Position numbers and translations under genes: made by a program. This document shows, piece after piece, positions 1 to 45,632 of a stretch of DNA of 45,632 nucleotides. The stretch is from an uncultured Neomegalonema sp. (GTDB taxonomy: Bacteria > Pseudomonadota > Alphaproteobacteria > Rhodobacterales > Rhodobacteraceae). Every line of letters starts with the position of its first letter. Within the stretch, counting starts at the first letter, position 1. The DNA is taken from assembly GCA_937957975.1 (NCBI GenBank), contig CALFFK010000014.1:1-45632 (forward strand). Reading direction: 5' to 3'. The notes under the pieces were generated by a model. The model saw only the letters and a program-made list of their open reading frames with translations. It was not told where the DNA came from and did no database searches.

Positions 1-1226
1 TCGTTGTCTATGATGAGACCTTCCAGCGAAAACCCCAGCAGGGACGCATACATCCCGGCGGATTCGTAGACCATGTTCAGCCCCGCCAAACCAGCCATCA
101 CATTCGTGACGCCATGTTCTGCACCGGCTTGTTGATCGGGATATTTCGCATCGGACATCCCCCCTGCGCTACCCGTGGGCAGATCGTAAAAACGCCCCAT
201 CTGGGCGCAAGCCGCTGTCAGCAATGCCTGTTCGCCCGACCCTGCACACATCGCACCCGTGCGCAGATCGCTGACGAATGGCCATGTGCCGAATATGGCC
301 GGATGTCCCGGTTTTACCGCGTTCACATAGACCAGCCCTGCCAGACATTCCGCCACCGCCTGTGCAATTGTTCCAGCCAGTGCCGCCGGACCGGTGGCCC
401 CGGCTTGCCCGGCAGAAAGCAACAGCACGGGCATTCCGCCCCGGATGCAGATCTCCATCACTTCGCAACTTTCAGTCGCGAATTTCAGGGGGGGGACAAC
501 GAAGCAGTTTGAGTTCGACACAAAGGGCCGCTCGCGCCATTTGTCCTCGCCCCCGGCCATCAGATTCAACATCCGCAAGCCGTCACGGGCAAAATCCGGT
601 TCGGTGAAGGACGTGCCGATATGCTTGGTTGTGCCGTTCACGCTGGCATAGATCGTGTTCAGGTCCATCTCGCGATTGTCGAGGATGTCCCGCGCGACCA
701 TACAGCGTTGAAAGAAATGTACATTGTCGAGCCGATCCGTGATCCGTGCAGCAGCGTAAAGATCACCGAGGGTGCTTTCATCGTATTCGCCGGTCTCGAT
801 ATTCGCCAGATGCACGGCGGCCCCTGCCGTTCCGTAATGGACACGATAGCCACCGGGGTGCAGATCATGCTTTGGGTCGCGCGCATGGAGAGTGATGTCG
901 CGGGCTGCATCGCCCAGCGCCTTTTCGATTACGGCGGCGGGGAATCGGACCCGCTCGTCTTCTTTCGAATAAACAGCACCATAGGCCGTCATCGCCTCGA
1001 TCCCGCTTTCAGGGGCGAGGCTGAGGCCGATTTCATCAAGAATCTGGAAGGCGGCGGAATGGATGCGCTGTACCTGATCATCGGTCAGGGGTTTATAACG
1101 CCCCCCTTCCATGCCCGCGCGGATAGGGCGTTGGGCTTCGGTGAGTGGGGCAGCACGAGCGGCTTTGCGGGCCGCGCGGCCCCCTGCACGGCGGGTGGTG
1201 GCGGGCTTGTCGAGGGTATCGGTCAT
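1..1226 (-). CDS. MttB-family (trimethylamine/betaine-type) methyltransferase, 3' end cut by window edge
   Basis: Reading the minus strand from the ATG at 1226 gives 408 uninterrupted codons that run off the window, so the C-terminus is missing; family members are usually about 500 residues. A GGAG sits 6 bases before the start. The protein has a basic Ala/Arg-rich N-terminus, then text typical of the family (ILDEIGLSLAPESG near residue 65, NTIYASVNGTTKHIGTSF, SGEQALLTAACAQMG, GGMSDAKYPDQQAGAEHG). MttB-family enzymes move a methyl group from a quaternary or tertiary amine to a corrinoid protein. No in-frame TAG is present in the part seen, so this is a non-pyrrolysine member. Non-pyrrolysine relatives act on glycine betaine and similar compounds; the substrate here cannot be read. 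It is transcribed alone; no corrinoid protein is visible. Confidence 0.88.
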   Translation of the reverse strand, partial: MTDTLDKPATTRRAGGRAARKAARAAPLTEAQRPIRAGMEGGRYKPLTDDQVQRIHSAAFQILDEIGLSLAPESGIEAMTAYGAVYSKEDERVRFPAAVIEKALGDAARDITLHARDPKHDLHPGGYRVHYGTAGAAVHLANIETGEYDESTLGDLYAAARITDRLDNVHFFQRCMVARDILDNREMDLNTIYASVNGTTKHIGTSFTEPDFARDGLRMLNLMAGGEDKWRERPFVSNSNCFVVPPLKFATESCEVMEICIRGGMPVLLLSAGQAGATGPAALAGTIAQAVAECLAGLVYVNAVKPGHPAIFGTWPFVSDLRTGAMCAGSGEQALLTAACAQMGRFYDLPTGSAGGMSDAKYPDQQAGAEHGVTNVMAGLAGLNMVYESAGMYASLLGFSLEGLIIDN

Positions 1227-1573
1227 GGTTATCTCCGGCGGACTGAACGCAGAGGGGCAGGGGGCTACCCTGTCCCGAAAGGATGAGCGAAATGTTCAGC
1301 GCGGTGGAGCCTGCCTCGGATGTGAAGGCGCAAGGGCAGAAAGCGTAGGGCGCGGTTCAGCCTCTGCGGTGTGCCGCCCTAGCCATTCGGTTCTGATAAT
1401 GCGCCGTTGCATCGTGAAATCGTCGTCTACGGCCTGATTTCTTCGCGCCTGAAAACGACATCATTGCCGGAAAGCGACTCCGAACTGTCATTGATGCATC
1501 AAAAATGAAGAAGGGCGCGCCGCTCTGGCACGCCCTCTAAATTGATTCGGTATGACGGATGATGTCTCGGTCT
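1227..1573. other. Intergenic region, no gene seen
   Basis: These 347 bases hold the upstream region of the methyltransferase and the terminator of the next minus-strand gene. ORFs here are short, extend into shadow frames and lack family signatures. I see no tRNA or other RNA gene. Confidence 0.5.
1512..1536 (-). terminator. Rho-independent-type terminator after the 1574-1996 gene
   Basis: A 10-bp stem (AGGGCGTGCC with GGCGCGCCCT, minus strand, including G-U pairing) closes a 5-base loop and is followed on the minus strand by TCTTCATTTTT. It lies about 40 bases past the stop codon of the upstream gene. Confidence 0.7.
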
Positions 1574-1996
1574 TCAGTAAGTCTGGGGCGTTGCGATCAC
1601 GGTCTCATAGACGATGCCGTCGATGGTCTCTGACATTGTCACAGATGTGTCGGCGATGTTCTCCACCGGGTAAGCTGACTCAACGAATTCAGGCGCAAAT
1701 GCCGTGAAATCAGAAGGGGTAGCGATGTATTCCGCTTCCACAAGTGAAGCTTCCAACAACGGCGCGTCAATCGCGGTCACTTCCACTGGGGTCGTTTCAT
1801 CAATGAAGACAACTTCTTCACCGGAGACATAGTTTTCACTGTAGGGGGTGCTGTAGCCTGCTTCATAGGTCGTTTCAGCATAGGCGTCGCTATAGGTGGC
1901 AATTGAACTGTCTTCGATGGCCATTTCCGTAGCGAGCGCAGGGGTAGAGGTCGCCGCGATGATCGCGACTGCAAAGAGATATACGCTTGAACGCAT
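1574..1996 (-). CDS. Secreted acidic protein with no basic residues, tandem paralog A
   Basis: The product is 140 residues and I do not recognise the family. Residues 1-22 form a clear Sec signal peptide (MRSSVY..., hydrophobic core, cleavage after ALA). The mature part, about 118 residues, has 24 Asp/Glu and 10 Tyr but no Lys, Arg, His, Cys or Trp. It contains a YVSGEEV segment near residue 56 that is YVSGDEV in its neighbour at 2163-2483. Signal peptides and the AIxDS segment also match, so the two are tandem duplicates. The extra C-terminal half of this copy is repetitive and rich in Glu, Thr, Val and Ala. Composition suggests an exported cation-binding or surface protein, but this is inference only. 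Confidence 0.8.
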   Translation of the reverse strand: MRSSVYLFAVAIIAATSTPALATEMAIEDSSIATYSDAYAETTYEAGYSTPYSENYVSGEEVVFIDETTPVEVTAIDAPLLEASLVEAEYIATPSDFTAFAPEFVESAYPVENIADTSVTMSETIDGIVYETVIATPQTY

Positions 1997-2112
1997 CTCA
2001 ATACTCCGGGATGAGGACGCCTGAACTGCGTCCGGTCACAGCCCGGTATGGGCTGCGCCGATTTATCTATATCCGGTGGTGATGCCTGAATTGTCCGTTT
2101 TCGACCTCGTTA

Positions 2113-2138
2113 CAAAAAAAATGTCGAAAACCGGCAAT
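2113..2138. repeat. Upstream direct repeat, copy 1 (see 2600-2625)
   Basis: The text caaaaaaaatgtcgaaaacc followed by ggcaatc recurs with a few changes at 2600-2625 (caaaaaaatgtcaaaaacag acaatc). Each copy lies roughly 115-145 bases upstream of one of the two paralogous secreted-protein genes, so it is likely part of the duplicated promoter region. Confidence 0.55.
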
Positions 2139-2162
2139 CATCAGGGTGAGTACGATTTCCGC

Positions 2163-2483
2163 TCAGTAAGGCCGTGCTGGATCGTGGTTTATGCTTTCGA
2201 TGGTTTCGACCGCGTAGAGAGACGCAACTGCTTCGGCGGAATAGAGGGGGGGATCGACAGGGATTTCGGTGTATTCCGCTTCCTGCATGAAGATCACTTC
2301 ATCACCGGAAACGTAGCTGTCGCCGTAGGGGTTGCCGTAAGCCGCATCATGGGCTGTTCCGGTATAGGCATCGCCATAGACAATGATCGCGCTGTCACCG
2401 ATTGCCATTTCCATAGCGAAAACGGGGGCCATGCTCGCCACGAGAGTCGCGGTCGCAAATGAGAGATATACGCTTGAACGCAT
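2163..2483 (-). CDS. Secreted acidic protein, tandem paralog B
   Basis: The product is 106 residues, with a signal peptide nearly identical at the start to the neighbour's (MRSSVYL) and cleavage expected near VFA. The mature part is acidic and Tyr/Gly/Ala-rich, carries YVSGDEVIF near residue 57, and has only one Arg and two His. It lacks the long acidic tail of the downstream paralog. Its start region (catctc and tatacgcttgaacgc on the plus strand) is almost the same in both genes, and a matching upstream stretch occurs at both, so promoter and gene were probably duplicated together. Function unknown. Confidence 0.75.
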   Translation of the reverse strand: MRSSVYLSFATATLVASMAPVFAMEMAIGDSAIIVYGDAYTGTAHDAAYGNPYGDSYVSGDEVIFMQEAEYTEIPVDPPLYSAEAVASLYAVETIESINHDPARPY

Positions 2484-2599
2484 CTCGATCTCCGGGATGG
2501 GGACGCTTCACCTGCGCCCTGTTTACAGTGCAAGGTAAGCTAATGCGGAATTCTTAACCGGCACTTTCGCTCCTGTATCGTTTGTTCGCAACTTCTGGG

Positions 2600-2625
2600 C
2601 AAAAAAATGTCAAAAACAGACAATC
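2600..2625. repeat. Upstream direct repeat, copy 2 (see 2113-2138)
   Basis: Second copy of the A-rich motif upstream of the 2163-2483 gene. It ends exactly at the stop codon of the PNPOx-like gene (2626-2628), so the duplication boundary lies at the end of that gene. Confidence 0.55.
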
Positions 2626-3210
2626 CTACAGTAGCTCCGCGATGGGCGGAATTTGCTTCCAGGCCGGGATTGGCTGATCTTCGCCCTCTTTTGGAATATG
2701 GCGTGAAGCTTCGACCAACTCCATATGCGGAACGTAGCGGGGGCAGTTGGGGTAGACATGGGCGACCTTTACCTCGACGATCCGCTGTGCGCCCGGATAG
2801 CTGGCGAGGGCGGGGTGGTCGTCATGGACCGTTGCCGCCCCATTGATTCGCACCCGCAAGTACAGCGCGCCCTCGTCCTCTTCGGCTCCGAATTTCATAA
2901 AGAGAAGGCCGACATTGGGGTTCTGCTCGATATTCCCCAGTGATTTGTACATCCTGTTCCCATCGTAATCGGGGAAGATCAATGTATCGGGAGCCGTGAC
3001 CCTCACGAAACCCGGTGCGCCGCCCTTGAAGGAGCAATCGGTATTCTCCCCCGCTGCTGTGGCAAGAAAGAAGAAGGGGACGGATTCAATAAAGCCCTTG
3101 AAGTCTTCGTTGATTTCCGATGCCTCCACCAGATCGACGATGCGGTCGGCAACGGCCCGACCGCCATAGCGATCCTGCAAGCTGCGATTTCCTTCGTGGA
3201 ACATGGCCAT
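2626..3210 (-). CDS. Pyridoxamine 5'-phosphate oxidase-family flavoprotein
   Basis: The product is 194 residues. I start it at MAMFHEGN (3210), where GGGAG lies 7 bases upstream; the open frame continues further 5' but inside the neighbouring gene. The sequence shows the split-barrel FMN-binding fold of the PNPOx-like family: FLATAAGENTDCSFKGGAPGFVRV, then LIFPDYDGNRMYKSLGNIEQNPNVGLLFM, and a C-terminal tail with CPRYVPHM. This subgroup covers general flavin- or F420-type reductases, and the true substrate is unknown. It begins 13 bases after the cysteine hydrolase gene ends, so the two probably form an operon. Confidence 0.85.
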   Translation of the reverse strand: MAMFHEGNRSLQDRYGGRAVADRIVDLVEASEINEDFKGFIESVPFFFLATAAGENTDCSFKGGAPGFVRVTAPDTLIFPDYDGNRMYKSLGNIEQNPNVGLLFMKFGAEEDEGALYLRVRINGAATVHDDHPALASYPGAQRIVEVKVAHVYPNCPRYVPHMELVEASRHIPKEGEDQPIPAWKQIPPIAELL

Positions 3211-3223
3211 GGCTTGTCTCCCT

Positions 3224-3874
3224 TTATGCTGTTTCGCTGTCCATCGCCGAAAGCACGTCGGACAGCGGGCGTCGTGCGCCGGTTTGCAGGTATTCCATCG
3301 CCCGCAAGGCCGCCTCGTGGGCCGCTTCGGACGATCCCGCCACGCAATCCTCGATAACCCGGCAGAAATAATCGGACTGATGCGCATCGACGAATGTGTA
3401 ATGGACGCAGACATCCGTGAGGCCGCCGCAGAGCAGCAAGGTTTCCGCCTTTAATCCCCGCAGAAGAATTTCCAGATCGGTTCCAAAAAACGCGGAATAC
3501 CGGCGTTTTGGCACGATGTAATCCCCGTTCCTGAATCCCATCTCGTCGAAAGCGATTTCTGTGCCTGGCTCACCGTCGAGACAATGTATGGTTTCGGCTC
3601 CGTCGAGTTCGCGCCCAAAATCCACGAGGTCTGGTCGATGCACTTCCTGAATGAAGATGACCGGGATGCCGCATTCATGTGCCTTGTCCACGGCTTCGCG
3701 CGCCCGCGTCATCCGCTCACGGTATCCCGCCATGTTCGGGATTGAGCGGTCGGTGCTGTCGTCGATAAAGGTGCTTTTCTGAATATCAATGACGATCAGG
3801 GCTGCACGGCCCTCAATCATCGCACGTGGTTCTGTCACTGCAAATGCCTCATCCGATTGACAACCCTTCGCCAT
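3224..3874 (-). CDS. Isochorismatase-family cysteine hydrolase
   Basis: The product is 216 residues. The family triad is visible: Asp30 ([10 protein letters not shown]), Lys123 (VPKRRYSAF) and Cys156 (LTDVCVHYT), in the usual order and spacing. Members hydrolyse isochorismate, nicotinamide, N-carbamoyl compounds and similar amides; the substrate here is not evident. The ATG at 3874 has only a weak ribosome site, and Val13 (GTG) or Met19 are possible starts, because the domain begins near residue 23. It is the first gene of a pair with the PNPOx-like gene and is divergent from ychF, 49 bases away. Confidence 0.88.
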
Positions 3875-3923
3875 CCTGCCATGCGCCCATCCAAATCGCT
3901 ATCATCGAAAACAGGGCATTGTT

Positions 3924-5021
3924 ATGGGTTTCAAGGTCGGGATCGTCGGATTGCCGAATGTCGGCAAATCCACATTGTTCAACGCATTGACGCGCACCGC
4001 CGCCGCGCAGGCGGCAAATTTTCCGTTTTGCACGATCGAGCCGAATGTGGGCGAGGTTTCGGTGCCGGATGACCGCCTCGCGGCCATCGCCGGGATTGCA
4101 CAGTCGAAAACGATCATTCCTGCGCGCATGACCTTCGTGGATATTGCTGGTCTCGTTAAGGGCGCATCAAAGGGCGAAGGGCTTGGCAATCAGTTTCTTG
4201 CCAATATCCGCGAGGTGGATGCCATCGCGCATGTGCTGCGCTGTTTTGAGGATGATGACGTTACCCATGTGGCAAACCGGGTTGATCCTGTCGATGACGC
4301 ACAGACCATCGACACCGAACTGATGCTCTCTGATCTGGAAAACATTGACAAGCGCCTCGAAAATATCGCGCGGCGGATCAAATCCGGCGACAAGGAAGCG
4401 AAGAAGGCTGGAGAATTGCTTCAGGCCGTCAAGGTGTTGCTGGAAGATGGTCGCCCTGCCCGCGAACTGGAAGTAGATGACGAAGACGTCAAGGCGTTTC
4501 GGATGCTGCAATTATTGACCTCGAAGCCGATCCTCTATGTCTCGAATGTGGGCGAGCATGATGCGGCGCAGGGCAATACGTTGTCGGAAAAAGTTGCGGC
4601 CATGGCCGCAGAACAGGGCGCGGCGCATGTGGTGATTTCTGCGGCCATTGAGGCCGAGGTAGCGCAGCTTGAAGACGATGAACGCGCCGCTTTCCTTGAT
4701 GATCTGGGCCTTGGAGAATCCGGTCTCGACCGCCTGATCCGTGCGGGCTATGGCCTGTTGGAACTGATTACCTACTTTACTGCCGGACCCAAGGAATCGC
4801 GGGCCTGGACGATCCCGGCAGGCTATCGCGCGCCACAGGCGGCGGGGGCTATTCACACTGATTTCGAGAAGGGCTTCATCCGCGCGGAGACCATTTCATA
4901 TGATGAATACACCACGCTGGGCGGCGAACAGCCTGCCAAGGATGCAGGCAAGATGCGGCTGGAAGGCAAGGATTACCTCGTGAAAGACGGCGACGTCATG
5001 CATTTCCGCTTTGCGAACTGA
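3924..5021 (+). CDS. ychF: Ribosome-associated GTPase/ATPase YchF
   Basis: The product is 365 residues, full length for YchF/OLA1. The G1 loop GLPNVGKS is at residues 9-16, [10 protein letters not shown] at 73-82, and an NVGE motif near 206 replaces the usual NKxD, which is the mark of this ATP-preferring Obg-family subgroup. The C-terminus is a TGS domain ([17 protein letters not shown] ... [16 protein letters not shown]). YchF binds ribosomes and affects stress responses. The gene starts right after the divergent cysteine hydrolase and is followed by a DsbA-family gene after about 70 bases. Confidence 0.97.
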
Positions 5022-5094
5022 ACGAAGGGCGTCTGCCTCCACTCCCTGACGGTATTGCTTGACGAGAGGGTCGCCCGGATGCTCGACTGATGGG

Positions 5095-5766
5095 ATGGAG
5101 ACACCTGAAGCCCCTTCCGCGACCATGCTCGACATCCTGTCGGACCCGATCTGCCCGTGGTGCTATATCGGCAAGGCAAAGCTGGATGCCGCCTTGCGCG
5201 ATGCGCCGGAAGTGGCGCTCGATATTCATTGGCGCTGTTATCGACTTAATCCTGATATGCCTGAGGGGGGCATGGGACGCCGGGATTATCTCGAACGCAA
5301 ATTTGGCGGGCCGGAGGGCGCGAAGAACGTTTACGGGCGGATCGAACAGGCCGTGCGCGATGCGGGTCTGCCGCTGGATTTCAGCAAAATCGAACGCACG
5401 CCGAATACGCTGGATGCCCATCGCCTGATCCGCTGGGCGCGCACAACCGGGGCACAGGAAGCCGTGGTCGATGCCCTCTTCGCCGCGTATTTCGTGAACG
5501 GTGTCGATATAGGCGACCGTGATGCCCTTATTGCGATTGGCGTAGCGCAGGGCATGGATGACGATCTGCTCCGTCGTTTGTATTCTGAAGATGCCGACCG
5601 CGCGTTGTTGGAGAATGAAGATGCTCTGGCCCGCGAAATGGGTGTTACCGGCGTTCCGTGCTTTGTGCTCAATGAGACATACGCGCTGGTGGGCGCGCAG
5701 GAAACGGCGACATGGCGGCAGGTTCTGGAACGGATCGCGAAGGGTGAGACGCTGGGCGGCGAATAA
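5095..5766 (+). CDS. DsbA-family oxidoreductase, FrnE-like
   Basis: The product is 223 residues from the ATG at 5095. A TTG 36 bases upstream and Met11 (5125) are alternatives, and none has a strong ribosome site. The thioredoxin-fold active site CPWC is at residues 20-23 in DPICPWCYIGK. It is followed by the helical insertion and the cis-Pro segment VTGVPCFVLN typical of FrnE/2-hydroxychromene-carboxylate-isomerase-like proteins. There is no signal peptide, so the protein is cytoplasmic, as expected for FrnE. The likely role is thiol-disulfide exchange. The extra Cys next to the cis-Pro (GVPCF) is notable. Confidence 0.9.
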   Translation: METPEAPSATMLDILSDPICPWCYIGKAKLDAALRDAPEVALDIHWRCYRLNPDMPEGGMGRRDYLERKFGGPEGAKNVYGRIEQAVRDAGLPLDFSKIERTPNTLDAHRLIRWARTTGAQEAVVDALFAAYFVNGVDIGDRDALIAIGVAQGMDDDLLRRLYSEDADRALLENEDALAREMGVTGVPCFVLNETYALVGAQETATWRQVLERIAKGETLGGE

Positions 5767-5952
5767 TCCGCAGGGGGCATCTGTCCCCAAAAAGCGTTTC
5801 CGGACGTAAACGACTCCGAATGCCAACAATGCCCTCAGGTCATCCAGTATTATCATGCATCTGAACCGCTTTTCCGTATAAATCCCTTGTTCACTTCCTC
5901 TGCTTGTGTTTGGTTGCGCGCTGACTTTTTCAAAGACTTGCCGCGAGGCCGT

Positions 5953-7059
5953 ATGACCGAAACCGTGACGGAACGCCCCTTCGTTCATTTCGATGGTGTC
6001 CAGAAGAGCTATGACGGGGAAACCCTCGTCGTAAAGAACCTCAATCTGGAGATCGCGCCTGGCGAATTCGTCACGATGCTGGGGCCGTCGGGTTCCGGCA
6101 AGACGACATGCCTGATGATGCTGGCTGGATTCGAGGCCGCGACCCATGGGGAAATCTATCTCAAGGGTCAGCCGATCAACAACGTGCCGCCGCATAAACG
6201 CAATATCGGCATGGTGTTCCAGAACTACGCCCTGTTCCCGCATATGACCGTTGCAGAAAACCTCGCCTTCCCATTGCAGGTGCGCAAAATGCGCCGTGCT
6301 GACGTGAAGAAAAAGGTCGCCCGTGCGCTTGGCATGGTGCAAATGGATGAATTCGGCAACCGCAAGCCTGCCCAGCTTTCAGGTGGACAACAACAGCGTG
6401 TCGCTCTTGCCCGCGCACTGGTGTTTGAACCGGAACTCGTGCTAATGGATGAACCGCTTGGCGCGCTCGACAAGCAGCTTCGCGAACATATGCAATATGA
6501 GATCAAGCATATTCACGAACAGCTCGGCGTCACGGTGGTTTATGTTACCCATGACCAATCCGAGGCGCTGACCATGTCAGACCGCATCGCTGTGTTTGAT
6601 GATGGTGTGATTCAGCAGCTCGCGCGCCCCGCTGATCTTTATGAGCGGCCCGATAATGCCTTCGTCGCCCAGTTTATCGGAGAGAACAACCGTCTGCCCG
6701 GTACTGTGACCGCCATTGAGAATGGCGTGGCGCGTGTGAACCTTGACCAGGGGCCGGAAGTGCTGGCGTTGGCGGTTAATTGCGGTGAAGTGGGTAATCG
6801 TACTGTCCTGTCGATCCGCCCGGAACGGGTGCAGGTCAACAATGTGACAGGGGCAAATCGCCTTGATGGGCATGTACAGGAACTCATCTATCTCGGCGAT
6901 CATATCCGGTGTCGGATGCAGGTTTGCGGGCGTGACGATTTTATCGTTAAAGTGCCTAATTCCCCCGAACACGCCATGCTGCGTGAAGGCGAGACATGCA
7001 CGGTGGGCTGGAACACCGATGATTGCCGCGCGCTCGACTTGGCGGTTGGGGCGATGTAA
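5953..7059 (+). CDS. Polyamine-type ABC importer, ATP-binding subunit (PotA-like)
   Basis: The product is 368 residues from the ATG at 5953 with GAGG 5 bases upstream; an in-frame TTG at 5887 lacks support. Walker A GPSGSGKT is at residues 44-51, followed by the Q-loop (VFQNYALFPHMTV), signature LSGGQQQR, Walker B LVLMDEP and H-loop VTHDQ. The C-terminal TOBE region (SIRPERVQV) is typical of PotA/FbpC-class importers. It energises uptake through the two permeases at 8504-10844. Gene order ATPase, binding protein, permease, permease is usual for Pot-type operons of this group. Polyamine or a related cation is the family expectation, not proven. Confidence 0.93.
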   Translation: MTETVTERPFVHFDGVQKSYDGETLVVKNLNLEIAPGEFVTMLGPSGSGKTTCLMMLAGFEAATHGEIYLKGQPINNVPPHKRNIGMVFQNYALFPHMTVAENLAFPLQVRKMRRADVKKKVARALGMVQMDEFGNRKPAQLSGGQQQRVALARALVFEPELVLMDEPLGALDKQLREHMQYEIKHIHEQLGVTVVYVTHDQSEALTMSDRIAVFDDGVIQQLARPADLYERPDNAFVAQFIGENNRLPGTVTAIENGVARVNLDQGPEVLALAVNCGEVGNRTVLSIRPERVQVNNVTGANRLDGHVQELIYLGDHIRCRMQVCGRDDFIVKVPNSPEHAMLREGETCTVGWNTDDCRALDLAVGAM

Positions 7060-7207
7060 CCGGGGGAGGCACGTGGATGCAACGGCTTGACCGCCGGGGC
7101 GACACACGCCATCCCTCATTTATATGCAGGGTACAAAACCCGCATGGTACGACGGCGAAAGCGTATTTTTTCGCGAATGACACAAGAAAAAACCGGGAGA
7201 ATATCGG

Positions 7208-8401
7208 ATGAATCTCAAAACCCTTATCGGTGCTGCAAGCGCGCTGGCCATGACGGCCAGCATTGCCCATGCAGACAACGCGGCTGTCAAAAAAGCCCTG
7301 ATGGAAGCACAGGCGTCGATCGAAATGGCCATGGCGGCCCTTGGCGGCGGCGGCGCTGCCTATCAATTCCCCAGCCTTGATGGCGATCAGTTGACGGTCG
7401 TTTCCTGGGGTGGCGCATATACCAAAAGCCAGGTGGAAGCCTACCACAAGCCCTTCATCGCTGGCACCGGCGCGAAAGTCGTGTCCGAAGATTACAACGG
7501 TGGCCTCGCCGAAATCAAAGCACAGGTCGAAGCCGGTAATGTGACCTGGGACATCGTTGACGTGGAACTCTCGGACGCCGTGCGCGCCTGTGACGAAGGT
7601 CTCGCTGAAGAGATCGACATGTCTGCCCTGCCAAATGGCGATGACGGTTCTTCTGCTGCGGACGATTTCATCGCCGGAACGCTCGACGTGCCTTGCGCCG
7701 TACCAACCATCGTATGGTCAACCATCTTTGCCTATGATTCATCAAAGATGAAAGATGGCCCCAAGACCATCGCTGACTTCTTCGACACGAAGAAATTTCC
7801 CGGCAAGCGCGGTATCCGCAAGTCGCCCAAGGCCAATCTCGAAATGGCCCTGATGGCCGATGGCGTTGCCAACGACGAAGTCTATGACGTGCTGGGCACC
7901 GATGAAGGTGTGGACCGTGCGTTCGCCAAGCTCGACACCATCAAGGATGATGTCGTGTGGTGGGAAGCTGGCGCACAGCCTCCACAGCTTCTGGCTGACG
8001 GCGAAGTGGCAATCACGACCGCATATAATGGTCGTATCTTCAACGCCGTTGCCGCCGAAGACAAACCCTTCGAAATCGTCTGGGACGGTCAGGTATGGGA
8101 TCTCGATCTCTGGATCATCCCCAAGGGCGCGAAGAACAAGGACGCGGCGATGGAGTTCCTGAAATTCTCCACTTCGACGCAGGCTCTTGCGGATCAGGCA
8201 TCGTGGATTTCCTACGGTCCAACCCGTAAGTCCGCTGCTCCGCTGGTCGCCAGCTTCAACTCGAAGCCTGACCTGAAAATGGGTCCGCAGATGCCTACCG
8301 CACCTGAGAACTTCAAGAACGCGCTTCAGAATGACTTTGAATTCTGGGCCGACAACCAGGACGAGCTGAACGAGCGTTTCAACGCATGGCTCGCCAACTG
8401 A
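7208..8401 (+). CDS. Polyamine-type ABC importer, periplasmic binding protein (PotD/PotF-like)
   Basis: The product is 397 residues with a signal peptide (cleavage near AHA, residue 22) and GGGAG 10 bases upstream of the ATG. The mature N-terminus carries a short helical Ala/Met-rich extension and a GGGG linker. The binding-protein fold begins after this at LTVVSWGGAYTKSQVEAY, followed by TWDIVDVE, TIVWSTIFAYD, WWEAGAQPPQLLADGEVAITTAYNGRI and the C-terminal DELNERFNAWL. These are hallmarks of the PotD family. It delivers the solute to the permeases downstream. Stem-loops follow the stop codon, probably to raise expression relative to the permeases. Confidence 0.93.
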   Translation: MNLKTLIGAASALAMTASIAHADNAAVKKALMEAQASIEMAMAALGGGGAAYQFPSLDGDQLTVVSWGGAYTKSQVEAYHKPFIAGTGAKVVSEDYNGGLAEIKAQVEAGNVTWDIVDVELSDAVRACDEGLAEEIDMSALPNGDDGSSAADDFIAGTLDVPCAVPTIVWSTIFAYDSSKMKDGPKTIADFFDTKKFPGKRGIRKSPKANLEMALMADGVANDEVYDVLGTDEGVDRAFAKLDTIKDDVVWWEAGAQPPQLLADGEVAITTAYNGRIFNAVAAEDKPFEIVWDGQVWDLDLWIIPKGAKNKDAAMEFLKFSTSTQALADQASWISYGPTRKSAAPLVASFNSKPDLKMGPQMPTAPENFKNALQNDFEFWADNQDELNERFNAWLAN

Positions 8402-8411
8402 TCTGACACCC

Positions 8412-8435
8412 GCGCCGTCCCGTTCGGGATGGCGC
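8412..8435 (+). other. Stem-loop between binding-protein and permease genes
   Basis: GCGCC-G-TCCCG pairs with CGGGA-T-GGCGC around a 2-base apex, giving an 11-bp stem directly after the binding-protein stop codon. No T-tract follows, so it more likely acts as an mRNA 3'-end stabiliser or processing site than as a full terminator. Confidence 0.55.
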
Positions 8436-8447
8436 GACATTCCTGCG

Positions 8448-8477
8448 CTGCCCCCATTCCCTTGATATTGGGGGCAG
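8448..8477 (+). other. Second stem-loop after the binding-protein gene
   Basis: CTGCCCCCA pairs perfectly with TGGGGGCAG around a 12-base loop, ending 26 bases before the permease start. Together with the hairpin at 8412-8435 it forms a double hairpin of the kind that lets binding-protein mRNA outlast that of the membrane subunits. Confidence 0.55.
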
Positions 8478-8503
8478 CGGTTTAGATTTCAGGCAGGATA
8501 CGC

Positions 8504-9772
8504 ATGACCGACGCGACTGCAACTCACGGCCCTGATGGCCTTCTGCTCGCTGCTGATGGCACGCCGCTCAAGGCAAAGCTGCACCAGTCGATGAAAGCCA
8601 GCCGCCGCCGCGCCTTCGGCCTTGTGCTGCCGCTGCTGCTGTTTGTTCTCGCCAGCTTCATCATTCCGATTATCATGTTGCTCTGGACTGGTGTCAGCAA
8701 CGATACCTACGCCAGCAACATGCCACGCTCTGCCCCGCTTCTGCGCGCATGGGACGGAGCCAGCCCGCCAACCGAAGCCATGGCCGAGGCGATGGTTCTT
8801 GACATGATCGACGCCCGCAAGGCCAAGACCATCGGCAAGGTTGCCAGCCGTGTGAATCGCGAGCAATCCGGCACCCGGTCCCTTTACACAAAATCCGCCC
8901 GCCGTGCGGCAAAGATGGAAGCTCCCTTCCTCGACGCGTTGACTAAGGCTGACAAGGACTGGTCAGACCTTGAAACATGGCGCGCGACCAAAATTGCCGC
9001 GACCTCCCTGACTCCGGCCTATTACGCCGCTGCGCTTGACTACAAATATACCGCTGACGGTGAGTTTGTGGAACAGAGCGAGGAACGTCAGATCCACGTC
9101 AAGCTGTTCTGGAAGACGATCTGGGTGTCCGGTGCAGTCATGTTCTTCTGTCTTTTGCTCGGTTATCCGGTCGCTTATCTGCTTTCGCATCTACCTGCGA
9201 AGAGTGCCAATCTGCTGATGATTCTCGTTCTTTTGCCGTTCTGGACATCTTTGCTGGTCCGTACGACCGCATGGATTGCGATGCTCCAGAGTCAGGGTGT
9301 GTTGAATGACATCTTCGTCTGGATTGGCATTACGGGCGATGAACAGCGGTTCAGCCTGATCTACAATCTGACCGGCACCCTGATCGCAATGACGCATATC
9401 CTGCTGCCCTTTATGATCCTGCCAATCTATTCCGTGATGCGCGCGATCCCGCCAAGTCATGTGCGGGCTGCAAAATCCCTTGGGGCAACGAATTCGACCG
9501 CTTTCTGGCGTGTCTATTTCCCCGCAACAATTCCTGGCATTGGGGCGGGGGGCTTGCTCGTCTTCATTCTGTCAATTGGCTACTACATCACCCCCGCCCT
9601 TGTGGGAGGGCAGGATGGTCAGCTCATCTCGAACTTTATCGCCTATCATATGCAACGCTCGCTTAACTGGTCGCTGGCGGCGGCACTGGGTGGTATCCTG
9701 CTCGCCATCGTGCTGCTGCTCTATTGGCTCTATGACCGCATCGTCGGCATCGACAACATGAAGCTGGGATAG
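8504..9772 (+). CDS. Polyamine-type ABC importer, permease 1 (PotB-like) with large periplasmic insertion
   Basis: The product is 422 residues, longer than the approximately 290-310 typical of PotB. A first membrane segment at about 40-60 is followed by roughly 140 hydrophilic residues (about 61-203) before the second segment at 204-226. The remaining helices follow the usual pattern, and the coupling EAA loop is RAAKSLGATNSTAFWRVYFP. The long loop between helices 1 and 2 is Ala/Lys/Arg-rich and would face the periplasm. Similar extended loops occur in some alphaproteobacterial Pot-like permeases. It pairs with the permease at 9879-10844. Confidence 0.9.
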   Translation: MTDATATHGPDGLLLAADGTPLKAKLHQSMKASRRRAFGLVLPLLLFVLASFIIPIIMLLWTGVSNDTYASNMPRSAPLLRAWDGASPPTEAMAEAMVLDMIDARKAKTIGKVASRVNREQSGTRSLYTKSARRAAKMEAPFLDALTKADKDWSDLETWRATKIAATSLTPAYYAAALDYKYTADGEFVEQSEERQIHVKLFWKTIWVSGAVMFFCLLLGYPVAYLLSHLPAKSANLLMILVLLPFWTSLLVRTTAWIAMLQSQGVLNDIFVWIGITGDEQRFSLIYNLTGTLIAMTHILLPFMILPIYSVMRAIPPSHVRAAKSLGATNSTAFWRVYFPATIPGIGAGGLLVFILSIGYYITPALVGGQDGQLISNFIAYHMQRSLNWSLAAALGGILLAIVLLLYWLYDRIVGIDNMKLG

Positions 9773-9827
9773 GACGATGATTGAGCAACGATCCCGTGAC
9801 AGGCACCACCTTACCCCACCCGGAACG

Positions 9828-9847
9828 ATGCCCGCTGTCGTGGGCAT
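9828..9847 (+). other. Small inverted repeat between the two permease genes
   Basis: ATGCCC and GGGCAT form a 6-bp stem with an 8-base loop inside the 106-base gap between the permease genes. A regulatory or mRNA-stability role is possible but cannot be read. Confidence 0.35.
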
Positions 9848-9878
9848 GACATTTCGAAACAGAACGGGGAGATAACCC

Positions 9879-10844
9879 ATGGAACTCCCCCCCTATGCCA
9901 CGCTGGGCCAGAAGATCTGGCATTACACGTTCTATTTTATCTGCGCACTGATCTTCCTGTTCCTCATCACGCCGATTCTCATCATTGCGCCTCTCAGCTT
10001 TAATGCCGAGCCGTATTTCAGCTTCACGGAAGGGATGATGGCTTTCGATAAGGAAGCTTATTCCATGCGCTGGTATGAAGACATTCTTGCCAACGGCATG
10101 GTGGACCCTGAACAACCGCGTAGCTGGGCGATGTTCCGGGAATGGCTTTGGATGGGCCTTAGCCCCATGCATACGATGCCCGAAGGCTTTTTCTCTGATG
10201 CCTGGGAAAATGCGCAATGGGTCAGGGCCATGAAGAACAGTTTCTTCATCGGGTTTTTTGCGACCCTTATCGCCACGGCGCTTGGTACTCTTGCCGCCAT
10301 CGGCCTGTCACGTGCCGAGATGCCCTATCGTGGGGCAATCATGTCGATCCTGATTTCTCCGTTGATCGTGCCGCTCGTCATTACGGCGGCGGGTATGTTC
10401 TACTTCTACTCTCAGGTTGGCCTCAGCCAGACCTATACCGGAGTTATTCTCGCCCATGCGGCTCTTGGCACACCTTTTGTCATCATTACCGTAACGGCCA
10501 CGCTGGTCGGCTTTGACAAATCACTCGTGCGGGCGGGGGCATCCATGGGGGCGGGGCCAGCCAGAACGTTCTGGAAAATCCAGATGCCGCTGATCCTTCC
10601 CGGCGTCGTGTCCGGGGGGCTGTTCGCTTTTATCACCTCTTTTGACGAAGTGGTTGCGGTGCTCTTTCTGGCCGGGCCCGAACACCGCACCATCCCGCGT
10701 CAGATGTATTCGGGCATTCGCGAGCAGATTTCACCGACTATCCTCGCGGTGGCGACCATCCTTGTTATCATCTCGATCCTGCTGCTGGTCACGATGGAAA
10801 TGCTGCGCCGACGGGGCGAGAGGTTGCGTGGCATAAGAAGTTAA
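9879..10844 (+). CDS. Polyamine-type ABC importer, permease 2 (PotC-like)
   Basis: The product is 321 residues with GGGGAG 7 bases before the ATG. It has an N-terminal membrane helix (about 16-38), an enlarged periplasmic loop (about 40-117), and then the conserved permease core with the EAA loop VRAGASMGAGPARTFWKIQMP. The C-terminus is cytoplasmic and basic (MLRRRGERLRGIRS). It is the last transporter gene in the operon and is followed after 60 bases by a small lipoprotein gene. Confidence 0.92.
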   Translation: MELPPYATLGQKIWHYTFYFICALIFLFLITPILIIAPLSFNAEPYFSFTEGMMAFDKEAYSMRWYEDILANGMVDPEQPRSWAMFREWLWMGLSPMHTMPEGFFSDAWENAQWVRAMKNSFFIGFFATLIATALGTLAAIGLSRAEMPYRGAIMSILISPLIVPLVITAAGMFYFYSQVGLSQTYTGVILAHAALGTPFVIITVTATLVGFDKSLVRAGASMGAGPARTFWKIQMPLILPGVVSGGLFAFITSFDEVVAVLFLAGPEHRTIPRQMYSGIREQISPTILAVATILVIISILLLVTMEMLRRRGERLRGIRS

Positions 10845-10904
10845 CTTGAAAAGAGAGAAAGAACGTGCAAATCCTTGATGACAAGTCATTAAAGAGGTGT
10901 GCCG

Positions 10905-11072
10905 ATGATCCGTATTCTCGTAACTGCTGCATTGCTTGCCAGTCTCGCCGCCTGCAATACTGTCGAAGGTATCGGACGTGATGTCAGCGCGGGTGGTGCC
11001 GCAATTTCCGGGGTTGCCTACAAGACCCGCCATCGTCCTGTGCAGGTGCAACAGCCCTATTACTACTATTGA
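10905..11072 (+). CDS. Entericidin A/B-like small lipoprotein
   Basis: The product is 55 residues. MIRILVTAALLASLAAC is a lipoprotein signal with the lipobox LAAC (Cys17). It is followed by NTVEGIGRDVSAGGAAIS, the entericidin signature in which NTxxGxGxDxxxxGxxI is conserved. The tail ends in four tyrosines. Entericidins are small envelope lipoproteins linked to bacteriolysis in stationary phase; many alphaproteobacterial homologs have no known role. An AGAGGTG stands 6-12 bases upstream. It may be cotranscribed with the importer. Confidence 0.85.
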   Translation: MIRILVTAALLASLAACNTVEGIGRDVSAGGAAISGVAYKTRHRPVQVQQPYYYY

Positions 11073-11127
11073 AGTTCCACGAACTTCTATTGCCCCGCCT
11101 TCCCGTATCCGATAACAGAAAGGCGTT

Positions 11128-11204
<77 letters not shown>

Positions 11205-11320
11205 TTTTCTATATCTGCGCAAACGCTTTCCCAAGCCCTGCTATCCGGGCGCATTGCGCATACCAAACCCCGGCTGCACTCGCCACCCGAATGCAGCGTT
11301 CCATTTTGCGGAGCCATGTC

Positions 11321-11773
11321 ATGGCCAAGACCGGATCATTACTTGCCGGAGGGATTGTCGTTGTGGCCAGCGTGTTTGGCGCCGGCATGTGGTACGCGCA
11401 GCAACAAAGTTTCTATGACACGGTATCCGGCCTTGCCAGCGTGCGGATTGGAACCAGTGATTTCACGGTCAGCGATTACGAGGGTACGGATGGCGTTACG
11501 TCACCCCTCAAGTTGCGCGGCTGTTTCCGGCTTGCTGACCCCGCCGCCGCCCTCGCCGCCGGAAAACCGGCCCCGGACGCCGTGCCACTGACGACCCCCG
11601 ACTGGATCGAATGCTTCGATGAAGAAGCGATCTTCGCTGATATACAGACGAACCGCGCAAGCGCGATTATGGCTGGCGATGACGAAGGCGATGGGGCCGA
11701 TCTCTATATGGCGATCTATCCCGATGGGCGCGGGTATGCCTGGCGACAACCGAATAGCAAATACAAGAAATAA
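11321..11773 (+). CDS. Membrane-anchored protein, DUF6446-like
   Basis: The product is 150 residues starting at the ATG at 11321, with GGAG 8 bases upstream; an ATG 30 bases earlier is less likely. It has an N-terminal uncleaved helix (LLAGGIVVVASVFGAGMWYAQ) and then a soluble domain with two cysteines (RGCFRL and WIECFDEEAI) and a YPDGRGYAWRQ ending. This layout matches small DUF6446 proteins common in Rhodobacterales, from memory. Function unknown. It lies between tRNA-Arg and the convergent UdgX gene. Confidence 0.7.
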   Translation: MAKTGSLLAGGIVVVASVFGAGMWYAQQQSFYDTVSGLASVRIGTSDFTVSDYEGTDGVTSPLKLRGCFRLADPAAALAAGKPAPDAVPLTTPDWIECFDEEAIFADIQTNRASAIMAGDDEGDGADLYMAIYPDGRGYAWRQPNSKYKK

Positions 11774-11793
11774 CTCTTCCTGTTCCACGCAGC

Positions 11794-13266
11794 TTATGGG
11801 TTCGTGTGGTTGAAGGACGACGCCTCATCTCCCGCATCGTTAGCCTTGCCAGTCGCCATTTTCTGCGCACGGCGCAGGTCGATTATGAGGTTTTTGTACA
11901 GGGTTGCGGCCTCATCGGGGTCTGATTGTCGCAGGATTGCCGCCGGGTGAATTGTGGCCAGCCCAGCGCGCCCGTCAAAGCAATCGAAGCCCGTTTCCCG
12001 CGCCTCGTCTATGGGAATTGAGCGGCCTGAAAGGGCGCGGATGGCGGTGGCCCCCATGGCCAGTGTGACTTTTGGTTTGACCAACCTGCGCTCGGCCCTC
12101 AGCCACCAGCGGCACTGGTCGATATGGCTGACCTTGGGAGATTGGTGGATGCGGTTTTTACCCTTTGGAGTGAAACGGAAATGCTTGACGGCATTGGTGA
12201 TATAAAGCGCGTCGCGGGCTAACCCCGCCTCAATGAGTGCTTTGTCGAAAAGCTCCCCCGTCGGGCCAATAAAGGGCCGACCCGCGATGTCTTCGTGGTC
12301 GCCGGGCTGCTCGCCCACCACCATTAGCGACGCATCAAGCGAGCCCTCGCCAAAGACAGTCCGGGTTGCATGACAGGCATGGTCGCACAGGGCGCACCCT
12401 GCTGCCTCACGCCTCAGGATGGCCAACGCATCACCGGGTGGCAGCCCCGGTTCGGAAAAAGCATAATCAGCGAGGCGTTTAGGGGGTGTCGGTGCGGCTT
12501 CCACCATACCTGCCTCCAGCTTGCGGGCGTTGGCGATCAGGGGCGCGATCAACTCGGCTTCGGGCAGATTTTTCCAGTATTTCTTCGGCATTTCTGCGCC
12601 CATGGCCTTCACCTTGAGACGTGCGGGATTGAAGATCGCGCCATAATATGTGCGCCACAGGTCTTCGAGGGCATCCGCATCGGGGGCATCGGCCTTCTTT
12701 GCACCGGGACCGAAGCGCAAATGCTTGCGGTCATAATGCGCGGAACGTTCGGGCGTCAGGATCGACCAGGTCATATTGGCGAAGCGGCGCATGAAGAAGG
12801 GGGCGTTTTCCTCGACGATGCGATGCTCCGGCTCGAACCATGAGACAAAGGTATCCGGCTCGCCTTTCACAGCGCGAAAGCGAACGAAAGCGCGCATCTT
12901 GTGGCGGTCGCGACTGACAGATTTCACCAATGCGTTTAACCGGATTACGTCATCATCCACAGTATTCGACAAGAGGCCGGGATCATCCTGCATTCGGTGG
13001 ATAAGCCGATAGAGCAGGCCGAAGCGTTCCTGATCGCGATGACAGAGCGCAAGTTTTGCATCAGCGAGGAATTGCTTTGACACTTTGGGCCTGTAATCCG
13101 GGTCGCGAGATGGGGCCGGGGCATCAAGAATTGCAAAGAGGTTATCCTGCGTCTTGCCGACCTGCCACGTCACGTCTTCGGGGGATACCTGATCGCATAG
13201 CAAAGCCCGCGCATGGCCGCGCCAGCCTTCAAAATCCGTTTCCGATTCCAGCCTGGCCACACGCAT
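11794..13266 (-). CDS. DUF4130-UdgX fusion, uracil-DNA glycosylase/binding family
   Basis: The product is 490 residues. The N-terminal half (about 1-245) matches DUF4130, including RHKMRAFVRFR and FFMRRFANMTWSILTPERSAHYD. The C-terminal half is a UdgX-type family 4-like uracil-DNA glycosylase: FeS cysteines (CALCDHACHAT, then more distal), GEQPGDHEDIAGRPFIGPTG, and KNRIHQSP, the loop whose His bonds covalently to the abasic site in UdgX (KRRIH in the type member). HPAAILR is the second motif. It binds uracil in DNA. It follows the radical SAM gene with a single intervening base, in a known repair gene pair. Confidence 0.9.
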   Translation of the reverse strand: MRVARLESETDFEGWRGHARALLCDQVSPEDVTWQVGKTQDNLFAILDAPAPSRDPDYRPKVSKQFLADAKLALCHRDQERFGLLYRLIHRMQDDPGLLSNTVDDDVIRLNALVKSVSRDRHKMRAFVRFRAVKGEPDTFVSWFEPEHRIVEENAPFFMRRFANMTWSILTPERSAHYDRKHLRFGPGAKKADAPDADALEDLWRTYYGAIFNPARLKVKAMGAEMPKKYWKNLPEAELIAPLIANARKLEAGMVEAAPTPPKRLADYAFSEPGLPPGDALAILRREAAGCALCDHACHATRTVFGEGSLDASLMVVGEQPGDHEDIAGRPFIGPTGELFDKALIEAGLARDALYITNAVKHFRFTPKGKNRIHQSPKVSHIDQCRWWLRAERRLVKPKVTLAMGATAIRALSGRSIPIDEARETGFDCFDGRAGLATIHPAAILRQSDPDEAATLYKNLIIDLRRAQKMATGKANDAGDEASSFNHTNP

Positions 13267-13267
13267 G

Positions 13268-14506
13268 TCAGAGCGCCAGTGTCATTTGTTGCGGTTTGGG
13301 GGCGAGTTCGGCGCGTAAGCCCACGCGGTCGAGCAGGGTAGCAGGTTGCCAGTCGGATGTTTCGATGAAAGGCCTGATCTTGCGGATGTTTCGGCACAGC
13401 TTGCCGATGTCTTCCAGTCGAAGGCGGGTATGACGGCGGGCGGAGAGGATTTTTCTGACTGATTTTTCTCCCAACCCCGGAATTTTGAGCAATTGTTCTT
13501 TTGCGGCACGATTCACATCGATGGGGAAGAGATCGCGCCGCCGCAAGGCCCATGACAGCTTCGGGTCGATGTCGAGGGGCAGCATCCCGCCTTCCATAGC
13601 CGTATTCAGATCGTCGAGATCAAAGCCGTAGAACCGCCATAACCAATCGGCCTGATAAACCCGGTGTTCGCGCATCAGGGGCGGGCGTTGCAATGGCAAA
13701 TCCCTTGACGCATCAGGGATCGGACTGAAGGCAGAATAATAAACACGCTTGAGCCGGTAGGAGCCATAGAGGTCGGCGCTGGAGCGCAATACCTGCGCAT
13801 CCGATGAGCCATCTGCGCCGAGGATCATCTGGGTTGATTGTCCGGCGGGGGCAAATTTCGGAGCGGTGCGGATGGCCTTGCGCTCCTCCTTCCAGCCATC
13901 AATCTGTTCGCGGGTTGTGGCCATAGCTGCGCGGATGCGCTTTTCATCTTTCTCTGGCGCAAACTGATTGAGACCCGCCTTCGTAGGCAGCTCGACATTA
14001 ATCGACACGCGGTCAGCGAGGATGCCCGCTTCACGCAGCAGATCAGGGTCGGCATCGGGGATGGTTTTCAGATGGATATAACCCCGGAAATCCTCGCGGT
14101 GGCGCAGGATGCGGGCGACCTCCACCAATTGCTCCATCGTGTAATCGGGTGATTTGATGATGCCGGAGGAGAGGAACAGCCCTTCGATATAATTACGCTT
14201 GTAGAAATCGATGGTCAGGGTCGCCAGTTCGTCGGGAGTAAAACGCGCCCGTTGTACATTCGAGCTGATCCGGTTCACGCAGAAGCGGCAATCGAACATA
14301 CAGTAATTCGTCATCAATACCTTGAGCAGCGAGATGCAGCGCCCGTCCGGTGCGTAGGCGTGGCAAATGCCCATGCCCTCTGACGACCCAACGCCCTTGC
14401 CGCTGCGCGAATCGCGTTTGGTTGATCCGCTCGACGAGCAGGACGCATCGTATTTGGCGGCATCTGCGAGGATTCGCAGTTTTTCCAATCGGTCGAGTGC
14501 AGGCAT
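13268..14506 (-). CDS. Putative DNA modification/repair radical SAM protein
   Basis: The product is 412 residues starting at 14506 (GGAAG 7 bases upstream); an upstream Met at 14539 overlaps the LexA-type box and is unlikely. The radical SAM cluster motif CxxxCxxC is Cys69, Cys73 and Cys76 (NYCMFDCRFC). A Ser/Gly-rich stretch with CSSSGS precedes it. The C-terminus carries a helix-hairpin-helix DNA-binding motif (LLKIPGLGEKSVRKIL). This family is routinely paired with UdgX and is thought to act on DNA damage, although its reaction is undefined. The gene starts 17 bases downstream of a LexA-type direct repeat, which predicts SOS induction. Confidence 0.88.
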   Translation of the reverse strand: MPALDRLEKLRILADAAKYDASCSSSGSTKRDSRSGKGVGSSEGMGICHAYAPDGRCISLLKVLMTNYCMFDCRFCVNRISSNVQRARFTPDELATLTIDFYKRNYIEGLFLSSGIIKSPDYTMEQLVEVARILRHREDFRGYIHLKTIPDADPDLLREAGILADRVSINVELPTKAGLNQFAPEKDEKRIRAAMATTREQIDGWKEERKAIRTAPKFAPAGQSTQMILGADGSSDAQVLRSSADLYGSYRLKRVYYSAFSPIPDASRDLPLQRPPLMREHRVYQADWLWRFYGFDLDDLNTAMEGGMLPLDIDPKLSWALRRRDLFPIDVNRAAKEQLLKIPGLGEKSVRKILSARRHTRLRLEDIGKLCRNIRKIRPFIETSDWQPATLLDRVGLRAELAPKPQQMTLAL

Positions 14507-14522
14507 GGGTGACTTCCAGTTT

Positions 14523-14549
14523 GAACGAATAAAGAACAAACTTTAGAAC
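14523..14549. promoter_or_regulatory. LexA-type SOS box (GAAC-N7-GAAC, plus a third GAAC)
   Basis: GAAC at 14523-14526 and 14534-14537 are separated by exactly 7 bases (GAATAAA), the direct-repeat operator used by alphaproteobacterial LexA. A third GAAC follows at 14546-14549 after 8 bases. The box ends 17 bases before the radical SAM start codon on the minus strand. Confidence 0.72.
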
Positions 14550-14581
14550 AAAAAGTCAACTTCATTGATCTGCATTGACGC

Positions 14582-14620
14582 AAAAACGCGCCGCAGACCT
14601 TGGGCCAAGAGCGCGTTTTT
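14582..14620 (-). terminator. Terminator between the CAP-domain gene and the repair operon
   Basis: AAAAACGCGC and GCGCGTTTTT form a perfect 10-bp stem with a 19-base loop; on the minus strand the T-run follows the stem. It lies about 48 bases past the CAP-domain stop and isolates that gene from the repair operon. Confidence 0.65.
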
Positions 14621-14652
14621 GGGTGGCGATTCCTGAGTGAAGCCAGGAAAAC

Positions 14653-14670
14653 CTATAGCAATTTGCTTTA
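14653..14670. repeat. Short palindromic element, unsplit form
   Basis: On the minus strand this reads TAAAGCAAATTGCTATAG, beginning with the stop codon of the CAP-domain gene. The same ends (TAAAGCAAATTGC and GCAAATTGCTATA) occur at 20913-21016, there separated by about 80 bases. Confidence 0.45.
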
Positions 14671-15246
14671 GCGGTCACCCAAAAGCATCGTAATCACGAT
14701 GCGTTCGTTTCGGATTGCTGTGCCGATACCGACAATCTTTGCTTCCGGGTCGAGCAGGGCTTCGCGATGCCCTTCCGGCGAGCGTAGCCAGTCGGTGACG
14801 GAAGAGCGCACCGTTTCTTCAATCCGCCAGTCGATATTTGCGTCTGTCGCGTCCCACAGAATTTCGGCAACCTTATTGTAATGGGCCACATTGGCTTCGG
14901 CGAGGCGTGCGCCAAGGTCACGCCCATCAGGGGCAAAATGCCCGAAGAAATCGCCCGTTATCATATCGCCTGAATAGGCTCCGGCCACGACACCAAGGCC
15001 GGGATCGGCTTCCAGTTCACCCAATCCCTTCTTCTTGCGGTGCAGGTTTACGGTTTTATAGATCGACGTACTGACCTTCAGGGCGAAAGTGTAGGCGCTC
15101 TCGCCCCAGGGACCGGCACGATCTGTTCCATAGAGGGTGCTGCCCCGCGTCGAGGCAGGCTCAATTCCGTTTTGCTGTGCAAGAACTGGTGTAGCAAGGC
15201 AAACAGCAAGAACAGCGGAACTCAGGGTGCGGGAGAGGACGGTCAT
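14668..15246 (-). CDS. Secreted CAP-domain (SCP/YkwD-like) protein
   Basis: The product is 192 residues from the ATG at 15246 (GGAG 9 bases upstream). The open frame extends 71 codons further, but the signal peptide MTVLSRTLSSAVLAVCLATPVLAQ marks the true start. The CAP domain shows NLHRKKKGLGELEADPGL, GDFFGHFAPDGRDLGARL, ILWD and WLRSPEGHREALLDPE. The active-site-like residues of the pocket (His/Glu/His) appear at DFFGHF and GHREAL. Bacterial YkwD-like proteins are exported or surface-bound; their activity is mostly unknown. Confidence 0.85.
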   Translation of the reverse strand: MTVLSRTLSSAVLAVCLATPVLAQQNGIEPASTRGSTLYGTDRAGPWGESAYTFALKVSTSIYKTVNLHRKKKGLGELEADPGLGVVAGAYSGDMITGDFFGHFAPDGRDLGARLAEANVAHYNKVAEILWDATDANIDWRIEETVRSSVTDWLRSPEGHREALLDPEAKIVGIGTAIRNERIVITMLLGDR

Positions 15247-15544
15247 CGGCTCGGCTCCGGTATAGTGGCGCGAAGGCCGTGCCGTGGCGAGAGCGGCGCG
15301 ACCGTTCCATGTATGGCGCTCACCATGCCTTGGAGAAGGTTGATGTGGCCTTAACGTCTGTATTGCCCCGATTGATGCGTTGCCAATGAGGCGATATTTC
15401 GTCGTTGACAGGTTTCTGGATTGTTCATCAAAAAAACCGCAAAAATCCCCGCGAGTCATCGCGAGGACCGTGTTTGTTGACTGACAGGCATGGTGTAAAA
15501 ATTCGCGCCTGCGCTGGCGACCATATTCTTGAAGAACTATGGGT

Positions 15545-15715
15545 TTATGGCGAATTTGCGCTGACGACGGCGGTTTCGATGGAGCCGTATATATTGGTAT
15601 ATTCGCCCTCTAATGCGATGAAGGTCGCGATCATGGAAACACCAAGAAACGCCGCAAGAAGACCGTATTCGATCGCTGTCGCACCATTTTCGTCCCGCAG
15701 GAATCGCTTTAACAT
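15545..15715 (-). CDS. Flp-family type IVb pilin
   Basis: The product is 56 residues starting at 15715, with GGGAGA 5 bases upstream. It has a short basic leader (MLKRFLRDENG) then ATAIEYGLLAAFLGVSMIATF, the prepilin peptidase site after Gly11 and the conserved Glu5 of mature Flp pilins. Flp pilins polymerise into Tad pili, but no tad or cpa gene lies in the window, so this copy is isolated. Its promoter lies in the roughly 110 bases shared with the divergent lipase-like gene. Confidence 0.92.
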   Translation of the reverse strand: MLKRFLRDENGATAIEYGLLAAFLGVSMIATFIALEGEYTNIYGSIETAVVSANSP

Positions 15716-15828
15716 GACTTCTCCCTCATCTCGTGCACGAGTATGCAGGATCGACCTTGAGCAAATCTTAAATGCGTTCGTTTTCAACGATTATTATATG
15801 TAAAAGACGGATGGAGCTTTTCTGATTT

Positions 15829-16503
15829 ATGTTGGACAATATGGGCGATAGCGAAGATGTGGGCGATCTGGTTGTCCTGATACACGGTCTGGCGCGCACA
15901 CAGGCATCCATGCGCATCATGTCGATGCGGCTAAGACGGGCGGGGTTTCGGACTGCCTTTGCCCGATATAACTCACGACGAATGCGGGTGAACGAGGCTG
16001 TTGCAGCAGTTGCGCAGCAGATTGAGGGCATGGAACGGGACGGGGTCGTTCATCTGGTGGGCCATTCCCTTGGCGGCATCGTTGCCTTGCGCGTGAGAAA
16101 AGAACGGCCCGACCTGAACATTCATCGAATCATCCAGCTTGGATCACCCAACCGGGGGTCGGGGGCTGCACGGACCCTCATTGATCTGCGGCTGGCACGC
16201 GAATTCTTTGGGCCGGTACTAAAGGAACTGACCGCTGACCCGGATATGGATGACAACCCCGATCCTGACGTTATGGCTATCGCCGGAGCGTCCATGCCGC
16301 GCTGGCTGTCACAGCAATACGGTATTCATGGCTATAATGACGGATTGGTAAGTGTCCGTTCTGCCTGGGGCTGGGCAGCGGGTAAACGCTTGCAGGTCGA
16401 AAGCATTCATGGCTGGTTGCCCCTGAGTGCAGAGGTTGCACATCAGGTGATCGATTTCCTGAAAACCGGCGACGTGGCGTATAAAGTGAGGGAAAATGCC
16501 TGA
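15829..16503 (+). CDS. Alpha/beta hydrolase, PGAP1/lipase-like
   Basis: The product is 224 residues. LIHGLART (residues 17-24) forms the oxyanion region and GHSLGG places the nucleophile at Ser80. A later Asp/His pair, probably D in NDGLVSV and H in SIHGW, completes the triad. There is no signal peptide, so a cytoplasmic or peripheral location is expected. The stop codon overlaps the start of fdhD by 8 bases, so the two are cotranscribed and coupled. The start could also be Met5. Substrate unknown. Confidence 0.85.
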   Translation: MLDNMGDSEDVGDLVVLIHGLARTQASMRIMSMRLRRAGFRTAFARYNSRRMRVNEAVAAVAQQIEGMERDGVVHLVGHSLGGIVALRVRKERPDLNIHRIIQLGSPNRGSGAARTLIDLRLAREFFGPVLKELTADPDMDDNPDPDVMAIAGASMPRWLSQQYGIHGYNDGLVSVRSAWGWAAGKRLQVESIHGWLPLSAEVAHQVIDFLKTGDVAYKVRENA

Positions 16504-17359
16504 CTTCCTGATCGCGCCTGACCCCTCCCTGCCTCGCCTGACCCGCGCTGTCAGTGGTATCGACCATAACGGTGCGGCAGTTGACCTGCGCGTGGTCGAG
16601 GAACGGCCCCTGACAATCTTTCTGAATGCGCAGGAGATTGTAACCGCCATGACCATCGGGGATTACCCGGAAGAACTGGCTATCGGATATCTGCTCAATC
16701 AGGGGATGCTGCACCGGGACGATACGTTGACAGGCGTGGATTATGACGAGGAGTTGGACGTCGTTGTCATACGCACCGGGCGGGTCACTGATTACGAGGA
16801 AAAACTGAAGAAGAAGACCCGCACTTCCGGGTGCGCAGTCGGTACGGTCTTCGGCGATATGATGGAGACGTTGGAGGGGCTGACCCTGCCCACCGCAGAA
16901 GTGCGAACGAGTTGGCTTTATGGGCTGGCAAAACAGATCAACACAGTGCCGTCGCTTTATCTGGAGGCGGGCGCGATTCATGGGTCGGTGTTATGCCGGG
17001 GGGATCAACCGCTTGTTTATATGGAAGATGTTGGGCGGCATAACGCAGTGGACAAGATCGCGGGCTGGATGTTCCGCAATGCCATCGATCCGGGAGAGCA
17101 TATTCTCTATACGACGGGGCGCTTGACCTCCGAAATGGTCATCAAGACCGCTAGCATGGGTATTCCGGTGCTGGCTTCGCGGTCGGGGTTTACGGCATGG
17201 GGGGTCGAGATTGCCCGCGAAGTAGAGCTTACACTGATTGGACGGATGCGCGGCAAGCGGTTTGTTTGCCTGTCCGGGGCGGAGCGGCTGGTGATGGATG
17301 TCGATGTAGACACAATAGAGGATGAGGGTGCAAAGCACCGAAGGAAGGGGGCGGATTGA
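16496..17359 (+). CDS. fdhD: Formate dehydrogenase accessory sulfurtransferase FdhD
   Basis: The product is 287 residues. FdhD passes sulfur from IscS to the molybdenum cofactor of formate dehydrogenase. Family hallmarks are IGDYPEELAIGYLLNQG, GAIHGSVLC, YMEDVGRHNAVDKIAGW, LYTTGRLTSEMVIK and ASRSGFTAWGVEIA. The sulfur-relay loop that is CGxC in E. coli keeps only Cys113 here (TSGCAVGTVFG). The gene overlaps the hydrolase upstream by 8 bases. The stop codon lies inside the loop of a strong hairpin. No formate dehydrogenase subunit is visible in the window. Confidence 0.96.
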   Translation: MPDFLIAPDPSLPRLTRAVSGIDHNGAAVDLRVVEERPLTIFLNAQEIVTAMTIGDYPEELAIGYLLNQGMLHRDDTLTGVDYDEELDVVVIRTGRVTDYEEKLKKKTRTSGCAVGTVFGDMMETLEGLTLPTAEVRTSWLYGLAKQINTVPSLYLEAGAIHGSVLCRGDQPLVYMEDVGRHNAVDKIAGWMFRNAIDPGEHILYTTGRLTSEMVIKTASMGIPVLASRSGFTAWGVEIAREVELTLIGRMRGKRFVCLSGAERLVMDVDVDTIEDEGAKHRRKGAD

Positions 17360-17370
17360 CCCCTTCCTTC
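17340..17370. terminator. Bidirectional terminator hairpin between convergent fdhD and radical SAM genes
   Basis: GAAGGAAGGGG pairs perfectly with CCCCTTCCTTC (11 bp, 9-base loop). The loop contains the fdhD stop codon. No long T-run follows on either strand, so this is a hairpin serving both genes rather than a textbook terminator. Confidence 0.6.
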
Positions 17371-17395
17371 ACCTTCACTCCCGTGCCCACCACTC

Positions 17396-18415
17396 TCAGG
17401 CAGAGCAATTAGCGCCGCCAAGGACGCAGAATTTGGCGCAATGGGGATGGTTGAGCTTGATTGGCTTCTCGGCTTCTTCCAGTGTCGCGCCCAGCTCGAA
17501 CTGATCGTCATAAGCGAGCAATGTGCACGCAAGCACTGCCGGAGCGTCGGCCCCCTTGCGGCGAACGATCATGCGTGAAGTGGCGCACATAACATCGGCG
17601 GGGGATTTGTTTAGAACGCCCCAGCACGCCCCGGTGATCTCCGGTACTTCAACGGTATCGTCCATCTCCGGGAAAAGGATGCAGCGCGAGGGATCATGTG
17701 CGTCGATTTCGACGCCGGTATCGGCAAAGAGAGCCGCATAACCGTTCCGCGATTCCGTTTCACTTTCACCCCAGCAGGTGCGCCCCGCTGCGTCGAGTCG
17801 AAAGCCTTCCTGCGCCAGCCAGCGCATTCCGCGCATCATGCGCACGAACGCCCCTTCGCCTCGCTCACGGTCATGCAGGGCCGCAGTGTGGTGGTCGATG
17901 GAAATGCGCAGGGTCAGCGCATCGCCAAAGCGTTCGCGCAGGGCAATAAGACCTTTCTTCACACGGGGGCGCATCATGGGAGCCATGGCATTTGTGAGAA
18001 TAAGAACGCGGTATCCGCGCTCCAGCGCATCCTCGGCCATTTTGTTCATATCGGGGTTCATAAATGGCTCGCCGCCGGTAAACCCAATCTCTGTTACGGG
18101 CCAGCGTTTCGATCCGGCTTCACGCCGCGCGTCGATCTGATCGAGATAACCACGTACCTCTTCCGCCGTTATATAGACCAATGCGTCATTGGTGGGGCTG
18201 GAAAGGATATAGCAGTTTTCGCATTCGATATTGCAGAGTGTGCCGGTATTGAACCAGAGTGTTTCGACACCCTTCAGCGGCACCCGCGCCCGTGCCTCGC
18301 CGGTTGCAGTGACATCGGGATCGACGAATTTACCGGAGGGAAGGCCGTCTTTCGCCGGAAGCACAACGCCGTTATCTTGTCTGCCATCGTTCGTTATCGG
18401 ACCGCTGCCATCCAT
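17396..18415 (-). CDS. Radical SAM protein, SPASM-like C-terminus, specific role unknown
   Basis: The product is 339 residues starting at 18415 (GGAG 8 bases upstream). The iron-sulfur motif CxxxCxxC is Cys61, Cys65 and Cys68 in TGTLCNIECENCYI. FTGGEPFMNPD follows. The C-terminal third holds many cysteines (GACWGV, VMCATSR, LACTLLA, HPHCAKFCVLGGANC), as expected for auxiliary iron-sulfur clusters. It is convergent with fdhD, so a link to molybdoenzyme maturation is possible but not shown. The N-terminal 45 residues are low-complexity. Confidence 0.82.
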   Translation of the reverse strand: MDGSGPITNDGRQDNGVVLPAKDGLPSGKFVDPDVTATGEARARVPLKGVETLWFNTGTLCNIECENCYILSSPTNDALVYITAEEVRGYLDQIDARREAGSKRWPVTEIGFTGGEPFMNPDMNKMAEDALERGYRVLILTNAMAPMMRPRVKKGLIALRERFGDALTLRISIDHHTAALHDRERGEGAFVRMMRGMRWLAQEGFRLDAAGRTCWGESETESRNGYAALFADTGVEIDAHDPSRCILFPEMDDTVEVPEITGACWGVLNKSPADVMCATSRMIVRRKGADAPAVLACTLLAYDDQFELGATLEEAEKPIKLNHPHCAKFCVLGGANCSA

Positions 18416-18578
18416 CAACTCGTCTCCATTCGGTTCGTTTCGCGCACGAACTGTCGCGGTACAGGGCAGCAAGATGCAAGTCAAATCCGGGGCTTCGCCC
18501 TCTCGTATTCGTCATTGGGTGTGAGAGATGCAACCGGCATCTGCTTTCAGGCTTTGCATCCGTGCCTTACCTGTGCGA

Positions 18579-18594
18579 ATCCGTAACAACGGAT
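18579..18594. promoter_or_regulatory. Palindrome upstream of the secretion-like operon
   Basis: ATCCGT-AACA-ACGGAT is a perfect inverted repeat with a 4-base centre, 19 bases before the first start codon of the GspL-like gene. It could be an operator or a small leader hairpin. Confidence 0.35.
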
Positions 18595-18613
18595 AATAGG
18601 AACGTCACGGCGA

Positions 18614-19648
18614 ATGGACAGGATCAAGGCTTTTTTTACGTGGTGGTTCGGCGAATTGCGTGCTTTTTTCTCAGGGCGCAGACGGTCGCCGGTGGCGCTT
18701 GTCTTCTCGCAACACGAGATTGCGCTGTTGGAGCGGGGCACCGACACTCCTCTGGGCATCGCGGCTTTTGATGCTCCTGACCGGGCAGAGCGAATCGAGA
18801 CTTTGCGAAGCATCGCAGAGAAACGTACGGGACCAGGCACGCCAGTCGAAATCCGTCTGCCGCGCGAACAGGTTATTTTTTGCGAGATCGAAAATCCGGT
18901 CCCGGAGACCGGCACTCGCAATCTTGCCGTTAGAATCGCTGAAATGAGTGATCGCAAGGCCCATGAGCTGATCGCTGTTAGCGGCCCTGCCATCAAGTTA
19001 TCCGAAGGCGGCAAGCCCGGTATACTCGCTGCTGCGACACTCTCTGACACTGTGGGGGATGCTGTGCGGATGGCCCGGCAATGGGGCTTTGAGGCGCTGC
19101 GTGTGACCAGTGTGGACTGGCCGCGTGGCTTTGTGGATGGGCCAGAATTCTACGCGCGGGACATCCGTATTCGCTCGCCTTTTCGGTCAAAGATGCTGCT
19201 GGCGCTTGGGGCGGTTGCCGCTCTGCTGGCCGCGACGGCGGCGGCGCGGGCATTCAGCGTGCGGGCCTCGCTGGCCAACGAGGCGCGTGTTAATGATGCC
19301 CGTACGCTTCAACCGAATATCGACCTGATGAAGGTGGAGTTGAATCTGGCCGAATTCGCCCATGCCGCCTCCTCCGCCATCGAGAACCGTTCGGCAACAG
19401 TGCCGGTGTGGTACTTGCTTTCGGAGGTCGCCAAACTGCTACCCCCTGACATCGCACTCGACTCAATTGACTATCAGCCGGGGCAGATGACCCTGATTGG
19501 TGAGGGGTCATCCATCGACGTGCTCGCCCGCAACCTTGAACGCTCACCCCTCTTCAGTGGGGTTCGCATCCGAGCGACGAAGCCGCGTGGCAGGGGAACC
19601 GCCAGCTTTGACATTGGCGTCAGCGTCAATAGTCGGGGGCCGGCATGA
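18614..19648 (+). CDS. Type II secretion GspL/PilN-like protein
   Basis: The product is 344 residues. A cytoplasmic part of about 190 residues contains EIRLPREQVIF and a diverged actin-like fold. A single membrane helix at about 193-215 (MLLALGAVAALLAATAAARAF) follows. A periplasmic PilN-like domain comes next: VPVWYLLSEVAKLLPPDIALDSI and a ferredoxin-like end (LIGEGSSIDVLARNLERSPLFSGVRI). This matches GspL, which anchors the T2SS ATPase to the inner membrane. Its stop overlaps the next start as ATGA. No gspE, gspF or gspD lies nearby. Confidence 0.75.
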   Translation: MDRIKAFFTWWFGELRAFFSGRRRSPVALVFSQHEIALLERGTDTPLGIAAFDAPDRAERIETLRSIAEKRTGPGTPVEIRLPREQVIFCEIENPVPETGTRNLAVRIAEMSDRKAHELIAVSGPAIKLSEGGKPGILAAATLSDTVGDAVRMARQWGFEALRVTSVDWPRGFVDGPEFYARDIRIRSPFRSKMLLALGAVAALLAATAAARAFSVRASLANEARVNDARTLQPNIDLMKVELNLAEFAHAASSAIENRSATVPVWYLLSEVAKLLPPDIALDSIDYQPGQMTLIGEGSSIDVLARNLERSPLFSGVRIRATKPRGRGTASFDIGVSVNSRGPA

Positions 19649-20196
19649 CCTCTTCCGGGCGCAGCACTGCCGCCGCTCTCATCCTGTTCTTTGCGCTTGT
19701 CTTTGCGCTGATTGCGGCCATCGTCGTACCGACTGTAATCCGCTGGACAAGCGACGGGCGGGCGATCCGTGAGAGTCGCGAACGCTCCGCGACTATTAGC
19801 CAGCAGCAAGCGACTTTTATGCGGATCAAGAATGCTTCTGATCGCTGGGCTGTCTTCGCCAATTCACCGGATTCGGGATTTCTGGACGCGCCATCGGCTG
19901 AAGACGCGCTGGCGATGGCACGCGTGCATGTCTCGGCTCTTGTGAGCCAACACGAGGGAGTGCTGAAGAAGGTCGAGTTAAATCCCGATGAGAAAAAACG
20001 CGGGCTGGTCGATACCATTCGGGTTGACCTGACAGCCACCCTGCCAAAATCGAGCCTTGCGCTTTTTCTTGCGGAACTGGAAGATATGCCACCCTATACT
20101 CTGGTGAGTGCCTTCACAGTGACGGGCAAGCGCGATGATACTGTAACCCTGATGCTTACAGGGCAAATGCAACGTTTCGCGAAAGGGCCGTTATGA
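19645..20196 (+). CDS. Type II secretion GspM-like protein
   Basis: The product is 183 residues with one N-terminal membrane helix (AAALILFFALVFALIAAIVVP), a short coil-like stretch and a periplasmic ferredoxin-like domain ending LTGQMQRFAKGPL. The size, topology and position after the GspL-like gene and before a GspC-like gene match GspM, which pairs with GspL in the secretion platform. Sequence identity is too low to be sure from reading alone. It overlaps both neighbours by 4 bases. Confidence 0.65.
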   Translation: MTSSGRSTAAALILFFALVFALIAAIVVPTVIRWTSDGRAIRESRERSATISQQQATFMRIKNASDRWAVFANSPDSGFLDAPSAEDALAMARVHVSALVSQHEGVLKKVELNPDEKKRGLVDTIRVDLTATLPKSSLALFLAELEDMPPYTLVSAFTVTGKRDDTVTLMLTGQMQRFAKGPL

Positions 20197-20915
20197 AGCG
20201 CGATGTCGGATATGCCCTTATAGCGGCATTATCACTTAGTGCGTTGGCGGCGCTATGGGCGCTCGTCAAAGCCCCTGAACTGGCCGATCCCAAAGGGCCG
20301 GATCGGGCGCTTGGACCATCTGGCTCACTTCCTTTGCTGCCCCAGGCGCTGGACAATTCAAAAGCTATCCAGCAAGCGACCGCCGTGCTGGAAACCCGTG
20401 ACCTTTTCCGTGCTGCCGCGCCCGCTGATATGGCGACGTTGAACCGTTTGTCAGCAGCCCGGATCGCCCCGCCGGTGGAGCTTGTGCCGGTTGAGGCCAC
20501 GCCGCGCCGCTCTGCAGTAGCACAGTCCCCTTCCCCTGCGCCGGTATATCGCCCGACACCGCCCCGGACGGCCCCTGTTATTTCACAGACTGTCTTGCCT
20601 GCCCCGAGGACATTGCCCCCTCCCGTGCCTGCCCCATCACTAGCGCAGACCAATCCTGCGCCGCTGCCGCCCTCATCAACATCCCAACAGGTTGTTGTCG
20701 CGCGTGGCGGTGGGTTTCCGCTCACCCTGCGTGGGGTATTCCCGGATGCGCGCACGGGTGGACGGGCGCATGTCGCGTTGCCGAACGGGCGCGTGGTTTC
20801 GACGGGTCCGGGGGGCGTGATCGAAGGGTATCAGGTAGTACAGATCAACGCAGCTTCGATCATTGTACAGGGGCGGGGTGGGCCACGGTTGCGACTGGAA
20901 ATGCCGGGGTATTAA
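20193..20915 (+). CDS. GspC-like protein with proline-rich linker and HR-type domain
   Basis: The product is 240 residues. A short N-terminal membrane helix (residues 7-25) is followed by a long Pro/Ala linker (about 95-165). The C-terminal 70 residues (PLTLRGVFPDARTGGRAHVALPNGR ... IEGYQVVQINAASIIVQGRGG ... LRLEMPGY) resemble the homology region of GspC. There is no PDZ domain, unlike classical GspC. It would link the inner-membrane platform to an outer-membrane secretin that is not in this window. Confidence 0.65.
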   Translation: MKRDVGYALIAALSLSALAALWALVKAPELADPKGPDRALGPSGSLPLLPQALDNSKAIQQATAVLETRDLFRAAAPADMATLNRLSAARIAPPVELVPVEATPRRSAVAQSPSPAPVYRPTPPRTAPVISQTVLPAPRTLPPPVPAPSLAQTNPAPLPPSSTSQQVVVARGGGFPLTLRGVFPDARTGGRAHVALPNGRVVSTGPGGVIEGYQVVQINAASIIVQGRGGPRLRLEMPGY

Positions 20916-21016
20916 AGCAAATTGCGCAGCCATTGAACCGAGTGGCAGGTCTTCATGTTCGAGCCGTAAGGCGAGAGACAGCGAAACCTGCCTCAACATT
21001 TGCGCAAATTGCTATA
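20913..21016. repeat. Palindromic element with outer and inner inverted repeats
   Basis: AGCAAATTGCGCA at 20916-20928 and TGCGCAAATTGCT at 21001-21013 form a 13-bp near-perfect inverted repeat. Inside, GGCAGGT (20944-20950) pairs with ACCTGCC (20986-20992). The element starts at the stop codon of the GspC-like gene. Its outer halves match the unsplit motif at 14653-14670, as if about 80 bases had been inserted into it. It may also act as a transcription terminator. Confidence 0.5.
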
Positions 21017-21033
21017 AAGTGATCAGCGATCAC
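21017..21033. other. Small hairpin downstream of DUF2794 gene
   Basis: AGTGATC-AGC-GATCACT is a perfect 7-bp stem with a 3-base loop, 12 bases beyond the stop codon of the minus-strand DUF2794 gene. It may help end that transcript. Confidence 0.35.
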
Positions 21034-21044
21034 TCTAACCGCCA

Positions 21045-21398
21045 TCAGTCCTTGTCGGTCAGGCGCATCAGCTTGCGATCGAATATCCGCAGGGCGAGCC
21101 GCAGGTCATGCCCGCGTTTTTCGATACGGCCATCCGAACCGATGATGGCGTATTGACCCTGACGGTTTGCGTTTTTGGGGCGCTTTTCGATGCGATAGGC
21201 CGGGGTCTCGCCAGTGCGGCGAAAGACCGAAAAGACCGCTGCCTCCATCGTCATGTTCAGCGCATAATCGCGCCATTCCCCTGCCGCCACGAGCTGCCCA
21301 TATTTCGACAGGATTGTATTCAACTCCCGTCGGTCAAAGGATACGATCTGATCCGCATTGCGCGTTCGGATCGGAAAAGGGACGATTTCGGCACTCAT
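21045..21398 (-). CDS. DUF2794 protein
   Basis: The product is 117 residues starting at MSAEIVPFP (21398); the longer open frame upstream lacks family sequence. VSFDRRELNTILSKYGQLVAAGEWRDYALNM, AVFSVFRRTGETPAYRIEKRP and LRIFDRKLMRL are the conserved blocks of DUF2794, a small single-domain family found almost only in Alphaproteobacteria. No function is known. It is divergent from the DUF4178 operon, with about 220 bases between the starts. Confidence 0.88.
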   Translation of the reverse strand: MSAEIVPFPIRTRNADQIVSFDRRELNTILSKYGQLVAAGEWRDYALNMTMEAAVFSVFRRTGETPAYRIEKRPKNANRQGQYAIIGSDGRIEKRGHDLRLALRIFDRKLMRLTDKD

Positions 21399-21619
21399 AC
21401 AGATGATTGTGGAACCCTCGCACGCAGTTGGCAAGAGGCAAGGTTGTCGGTGAGGCAAGGTTGTCGGTGTATAGTGAAGATTGTTCGATTGGTCCCCTGT
21501 CCGGCCGTCTTTGTGATGCGGATGGTGTTTTCTATCCGGTCATTCCCGTGGCGTTCGGGATCGGTTAACCATACCTTGTGCAGGATGTGCGCGAAACACT
21601 CCGAAGGACAAGATTGCCC

Positions 21620-22240
21620 ATGGGCTTTGACGGCATGAATTGCCCCAATTGTGGGGCCGAACTCCCCGAAACGTTGACCCATGCAAAGATGGTCGCGTGT
21701 CGGTATTGCGAGTCAACTGTCGTGCTGGAAGATGATGCCCTGCGTACCGCTGGCGAGAAAGGCGTGATGGCGGAGGAGCCATCGCTGTTCGTGCTGGGCC
21801 GCGAAATCCGGTATCGGCGGGAAAGCTGGATGCCGGTCGGGCAAGCGCGGTTTTCCTATGGTACGGGTTGGTGGGATGAATTCTGGGCAATTGATGGCGG
21901 GGGCGACGGGGTCTGGGTCAGTGTCGATGAAGGCGAGATCGCGGTTGAGCGGCCCTATGGGATTGATGTGTCGCTGTCACCGGAGCGGTTGGTGCGGGGG
22001 CGCAGTGTGGTTCTGAATGGCGAAACCTTCACGGTGACGGAGTTTGGTACGGCAACCTGCATGGCCCTGCGTGGGGAGTTTCCTGAAGAACTGCATGTCG
22101 GACAAGCCTATCAATACTGGCACCTTTCCGGGTCTATGGGGCGGTTGGTGACATTGGAATATTCGGATGGTGAATTCGCCGCTTCCGAAGGGGCATGGGT
22201 CGATCCGTATCTGATCCGGTCGGAGAACGCGAACGCATGA
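21620..22240 (+). CDS. DUF4178 protein with zinc ribbon, copy 1
   Basis: The product is 206 residues. A zinc ribbon with Cys8, Cys11, Cys27 and Cys30 (CPNCG ... CRYC) leads into a DUF4178 beta-rich domain: GREIRYRRESWMPVGQARFSYGTGWWDEFWAI, then GVWVSVDEGEI and YWHLSGSMGRLVTLEY. DUF4178 has no assigned activity. Its genes tend to sit with DUF350 and polyamine-aminopropyltransferase genes, as here. The start at 21620 is chosen over Met6 because of AAGGA 11 bases upstream; either is possible. The stop overlaps the next start as ATGA. Confidence 0.82.
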   Translation: MGFDGMNCPNCGAELPETLTHAKMVACRYCESTVVLEDDALRTAGEKGVMAEEPSLFVLGREIRYRRESWMPVGQARFSYGTGWWDEFWAIDGGGDGVWVSVDEGEIAVERPYGIDVSLSPERLVRGRSVVLNGETFTVTEFGTATCMALRGEFPEELHVGQAYQYWHLSGSMGRLVTLEYSDGEFAASEGAWVDPYLIRSENANA

Positions 22241-23508
22241 CCGACGGTTTCGCCCCTTCCGGCGCTCGCCTTGCCGCCATCAACTGCACGTCCTGCGGCT
22301 CGCCTTTGCCAGCGTTGGCGGGACACCGAAGCAAGACGCTTATCTGTAGTTATTGCGGCGCAGTCATGGACCGGCACGACGGGTATCGCCTGCTGGCCCG
22401 TTATCGCGACATGGATCGCCCTGATGGCCCATTCAGGATCGGCATGAACGGCGAGGTCATGGGCGTCGAACAGACCATTGTTGGTATTGTAGGAGTTGAT
22501 GCGGTTATCGAAGGGTACAGATACGACTGGACCAATTATCAGCTTTACAGCCCAACCCATGGCTATAGCTGGCTGACATGGGCTGACGGTCATATCACCC
22601 ATTCGCGCAAGACCCGCGATATGCCTGAATCGAGCGGAAGCTTTGCCTACAAGGCTCCTATTGCCGCCGCAGGTCGCGCTTTTCAAATGTTCGAGCAATA
22701 TGCCGCCCGGATCACGTATCTGGAGGGCGAATTAACATGGGTGCCAAGCCTTGGCGACCAAACCCAGGTGATCGAGACCATCGACCCGCCTCATGGCTAT
22801 TCGATCGTCATGGGCGATAATGAGACAGAATTCGAGTTTGGCACTTATTTGGACCGCGCAGAAACCCTGGCCGCTTTCGGCATTGAGGACAGCTTTCCGC
22901 GCGCCTATACGGTTCACGCAATCCAGCCCTTCCTGCCTGGTTCCCTGCACATGGCGCTGTCAAAGGTGGGCAGTATCTTCGCGATTGTTGCACTCGTGAT
23001 CGGGCTTGCATTTCTTGCTATCGGAAACGGCCAGAAGATCACCGAGACGGTAATCGTCGATACCGATGCGGGCGGCTCCGTCATGTTTCCGCTTAACCGT
23101 CCGAGTCGGTTGGCAGAGGTGCGCCTGACGGCGAATGTCGTGAATTCGTGGTCATGGTACGATATGGAACTCGTCCATGAGGATTCCGACGAAACGGTCG
23201 CTGAATTCGACGGAGGGTTGGAATATTACGAAGGCTATGACAGCGATGGACGCTGGACCGAAGGCTCGCAGACCGCGACATTCCGGTTCAAACCCCCTGC
23301 TGCAGGGGCGTATCGCCTGACGATTACAACGGGCGATCCCCAATCCGCGCGGTTGCCGGTCAAGGTGGAGGTGCGCGAAAACGTGATGCTGTCGCGCTAT
23401 CTATTCGGTCTCGCCATTTTCTTTACGCTATGCTGGTTGAGCTTGTGGCTGCGCAGCCGGGCATTCGAGGCGAAGCGTTGGGGTGATGACGGGGAGGACG
23501 ACGATTGA
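22237..23508 (+). CDS. DUF4178 protein with zinc ribbon and membrane segments, copy 2
   Basis: The product is 423 residues. A zinc ribbon (Cys17, Cys20, Cys37, Cys40) precedes a DUF4178 domain (QTIVGIVGVDAVIEGYRYDWTNYQLYSPTHGYSWLTW). A membrane helix near 247-264 (IFAIVALVIGLAFLAI) is followed by an extracytoplasmic beta domain of about 120 residues and a second helix (YLFGLAIFFTLCWLSLWL) near the C-terminus. The tail is acidic (GDDGEDDD). It could bring DUF4178 to the membrane with an exported sensor-like domain. Translation is coupled to both neighbours by overlap. Confidence 0.82.
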   Translation: MTDGFAPSGARLAAINCTSCGSPLPALAGHRSKTLICSYCGAVMDRHDGYRLLARYRDMDRPDGPFRIGMNGEVMGVEQTIVGIVGVDAVIEGYRYDWTNYQLYSPTHGYSWLTWADGHITHSRKTRDMPESSGSFAYKAPIAAAGRAFQMFEQYAARITYLEGELTWVPSLGDQTQVIETIDPPHGYSIVMGDNETEFEFGTYLDRAETLAAFGIEDSFPRAYTVHAIQPFLPGSLHMALSKVGSIFAIVALVIGLAFLAIGNGQKITETVIVDTDAGGSVMFPLNRPSRLAEVRLTANVVNSWSWYDMELVHEDSDETVAEFDGGLEYYEGYDSDGRWTEGSQTATFRFKPPAAGAYRLTITTGDPQSARLPVKVEVRENVMLSRYLFGLAIFFTLCWLSLWLRSRAFEAKRWGDDGEDDD

Positions 23509-23657
23509 CCAGAATCGTGTTCGTGGTCTTCGCACTCGCTACCGGAGGGGCCACATGGGCGGGTATCTACGGGATCGGGGGCGAGGACGCCCAGATCGCC
23601 AAATCCATTCGTTCCGGCAGCGGCGGGCGGATCGGTTACATCGGGGGTGTGAAATGA
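23505..23657 (+). CDS. Small membrane peptide in the DUF4178 operon (TTG start)
   Basis: A 50-residue product starting at TTG 23505, overlapping the previous stop by 4 bases, with GGGGAGG 9-15 bases upstream. It has one hydrophobic N-terminal segment (IVFVVFALATGGATWAGIYGIGG) and a Gly/Ser/Lys-rich tail. I do not recognise the family. Position, overlap and ribosome site make it a likely gene. Membrane insertion or export is inferred. Confidence 0.6.
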   Translation: MTRIVFVVFALATGGATWAGIYGIGGEDAQIAKSIRSGSGGRIGYIGGVK

Positions 23658-23685
23658 CCGCCCTCTCACCACGAAAGGATATTCC

Positions 23686-23910
23686 ATGGACATAGGGTCC
23701 GCCATTTCCATCGCGGAGGTGATCGCGACGATCTTCTACGCCTTTCTTGGGCTTGTGTTGATGATCGTCAGTTACATCATCATTGACGCCCTGACCCCCT
23801 TCTCACTGCACGAGGAACTGTCGGGCAAGGCCAACACGGCGGTGGCCATAGTGATGGGATCGGTAATGATCTCGCTCGCAATCCTGATCGCGAACGTCAT
23901 CAACTCTTGA
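23686..23910 (+). CDS. DUF350 (YjfL-like) membrane protein, half size
   Basis: The product is 74 residues with two membrane helices (about 11-33 and 49-71) linked by DALTPFSLHEELSGKANTAVAIVMGS. The central LTPFxLxxEL...NxAxAI is the DUF350 signature. Many members have two such repeats and four helices; this one has a single unit, so it may work as an oligomer. DUF350 genes are found with polyamine and glutathionylspermidine genes in several bacteria (for example yjfL in the E. coli yjf operon). AAAGGA lies 9 bases upstream. Confidence 0.85.
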   Translation: MDIGSAISIAEVIATIFYAFLGLVLMIVSYIIIDALTPFSLHEELSGKANTAVAIVMGSVMISLAILIANVINS

Positions 23911-24034
23911 CCTGTGGTTGGCGTGTGGTTTCGGATGCTGTGGCATCACTGCCCCTGGCAAAAACCGGGTGGCTTGTGCAACCCGTAGAGGCCGCCTCCG
24001 GTCTTTGCCGGGAACAATGGTTTGACACATTGCC

Positions 24035-25570
24035 ATGACCATCCCTTCCCGCGCCACTGATCTTGCCCTGCTTGGGGCCACTTTTGTCATTGCAATTTGC
24101 GGCCTTGTCTACGAACTCGTTGCAGGGTCGGTTTCCAGCTACCTTCTGGGCGACAGCGTTTATCATTTTTCCCTCGTCATTGGCCTCTTTATGACGGCCA
24201 TGGGGATCGGGGCGTATCTATCCCGGCATGTGGCCGACCCTGAACCGACTTTTGTGGGGGCTCAGATTGCGCTGGGGTTAATCGGCGGATTTTCCGCCAT
24301 GATCCTGTTCACGGCCTTTGCACTGATCGAGAATTACAGCGCTTTCCTTTTTCTCGTGAGCCTTGTGATCGGGGCGCTGGTCGGCCTTGAGATTCCGCTG
24401 GTCATCCGCATCCTTGAAGGGCGCAATGCCCTGAAAGTAACGGTCTCGAACGTGCTGACGGCAGATTACATCGGGGCTCTGGCCGCCGCGTTGCTGTTTC
24501 CGCTGGTACTGGTTCCGCAGCTTGGGTTGATGGGGGCATCTTTCCTGCTCGGTGCGCTGAATCTTGCGGTTGCGGCGATGGGTTTATGGCTGTTCCGGGC
24601 GCGATGTGGAACGGGGTTGCGCGCAGCTTTTGCCTTGTCTGTGGTCGCCGTTGGACTTGGCGCGTGGCAGAGCGAGGCCGCGTTGGGCGCGATGGAGCGG
24701 CGGCTCTATGAAAACGAGATCGTGCTGGCCCGCGATACACCCTATCAGCGGGTCGTTGTCGCGCGAGATGGAAAGCGGGTGCAGCTTTTCCTGAATGGTT
24801 CGATCCAGTTCGATACGCTGGATGAACATCGTTATCACGAATCGCTTGTTCATCCTGCCATGACCCACGCCCCGCGCATCGCTCGCGTGCTTATCCTTGG
24901 TGGCGGCGATGGCATGGCAACCCGCGAGGTGCTGCGCTACGAAACAGTGGAGCAGATCGTTCTTGTGGACATCGACCCGGAGGTCACGGCCCTGTTTCGC
25001 GATAATGCCGCGTTGGCCCCGCTGAACAGCCATGCCTTGTCAGACCCGCGTGTCGAGATCGTCAATGCCGATGCGTGGGAATATCTTAAGGATGGAACCG
25101 ATCCTTTCGATGTGGCGATACTCGACTTGCCGGACCCCAAGGATTTGGCAGTGGCTAAACTCTATAGTCGCGCGTTCTATTCGACACTGGCCTCACGCAT
25201 GGCAGCGGGAGGTGTGATCGTCACGCAAGCGACCTCGCCACTCTATGCGCGAAAAGCGTTCTGGACCGTGGAGGCGACCCTTGCCGCGACCCTTGACCCG
25301 TTTTCGAACGAGAGGACGCTGAAGACGATCCCCTATCATGCATATATTCCGAGTTTCGGAGAATGGGGCTTCGTGTTGGCCGGAGCGCGTCTGTCATCCG
25401 CGCCGCGTCGCGCGATGCCGGATGGCTTGCGGTTTCTGGATGGCGACGCCTTCCCCGCCATGCGTCGCTTCCCTGCGGACATGGCGCGCCTCGACAGCCA
25501 GGCAGCTACCCTGTTCGATCAACCCCTGCCAAGATTGTATGAAGAAGGCTGGAGTGAGTGGTTCGAGTGA
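24035..25570 (+). CDS. Membrane-fused polyamine aminopropyltransferase (spermidine synthase-like)
   Basis: The product is 511 residues. About 200 N-terminal residues hold seven or so membrane helices (LALLGATFVIAICGLVYELVAG and onward). A spermidine-synthase-fold domain follows: QRVVVARDGKRVQLFLNGSIQFDTLDEHRYHESLVHPAM, GGGDG at about 289-293, VDIDPEV and DLPDPKDLAVAKLYSRAFY, with the catalytic Asp near 364. It would move an aminopropyl group from decarboxylated S-adenosylmethionine to an amine. No speD lies nearby. It sits 124 bases after the DUF350 gene and closes the DUF4178 block. Confidence 0.9.
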   Translation: MTIPSRATDLALLGATFVIAICGLVYELVAGSVSSYLLGDSVYHFSLVIGLFMTAMGIGAYLSRHVADPEPTFVGAQIALGLIGGFSAMILFTAFALIENYSAFLFLVSLVIGALVGLEIPLVIRILEGRNALKVTVSNVLTADYIGALAAALLFPLVLVPQLGLMGASFLLGALNLAVAAMGLWLFRARCGTGLRAAFALSVVAVGLGAWQSEAALGAMERRLYENEIVLARDTPYQRVVVARDGKRVQLFLNGSIQFDTLDEHRYHESLVHPAMTHAPRIARVLILGGGDGMATREVLRYETVEQIVLVDIDPEVTALFRDNAALAPLNSHALSDPRVEIVNADAWEYLKDGTDPFDVAILDLPDPKDLAVAKLYSRAFYSTLASRMAAGGVIVTQATSPLYARKAFWTVEATLAATLDPFSNERTLKTIPYHAYIPSFGEWGFVLAGARLSSAPRRAMPDGLRFLDGDAFPAMRRFPADMARLDSQAATLFDQPLPRLYEEGWSEWFE

Positions 25571-25744
25571 TGTGAGCGGCCTCATTCGCCCGTGCTATCA
25601 GTTGCCGTTGTTGGTTGACTTGCACTGCTATTCCGCAAATTTGGATCATGGCGGTCGATGATGCATCTTCAAAGGTGGGGTAATTCGCGCTATGCGTGGG
25701 TGATGGCAGGGTTTTAATCATGCGGAACGACAGGAGAGTATTTG

Positions 25745-26281
25745 ATGACGCGCTTTGTCTCCGCCATTCCGGTTAGTCTTGTGGTAAGTGTAACGCTTGC
25801 CGGATGTGCGCTCGACCCATCGGCCCCTCATCCTCTGGTGGCGCGGGCGACTACTGCTTCGACGCCATCCGCGCCCTCAAAGGATGGCGTGTTAACGGTC
25901 CCGACGGCGGTTATTTTGCGTGAGGGTCATCCTGTTGTGGCCAGTGCTGACGCCACAGAAACTCCGCCAAGCCCCCCCGCGCCGGTTGCCTTGCCGCCTG
26001 AAACAGAAGACCCATCCCTGACGGAGATCAAGCCCAATGATCTGCCGCAAAAGCCAGCAGAAGCATTGCCGCTCCAGCAACCTTTTCAGTCAGCCAAAAT
26101 CAGGACTGTCCCAATTATCCAGCCACCTGTCGTTCCGGTGACTTCCATCACGCCTGTGCTGGAAGACATCGCCCCGGAATATGTCGGGTTTATCCAGGAA
26201 ATCCCTGCTGATCCGCTGCCACCAGTTCCCCAGTCCGCATCGCAGTTTCCCGTTCAGGTTCCCTACGGCGCATCCTTTTGA
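25745..26281 (+). CDS. Proline-rich lipoprotein, function unknown
   Basis: The product is 178 residues with a lipoprotein signal ending in LAGC (Cys22) and AGGAGAG 6 bases before the ATG. The rest is rich in Pro, Ala, Thr and Val without clear domains (for example EIKPNDLPQKPAEALPLQ and a VP-rich end), so it is probably an extended envelope protein. An in-frame TTG directly before the ATG is unlikely to be used. A bidirectional hairpin follows. I do not recognise the family. Confidence 0.7.
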   Translation: MTRFVSAIPVSLVVSVTLAGCALDPSAPHPLVARATTASTPSAPSKDGVLTVPTAVILREGHPVVASADATETPPSPPAPVALPPETEDPSLTEIKPNDLPQKPAEALPLQQPFQSAKIRTVPIIQPPVVPVTSITPVLEDIAPEYVGFIQEIPADPLPPVPQSASQFPVQVPYGASF

Positions 26282-26306
26282 ACAAGCAGGCATAAATAAA
26301 AGGGGA

Positions 26307-26327
26307 GGGGCGACCGCTCACCGCCCC
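26307..26327. terminator. Hairpin between convergent lipoprotein and lytic transglycosylase genes
   Basis: GGGGCG pairs with CGCCCC around a 9-base loop. On the minus strand it is followed by TCCCCTTTTATTT, so it best serves the lytic transglycosylase gene, and it also stands 25 bases after the plus-strand lipoprotein stop. Confidence 0.55.
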
Positions 26328-26336
26328 GACCGATAT

Positions 26337-27005
26337 TCAGATCTTTCCACGCATAACATCGGCACGGATCAGAACCTTCTGAACGTAATTCTGGGTTTCA
26401 GGGATATGCGGGATGCGCCCCAGCCGCGCCACACGTGTTGGCCCCGAATTATAAGCGGCCAGCGCCAGTGGCCAATCGCCAAAGCGGTCGTATTGCGCTT
26501 TCAGATATCGTGCTCCGCCTTCAAGATTCTGGTGCGGGTCATGTGGATTGACTCCAATTTCCCTGGCGGTTGCAGGCATAAGTTGGGTCAGGCCGATGGC
26601 TCCCACATGCGACCGGGCGGCAGGGTCGAAATTGCTTTCGGTCATCACCATCGCGGCGAAAATCTCGCGGGGCACACCATGCTGTTCGCCTATCTGCGCG
26701 ACATAGCGGGCGCGTTCATGCCGGGGTAGTGCGGCGATGTCTATGGGGGGCGGTGGCAACGTCGGAAATGCGACGTTTGAGAGCATCCTCAAATGTCCGC
26801 GATCATGGATACGGCGGATCGGTGCATTGGTCATGTTCTGCGCGAAGATGGGGGCAGGAGAGATAATCCCTGCGGGGGCGGCACTCGGCGCGCTCAATCC
26901 AGCAACCATCATCACGACCGTCGCACCCATGATGCAAAGCAATCCCACCGAATTGCCCGAACGACCTACTGGCCGATTTGAATCCAATATTGTGGTTTTA
27001 GACAT
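26337..27005 (-). CDS. Lytic transglycosylase (SLT family), membrane-anchored
   Basis: The product is 222 residues with an excellent ribosome site (AGGAGG, 5 bases). A hydrophobic segment at about 20-40 acts as signal or anchor. The SLT domain starts near residue 100: AAMVMTESNFDP has the catalytic Glu123, followed by GAIGLTQLMPATA, NLEGGARYL, LALAAYNSGP and ETQNYVQKVL. Family members cut the glycan chain of peptidoglycan to 1,6-anhydromuropeptides. Its upstream region carries GTTC-N7-GTTC, a LexA-type operator, so it may be damage-inducible. Confidence 0.93.
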   Translation of the reverse strand: MSKTTILDSNRPVGRSGNSVGLLCIMGATVVMMVAGLSAPSAAPAGIISPAPIFAQNMTNAPIRRIHDRGHLRMLSNVAFPTLPPPPIDIAALPRHERARYVAQIGEQHGVPREIFAAMVMTESNFDPAARSHVGAIGLTQLMPATAREIGVNPHDPHQNLEGGARYLKAQYDRFGDWPLALAAYNSGPTRVARLGRIPHIPETQNYVQKVLIRADVMRGKI

Positions 27006-27043
27006 GATAGCCTCCTGGGAGAATCGAATCTCTTTTGCGATTT

Positions 27044-27068
27044 GTTCATTTAATGTTCCTATTTGTTC
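27044..27068. promoter_or_regulatory. LexA-like SOS box upstream of the lytic transglycosylase
   Basis: GTTC at 27044-27047 and 27055-27058 are separated by exactly 7 bases, matching the alphaproteobacterial LexA direct repeat. A third GTTC stands at 27065-27068 after 6 bases and a fourth at 27087-27090. The perfect pair begins 39 bases before the minus-strand start codon. Confidence 0.55.
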
Positions 27069-27144
27069 GCTGTCAAATCCTCATTTGTTCTTATTGTGGT
27101 AGTGCGTAAATACCCATGGACTCCAAGGGCTTGCGGGGTGGGAT

Positions 27145-27696
27145 TTACCACAACGGCTCATCATAGACCCGCTCTCCATCGATGGTCAGCCCCTTTATGA
27201 CGGCCCCACCCTTGCCATCGAGAGCGAGAATCACCCCCAGTTTCTGATCACGGCGCAGCTTTTCCAATTCCTGCGCGCGTTCGTAATCCGCGAAATAACG
27301 GTCGAAGGGCAGAATAATTCTCCCTCTGGGCAGGTTCTGGTTTTCGGCAGGGACAATCGCCCGTCCTTTCAGAACCGGCTCTTGCCCATCCGGCAAGGTT
27401 TTATGTACGGCCTTTACGACCCAGAACCCATCCTCCCCCTCGCGTAGAGTGGCGTAGGTTGAGGTACCAGGATCATGGCCTTCGATGCCGGGCAGGTCAC
27501 GCCCGAATGGCCCCAATGTCAGGTTCAGTTGCACATAATGCCCCCGAAAGATGTCGCGCGGGTCCACGAAGGTTGAGCGGACCATGACTTCCTGACCCGA
27601 TTGCAACACAGACATTCGGCTCCAGACCATTGCCCCGACGATCCCCGCCTGCGCGGCAAAGGCCACGGCTAATCCAAGCAAAAACCGCGTCTTCAT
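27145..27696 (-). CDS. GDYXXLXY-type periplasmic protein
   Basis: The product is 183 residues starting at 27696; the open frame continues upstream into the DUF2157 gene, but the start overlaps that gene's stop as ATGA. There is a signal or anchor helix at 5-25. The DPRDIFRGHYVQLNLTLG segment corresponds to the GDYXXLXY motif of the family, here GHYVQLNL. LPRGRIILPFDRYF and YDEPLW close the domain. This family usually sits directly after DUF2157 or DUF4401 membrane genes, as here. Function unknown. Confidence 0.82.
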   Translation of the reverse strand: MKTRFLLGLAVAFAAQAGIVGAMVWSRMSVLQSGQEVMVRSTFVDPRDIFRGHYVQLNLTLGPFGRDLPGIEGHDPGTSTYATLREGEDGFWVVKAVHKTLPDGQEPVLKGRAIVPAENQNLPRGRIILPFDRYFADYERAQELEKLRRDQKLGVILALDGKGGAVIKGLTIDGERVYDEPLW

Positions 27697-28946
27697 GTCC
27701 TGCCCTCCCTGTCGGGTACAAATCGCGGAACGACCAGCGCCCCGACCAGCAGCAGCACTCCAGCACCGATGTAAAAGAAGCTTGTACCCAGCAACCCGTG
27801 CGCCGCGACCGTGTAGATGATGAACATGGTGACGGCGAAGGCAAAATACCCCAGCGTTGTCACCATCGCCCATCCCTGCCGTCCGCCCATGCGGATTGTC
27901 CAGACCGAGACTGCCAGAGCGAAAACCTCCACGATGTAGGGAAATTCCTCCAGCAGCAGTAGTGCCACGATGATGGTCATGCCGACCCAAATCGTCGCCA
28001 GAATATGGTCGAACCGTTCGCGCAGCACGAAGGCAGGCCATACCGCCAGCGCAGCGAATGGCAGGGCAGACGCCATGACCGGCAATGCAGGGATCGTAAG
28101 GCCACCAATCTCCCGAAAGCCATAGAGAAACGCGATGGCTCCATAGACCAGTACCAGAAGGTACAACACTGCCGCCCCTTCAAAGCCGCGCAACACGCGG
28201 ACGGAGCGGGCACTCGCAATAGCCAGCGATATTCCCGCAAATCCAGCCATGAGCGCCAGATACATTGCCGTGAAATCCATGTTCTCGACAATAACCGTTA
28301 TCAACGACACTCCGAGCCAAACCAACAGACCCATCGCACAGAGATGCGCGACCCATCGCGCCCTGATCCACCATACATACACTGCCAATACGGCCCAGAC
28401 CGGCAGGAATAACAGGTGGAATGGTTCGCCACCTCCCGTCGTCATTGTCATTGTTGTCCAAAGCGTCGTGAGGATAATTGATAACCCCAACGCCCCCGCT
28501 GATCCGGTGGCAACGGCAGCGATAAAGGTGCCAAGCGCCCAAAGAAAGATGCCGCCCGCCGGTGGCCCCGACAGGTGATACATCTGTCCGGTTAGCATGA
28601 CTGCCGCTCCGAAAACCCCGCAACCGAGCACGACAAACGACTCCGCCAGCCCTGAATAATTCCGCCGGTACAAAACCGCTGCGGCGATATAAGAGGCAAG
28701 CACGCCCCCCATCAGCACGGCCATGCGCATGAAACGGGACAGCGCATCCCAGTTTGCGGCCACAAAGGTCATCGCTCCAAAGGCAAGGCAGATGATCCCA
28801 AGCCATACAGCGACAGACGCAAACGAGCGGGTTGTTTCGTTCGCACCGAGGTCATCAGTTAGTGTTCGCGCCGTAGCGGCATCAATCAACCCCCGTTCGC
28901 GCCAGTCCTCGATCTGTTTCGCTGTGTGCGATAGTGTTAGCGCCAT
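27693..28946 (-). CDS. DUF2157 multi-pass membrane protein
   Basis: The product is 417 residues starting at 28946 (GAGG and AAGG just upstream). A soluble N-terminus (HTAKQIEDWRERGLIDAATARTLTDDLG) is the DUF2157 signature. About 12 membrane helices follow, starting with SVAVWLGIICLAFGAMTFVAANWDAL. It is translationally coupled to the GDYXXLXY gene. The pair is widespread in bacteria with no firm role; envelope function is presumed. Confidence 0.85.
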   Translation of the reverse strand: MALTLSHTAKQIEDWRERGLIDAATARTLTDDLGANETTRSFASVAVWLGIICLAFGAMTFVAANWDALSRFMRMAVLMGGVLASYIAAAVLYRRNYSGLAESFVVLGCGVFGAAVMLTGQMYHLSGPPAGGIFLWALGTFIAAVATGSAGALGLSIILTTLWTTMTMTTGGGEPFHLLFLPVWAVLAVYVWWIRARWVAHLCAMGLLVWLGVSLITVIVENMDFTAMYLALMAGFAGISLAIASARSVRVLRGFEGAAVLYLLVLVYGAIAFLYGFREIGGLTIPALPVMASALPFAALAVWPAFVLRERFDHILATIWVGMTIIVALLLLEEFPYIVEVFALAVSVWTIRMGGRQGWAMVTTLGYFAFAVTMFIIYTVAAHGLLGTSFFYIGAGVLLLVGALVVPRFVPDREGRT

Positions 28947-29054
28947 CCTTCGCCTCCCCAGTGTATTCAATGAAGATGCACAACACACCTGCCGTTGTCA
29001 CGCCGGTAGCCCTGTGGCAAGGCTTGCGGGTACGATATCCGAAAGGCTCATCCC

Positions 29055-30686
29055 ATGCGCGATTTTCAGATTCCCGGTCGCTCTCCGGTCCTTGCCCGCA
29101 ACGCCATGTGCGCAACCTCGCATCCGCTGGCGGTCGAATGTGCCATTGGGGTTTTGCGATCGGGCGGCAATGCGGTTGATGCCGCCGTCACCGCTGCGTT
29201 GACAATGGGATTGCTGGAACCGGCAATGACCGGCATTGGTGGTGATGCCTTTGCCCTTGTCTGGAAAGACGGCGAAGCACGCCCACGTGGTTTGAACGGT
29301 TCGGGCCGCGCGCCGATGTCGCTTGATGCGGCGACCTTGCGTCAACAGGGTTTTGATGCGGTTGATCAAAACAGCGCCCATGCCGTCACAATTCCCGGTG
29401 CTGTTGACACTTTCGATACGCTGCTGTCCGAATTTGGTACATATGGGTGGGACCGCGCTCTTGCGCCGAGCCTCCGTTTCGCTCGTGAGGGCCATCCAGT
29501 TGCCCCGCGCGCCGCGTCCGATTGGGCCGATGATGCGCCCAATATGACCGGGGCCATGGCCCGTCATTTTCTTGTGGAAGGCCAGCGCGCGCCCCGTGTG
29601 GGAGAGATTTTTGGCTGGAAAGCGCAGGCCGAAGCACTGGAAATTATCGCCCGCGAAGGCCGTGCCGGATTCTATGAAGGCCCGGTTGCCGAAGACATGA
29701 TTGCCTCGTTAACTGCACTGGGCGGAAAGCACACAATGGCTGATTTTGCAGCCACTAAATCGACTTGGGTCGAACCGGTTTCCGGCATGTACCGTGGTAT
29801 GGAACTGATCGAATTGCCCCCCAATGGCCAGGGCGTTGCCGCCATTCTTATGGCTCGCATTCTCGAAGGATTCGAGTTGGACGAATTGGACCCGCACGGC
29901 CCTGAACGCGCCCATATCGAGGCTGAAGCCAAACGCCTTGCCTATGATGCCCGCGACCGCCTCATTGCCGATCCTGACACACCCGGTGCCGCCGAGCGCC
30001 TTTCGCACATTATGTCGGAGCAAACGGTACACTCCTTGCGAGATCGTATCGTACCGATGGCCGCACGTTCCGACCTTCTTGATGATCTTGCCGGGTTGCA
30101 TGAGGTCGGAGCGGCCATCGGAACCGGTGGTGCAGAGCACCGCGATACGATCTACATTACTGTCGTCGATTCAGACCGCACGATGGTTTCGCTGATCTAC
30201 TCGGTCTTCCATGCTTTTGGCAGTCGCATCGCCTCTGACCGTTATGGTATTAATTTCCAGAGCCGCGGTGCGGGCTTCACGCTGGAAGAAGGCCATCCCA
30301 ACGAGCTGAAAGGCGGCAAGCGCCCGATGCATACGATCATTCCGGGGATGCTCGCAAAAGACGGTAAACCCTATGCCAGCTTTGGCGTTATGGGGGGCGC
30401 GTACCAGTCGAACGGCCATGCTCGCCTTATCTCGAACCTTGTCGATTACGGCATGGACCCGCAGGAAGCCATGGATGCGCCGCGCAGCTTCCTTGACAAG
30501 GGTGTTCTTTCGGTCGAGCGCGGCTATCCCCGTTCCACCCTCGACCGGCTGGGTGCGATGGGCCATGATGCACAGGTGGCCGAAGGGGCCATCGGTGGTG
30601 GCCAGATCATAGTGATTGATCCCGAAACCGGATGCCTGATTGGTGGCTCCGACCCCCGCAAGGACGGTTGCGCGATGGGGTATTAA
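29055..30686 (+). CDS. Gamma-glutamyltransferase family protein
   Basis: The product is 543 residues without an evident signal peptide, so it is probably cytoplasmic, unlike periplasmic E. coli Ggt. N-terminal GVLRSGGNAVDAAVTAALTMGLLEPAMTGIGGD is typical. The processing and catalytic Thr365 lies in HRDTIYITVVDSD. The oxyanion Gly pair is MGGAYQSNGH, after KRPMHTIIPGM. It cleaves gamma-glutamyl bonds or acts on related substrates; cytoplasmic members often process other amides. The gene is divergent from the DUF2157 pair. Confidence 0.92.
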   Translation: MRDFQIPGRSPVLARNAMCATSHPLAVECAIGVLRSGGNAVDAAVTAALTMGLLEPAMTGIGGDAFALVWKDGEARPRGLNGSGRAPMSLDAATLRQQGFDAVDQNSAHAVTIPGAVDTFDTLLSEFGTYGWDRALAPSLRFAREGHPVAPRAASDWADDAPNMTGAMARHFLVEGQRAPRVGEIFGWKAQAEALEIIAREGRAGFYEGPVAEDMIASLTALGGKHTMADFAATKSTWVEPVSGMYRGMELIELPPNGQGVAAILMARILEGFELDELDPHGPERAHIEAEAKRLAYDARDRLIADPDTPGAAERLSHIMSEQTVHSLRDRIVPMAARSDLLDDLAGLHEVGAAIGTGGAEHRDTIYITVVDSDRTMVSLIYSVFHAFGSRIASDRYGINFQSRGAGFTLEEGHPNELKGGKRPMHTIIPGMLAKDGKPYASFGVMGGAYQSNGHARLISNLVDYGMDPQEAMDAPRSFLDKGVLSVERGYPRSTLDRLGAMGHDAQVAEGAIGGGQIIVIDPETGCLIGGSDPRKDGCAMGY

Positions 30687-30819
30687 GGCCATCTGCGCTC
30701 AGGCAGGCCAAAGATCTGATTCACTTTGGGGCAACCTGAACACAAGACACTCACCAAAAAACGGTTGCGGTTTTCATGTAGGCACTTGGCCTTGTTTCGG
30801 AAGGCGGATTACACTGGAA

Positions 30820-31884
30820 TCACCCCTGCGCTTCGACGACCTCTTCCTCCGCTTCGGTGATCCGTGCCAATGCCATGGCATCTGCAACTGCACCCGTGGG
30901 CTGATCTCCTGTCCGGGCTGTTTCAATTATTCTTGCTGTCGTCTCGCCGATCTCCCGGACCTTCATACCAACGCGATAGGCGTCATATTCTCCGCCTGCT
31001 TCCGCCGCGACGTTGATAACTCCACCTGCGTTGACGAGGTAATCAGGCGCATAAAGCTTGCCCGCCTCCCATAGCAACCCGTCCACATCCGATGTTGCCA
31101 GTTGATTATTCGCCGCACCGCAGATCATCTTCACCGGTGCGTTCTCCGCAAAATCACGGGTCAAGACGCCGCCAAGTGCACAGGGCGCGAAGACATCCAT
31201 TTCCTCAAAGGGCAGGCGTTTCGCGTCTACGATTTCGGCTTTGAGATGCGCTGCTGCCCGCACTGCGCGGGGCACATTTATATCGGCGACCAGAAGGGTT
31301 GCCCCTGCTTCATAAAGCTTTTCAGCCAGTTTCCAGCCCACAGCGCCGAGGCCCATCACCCCGATGCGCGCATCGGTCAGATCATCCGAGCCGGTTGCTG
31401 CTTTCACTGTTGCCTTCAGCCCCAGAAACACGCCTTCAGCAGTATGGGGTGAAGGGTCACCACTCGCCGACGCTCCCCAGCTCGTACCTGCAACATGCGG
31501 TGTCACATCACGCATCAGGTCGATGTCAGCAACAGTCATACCGACATCTTCCGCGCCCACATAACGCCCATCCAATCGATCAATGGCTCGTGCAAAGGCG
31601 CGCAAGGCCTCTGGTGAGCGCGCCGTCGCCGGATTGCCCAGGATCACGGATTTTCCACCCCCAAGGTCAAGACCTGCCAGCGCGTTCTTGTACGTCATCC
31701 CCCGCGACAGGCGCAGGGCATCACGGATTGCCGCCATTCCGCTCTCATAAGACCAACAGCGAATTCCTCCGAGTGCGGGGCCGAGCGCAGTTGAATGAAT
31801 CGCGATGATCGCCTGCAATCCTGATCGGGGGCAGCAGATGCTCACCACTTCCTCGTGGTTGTCAAAATCGGGCGTGTCGAACAT
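30820..31884 (-). CDS. Leucine/valine/phenylalanine dehydrogenase-type enzyme
   Basis: The product is 354 residues, full length for the branched-chain amino acid dehydrogenase group of the Glu/Leu/Phe/Val family. ALGGIRCW, then Lys66 (TYKNALAGLDLGGGKS) and Lys78 are the substrate and catalytic lysines. A Rossmann motif GLGAVGWKLAE binds NAD(P). APCALGGVL and YLVNAGGVINVAAE close the active site. It interconverts an amino acid and its keto acid with ammonia. Leucine dehydrogenase is the likeliest, but specificity is not readable. Confidence 0.92.
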   Translation of the reverse strand: MFDTPDFDNHEEVVSICCPRSGLQAIIAIHSTALGPALGGIRCWSYESGMAAIRDALRLSRGMTYKNALAGLDLGGGKSVILGNPATARSPEALRAFARAIDRLDGRYVGAEDVGMTVADIDLMRDVTPHVAGTSWGASASGDPSPHTAEGVFLGLKATVKAATGSDDLTDARIGVMGLGAVGWKLAEKLYEAGATLLVADINVPRAVRAAAHLKAEIVDAKRLPFEEMDVFAPCALGGVLTRDFAENAPVKMICGAANNQLATSDVDGLLWEAGKLYAPDYLVNAGGVINVAAEAGGEYDAYRVGMKVREIGETTARIIETARTGDQPTGAVADAMALARITEAEEEVVEAQG

Positions 31885-32075
31885 CGGGGGTTCCTCGCGT
31901 TGTGCGAGATCATCACCTGAACAGGGTTAACAGGACGCTATTTCCCATAAAGCTTTTTCGCGGCGGGCATGTGGCTGTGTTCAAAAGTATCATCGCCATC
32001 GTAGGCCGGGCGCAGTATCTTATGGCTGGAACCTGTTCCCGCATCATGGGAATGATCTGCAAGGGAAACACCTCC

Positions 32076-32471
32076 ATGATCCATCATCGCGCCAATGCAC
32101 GCCCAACTGCCACGCCATCCGCTGATTATTTCACGGGTATGGTGCAGATGGACCCGATTATCGAAGCGCCGGAACCGGCGCGATTGCGCGCGATCCGCGT
32201 AAGCTTTGCTCCCGGTGCGCGAACAGCGTGGCATACTCATCCACTGGGGCAGACACTGCATGTAATCTCCGGCGTGGGGCGATTTCAGACCGAAGGCGAG
32301 GTTGTCGTCGAAATCCTTCCCGGCGATACAATCTGGATTCCGCCGGGTGAGAAGCATTGGCATGGCGCTGCTCCCGACACCGGCATGGTCCACATCGCCA
32401 TGCAGGAAGCCGAGGACGGTGTTTCCGTAAACTGGATGGAGAAAGTCACCGACGCTGAATATGCTGTTTAA
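32076..32471 (+). CDS. Cupin-domain protein
   Basis: The product is 131 residues starting at 32076 (AAGGGA 10 bases upstream). The cupin motif 1 region is WHTHPLGQTLHVISGVGRFQTEG and motif 2 is PGDTIWIPPGEKHWHGAAP, giving His/His/(Gln or Glu)/His metal ligands. These small cupins are often called carboxymuconolactone-decarboxylase-associated or quercetinase-like; the substrate is not evident. An upstream open frame of 58 codons lacks domain sequence. Confidence 0.85.
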   Translation: MIHHRANARPTATPSADYFTGMVQMDPIIEAPEPARLRAIRVSFAPGARTAWHTHPLGQTLHVISGVGRFQTEGEVVVEILPGDTIWIPPGEKHWHGAAPDTGMVHIAMQEAEDGVSVNWMEKVTDAEYAV

Positions 32472-32482
32472 GTCCAGCTGTT

Positions 32483-32776
32483 TCAGTAGCCGTTCTGTTG
32501 TAGAAAGGCTTCAATCCTTGATGCATGATCGCGGCATCCTGGCAAGGCGCAAGGCAGGATAAAACCGTCTATAAAGCGTACCTGCATCCTTCCACCAAGG
32601 GCACAGGTCGCCAAAAGCCCGATGCCGCGCCCATACCACCCCGGCGTACAAATCGGTGGCAAGGCATGGTTGAAGATGATCCGCGCGTGGCGATCTATAT
32701 GAGGCGCGGCTGCCGATGGAGTTGCCGTGAGCGTCAATGCAAGAGCAAACGCCGCCATTATTATTGGTAAATTCAT
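32483..32776 (-). CDS. Small secreted protein, function unknown
   Basis: The product is 97 residues with a clear signal peptide (cleavage near SAAA, residue 24) and GGGGGA 7 bases upstream of the ATG. The mature part has four cysteines (PPICTPGW, ATCALGG, PCALPGC) that could form two disulfides. It is convergent with the cupin gene, 11 bases apart. I do not recognise the family. Confidence 0.65.
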   Translation of the reverse strand: MNLPIIMAAFALALTLTATPSAAAPHIDRHARIIFNHALPPICTPGWYGRGIGLLATCALGGRMQVRFIDGFILPCALPGCRDHASRIEAFLQQNGY

Positions 32777-32802
32777 TTATTGATCCCCCGTCAAATGCTT
32801 GG

Positions 32803-32886
32803 AGTGATCGGTGATCAGGTCGGGTCAAAGAGTGTCGGTATTTGCACGACCCCATTGGCGCAATTCCAGACACATCCTGATTGCTG
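32803..32886. repeat. Palindromic interspersed repeat, copy 1 (see 44328-44410)
   Basis: An approximately 85-base stretch aligns with 44328-44410 with most positions conserved (shared gatcaggtc, caaag, tgtc, tggcg, aattcc, catcctgat). Ends are inverted (GTGATCAGG ... CCTGATTGC), so it can fold on itself. This resembles REP or small MITE elements. Confidence 0.6.
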
Positions 32887-33178
32887 ATCAATCCAAGTCA
32901 ATCTTGTGTATTCGCAAAGCGATATGAATTCACGGTACTGTAGATGAGGTGGAATCGTTGAACGTCAATAAGAATTCGGGGCGGAATTTTTGAATGATTC
33001 AACGCCAGGATCGGTCTTCTTGTGGTGAAATGGCAATGTTGGTAAGTTATTTGATATTTAATGTACAACGTTTGTTTTTATTCTGATCTCATCATCTTCC
33101 CTGACGGTTCACAAACCTGCACCCTTCCTTTTGGCGTATGTGAGTTTTCATAATTGCATTATATGTTGCTGAAATGTA
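32887..33178. other. AT-richer intergenic region, no gene seen
   Basis: These 292 bases separate the REP-like element from the end of plsC. Base composition is more AT-rich than the genes around it. I see no open frame with family sequence, no tRNA and no clear terminator. Confidence 0.45.
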
Positions 33179-33952
33179 TCATACTTTCCAACCACTGCCT
33201 TGGGTTTCAAAGTCAAAGACGACTTTTTCGAGCAGGGCAGATGATCCCTGTTCGCGTACAAGGGCGTTTGTTGCCGTTTCGATCCGTTCTTCCAGCAAGG
33301 CCATGAATTCCTTCTTGGGTAAGCCAGGTTGAATGGGTTCGAGAAATTCCATGGCACAGGGGTTCGGATATTTTTTCCAATCCCGCCGGGGCCAGGCTAA
33401 CCCAAGGGACAGGGCCACCGGGGTCGCGGGAATCTTCAACTCGTCGTAGATGTGCCAGACCCCGCCGCGATAGCGTGATTTGTTGCCTGGGCGCATCAAT
33501 GTGCCTTCGGGATAGATCAGAATGGGCCGTCCTTCGGCATGGACCCTGCGCGCGCCTTCCAGCACTTCTGGCAACTGGTTGCGGCGCTCGCCATCGACTG
33601 TCACCTTGATATGCCCCAGCTTTCGGACGATACCGCCGACCAGTGGATAATCATCCAGTTCACGCATGGCGATGGCCCCGTAATCAGGGAAAACGGTGCC
33701 CATCAGGGCGACATCCAGTTCGCTCTGGTGCTTGCTGACCAGCAGGGCGGGGCGTTCTGTGATATGGGACATTCCACGCAATTCGATCTTCGCGCCGAGA
33801 ACATGGCGGACCAACCAGACAGTTCCACGCGCCCAGAGTGAGAACAGCCTCCGCACCGTTCCATCCCCGGCCACCAGAGAAACCGGCACTGTGATTGCTG
33901 CCATCACGAGCGTCATCAGATAGAAAGCCAGGTTGAAAAAGATATGCCGCAT
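33179..33952 (-). CDS. 1-acyl-sn-glycerol-3-phosphate acyltransferase (PlsC family)
   Basis: The product is 257 residues starting at 33952; the longer open frame reads into the HPr gene. An N-terminal membrane helix (IFFNLAFYLMTLVMAAITVP) is followed by the HX4D acyltransferase motif (His75 and Asp80 in SKHQSELD) and by IYPEGTLMRPGN. It makes phosphatidic acid from lysophosphatidic acid and acyl donor at the inner membrane. Its start lies 4 bases after the HPr stop, so it ends the PTS operon. Confidence 0.9.
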   Translation of the reverse strand: MRHIFFNLAFYLMTLVMAAITVPVSLVAGDGTVRRLFSLWARGTVWLVRHVLGAKIELRGMSHITERPALLVSKHQSELDVALMGTVFPDYGAIAMRELDDYPLVGGIVRKLGHIKVTVDGERRNQLPEVLEGARRVHAEGRPILIYPEGTLMRPGNKSRYRGGVWHIYDELKIPATPVALSLGLAWPRRDWKKYPNPCAMEFLEPIQPGLPKKEFMALLEERIETATNALVREQGSSALLEKVVFDFETQGSGWKV

Positions 33953-33956
33953 CTGT

Positions 33957-34235
33957 TCAGATCTTCTCGCCGAAGCGCCCGGCCACCAGTGTTTCAAGGG
34001 CATCGAGGTACTCGGCAGCGTCCTCTCCTTCAGCATCTGCTGTCACCAATGCTCCTTTCGAAGCCACCAGCGTCAACAAATCCATCAGCGAGCGTGGATC
34101 GGCGCGATCACCATTGTAATGAAGTGTCGCATCACAGGCAAAACGCTCGGAAAGTTCCACGACCTTGGCCGAGGCCCGTGCGTGAAGACCGCGTTCATTG
34201 ACGATTTCAAGAATGCGCGACAATCTTTCTGCCAT
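33957..34235 (-). CDS. HPr-family phosphocarrier protein
   Basis: The product is 92 residues. The phospho-accepting His18 lies in ERGLHARASAK and the regulatory Ser49 in DPRSLMDLLTL. This is the incomplete regulatory PTS seen in many Alphaproteobacteria, where HPr and EIIA-Man control carbon or nitrogen metabolism rather than sugar uptake. Ser49 implies control by HPr kinase, but no hprK is adjacent. The gene follows the EIIA gene by 6 bases. Confidence 0.93.
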   Translation of the reverse strand: MAERLSRILEIVNERGLHARASAKVVELSERFACDATLHYNGDRADPRSLMDLLTLVASKGALVTADAEGEDAAEYLDALETLVAGRFGEKI

Positions 34236-34241
34236 GGATCG

Positions 34242-34670
34242 TCAAGCGTCCATTGGCTTTGGCTCGCGGGTTGGGGCGCGGGCGGGCGCCACGTCGATAT
34301 ATTTGCGTCCCGCTTCTATCCCCATGCGGACAACACGCGACAGGCTGCCACGCTCACGGGCTTTTGCGATGGTGACGAGCATTGGTAGATTAACACCAGT
34401 GACGACCACTTCCCGCTCCTGCCCTCCTTTGCGTGAGGCGAGGTTGGACGGTGTGCAACCGACCATGTCCGTCAGGATGATGATGCCATCGTCCTGCTCG
34501 GCGCTCACGGCTTCGATGGCGGCGGCGACCTCCGCTTGTTTGTGGCTGACATTGTCGGAGCCATCGACAGAAACAAAGGCGAGTTGGCGTTGGGGGCCCA
34601 ATACATGCTCGACTGCTGCGCAGAGTTCTTCGCCGATCTTCCCATGAGTGACGACGACAACTCCGATCAT
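34242..34670 (-). CDS. PTS EIIA component, mannose type (regulatory)
   Basis: The product is 142 residues. His9 in VVVTHGKIGE is the phosphorylation site; LTDMVGCTPSNLA and VTGVNLPMLV are typical of EIIA-Man. No EIIB or EIIC is present, so it acts in a regulatory phosphorelay. It overlaps rapZ by 4 bases (ATGA). Confidence 0.92.
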   Translation of the reverse strand: MIGVVVVTHGKIGEELCAAVEHVLGPQRQLAFVSVDGSDNVSHKQAEVAAAIEAVSAEQDDGIIILTDMVGCTPSNLASRKGGQEREVVVTGVNLPMLVTIAKARERGSLSRVVRMGIEAGRKYIDVAPARAPTREPKPMDA

Positions 34671-35638
34671 GCGCTCAACACCCCTTTCAGGGCCACCGTG
34701 CGTGCGCGGGCCGATCCGGCGCGGGTGATGTCGCGATGTCGCACGGCGGGGGCATGGCCGGCACAGCGCAACATCGCCCCCAGCCGTTCGGCCACCGCGA
34801 CCGAGCGATGTCGCCCACCTGTGCAGCCTATGGCGACTGTCAGATAGCTTTTCCCCTCTTTGCGATAGAGGGGGATCACTTCGCGCAGCAGGGTTGAAAG
34901 GGATGCAAAGACCGCATCGAACCCGTCGCTGCCGGTCACATATTCGTCCACGTCGCTATCCAGCCCTGTCCCGGCGCGCAGCTTGGGGTTCCAATAGGGA
35001 TTCGCGAGGAACCGCACGTCAAACATAATGTCGGCTTCGCGCGGTGCACCGCGTTTGAAGCCGAAGGACAGCACGGTAATCGACATGCCGCCCCCGTGTT
35101 CTTCGGCAAAGCGTTCCAGCACTTCGCGGCGTAGTTCGGTCAGCGACAGGTCGCTGGTATCAATGGCAATATCCGATTGCTCTTTCAGGGGCGCGATGAC
35201 CGAGCGTTCCATGGCCAGCGCGCCCTCCACTGTCTCCCCTGCCATGGGATGACGGCGACGGGTTTCGGTAAATCGACGGATCAGTGTTTCGTTCGAGCAA
35301 TCGAGGAACAGCAGCGTCACATCCAGATCAGTACGCTCGCGCAGGGATGCGACGGCATTGGCAAAACGTTCGGTCGAAAATCCGTGTGTGCGTTCATCCA
35401 CCCCGATGGCAACCCGCACGGCGCGCGGCCCGGAGGCGGCGAAATCATCCATAATATCGTGCAACAGCCGGATTGGCGGATTATCCACCGTCTCGAACCC
35501 GCAATCTGCCAATGCTGCAAGGGTCGATGATTTTCCGGCTCCCGAAACACCTGTTACCAGCACGAGCCGCATGGCCGGTCCGCCAGGGGGAGTGCCGGGT
35601 TTTGTACCGGATTCTATAATGTCCTGTTTGCTGGCCAC
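34667..35638 (-). CDS. rapZ: RNase adapter / nucleotide-binding protein RapZ
   Basis: The product is 323 residues from a GTG at 35638, with AGGA 9 bases upstream; Met23 (35572) is an alternative because the Walker A GVSGAGKS (residues 30-37) starts soon after. DVTLLFLDCSNETLIRRFTETRRRHP and IGCTGGRHRSVAVAERL are RapZ hallmarks. In E. coli RapZ steers a small RNA to RNase E. In Alphaproteobacteria its role is less clear, but it is usually beside the regulatory PTS. hprK, often just upstream, is missing here. Confidence 0.93.
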   Translation of the reverse strand: MASKQDIIESGTKPGTPPGGPAMRLVLVTGVSGAGKSSTLAALADCGFETVDNPPIRLLHDIMDDFAASGPRAVRVAIGVDERTHGFSTERFANAVASLRERTDLDVTLLFLDCSNETLIRRFTETRRRHPMAGETVEGALAMERSVIAPLKEQSDIAIDTSDLSLTELRREVLERFAEEHGGGMSITVLSFGFKRGAPREADIMFDVRFLANPYWNPKLRAGTGLDSDVDEYVTGSDGFDAVFASLSTLLREVIPLYRKEGKSYLTVAIGCTGGRHRSVAVAERLGAMLRCAGHAPAVRHRDITRAGSARARTVALKGVLSA

Positions 35639-35791
35639 GAATGGTGTCCTTTATCTACTCCGGTAAGAAAGTATCACGCGAGGAGGTTTGGCAAGGGCAA
35701 GGCGTCGATTTTCCGTCTTATGATCGTGAAATAGTGTTTCGTTGTTACGGGCAGGGACAGGATTGGCCAAAGGCACGGGCTGTGTCCCGAA

Positions 35792-36448
35792 TTAAAGTGT
35801 TGTTAACAGTTGCATGATTCGTGCCTCGTCGCGGTCTGCGGGGCTTTCATCCAGATGGCGTTCCCGCTGCACGGTTGCCGGAGTGCCCCCCAGCGTGAGA
35901 ACGCGTGTGGCGAGTCGAGCGGCCTCCATCGGATCATGGGTCACGAGAATAAGACGGGCAGGGTGATCGCGCAGCAGATCAAGCAGCAACGCCAGCATCC
36001 GTGCGGCGGCCTCGCGGTCCAGGGATGCGAAGGGTTCATCCAGCAACAGGGTATCGGGCCGCATCGCAAAGGCGCGGGCCAGTGAAATCCGGCGTGCCTG
36101 TCCAAGTGACAGCGTATTCGGAAAGCGCGCCCCGGCATCGGGCAGGCCCACGGCCTGCAACAGGGCATCGGCCTCGCCCGGCGTACAGTTTGTTGTCAGG
36201 GTAAGATTGTCGCGCACTGATCGCCAGGGCAGCAAGGTCGGCTCCTGAAACGCCATGGCGATGCGCCCCGCATCCGTCACATTGCCCTCAAACCCGGTAT
36301 CAAGACCGGCCACGATTCGCAGCAAGGTCGATTTGCCGATGCCCGATGGTCCCAACAGGGCGACGGCTTCGCGGGGGCCGATTTCCAGCGTAATATCGCG
36401 CAGGATCACGGCCTCACCCCAGGCCTTGCGTGTGATCCTGATCTTCAT
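35792..36448 (-). CDS. ABC transporter ATP-binding protein, PQQ-locus associated
   Basis: The product is 218 residues starting at 36448, overlapping the permease stop as ATGA. Walker A GPSGIGKS is at 33-40, the Q-loop in AMAFQEPTLLPWRSV, a variant signature LSLGQARR, and Walker B TLLLDEP. The NitT/TauT/SsuB-type short domain (no TOBE tail) matches its neighbours. It powers the transporter made with 36445-37191 and 37320-38315. Confidence 0.88.
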   Translation of the reverse strand: MKIRITRKAWGEAVILRDITLEIGPREAVALLGPSGIGKSTLLRIVAGLDTGFEGNVTDAGRIAMAFQEPTLLPWRSVRDNLTLTTNCTPGEADALLQAVGLPDAGARFPNTLSLGQARRISLARAFAMRPDTLLLDEPFASLDREAAARMLALLLDLLRDHPARLILVTHDPMEAARLATRVLTLGGTPATVQRERHLDESPADRDEARIMQLLTTL

Positions 36449-37191
36449 GGCCGTCGCCAGCGGGTCGCATGGCGTTGCCATGGTTGCAGGATCAGCATTT
36501 CAACCAGCAGCATCACGGCCACGAAACTGATGGCATAGACCAGCACGCGGGCGACGTCGAAAAGCTGGAAATACTGGTGGATCATAAAGCCGACGCCATT
36601 GGATCGTCCCAGAAACTCCACAACCAGCACGATCTTCCAGATCAACGCAATGCCCGTCCGCCCGGAGGCGGCAAAATGCGGGGCAAGCTGGGGCAGCACC
36701 ACATGGCGCAGCCGTGCGCCGCGTGACATGCCAAAGACATGGGCCATATCGCGCAGGGCCGGTTCCAGCGTTCGCGCCCCTTCCCGCATCTGGGTTGCGA
36801 CCAGCGGTATCTTGTTGATCGCCACGGCGGCAATGGCGGCAACTTCGGTGAGGCCAATCCAGATGTAGCACAGCACAATGGTCACGAGCGCGGGCAGGTT
36901 CAGCAAACCCACCAGCCAGGGATCACCCCACGCATCCGCTCGCTTATCCGTGCCGAGCCATAGCCCAATGGCGGATCCGATGCCCATGGCCAGCACAAAG
37001 GCCGCAATGGTCCGCGCGAGCGTGGCGGATAAATGGAACAGCAGTTCCCCCGACAGGGTTTCAACCAGAGTCAGCCGCGCCACCGTCCACGGTGCGGGCA
37101 GGGTGTTTGGCGATCCGGCAATCACGGCAACAATCGCCCAGAGCAGGACGAAAGCAAGCATTGAGAGAAGGGGAACGGGAAGGCGGGTCAT
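36445..37191 (-). CDS. ABC transporter permease, NitT/TauT type
   Basis: The product is 248 residues starting at 37191; an in-frame GTG upstream extends the frame with non-membrane sequence and is less likely. About six helices are seen, and the coupling loop is MAHVFGMSRGARLRHVVLPQLAP. A hairpin lies between the binding-protein stop and this start, suggesting reduced expression of membrane subunits. It belongs to the transporter of the PQQ locus; the solute is unknown. Confidence 0.85.
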   Translation of the reverse strand: MTRLPVPLLSMLAFVLLWAIVAVIAGSPNTLPAPWTVARLTLVETLSGELLFHLSATLARTIAAFVLAMGIGSAIGLWLGTDKRADAWGDPWLVGLLNLPALVTIVLCYIWIGLTEVAAIAAVAINKIPLVATQMREGARTLEPALRDMAHVFGMSRGARLRHVVLPQLAPHFAASGRTGIALIWKIVLVVEFLGRSNGVGFMIHQYFQLFDVARVLVYAISFVAVMLLVEMLILQPWQRHATRWRRP

Positions 37192-37207
37192 CTCAGAAAG
37201 AAACGCA

Positions 37208-37228
37208 AACCCCGGCCCAGGCCGGGTT
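37208..37228 (-). other. Stem-loop between binding-protein and permease genes
   Basis: AACCCCGGCC and GGCCGGGTT form an imperfect GC-rich stem between the binding-protein stop and the permease start. On the minus strand a T-rich stretch follows. It may trim or attenuate the downstream message. Confidence 0.45.
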
Positions 37229-37319
37229 CCTCGCGTAACCCGCTGCAATGCCACTATTTCGCGTTGATCGTCGCATTCCCCGGTCTGTGCCGGAGGCAGG
37301 GTGGTGAACTCCCTTCATT

Positions 37320-38315
37320 TCATTCCCCAAAAAATACCCCCTTTGGCAGCGTTTTCGCATCGCCCACCAGCGCCGCCCCTCCCAATTCCGCCATGATTGC
37401 ATACAGTTTCGCGGCTTCTGTCACATCCACGGGTGCGTCACCCGGAGTCCCGGCCCGAAATCCGCTGCGCAGCGCCGCAAACTCCGCCTCATCCTTTGCC
37501 CTCATCATCGGGCGCAGCCTCTCCCACGGCTCATCGACAGCCAACAGCGTCTTTGCCTCCCGCGAAGCCGCGATCAGTCCCGCCACAGCCTCCGGGTTTT
37601 CCCGCACATAATCCCCGCGCAGCACATAGCCGAGCAATGGAATATCCGGTGACAGCCCCAGCGCCCCAGCGGCCTCTGCCACGCCGATGACCGGCGCGAA
37701 TCCTTTCGCCGTCATCTTCGCTTCCCAATGCCAATAGGTCAGCACCGCATCAACCCCGCCGTTATAGCCCTGTTGTGCGATCAGGGGAGGTGCGCCAAAG
37801 ACCTGCCGCGTTCCGGCCTTCAGATCAAGCCCGCGCGATTGCGCATAGGCCCGCAGGATCAGCCAGCCCTTGTCCAGTGGCCCCCCCGCGATGCCAAGGG
37901 TCTTGCCGCGCAGATCTTCGATGTTCTCGAACCGCCCTGCTCTGGCAATCAATGACCCGACACTGCGCGAATAGGGGATGAACACAAAATCCTTCCCGGC
38001 CCCCCGTTGCCGCGCGACCCAGATCCAATCCGACACCAGCGCATCCGCAGCCCCGCCCTCGAATGCAATCTTCGCTGCCGCGCTTCCGGCCATGCCAAGG
38101 GTTTCGAGGGTAATGCCATTTGCGCGGTCCAGGCCGTTATGGAGGATGGTATCGAGTTCCCAGTTCACCGTGCCAAATTTGAGCGTGGCAATGCGCAGGG
38201 GGGTGGCGTCCGCCGCCATGGCGGGAGCGGTGATACCCGCTGCGAGAAGGGCCAGAAGCGAGCGCCGGGAAACTCTTTCTCCTTGTGGGGAGGGAGAACA
38301 GGGCACTCTCTTCAT
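37320..38315 (-). CDS. ABC transporter substrate-binding protein, coupled to pqqE
   Basis: The product is 331 residues with a Tat-like signal peptide (SRRSLLALLAAGITAPAMAA). The mature part is a NitT/TauT-type binding fold: LRIATLKFGTVNWELDTI, DALVSDWIWVARQRGAGKDFVFIPYSRSVGSL, LRGKTLGIAGGPLDKGWLILRA and GYNGGVDAVLTYWHWEAKM. The start overlaps the pqqE stop as ATGA, so it is translated with the PQQ genes. The ligand is unknown; the coupling suggests a link to PQQ metabolism or to a PQQ-dependent dehydrogenase. Confidence 0.88.
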   Translation of the reverse strand: MKRVPCSPSPQGERVSRRSLLALLAAGITAPAMAADATPLRIATLKFGTVNWELDTILHNGLDRANGITLETLGMAGSAAAKIAFEGGAADALVSDWIWVARQRGAGKDFVFIPYSRSVGSLIARAGRFENIEDLRGKTLGIAGGPLDKGWLILRAYAQSRGLDLKAGTRQVFGAPPLIAQQGYNGGVDAVLTYWHWEAKMTAKGFAPVIGVAEAAGALGLSPDIPLLGYVLRGDYVRENPEAVAGLIAASREAKTLLAVDEPWERLRPMMRAKDEAEFAALRSGFRAGTPGDAPVDVTEAAKLYAIMAELGGAALVGDAKTLPKGVFFGE

Positions 38316-39442
38316 TTCGGCATGATCCGATAGGTCAATTCCCCATCACTTTCCGCATCAGCTTGCGCACTCGCTTGCATCTGCGCATGGAGGGGCGATT
38401 TGATGCAGACCGGATCAGTCGCCGCCGCATCCCCCGCCATCGCCATTGCCTGACAGCGGCAGCCTCCGAAATCGCGTGCTTTCCGGTCGCATGACCGACA
38501 GGGTTCGGGCATCCAGTCAAAACCGCGATACGCATTGAAGGCTGACGATTTCCACCAAATATCGGCCAGCGGCGTATCCTTCACGTTCTCAAATACCAGA
38601 TGCGGGATCGTGTGGGCGGCGTGGCAGGGCATGACCCGCCCATCGGGTACGACATTCAGCCCTGTGGACCCCCAGCCACCCATACAGGGTTTGGGATAAT
38701 CCGCGTGGTGGTCGGCAGGTACATAATCAATGACCAGAGCGCCTTTCAGCCGTTCGCGTGCTTCGGCCACGCGCTGTCCGCACAGCTTCGCCTGTTCGCG
38801 TGTTGGCATCAGGGCCGCGCGGTTCCTGTCAGCCCAGCCATGGAACTGCACCGTCGCCACCTCCAGCCGCCGCGCGCCCATGGTCACGGCGAGATCAATC
38901 ATGTCTGGCAGCCGGTCGATATTCTTCTCATGCACCACGGCATTCAGAGTTAGAGGCAGGTCCAGCGCCGTGGTCCATCCGGCCACGTCCATCTTGCGTG
39001 AATAGCCGCCCTTGTAGCCGCCAATCAGGTCGGCCATCTCCGCATCGACGCCCTGCAAGGATAGTTGCACATGGTCGAGGCCACGCTCTTTCAGCGCCGC
39101 CAATCGCTTTTCGGTCAGGCCGATACCTGAAGTGATGAGATTGGAATAAAGATCATACTCCCGGCAAGCCGAGATCAATTCTTCGAGGTCACGCCGCGAG
39201 GCAGGTTCGCCTCCTGACAGATGCATTTGCAACACGCCCAGTTCCGCCGCTTGCCGAAACACATCGACCCAGATTTCGGTTGGCAATTCCCCGTCCCGTT
39301 TGGTCAGTTCCAGCGGGTTCGAGCAATAGGGGCATGATAACGGGCATCGGTGCGTTACTTCCGCCAGCATGGCGATGGGCGGGCCATATGTGATTGACGG
39401 CGAAGGCCCGGCGCTTCCTTCGGGGGCAGGGGCATCCATCAT
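38312..39442 (-). CDS. pqqE: PQQ biosynthesis radical SAM protein PqqE
   Basis: The product is 376 residues. The cluster motif is Cys33, Cys37 and Cys40 (RCPLSCPYCSNPLEL). SPASM-type cysteines occur in the C-terminal part (PCMGGWGS, VMPCHAAH, EPCRSCDRKARDFGGCRCQA). HLSGGEP and LSLQGVD are also present. PqqE joins Glu and Tyr of the PqqA peptide by a carbon-carbon bond, with PqqD as chaperone. It overlaps pqqD upstream and the ABC binding protein downstream, both as ATGA. Confidence 0.97.
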   Translation of the reverse strand: MMDAPAPEGSAGPSPSITYGPPIAMLAEVTHRCPLSCPYCSNPLELTKRDGELPTEIWVDVFRQAAELGVLQMHLSGGEPASRRDLEELISACREYDLYSNLITSGIGLTEKRLAALKERGLDHVQLSLQGVDAEMADLIGGYKGGYSRKMDVAGWTTALDLPLTLNAVVHEKNIDRLPDMIDLAVTMGARRLEVATVQFHGWADRNRAALMPTREQAKLCGQRVAEARERLKGALVIDYVPADHHADYPKPCMGGWGSTGLNVVPDGRVMPCHAAHTIPHLVFENVKDTPLADIWWKSSAFNAYRGFDWMPEPCRSCDRKARDFGGCRCQAMAMAGDAAATDPVCIKSPLHAQMQASAQADAESDGELTYRIMPK

Positions 39443-39711
39443 GTCACCTCCAGCATCCGGCGGTCGCGCAGGGATGTGAGGAATTTCACCACATCCCCCG
39501 CAATCTGTTCGCGCGGTGCATTATATTTCGCGACGAGTGCGTCAAGGATACCGCCCAGGCTACGCTCCCCATCCGTCTCGGCCAGAATCGCCGCCCCGAT
39601 CTCATCCAGCTTGATTGCGCGTTCGGGGGCCAGCAGTACCCAATTTCCGCGCACCGTGTCATATTTGGTGCGGCAACCGCTCAGAAGGCGTGGGCATTCA
39701 GCTTCGGTCAT
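39439..39711 (-). CDS. pqqD: PQQ biosynthesis peptide chaperone PqqD
   Basis: The product is 90 residues. RTKYDTVRGNWVLLAPERAIKLDEIGAAILAETDGERSLGGILDAL is the PqqD winged-helix fold that binds the PqqA leader and presents it to PqqE. The start at 39711 overlaps the pqqC stop as ATGA, and its stop overlaps the pqqE start. A longer open frame upstream lies inside pqqC. Confidence 0.95.
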   Translation of the reverse strand: MTEAECPRLLSGCRTKYDTVRGNWVLLAPERAIKLDEIGAAILAETDGERSLGGILDALVAKYNAPREQIAGDVVKFLTSLRDRRMLEVT

Positions 39712-40496
39712 GTCAGCAACCCTTCGTTGCCATCCCATCCCCCCGGTGGGATACGGCCCGGCTCGACATAGGCCGAATAAAGCGCGTCGAGCTGCGACCA
39801 CAGCACATCCGTCTTGAAGGTCAACGCCGCCGCTGCCGCATCCTGCTTTTCCAGCGTATCCGCATGGTCGAGCACATATGCCAGACCAAACGCGACGTCT
39901 TTTGGTGCCTGGGTCAACCGCGTCGAGAAATAGGCAAGGCTCGATTCATTGGCGAAGTCGTAATGCTTCAATAGCCCTTCGATCCGCTGTGAATGGATTT
40001 TTGGGGCGAATAATTCGGTCAGTGACGAGGCCACCGCATCCAGCAACGGCATCTCCCGCACAAACCGTACATAGGCATCCACCGCGAATTTCGTCCCCGC
40101 CATGATCCCCCGTTCAGAGGCAACATAGGCCGGGTCCAGCCCCACCGCTTCAGCGAGGCGCAGCCAGCGCGCGATGCCACCGTCATGCTCGTTCGTGCCG
40201 TCATGGTCTTCAATCCGCGAACGCCATGCCCGGCGCAGGGCCGGGTCTGCGATCCGCGACATGAACGCGGCGTCCTTCATGGGAATACGGCTTTGATAGT
40301 AATAGCGGTTGATGACCCATGCCCGCACCTGCACAGGGCTGCATTGCCCTGAATGCAACAGGTGGTGAAAGGGATGCTTGTCGTGATACCGCGCCGCCCC
40401 GATGGCGCGCAGGCGATCCTCAAAAGCTTGCCGCGATTGCGGCCCTGTGCCTCTCGCGGCATCGAGTGAGGCGGTACTCATGGCTCCCGTAGACAT
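39708..40496 (-). CDS. pqqC: Pyrroloquinoline-quinone synthase PqqC
   Basis: The product is 262 residues. PqqC carries out the last ring closure and oxidation to PQQ. Family blocks seen are RYHDKHPFHHLLHSGQ, VRAWVINRYYYQSRIPMKDAAFMSR, RIEDHDG, FAPKIHSQRIEGLLKHYDF, and LDALYSAYVEPGRIPPGGW at the C-terminus. The start at 40496 has GGAAGGG upstream; Met6 is an alternative. It follows pqqA directly, with no pqqB between. Confidence 0.97.
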   Translation of the reverse strand: MSTGAMSTASLDAARGTGPQSRQAFEDRLRAIGAARYHDKHPFHHLLHSGQCSPVQVRAWVINRYYYQSRIPMKDAAFMSRIADPALRRAWRSRIEDHDGTNEHDGGIARWLRLAEAVGLDPAYVASERGIMAGTKFAVDAYVRFVREMPLLDAVASSLTELFAPKIHSQRIEGLLKHYDFANESSLAYFSTRLTQAPKDVAFGLAYVLDHADTLEKQDAAAAALTFKTDVLWSQLDALYSAYVEPGRIPPGGWDGNEGLLT

Positions 40497-40519
40497 GCTT
40501 TTCCCTTCCGAAACGAAAA

Positions 40520-40547
40520 AGCGCGCCTCCTCTTCAGGAGACGCGCT
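40520..40547 (-). terminator. Attenuating hairpin between pqqA and pqqC
   Basis: AGCGCG-T-CTCCT pairs with AGGAG-G-CGCGCT around a GAAG loop on the minus strand, followed at once by TTTTT. This is a Rho-independent form placed 24 bases after pqqA, expected to make pqqA message more abundant than the enzymes. Confidence 0.75.
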
Positions 40548-40571
40548 CAGAAATCAAAGTCCGAGGCGTTC

Positions 40572-40664
40572 TCAGAACAGCGTTTCTTCACCTTCAGCAG
40601 GGAAGTACATGTTGATTTCCATGCCGCAGGTAACTTCTTCAATCGTCGGTGCAGTCCAAGCCAT
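40572..40664 (-). CDS. pqqA: PQQ precursor peptide PqqA
   Basis: A 30-residue peptide (MAWTAPTIEEVTCGMEINMY then FPAEGEETLF). The Glu16 and Tyr20 pair, separated by three residues (EINMY), provides the PQQ skeleton. AGGAGG stands 5 bases before the ATG. Its own promoter is at 40700-40728. It is too short for usual gene finders. Confidence 0.96.
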   Translation of the reverse strand: MAWTAPTIEEVTCGMEINMYFPAEGEETLF

Positions 40665-40699
40665 TTCAGCCTCCTGGGTTGCTTTGTAAACGTCCACTA

Positions 40700-40728
40700 T
40701 AATTAGATTTGCCTCCCGTCGAAGTCAA
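40700..40728 (-). promoter_or_regulatory. Sigma70-type promoter of pqqA
   Basis: On the minus strand TTGACT (40728-40723), a 17-base spacer and TAATTA (40705-40700) form a good match to the consensus. It would start transcription about 30 bases before the pqqA ATG. Confidence 0.65.
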
Positions 40729-40797
40729 TTTGGATTTGCTAAGAGCTTCCTGTGATCCAGATGAGGAAATGTTGGCAACCGTTGCCAGGGAAAATCC

Positions 40798-41361
40798 ATG
40801 CGTGCCTTATCCATTGCCCTGATCCTGTTCACGACGCCCCTTGGCGCGCAAAACTACTATGAAGATATTCCTTTCACAGGCTATGCGCAGACTTGCGGCT
40901 ACGACATTCGGATTGAGGCCACGCCCAATCTCTCGAAGGCGCAGATCGAGGAAGGCGGCACCCCCGTCATCATCATTGACCCCACGTTGCTGGCGCCCCG
41001 ACAGGGCTTTCACCGTACCTTTCTGATTGCCCATGAATGCGCCCATCACAAAATGAAGCACACGTCGCGTGCAGGGTTGGCCAAACGCTTCACTACGACC
41101 CATGGCATTCGCGATCAGGAGATGAGCGCCGATTGCTGGGCAGCAGAGACGCTGACCCGTATCGGGATGATGCCCCCGCTTATGCAGATCGCTGATCAGT
41201 TTTTCCGGCGCGGCTTTGTCTCGCCGGGGGGCGGGTATCCCTCCGGTATTCAGCGATCCAACGTCATCCGTCATTGTGCGCGCATCGCAGTGGAAGAGAT
41301 GAAGCAGAAATCCAGCCACGGCAGCAGCACCCCGCGCCTGTGGCATCCGGCAGAACGTTGA
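40798..41361 (+). CDS. Secreted protein with HExxHH metalloprotease-like motif
   Basis: The product is 187 residues with a short signal peptide (cleavage near LGA, residue 17). FLIAHECAHHKMKH holds a zinc motif (His79, Glu80, His83, extra His84), and EMSADCWAAETL offers Glu108 or Asp112 as a further ligand, as in gluzincin-like enzymes. Two or more cysteines could form disulfides. It is divergent from pqqA. The activity is not certain; the fold may be peptidase-derived. Confidence 0.75.
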   Translation: MRALSIALILFTTPLGAQNYYEDIPFTGYAQTCGYDIRIEATPNLSKAQIEEGGTPVIIIDPTLLAPRQGFHRTFLIAHECAHHKMKHTSRAGLAKRFTTTHGIRDQEMSADCWAAETLTRIGMMPPLMQIADQFFRRGFVSPGGGYPSGIQRSNVIRHCARIAVEEMKQKSSHGSSTPRLWHPAER

Positions 41362-41390
41362 CAGGCACGGGTTGATCGCCTGACCTGGCG

Positions 41391-42125
41391 TCAAACCCGT
41401 TTGATGACTTCCTTGACCGGAATACGGGCGCTGTCGAAAAGGTCTTCGCCTCCCAGCCAACGCTCCATCGCGTCCGGCTCGCTCCAGATTACGGCAAGCG
41501 CAGTGGACAGCTCGACCGGATAAATCGCCACTCCGCGCGGACGCAGGGCCGAGACATAGGCAGACATATACGCCTTCGTATTCTCGAAAAACACCGCCAT
41601 GGTATTGGTGGGAACGGTTGCGTCGCGCGTCTCAAAGGCCTTCTTGCAAGAGGGCAATGATCCCGAATGCATGGCGCGGCAGACGAGGGGGCGCGCGGTA
41701 TGCAGGCCGCAATACCAATCCTCATCGCGCAGGAATGGACAGGCTTCGCGCAACACGTATCGCTGCCCCCCATCCATACCCTTCGTCCGCTTCGCATAGG
41801 CTAGAACCCGCGCCTTCAATGTTTCGCGCGCTTCAGGCTCGAATGCCGTTTCCAGATGCTGGGCAACGTAGAATGCTTCGGGCGGCGATACGCTGACCAA
41901 TGTATGACAGCAATAGCCGCACCCGGCGGTACAGGCCGATTCGAAATCAGCGGTCTCCCGGACCTCGGCCAGCGCGTCATCCAGAAAGACTTCGGTGCGC
42001 TGCTGGATCAGATCAACAGCCCGCAGCAGACTTTCCCCACTCAACCCTTCTTCAGCGAAATAGCGTGACAGTAAGGCTGTCGCGGATTCAGGGGTGGGTA
42101 TGTGTAGCGTGCTCATGGCTGCCAT
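41391..42125 (-). CDS. YkgJ-family cysteine-cluster protein
   Basis: The product is 244 residues starting at 42125 (GGGAG 8 bases upstream; Met4 is also possible). The metal-binding cysteines are CTAGCGYCCHTLVSV (near residue 66) and CPFL, CGLHTARPLVCRAMHSGSLPSC, a pattern of the YkgJ family of likely zinc or iron-sulfur proteins. No enzymatic role is known. It is convergent with the HExxHH gene. Confidence 0.85.
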   Translation of the reverse strand: MAAMSTLHIPTPESATALLSRYFAEEGLSGESLLRAVDLIQQRTEVFLDDALAEVRETADFESACTAGCGYCCHTLVSVSPPEAFYVAQHLETAFEPEARETLKARVLAYAKRTKGMDGGQRYVLREACPFLRDEDWYCGLHTARPLVCRAMHSGSLPSCKKAFETRDATVPTNTMAVFFENTKAYMSAYVSALRPRGVAIYPVELSTALAVIWSEPDAMERWLGGEDLFDSARIPVKEVIKRV

Positions 42126-42485
42126 GGGTGTTTCTCCCGCAGTCGGATTCGTTGTTTGGGAAACGCGATAGTTTTTTGTACACTGCCAACGTATTGAAAT
42201 ATCCGATGCTGATGTTTCATTTTCAAGCACAGGGAGAGTCCGGTTTCAAGACCCCGGACCGAAGGTCGCAGGGCTACTACTGGAACGTAACTGGCACCAA
42301 AAGCAATTCCGATTGGCGCTATGCGAGTCGCTGATAAACGAGTGAAATAGTATTGTGTGGGAAAATTGATAATTTAAGTATCGTTTTTCCTGATAGGTTG
42401 AGTTAATGAGGATCAAACCTCCGGTTAGCCGGAGCTTTCGTCTTGTCTGCAATGAGCGCGCCCATGGGCGTCGAGGGGTATACCG
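42126..42485. other. Divergent promoter region, no gene seen
   Basis: These 360 bases separate the YkgJ-type gene from xsc and must hold both promoters. I see no open frame with family sequence. An ACTGG motif is repeated after 11 bases near 42280-42296 (actggaacgtaactgg), which might be a regulator site, but a single pair is weak evidence. Confidence 0.4.
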
Positions 42486-44267
42486 ATGAAAATGACGACC
42501 GAAGAGGCCTTTGTAAAAGTCCTCCAGATGCACGGAATTGAACACGCTTTCGGGATTATCGGCTCGGCCATGATGCCGATTTCCGATCTGTTCCCCGCTG
42601 CGGGCATCAAGTTCTGGGATTGCGCCCACGAAACGAATGCGGGCATGATCGCCGACGGCTACACCCGTTCGACCGGCAAGATGGCAATGGCCATCGCCCA
42701 GAACGGCCCCGGCATCACCAACTTTGTAACGCCGATCAAAACCGCTTACTGGAATCACACCCCCATGCTGTTGGTCACGCCACAGGCGGCCAACAAGACC
42801 ATTGGTCAGGGCGGTTTCCAGGAAATCGAACAGATGAAACTGTTTGAAGATATGGTCTGCTATCAGGAAGAAGTCCGCGATCCATCGCGTATGGCCGAAG
42901 TTCTGAACCGCGTCATCGAAAAGGCATGGCGCGGCTGCGCCCCGGCACAGATCAACGTCCCCCGCGATTACTGGACGCAGGTGATAGACATTGAACTGCC
43001 CCAGATCGTGCGCCTTGAGCGCCCGCGCGGCGGTGAGCAGGCGATTGCCGAAGCGGCCAAACTGCTGTCCGGCGCGAAATTCCCGATGATTCTGAATGGT
43101 GCAGGTGTCATCATCGGCGGCGCAATCGACGCTTCCAAAGACCTCGCTGAAAAACTCGACGCTCCGGTCGCGTGCAACTACCAGCATAATGATGCCTTCC
43201 CCGGCTCGCACCCGCTCTCGGTTGGTCCGCTGGGCTATAACGGTTCGAAAGCGGCCATGGAACTGGTCGCCAAGGCTGATGTTATCCTCGCGCTTGGTAC
43301 ACGCCTCAATCCGTTCTCGACTCTTCCGGGCTACGGCATTGATTACTGGCCAAAAGACGCGAAGATCATTCAGGTTGACATCAACTCTGACCGCATTGGC
43401 CTGACCAAAAAGGTCGCGGTGGGTATTCAGGGTGATGCGAAGGCCGTGGCCGAGCAGATCCTCGCCAAGCTGACCCCGGCGGCAGGTGATGCAGGTCGTG
43501 CGGATCGTAAAAACCTCGTCGCTGACACGAAATCGCGCTGGGCGCAGGAATTGTCGTCCATGGACCACGAGGATGATGATCCCGGCACCAGTTGGAACGA
43601 ACGCGCCCGCGCCGATCAACCCAAGCGTATGTCGCCCCGCATGGCATGGCGCGCTATTCAGGCGGCGATGCCTGATAACGCGATCATCTCGACCGACATC
43701 GGCAACAACTGCGCCATCGGTAACGCCTATCCGACCTTCGAGAGTGGCCGTCGCTATCTGTCACCGGGCCTGTTCGGTCCCTGTGGCTATGGTCTGCCCG
43801 CTATCCTTGGCGCAAAGATCGGTCGTCCTGATCTTCCGGTCATTGGCTTTGCCGGTGACGGGGCATTCGGCATCTCGATGAATGAGATGACAGCCTGTGG
43901 CCGTAATGACTGGCCTGCGATCACGATGGTCATTTTCCGCAACTACCAGTGGGGCGCGGAAAAGCGGAACTCGACCCTGTGGTTCAATGACAATTTCGTT
44001 GGTACCGAACTGAACCTTGGCGTTGAATACGCAAAGATCGCCGAAGGCTGCGGCCTCAAAGGTGTGCAGGTCACGGGTATGGAAGAATTGACCAATGCCC
44101 TGCGTCTGGCTGTAAAGGAGCAGATGGAGGATGGTGTGAACACCTTCATCGAATGTGTCCTGAACCAGGAACTGGGCGAACCATTCCGTCGCGATGCGAT
44201 GAAGAAACCTGTCAGCGTTGCGGGTATCGACAAGTCCGACATGCGCCCACAGCAGATGGCGATCTGA
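42486..44267 (+). CDS. xsc: Sulfoacetaldehyde acetyltransferase Xsc
   Basis: The product is 593 residues, full length. Xsc is a thiamine-diphosphate enzyme that converts sulfoacetaldehyde and phosphate into acetyl phosphate and sulfite. It starts MKMTTEEAFVKVLQMHGIEHAFG, shows the cofactor Glu in CAHETNAGMIADGYTRSTG, and the ThDP site GDGAFGISMNEMTACGRNDW with FRNYQWGAEKRN. Taurine, and other organosulfonates, feed this step. pta and taurine genes that often flank xsc are absent. A terminator follows. Confidence 0.97.
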   Translation: MKMTTEEAFVKVLQMHGIEHAFGIIGSAMMPISDLFPAAGIKFWDCAHETNAGMIADGYTRSTGKMAMAIAQNGPGITNFVTPIKTAYWNHTPMLLVTPQAANKTIGQGGFQEIEQMKLFEDMVCYQEEVRDPSRMAEVLNRVIEKAWRGCAPAQINVPRDYWTQVIDIELPQIVRLERPRGGEQAIAEAAKLLSGAKFPMILNGAGVIIGGAIDASKDLAEKLDAPVACNYQHNDAFPGSHPLSVGPLGYNGSKAAMELVAKADVILALGTRLNPFSTLPGYGIDYWPKDAKIIQVDINSDRIGLTKKVAVGIQGDAKAVAEQILAKLTPAAGDAGRADRKNLVADTKSRWAQELSSMDHEDDDPGTSWNERARADQPKRMSPRMAWRAIQAAMPDNAIISTDIGNNCAIGNAYPTFESGRRYLSPGLFGPCGYGLPAILGAKIGRPDLPVIGFAGDGAFGISMNEMTACGRNDWPAITMVIFRNYQWGAEKRNSTLWFNDNFVGTELNLGVEYAKIAEGCGLKGVQVTGMEELTNALRLAVKEQMEDGVNTFIECVLNQELGEPFRRDAMKKPVSVAGIDKSDMRPQQMAI

Positions 44268-44291
44268 TAAGATCACTTTTTGTAGAGTTGC

Positions 44292-44319
44292 AACGGCCCG
44301 CCGGAAACGGTGGGCCGTT
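44292..44319 (+). terminator. Terminator after xsc
   Basis: AACGGCCC pairs with GGGCCGTT, with an inner GCCGGAAACGGT loop. TTTTGCG follows on the plus strand. It lies 25 bases after the xsc stop codon. Confidence 0.75.
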
Positions 44320-44327
44320 TTGCGTTA

Positions 44328-44410
44328 GAGTCATCCGCGATCAGGTCAAGCCAAAGGATGTCAGGAAATGCGCGGCTCCTGGCGTAATTCCTGATCCATC
44401 CTGATCGCCG
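44328..44410. repeat. Palindromic interspersed repeat, copy 2 (see 32803-32886)
   Basis: About 83 bases aligning with 32803-32886. GCGATCAGG near the left end and CCTGATCGC near the right are perfect 9-bp inverted repeats, and inner bases (ggatgtcagg, attcctgatccatcc) extend the symmetry. It lies just after the xsc terminator. Confidence 0.6.
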
Positions 44411-44514
44411 AATACTCTATAATGCCGGTGGTCCCGGAGATTGATCTTCTTCCCGGATCGCAAGAACAGTCGGTCCTTCAAGGTCATTGGTTGACTGTGC
44501 GGTAAACACGAAAA

Positions 44515-44538
44515 AAGGGACCGCCATAGCGATCCCTT
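44515..44538 (-). terminator. Terminator after rpmA
   Basis: On the minus strand AAGGGATCGC pairs with GCGGTCCCTT (one mismatch) around a 4-base loop, followed by TTTT. It is 28 bases beyond the rpmA stop codon. Confidence 0.75.
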
Positions 44539-44565
44539 CCAATATTACCGTCTTTGTGAAACGCC

Positions 44566-44832
44566 TTATTCGGCGGCTTTGACCTCATCAACAGAGATGA
44601 AGGTCCGGCCCTTGATGCCTTTGTGGAAGCGTACATTGCCTGTGACCTTGGTGAAGATCGTGTGATCCTTGCCCATGCCCACATTCACGCCAGGATACCA
44701 TTTCGTTCCGCGCTGGCGGCAAATGATGTTACCGGGGATAACCAGCTCGCCGCCGAACTTTTTGATGCCAAGACGCCGACCGGCGGAATCGCGGCCGTTG
44801 CGGGATGAACCGCCTGCTTTTTTGTGTGCCAT
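44566..44832 (-). CDS. rpmA: Ribosomal protein bL27
   Basis: The product is 88 residues and matches bL27 throughout: [29 protein letters not shown] at the start, then [21 protein letters not shown]. The N-terminus reaches the peptidyl-transferase centre. It follows rplU by 50 bases in the standard order and ends with a terminator. Confidence 0.98.
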
Positions 44833-44882
44833 GACGAAACTCCTCGTCTTTCGCTGTTCAAGTTGCGCTGAGGTGGCGGCGA

Positions 44883-45257
44883 TTACTCGCCAGCAGCTTC
44901 CTCAGCCTTTGCCTTCTTGGTGGTCTTCTTCGCCGGCTTTGCGTCGCCGGTGGAGATGGCCGTCACCTTGACCAGCGTATACGACTGACGGTGACCGTTG
45001 CGGCGCCGGGAATTCTGACGGCGGCGCTTCTTGAAAATGATGATCTTGCGGGTGCGGGCCTGGTCGACCACTTCCGCAGTCACGGTGGCGCCAGCCACGA
45101 GCGGCGCGCCAACGGTGGTTTCTTCGCCATTGCCGACCATCAGGACCTCTTCAAAGGTCACGGTGGCGCCAGCTTCGGCGTCGAGCTTTTCGACCTTCAG
45201 GAGGTCGTCCTGTGCGACGGTGTACTGCTTACCGCCGGTCTTGATCACTGCGAACAT
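44883..45257 (-). CDS. rplU: Ribosomal protein bL21
   Basis: The product is 124 residues starting at [12 protein letters not shown] (45257, AGGA about 10 bases upstream); an in-frame GTG at 45266 is too close to that site. The core ([38 protein letters not shown]) is bL21. An alanine/lysine/glutamate-rich extension ([18 protein letters not shown]) follows, as in many Alphaproteobacteria. It is the first gene of rplU-rpmA and has a leader of about 200 bases. Confidence 0.96.
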
Positions 45258-45466
45258 GTCTTGCACGTCCTTTTTTTCGTTCTGTTGCCGTATCTCCGGA
45301 TCCCCTCCCGCCGGTCAAAACCACGCCGCAGGCCACCTGGCCCATGCCGGAGTGTCTTCTCTTCGGGAACAGCCAGCCCTGCGGAAAAACCGGCAGCAAT
45401 GCTGGATGGTTGGAGGTCTGGAGACAGCACAATGCACGGAGCCTACTGGCCCCATTTCACTGAGCA
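45258..45466 (-). promoter_or_regulatory. Long GC-rich 5' leader of rplU
   Basis: Between the predicted start of transcription near 45465 and the rplU ATG lie about 208 bases with several possible stems on the minus strand, such as CCAGC with GCTGG around 45373-45405 and GGCC-AGGT-GGCC near 45332-45343. No protein is supported here. Autoregulatory leaders are known for ribosomal proteins, but I cannot match this one to a described family. Confidence 0.45.
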
Positions 45467-45471
45467 GAGGC

Positions 45472-45501
45472 TGTATAACGCCGCGATCAAAGGAAAGTCA
45501 A
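45472..45501 (-). promoter_or_regulatory. Sigma70-type promoter of rplU-rpmA
   Basis: TTGACT (45501-45496), an 18-base spacer and TATACA (45477-45472) on the minus strand. This is a strong match for a housekeeping promoter and is placed correctly for a ribosomal operon with a long leader. Confidence 0.7.
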
Positions 45502-45632
45502 TCCACAACCCGCCGCAAACCGCCATTTTTCCTGCCCCGGCAAAGGTGGGCAGGCATGGTGCGGCAGCTTTTGTCACGGCCGTCAGCCGCAGCGCTGCCA
45601 GCATGCACCGTGTCGCCCCGGCCAAGCGCAGC
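45502..45632. other. Window end, nothing assigned
   Basis: Beyond the rplU promoter I see no supported gene; short open frames on both strands lack family sequence. A neighbouring gene may begin or end past the window. Confidence 0.35.

Follow-up and report, generated by a model that had tools for sequence, protein, structure and literature searches.

Five open reading frames lie on the + strand within positions 21620..25570 of the window, a stretch of 45,632 nt from an uncultured Neomegalonema sp. An ORF check confirmed all of them at the positions given by an earlier sequence-only reading, together with the 4-base overlaps among genes 1 to 3 and the close spacing of genes 4 and 5. Gene 1 (21620..22240, +) encodes a zinc-ribbon DUF4178 protein of 206 aa in which no membrane helix was seen; its start was taken as the ATG at 21620, an in-frame GTG also being present at 21578. 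It overlaps by ATGA with gene 2 (22237..23508, +), which encodes a second zinc-ribbon protein of the DUF4178 type, 423 aa long and with two membrane helices, and gene 2 shares TTGA with gene 3 (23505..23657, +), a conserved ORF for a 50-aa single-helix peptide with a Gly/Ser-rich tail ending ...SIRSGSGGRIGYIGGVK. The start codon of gene 3 is the TTG at 23505 and its stop lies at 23657; a Shine-Dalgarno-like ggggagg (23491..23497, +), read from the sequence, is located 7 nt upstream of the TTG. After a gap of 28 nt follows gene 4 (23686..23910, +), encoding a half-size DUF350 membrane protein of 74 aa, and after another 124 nt gene 5 (24035..25570, +), whose product of 511 aa combines a seven-helix domain with an aminopropyltransferase domain (about residues 219-506).

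Pfam and NCBIfam scores bore out the proposed identities, i.e. two DUF4178 proteins, a half-size DUF350 protein and a synthase. The DUF4178 profile (PF13785, gathering cut-off 25) matches gene 1 with 61 bits and gene 2 with 38.5 bits, and in both proteins the domain is preceded by paired CxxC motifs; a fold search with the DUF4178 domain gave no fold assignment. The helices of gene 2 (236-262 and 387-415) flank a beta-sandwich domain (264-383), and its C-terminus is acidic. Gene 4 reaches 50 bits against DUF350 (PF03994, cut-off 26), and as the match covers only profile positions 4-66 of 133 the protein is classified as half-size. Gene 5 contains Spermine_synth (121.7 bits) and belongs to PRK03612, polyamine aminopropyltransferase (605.3 bits, cut-off 472). 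PspA is encoded neither in the five-gene block nor, with 0 matches, in the source genome (93.6% complete), which rules out a dependence on PspA for this genome, and profile searches of the five block proteins found no ATP-grasp ligase among them. A Band-7 homologue (C25), of the kind linked in relatives, occurs in the source genome away from the block.

Conservation of the block

Gene-neighbourhood comparison found the block as a unit across many phyla, in line with the conserved membrane-bound aminopropyl system that had been suggested. All five genes are genuine, their positions are right, and they are kept together as one unit. In a sample of 295 genomes from the family of the source organism, 22 carry DUF4178, 25 the membrane aminopropyltransferase and 24 DUF350. 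The first two occur together with half-size DUF350 in 21 of the 295, about 2 shared genomes being expected by chance. Half-size DUF350 was found in 21 of the 24 DUF350-containing genomes, always within the block, and full-length DUF350 in the other 3. At 14 of 80 synthase loci neither DUF4178 nor a tail was nearby, and all 14 genomes encode DUF4178 elsewhere. One scan of bacterial genomes returned at least 584 relatives of the membrane-fused aminopropyltransferase; such enzymes are common among bacteria. Blocks of relatives may also include an amine-oxidase-like flavoprotein as well as scaffolds of the Band-7 or PspA type; homologous blocks occur in Tritonibacter mobilis and Novosphingobium.

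A PspA-linked form of the operon has already been published: the accessible part of Ravi et al. 2024 (PMC11237479) describes a PspA-CesT/Tir operon comprising a 7TM spermine/spermidine-synthase-like protein, DUF350, DUF4178 and a lipoprotein. Judged by that part, the block has in common with the operon the joint occurrence of the seven-helix synthase family, DUF350 and DUF4178 as well as a membrane protein or lipoprotein partner, but differs from it in the lack of PspA, in having two DUF4178 proteins and a half-size DUF350, and in a 50-aa peptide that replaces the lipoprotein. The same part of the source holds no mention of a lysine tail, and a literature search found no publication describing tails with a C-terminal lysine next to membrane aminopropyltransferases; the lysine-tailed partner is new here.

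The gene 3 peptide and its C-terminal lysine

In ten database proteins, the record of gene 3 itself among them, the last 17 residues are near-identical and the helix is variable, and this conservation of the tail indicates that gene 3 is a real gene. That it is a chance small ORF was ruled out by the conserved tail and by a blind pick of lysine ends, in which candidates were chosen with the last residue ignored and Lys nevertheless turned out to be the final residue in 50 of 50 stand-alone peptides. The lysine tail, which we regard as the key part of the system, was absent from the sequence-only reading.

A membrane-anchored tail ending in Lys is encoded at 132 of 137 loci (40/42, 14/15 and 78/80 in sets 1, 2 and 3, respectively), a count that covers mutually related loci outside the actinobacterial members and hence does not represent independent trials. 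Of the five loci that lack such a tail, three lie at the end of a contig, and on L268, a synthase contig of 7.2 kb, no tail was found. Among ORFs in general Lys is the last residue in 4-5%, with 61 cases in 1137 long ORFs and 4.1% in a set of 5307 short ones. In the first hold-out set the Lys end was predicted beforehand, correctly in 11 of 11 cases. The Lys end is common to varied anchors, namely 50-aa peptides, membrane proteins of 80-100 aa and 200 aa, lipoproteins and the C-termini of fused DUF4178 proteins. The first tail scan asked for a helix score of 1.7 and no fewer than 5 Gly/Ser close to the C-terminus; it yielded Lys-ending candidates at just 24 of 80 loci, and part of these were chance reading frames. 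As many tails are Arg/Tyr-rich, the Gly/Ser requirement was dropped, and later picks used position, length and helix only. For 17 loci the tail was first chosen by visual inspection of short candidate lists, which included DUF350 and out-of-frame ORFs as well, and this was repeated blind. By its sequence, the gene 3 peptide is a dedicated partner with a Lys-ending tail.

Comparable partners accompany a different enzyme in E. coli, where yjfIJKLMC and ygiBC encode the peptide-spermidine ligases YjfC and YgiC (RefSeq names; Pederick et al. 2023, cited in PMC12568646). As in our block, an anchored partner with a Gly/Ser-rich tail is found there next to an enzyme that handles polyamines, and DUF350 and PspA are frequently present too. 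The enzyme, however, is an ATP-grasp ligase, and none of nine Gly/Ser-rich tails beside such ligases ends in Lys: seven end in Gly, and all nine in either Gly or Ser.

Predicted topology, donor and acceptor of gene 5

Gene 5 is a predicted membrane-bound aminopropyltransferase in which fold and motifs are kept. GGGDG and D-x4-D-x-P-D-P are invariant in 62 synthase sequences, and the aminopropyltransferase fold is complete; fold searches returned lists filled by the catalytic domain, the helical domain having no assigned fold. With soluble SpeE (e.g. 1uir, 7xif, 3o4f) the C-terminal domain shares the fold and the dcSAM-side and catalytic motifs, but in gene 5 it is fused to seven helices, and on the acceptor side the gene 5 family has QxTSP and PSFGxWG where the host SpeE carries QNGVPF and VPSYAGG. 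The score against the fused MFS/spermidine synthase model NF037959 is 38 bits, below its cut-off of 40. A literature search found no stated substrate for membrane-fused aminopropyltransferases.

The distribution of charges predicts that the catalytic domain is located outside the cytoplasm, on the same side as expected for the tails. Loops 2, 4 and 6 contain on average 2.52, 3.82 and 2.97 Lys+Arg per sequence, with such residues present in 62 of 62 rows, as compared with 0.00, 0.02 and 0.39 for loops 1, 3 and 5; after helix 7 there are 0.90 Lys+Arg and 2.39 Asp+Glu per sequence. The count of seven helices derives from hydropathy and charge, with helix 2 being weakly hydrophobic and DSSP assigning a single unbroken helix (133-186) to the gene 5 model where two membrane passes were counted; an even number of helices would place the catalytic domain inside. 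Cys depletion of the predicted outside domain was mixed (Cys-free in 16/16 sequences of one alignment and 23/62 of the other) and was not relied on as proof of its location.

The sequence-only reading had noted that no speD is near and that donor or acceptor might be unusual. The absence of speD holds for the surroundings of the block but not genome-wide, as speD lies adjacent to a canonical speE on another contig. Since speD is also located within several related blocks and the dcSAM-side motif GGGDG is retained in the gene 5 family, the donor looks ordinary, and the idea of an unusual one found no support and was rejected. The notion of an unusual acceptor gained indirect backing from the host's canonical speD-speE pair and from the block's own Lys-ending peptide.

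A putative modification of the tail lysine

The C-terminal Lys of gene 3 is likely the target for modification by gene 5. A Lys side chain terminates in butylamine and so resembles putrescine, the usual acceptor of the aminopropyltransferase fold. We tentatively propose, with a confidence somewhat short of even, that gene 5 aminopropylates this residue outside the cytoplasm. The supplier of dcSAM would be SpeD, whose gene lies elsewhere in the source genome and, in certain relatives, within the block itself; as dcSAM is made in the cytoplasm, an outside catalytic domain would require its export, possibly via the seven-helix domain of gene 5 or a DUF350 pore. The gene 3 peptide would be anchored by its single helix with the tail outside, as lipoprotein, signal-anchor and fused relatives suggest, and gene 5, at the outer face of the inner membrane, would transfer aminopropyl from dcSAM to the C-terminal Lys, perhaps one or more times. 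At the membrane, assembly or gating of the complex may fall to the zinc-ribbon DUF4178 proteins. The outcome would be a membrane surface bearing a polycationic tail. Polyamine-type groups on protein Lys side chains occur in hypusine on IF5A and in diatom silaffins, the latter also being Gly/Ser-rich; the putative system differs from both in enzymes and place, being bacterial, membrane-anchored and C-terminal.

Another envelope molecule, such as a lipid head group, LPS or a cell-wall amine, might be modified by gene 5 instead, with the peptide as a small subunit or a scaffold whose charged tail serves for docking. This would fit a catalytic domain predicted to lie outside, as well as the membrane-stress scaffolds adjoining the block in relatives, and the accessible part of Ravi et al. 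(PMC11237479) also proposes aminopropylation of other substrates. We consider this rather unlikely, as a docking tail would have no need for Lys as the sole invariant last residue across unrelated anchors and would leave the switch from Lys to Gly or Ser beside ATP-grasp ligases unexplained. That gene 5 produces free spermidine, or a less common free polyamine, at the membrane, the peptide being merely regulatory, agrees with the complete fold and motifs and with the name of its NCBIfam family, but is unlikely: the genome's own speD and canonical speE allow spermidine production without gene 5, its score against the classical spermidine synthase SpeE model TIGR00417 (123.8 bits) is below the cut-off of 249.55, and its acceptor-side motifs are unlike those of the host SpeE. 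Work of 2019 by Li et al. is said to have found such fusions unable to replace spermidine synthase in E. coli. Modification of the Lys while the tail is still in the cytoplasm, ahead of its passage through the membrane, or an inward-facing catalytic domain, would make dcSAM export unnecessary and accord with the uncertain helix count, but is improbable given that the loop charges place the catalytic domain outside and that fused forms read from cytoplasmic zinc ribbons through one helix to the tail, so that the finished tail should be outside.

Extending the proposed aminopropylation of the tail Lys to the family, we suggest yet more cautiously that the membrane-fused enzyme transports dcSAM through the membrane and extends the C-terminal Lys of dedicated anchored tails into polyamine chains. 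The ATP-grasp enzymes YjfC and YgiC would then be a second chemistry for the same job, i.e. polycations on Gly/Ser-rich surface tails, and the last residue, Lys or Gly, would mark the enzyme.

Membrane-fused aminopropyltransferases are currently named polyamine makers, and a partner peptide with one invariant residue renders the substrate question of this orphan enzyme directly testable. If the gene 3 Lys is the target, it would reveal what the enzyme acts on. Such a reaction would then be both a novel type of protein modification and a novel route by which bacteria charge their envelope positively, and would account for the DUF350, DUF4178, PspA and Band-7 proteins that accompany polyamine genes.

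The five-gene block and its linkage across genomes

ORF reading and family searches confirmed, on the forward strand at 21620-25570, the five genes recognised in the sequence-only reading, namely two DUF4178 genes (genes 1 and 2), a gene for a 50-aa peptide, a half-size DUF350 gene and a gene for a predicted membrane-fused aminopropyltransferase (gene 5; with its relatives termed synthase here), including the 4-base overlaps between successive members of genes 1-3. According to family searches the block is flanked by two genes on the opposite strand, a DUF2794 gene upstream and an SLT-type lytic transglycosylase gene downstream. Three overlapping ORFs upstream (18614-20915) look like putative inner-membrane parts of type II secretion. 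The named relatives of gene 2 (22237-23508) are mostly alphaproteobacterial, Paracoccaceae included; relatives of this gene have a conserved acidic C-terminal stretch, often SDWxDDD, and the peptide encoded by the next gene is lysine-ended. The exported sandwich of gene 2 resembles GOLD/PPC domains.

The neighbourhood check bore out that the block is conserved as a unit. Among 295 genomes of the window's family DUF4178, DUF350 and the synthase (counted at 1e-80) are present in 22, 24 and 25 genomes, respectively, and all three occur together in 21, as against approximately 1.9 genomes expected by chance to contain both DUF4178 and the synthase. In those 21 genomes DUF350 is half-size and lies inside the block, and the remaining three DUF350s are full-length and belong to genomes without the block. 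In the sole family genome that has DUF4178 and lacks the rest (G299), a contig stops inside the block (L080); four others contain the synthase but no DUF4178. Few genomes of the class sample have DUF4178 (3/142). In the phylum sample (299 genomes, synthase counted at 1e-60) DUF4178 was found in 20 genomes, the synthase in 21 and both in 18; the other two DUF4178 genomes encode a more divergent synthase at the same locus (L099, L103), and three (G572, G583, G613) have the synthase and no DUF4178 match.

Layouts of related loci and the aminopropyl donor

In layout A, that of the window, DUF4178 is followed by DUF4178 with helices, the peptide, half DUF350 and the synthase. Layout B contains two fused or adjacent DUF4178 and DUF350; a Band-7 protein is frequently present (Pfam; L104, L108), as are, at some loci, speD and a flavoprotein (Amino_oxidase above cut-off in L105, L111 and L264, by annotation in L148). 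Layout C, DUF4178 - double DUF350 - DUF4178 - small membrane protein - synthase with PspA and CesT/Tir (Pfam; L098), is the operon form described by Ravi et al. (PMC11237479). The operon type is already known, the window's form being characterised by two DUF4178 genes in a row, a short peptide and the lack of PspA, for which the window's genome gave no match. This genome encodes a Band-7 protein with a GYF_2 domain unlinked to the block (contig C25:6422-7537, L270), which is homologous (46%) to the block-linked Band-7 protein of Novosphingobium and is a possible scaffold partner.

A further form in the window's family comprises the synthase and an anchored, lysine-ended protein of about 200 aa (L141:5554-9585, similarly L142-L145). 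Pfam additionally identifies speD and a rhomboid-GNAT acetyltransferase fusion in the L141 cluster, a hint of tail processing or additional modification of amines. One genome (G361) carries two forms, the DUF4178 block (L087) and the rhomboid-GNAT cluster (L141), and a separate synthase and lysine-ended tail belong to each.

The suggestion of an unusual donor, made when no speD was seen nearby, was not supported. The window's genome has speD and canonical speE together on another contig, and speD is found in related clusters (L096, L101, L104, L112, L141 and L145 by Pfam, L148 and L151 by annotation), so that the donor is probably the usual decarboxylated S-adenosylmethionine (dcSAM). As the host has its own speD and canonical speE, gene 5 should not be needed for spermidine.

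The lysine-ended tail

In layout-A loci a short ORF in the gap before DUF350 ends ...S[VI]RxGSxG...[VI]K. Other layouts have a different anchor, the last residue again being Lys: single-helix proteins of 80-100 aa (GGK at the end), fused DUF4178 proteins (GGxHK), peptides (HK) and a lipoprotein (RRGK). Such a tail was found at 40 of 42 DUF4178-anchored loci, window included (set 1), the misses being a contig end (L080) and an isolated DUF4178 gene (L106) in a genome whose tail and synthase lie on a different contig (L266). The 15 loci of set 2 were fetched after the lysine idea had been written down. The first batch combined five synthase loci lacking DUF4178 with six of 13 matching plasmid records (one per genus, Rhodovulum omitted as a partial match) and had the tail in 11/11 cases; the second (L266-L269) had it in 3/4, with L268 as the miss. 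Set 3 consists of the 80 best loci retained from scanning named genomes and includes Gemmatimonadota, Acidobacteria, Proteobacteria, Elusimicrobia, Leptospiraceae, Bacteroidota, Myxococcales, Fibrobacteres and Verrucomicrobia. DUF4178 is at the locus in 66, all 66 with the tail; in the remaining 14 genomes DUF4178 is always present elsewhere, accompanied by the tail in 12 and cut by contig ends in two (L260, L261). Together, the tail is present at 132/137 loci, which are related to each other, and the sets may share species.

As a control for search bias, ORFs of set 3 were selected without regard to their end, on their position after DUF4178, a length of 40-85 and the best helix score, with DUF350 excluded; 50/50 ended in lysine. 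The 16 fused cases, having been classified from their own lysine end, are not blind. In the background, in which many ORFs are not genes, a terminal lysine occurs in 61/1137 mechanical ORFs of at least 250 aa, and among 5307 ORFs of 40-120 aa the share is 4.1%. The penultimate residue (-2) is G or H for set 3, V or I for the window's family, which leaves the lysine as the invariant element. The helix is variable within the clade of the window itself, where the last 17 residues have hardly changed.

Contrast with the ATP-grasp system and proposed function

In a sister system a Gly/Ser-tailed lipoprotein is encoded beside an ATP-grasp enzyme named peptide-spermidine ligase in RefSeq, often with DUF350 and PspA. 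We compared nine partners, two of E. coli K-12 and seven from eight fetched plasmid loci (147 records matched); the eighth, L272, showed no adjacent tailed partner. The last residue is Gly in 7/9, Ser in 2/9 and Lys in none, whereas tails of the aminopropyltransferase block end in Lys. Pseudarthrobacter WP_191082256.1 (L278:3396-3893) reads as a Gly/Ser-rich-tailed lipoprotein adjoining an ATP-grasp ligase, and its annotation as tRNA-dihydrouridine synthase looks wrong. Neither the lysine rule nor the contrast with the ATP-grasp system was found in a literature search covering few subscription papers, and an earlier mention is possible.

Ligation requires a carboxyl group and aminopropyl transfer an amine. 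With the tails as putative substrates, the last residue would suit the chemistry in both systems. Whereas the genes, their linkage, the constant lysine and the contrast with the ligases are observed, the fold and membrane side of the synthase are predicted, its activity and substrate are putative, and DUF350 and DUF4178 have putative roles. Extracytoplasmic aminopropylation would presuppose dcSAM export, itself a putative step and among the strongest doubts. Our preferred reading, which we rate somewhat short of an even chance, is that the synthase aminopropylates the tail's C-terminal lysine on the extracytoplasmic side.
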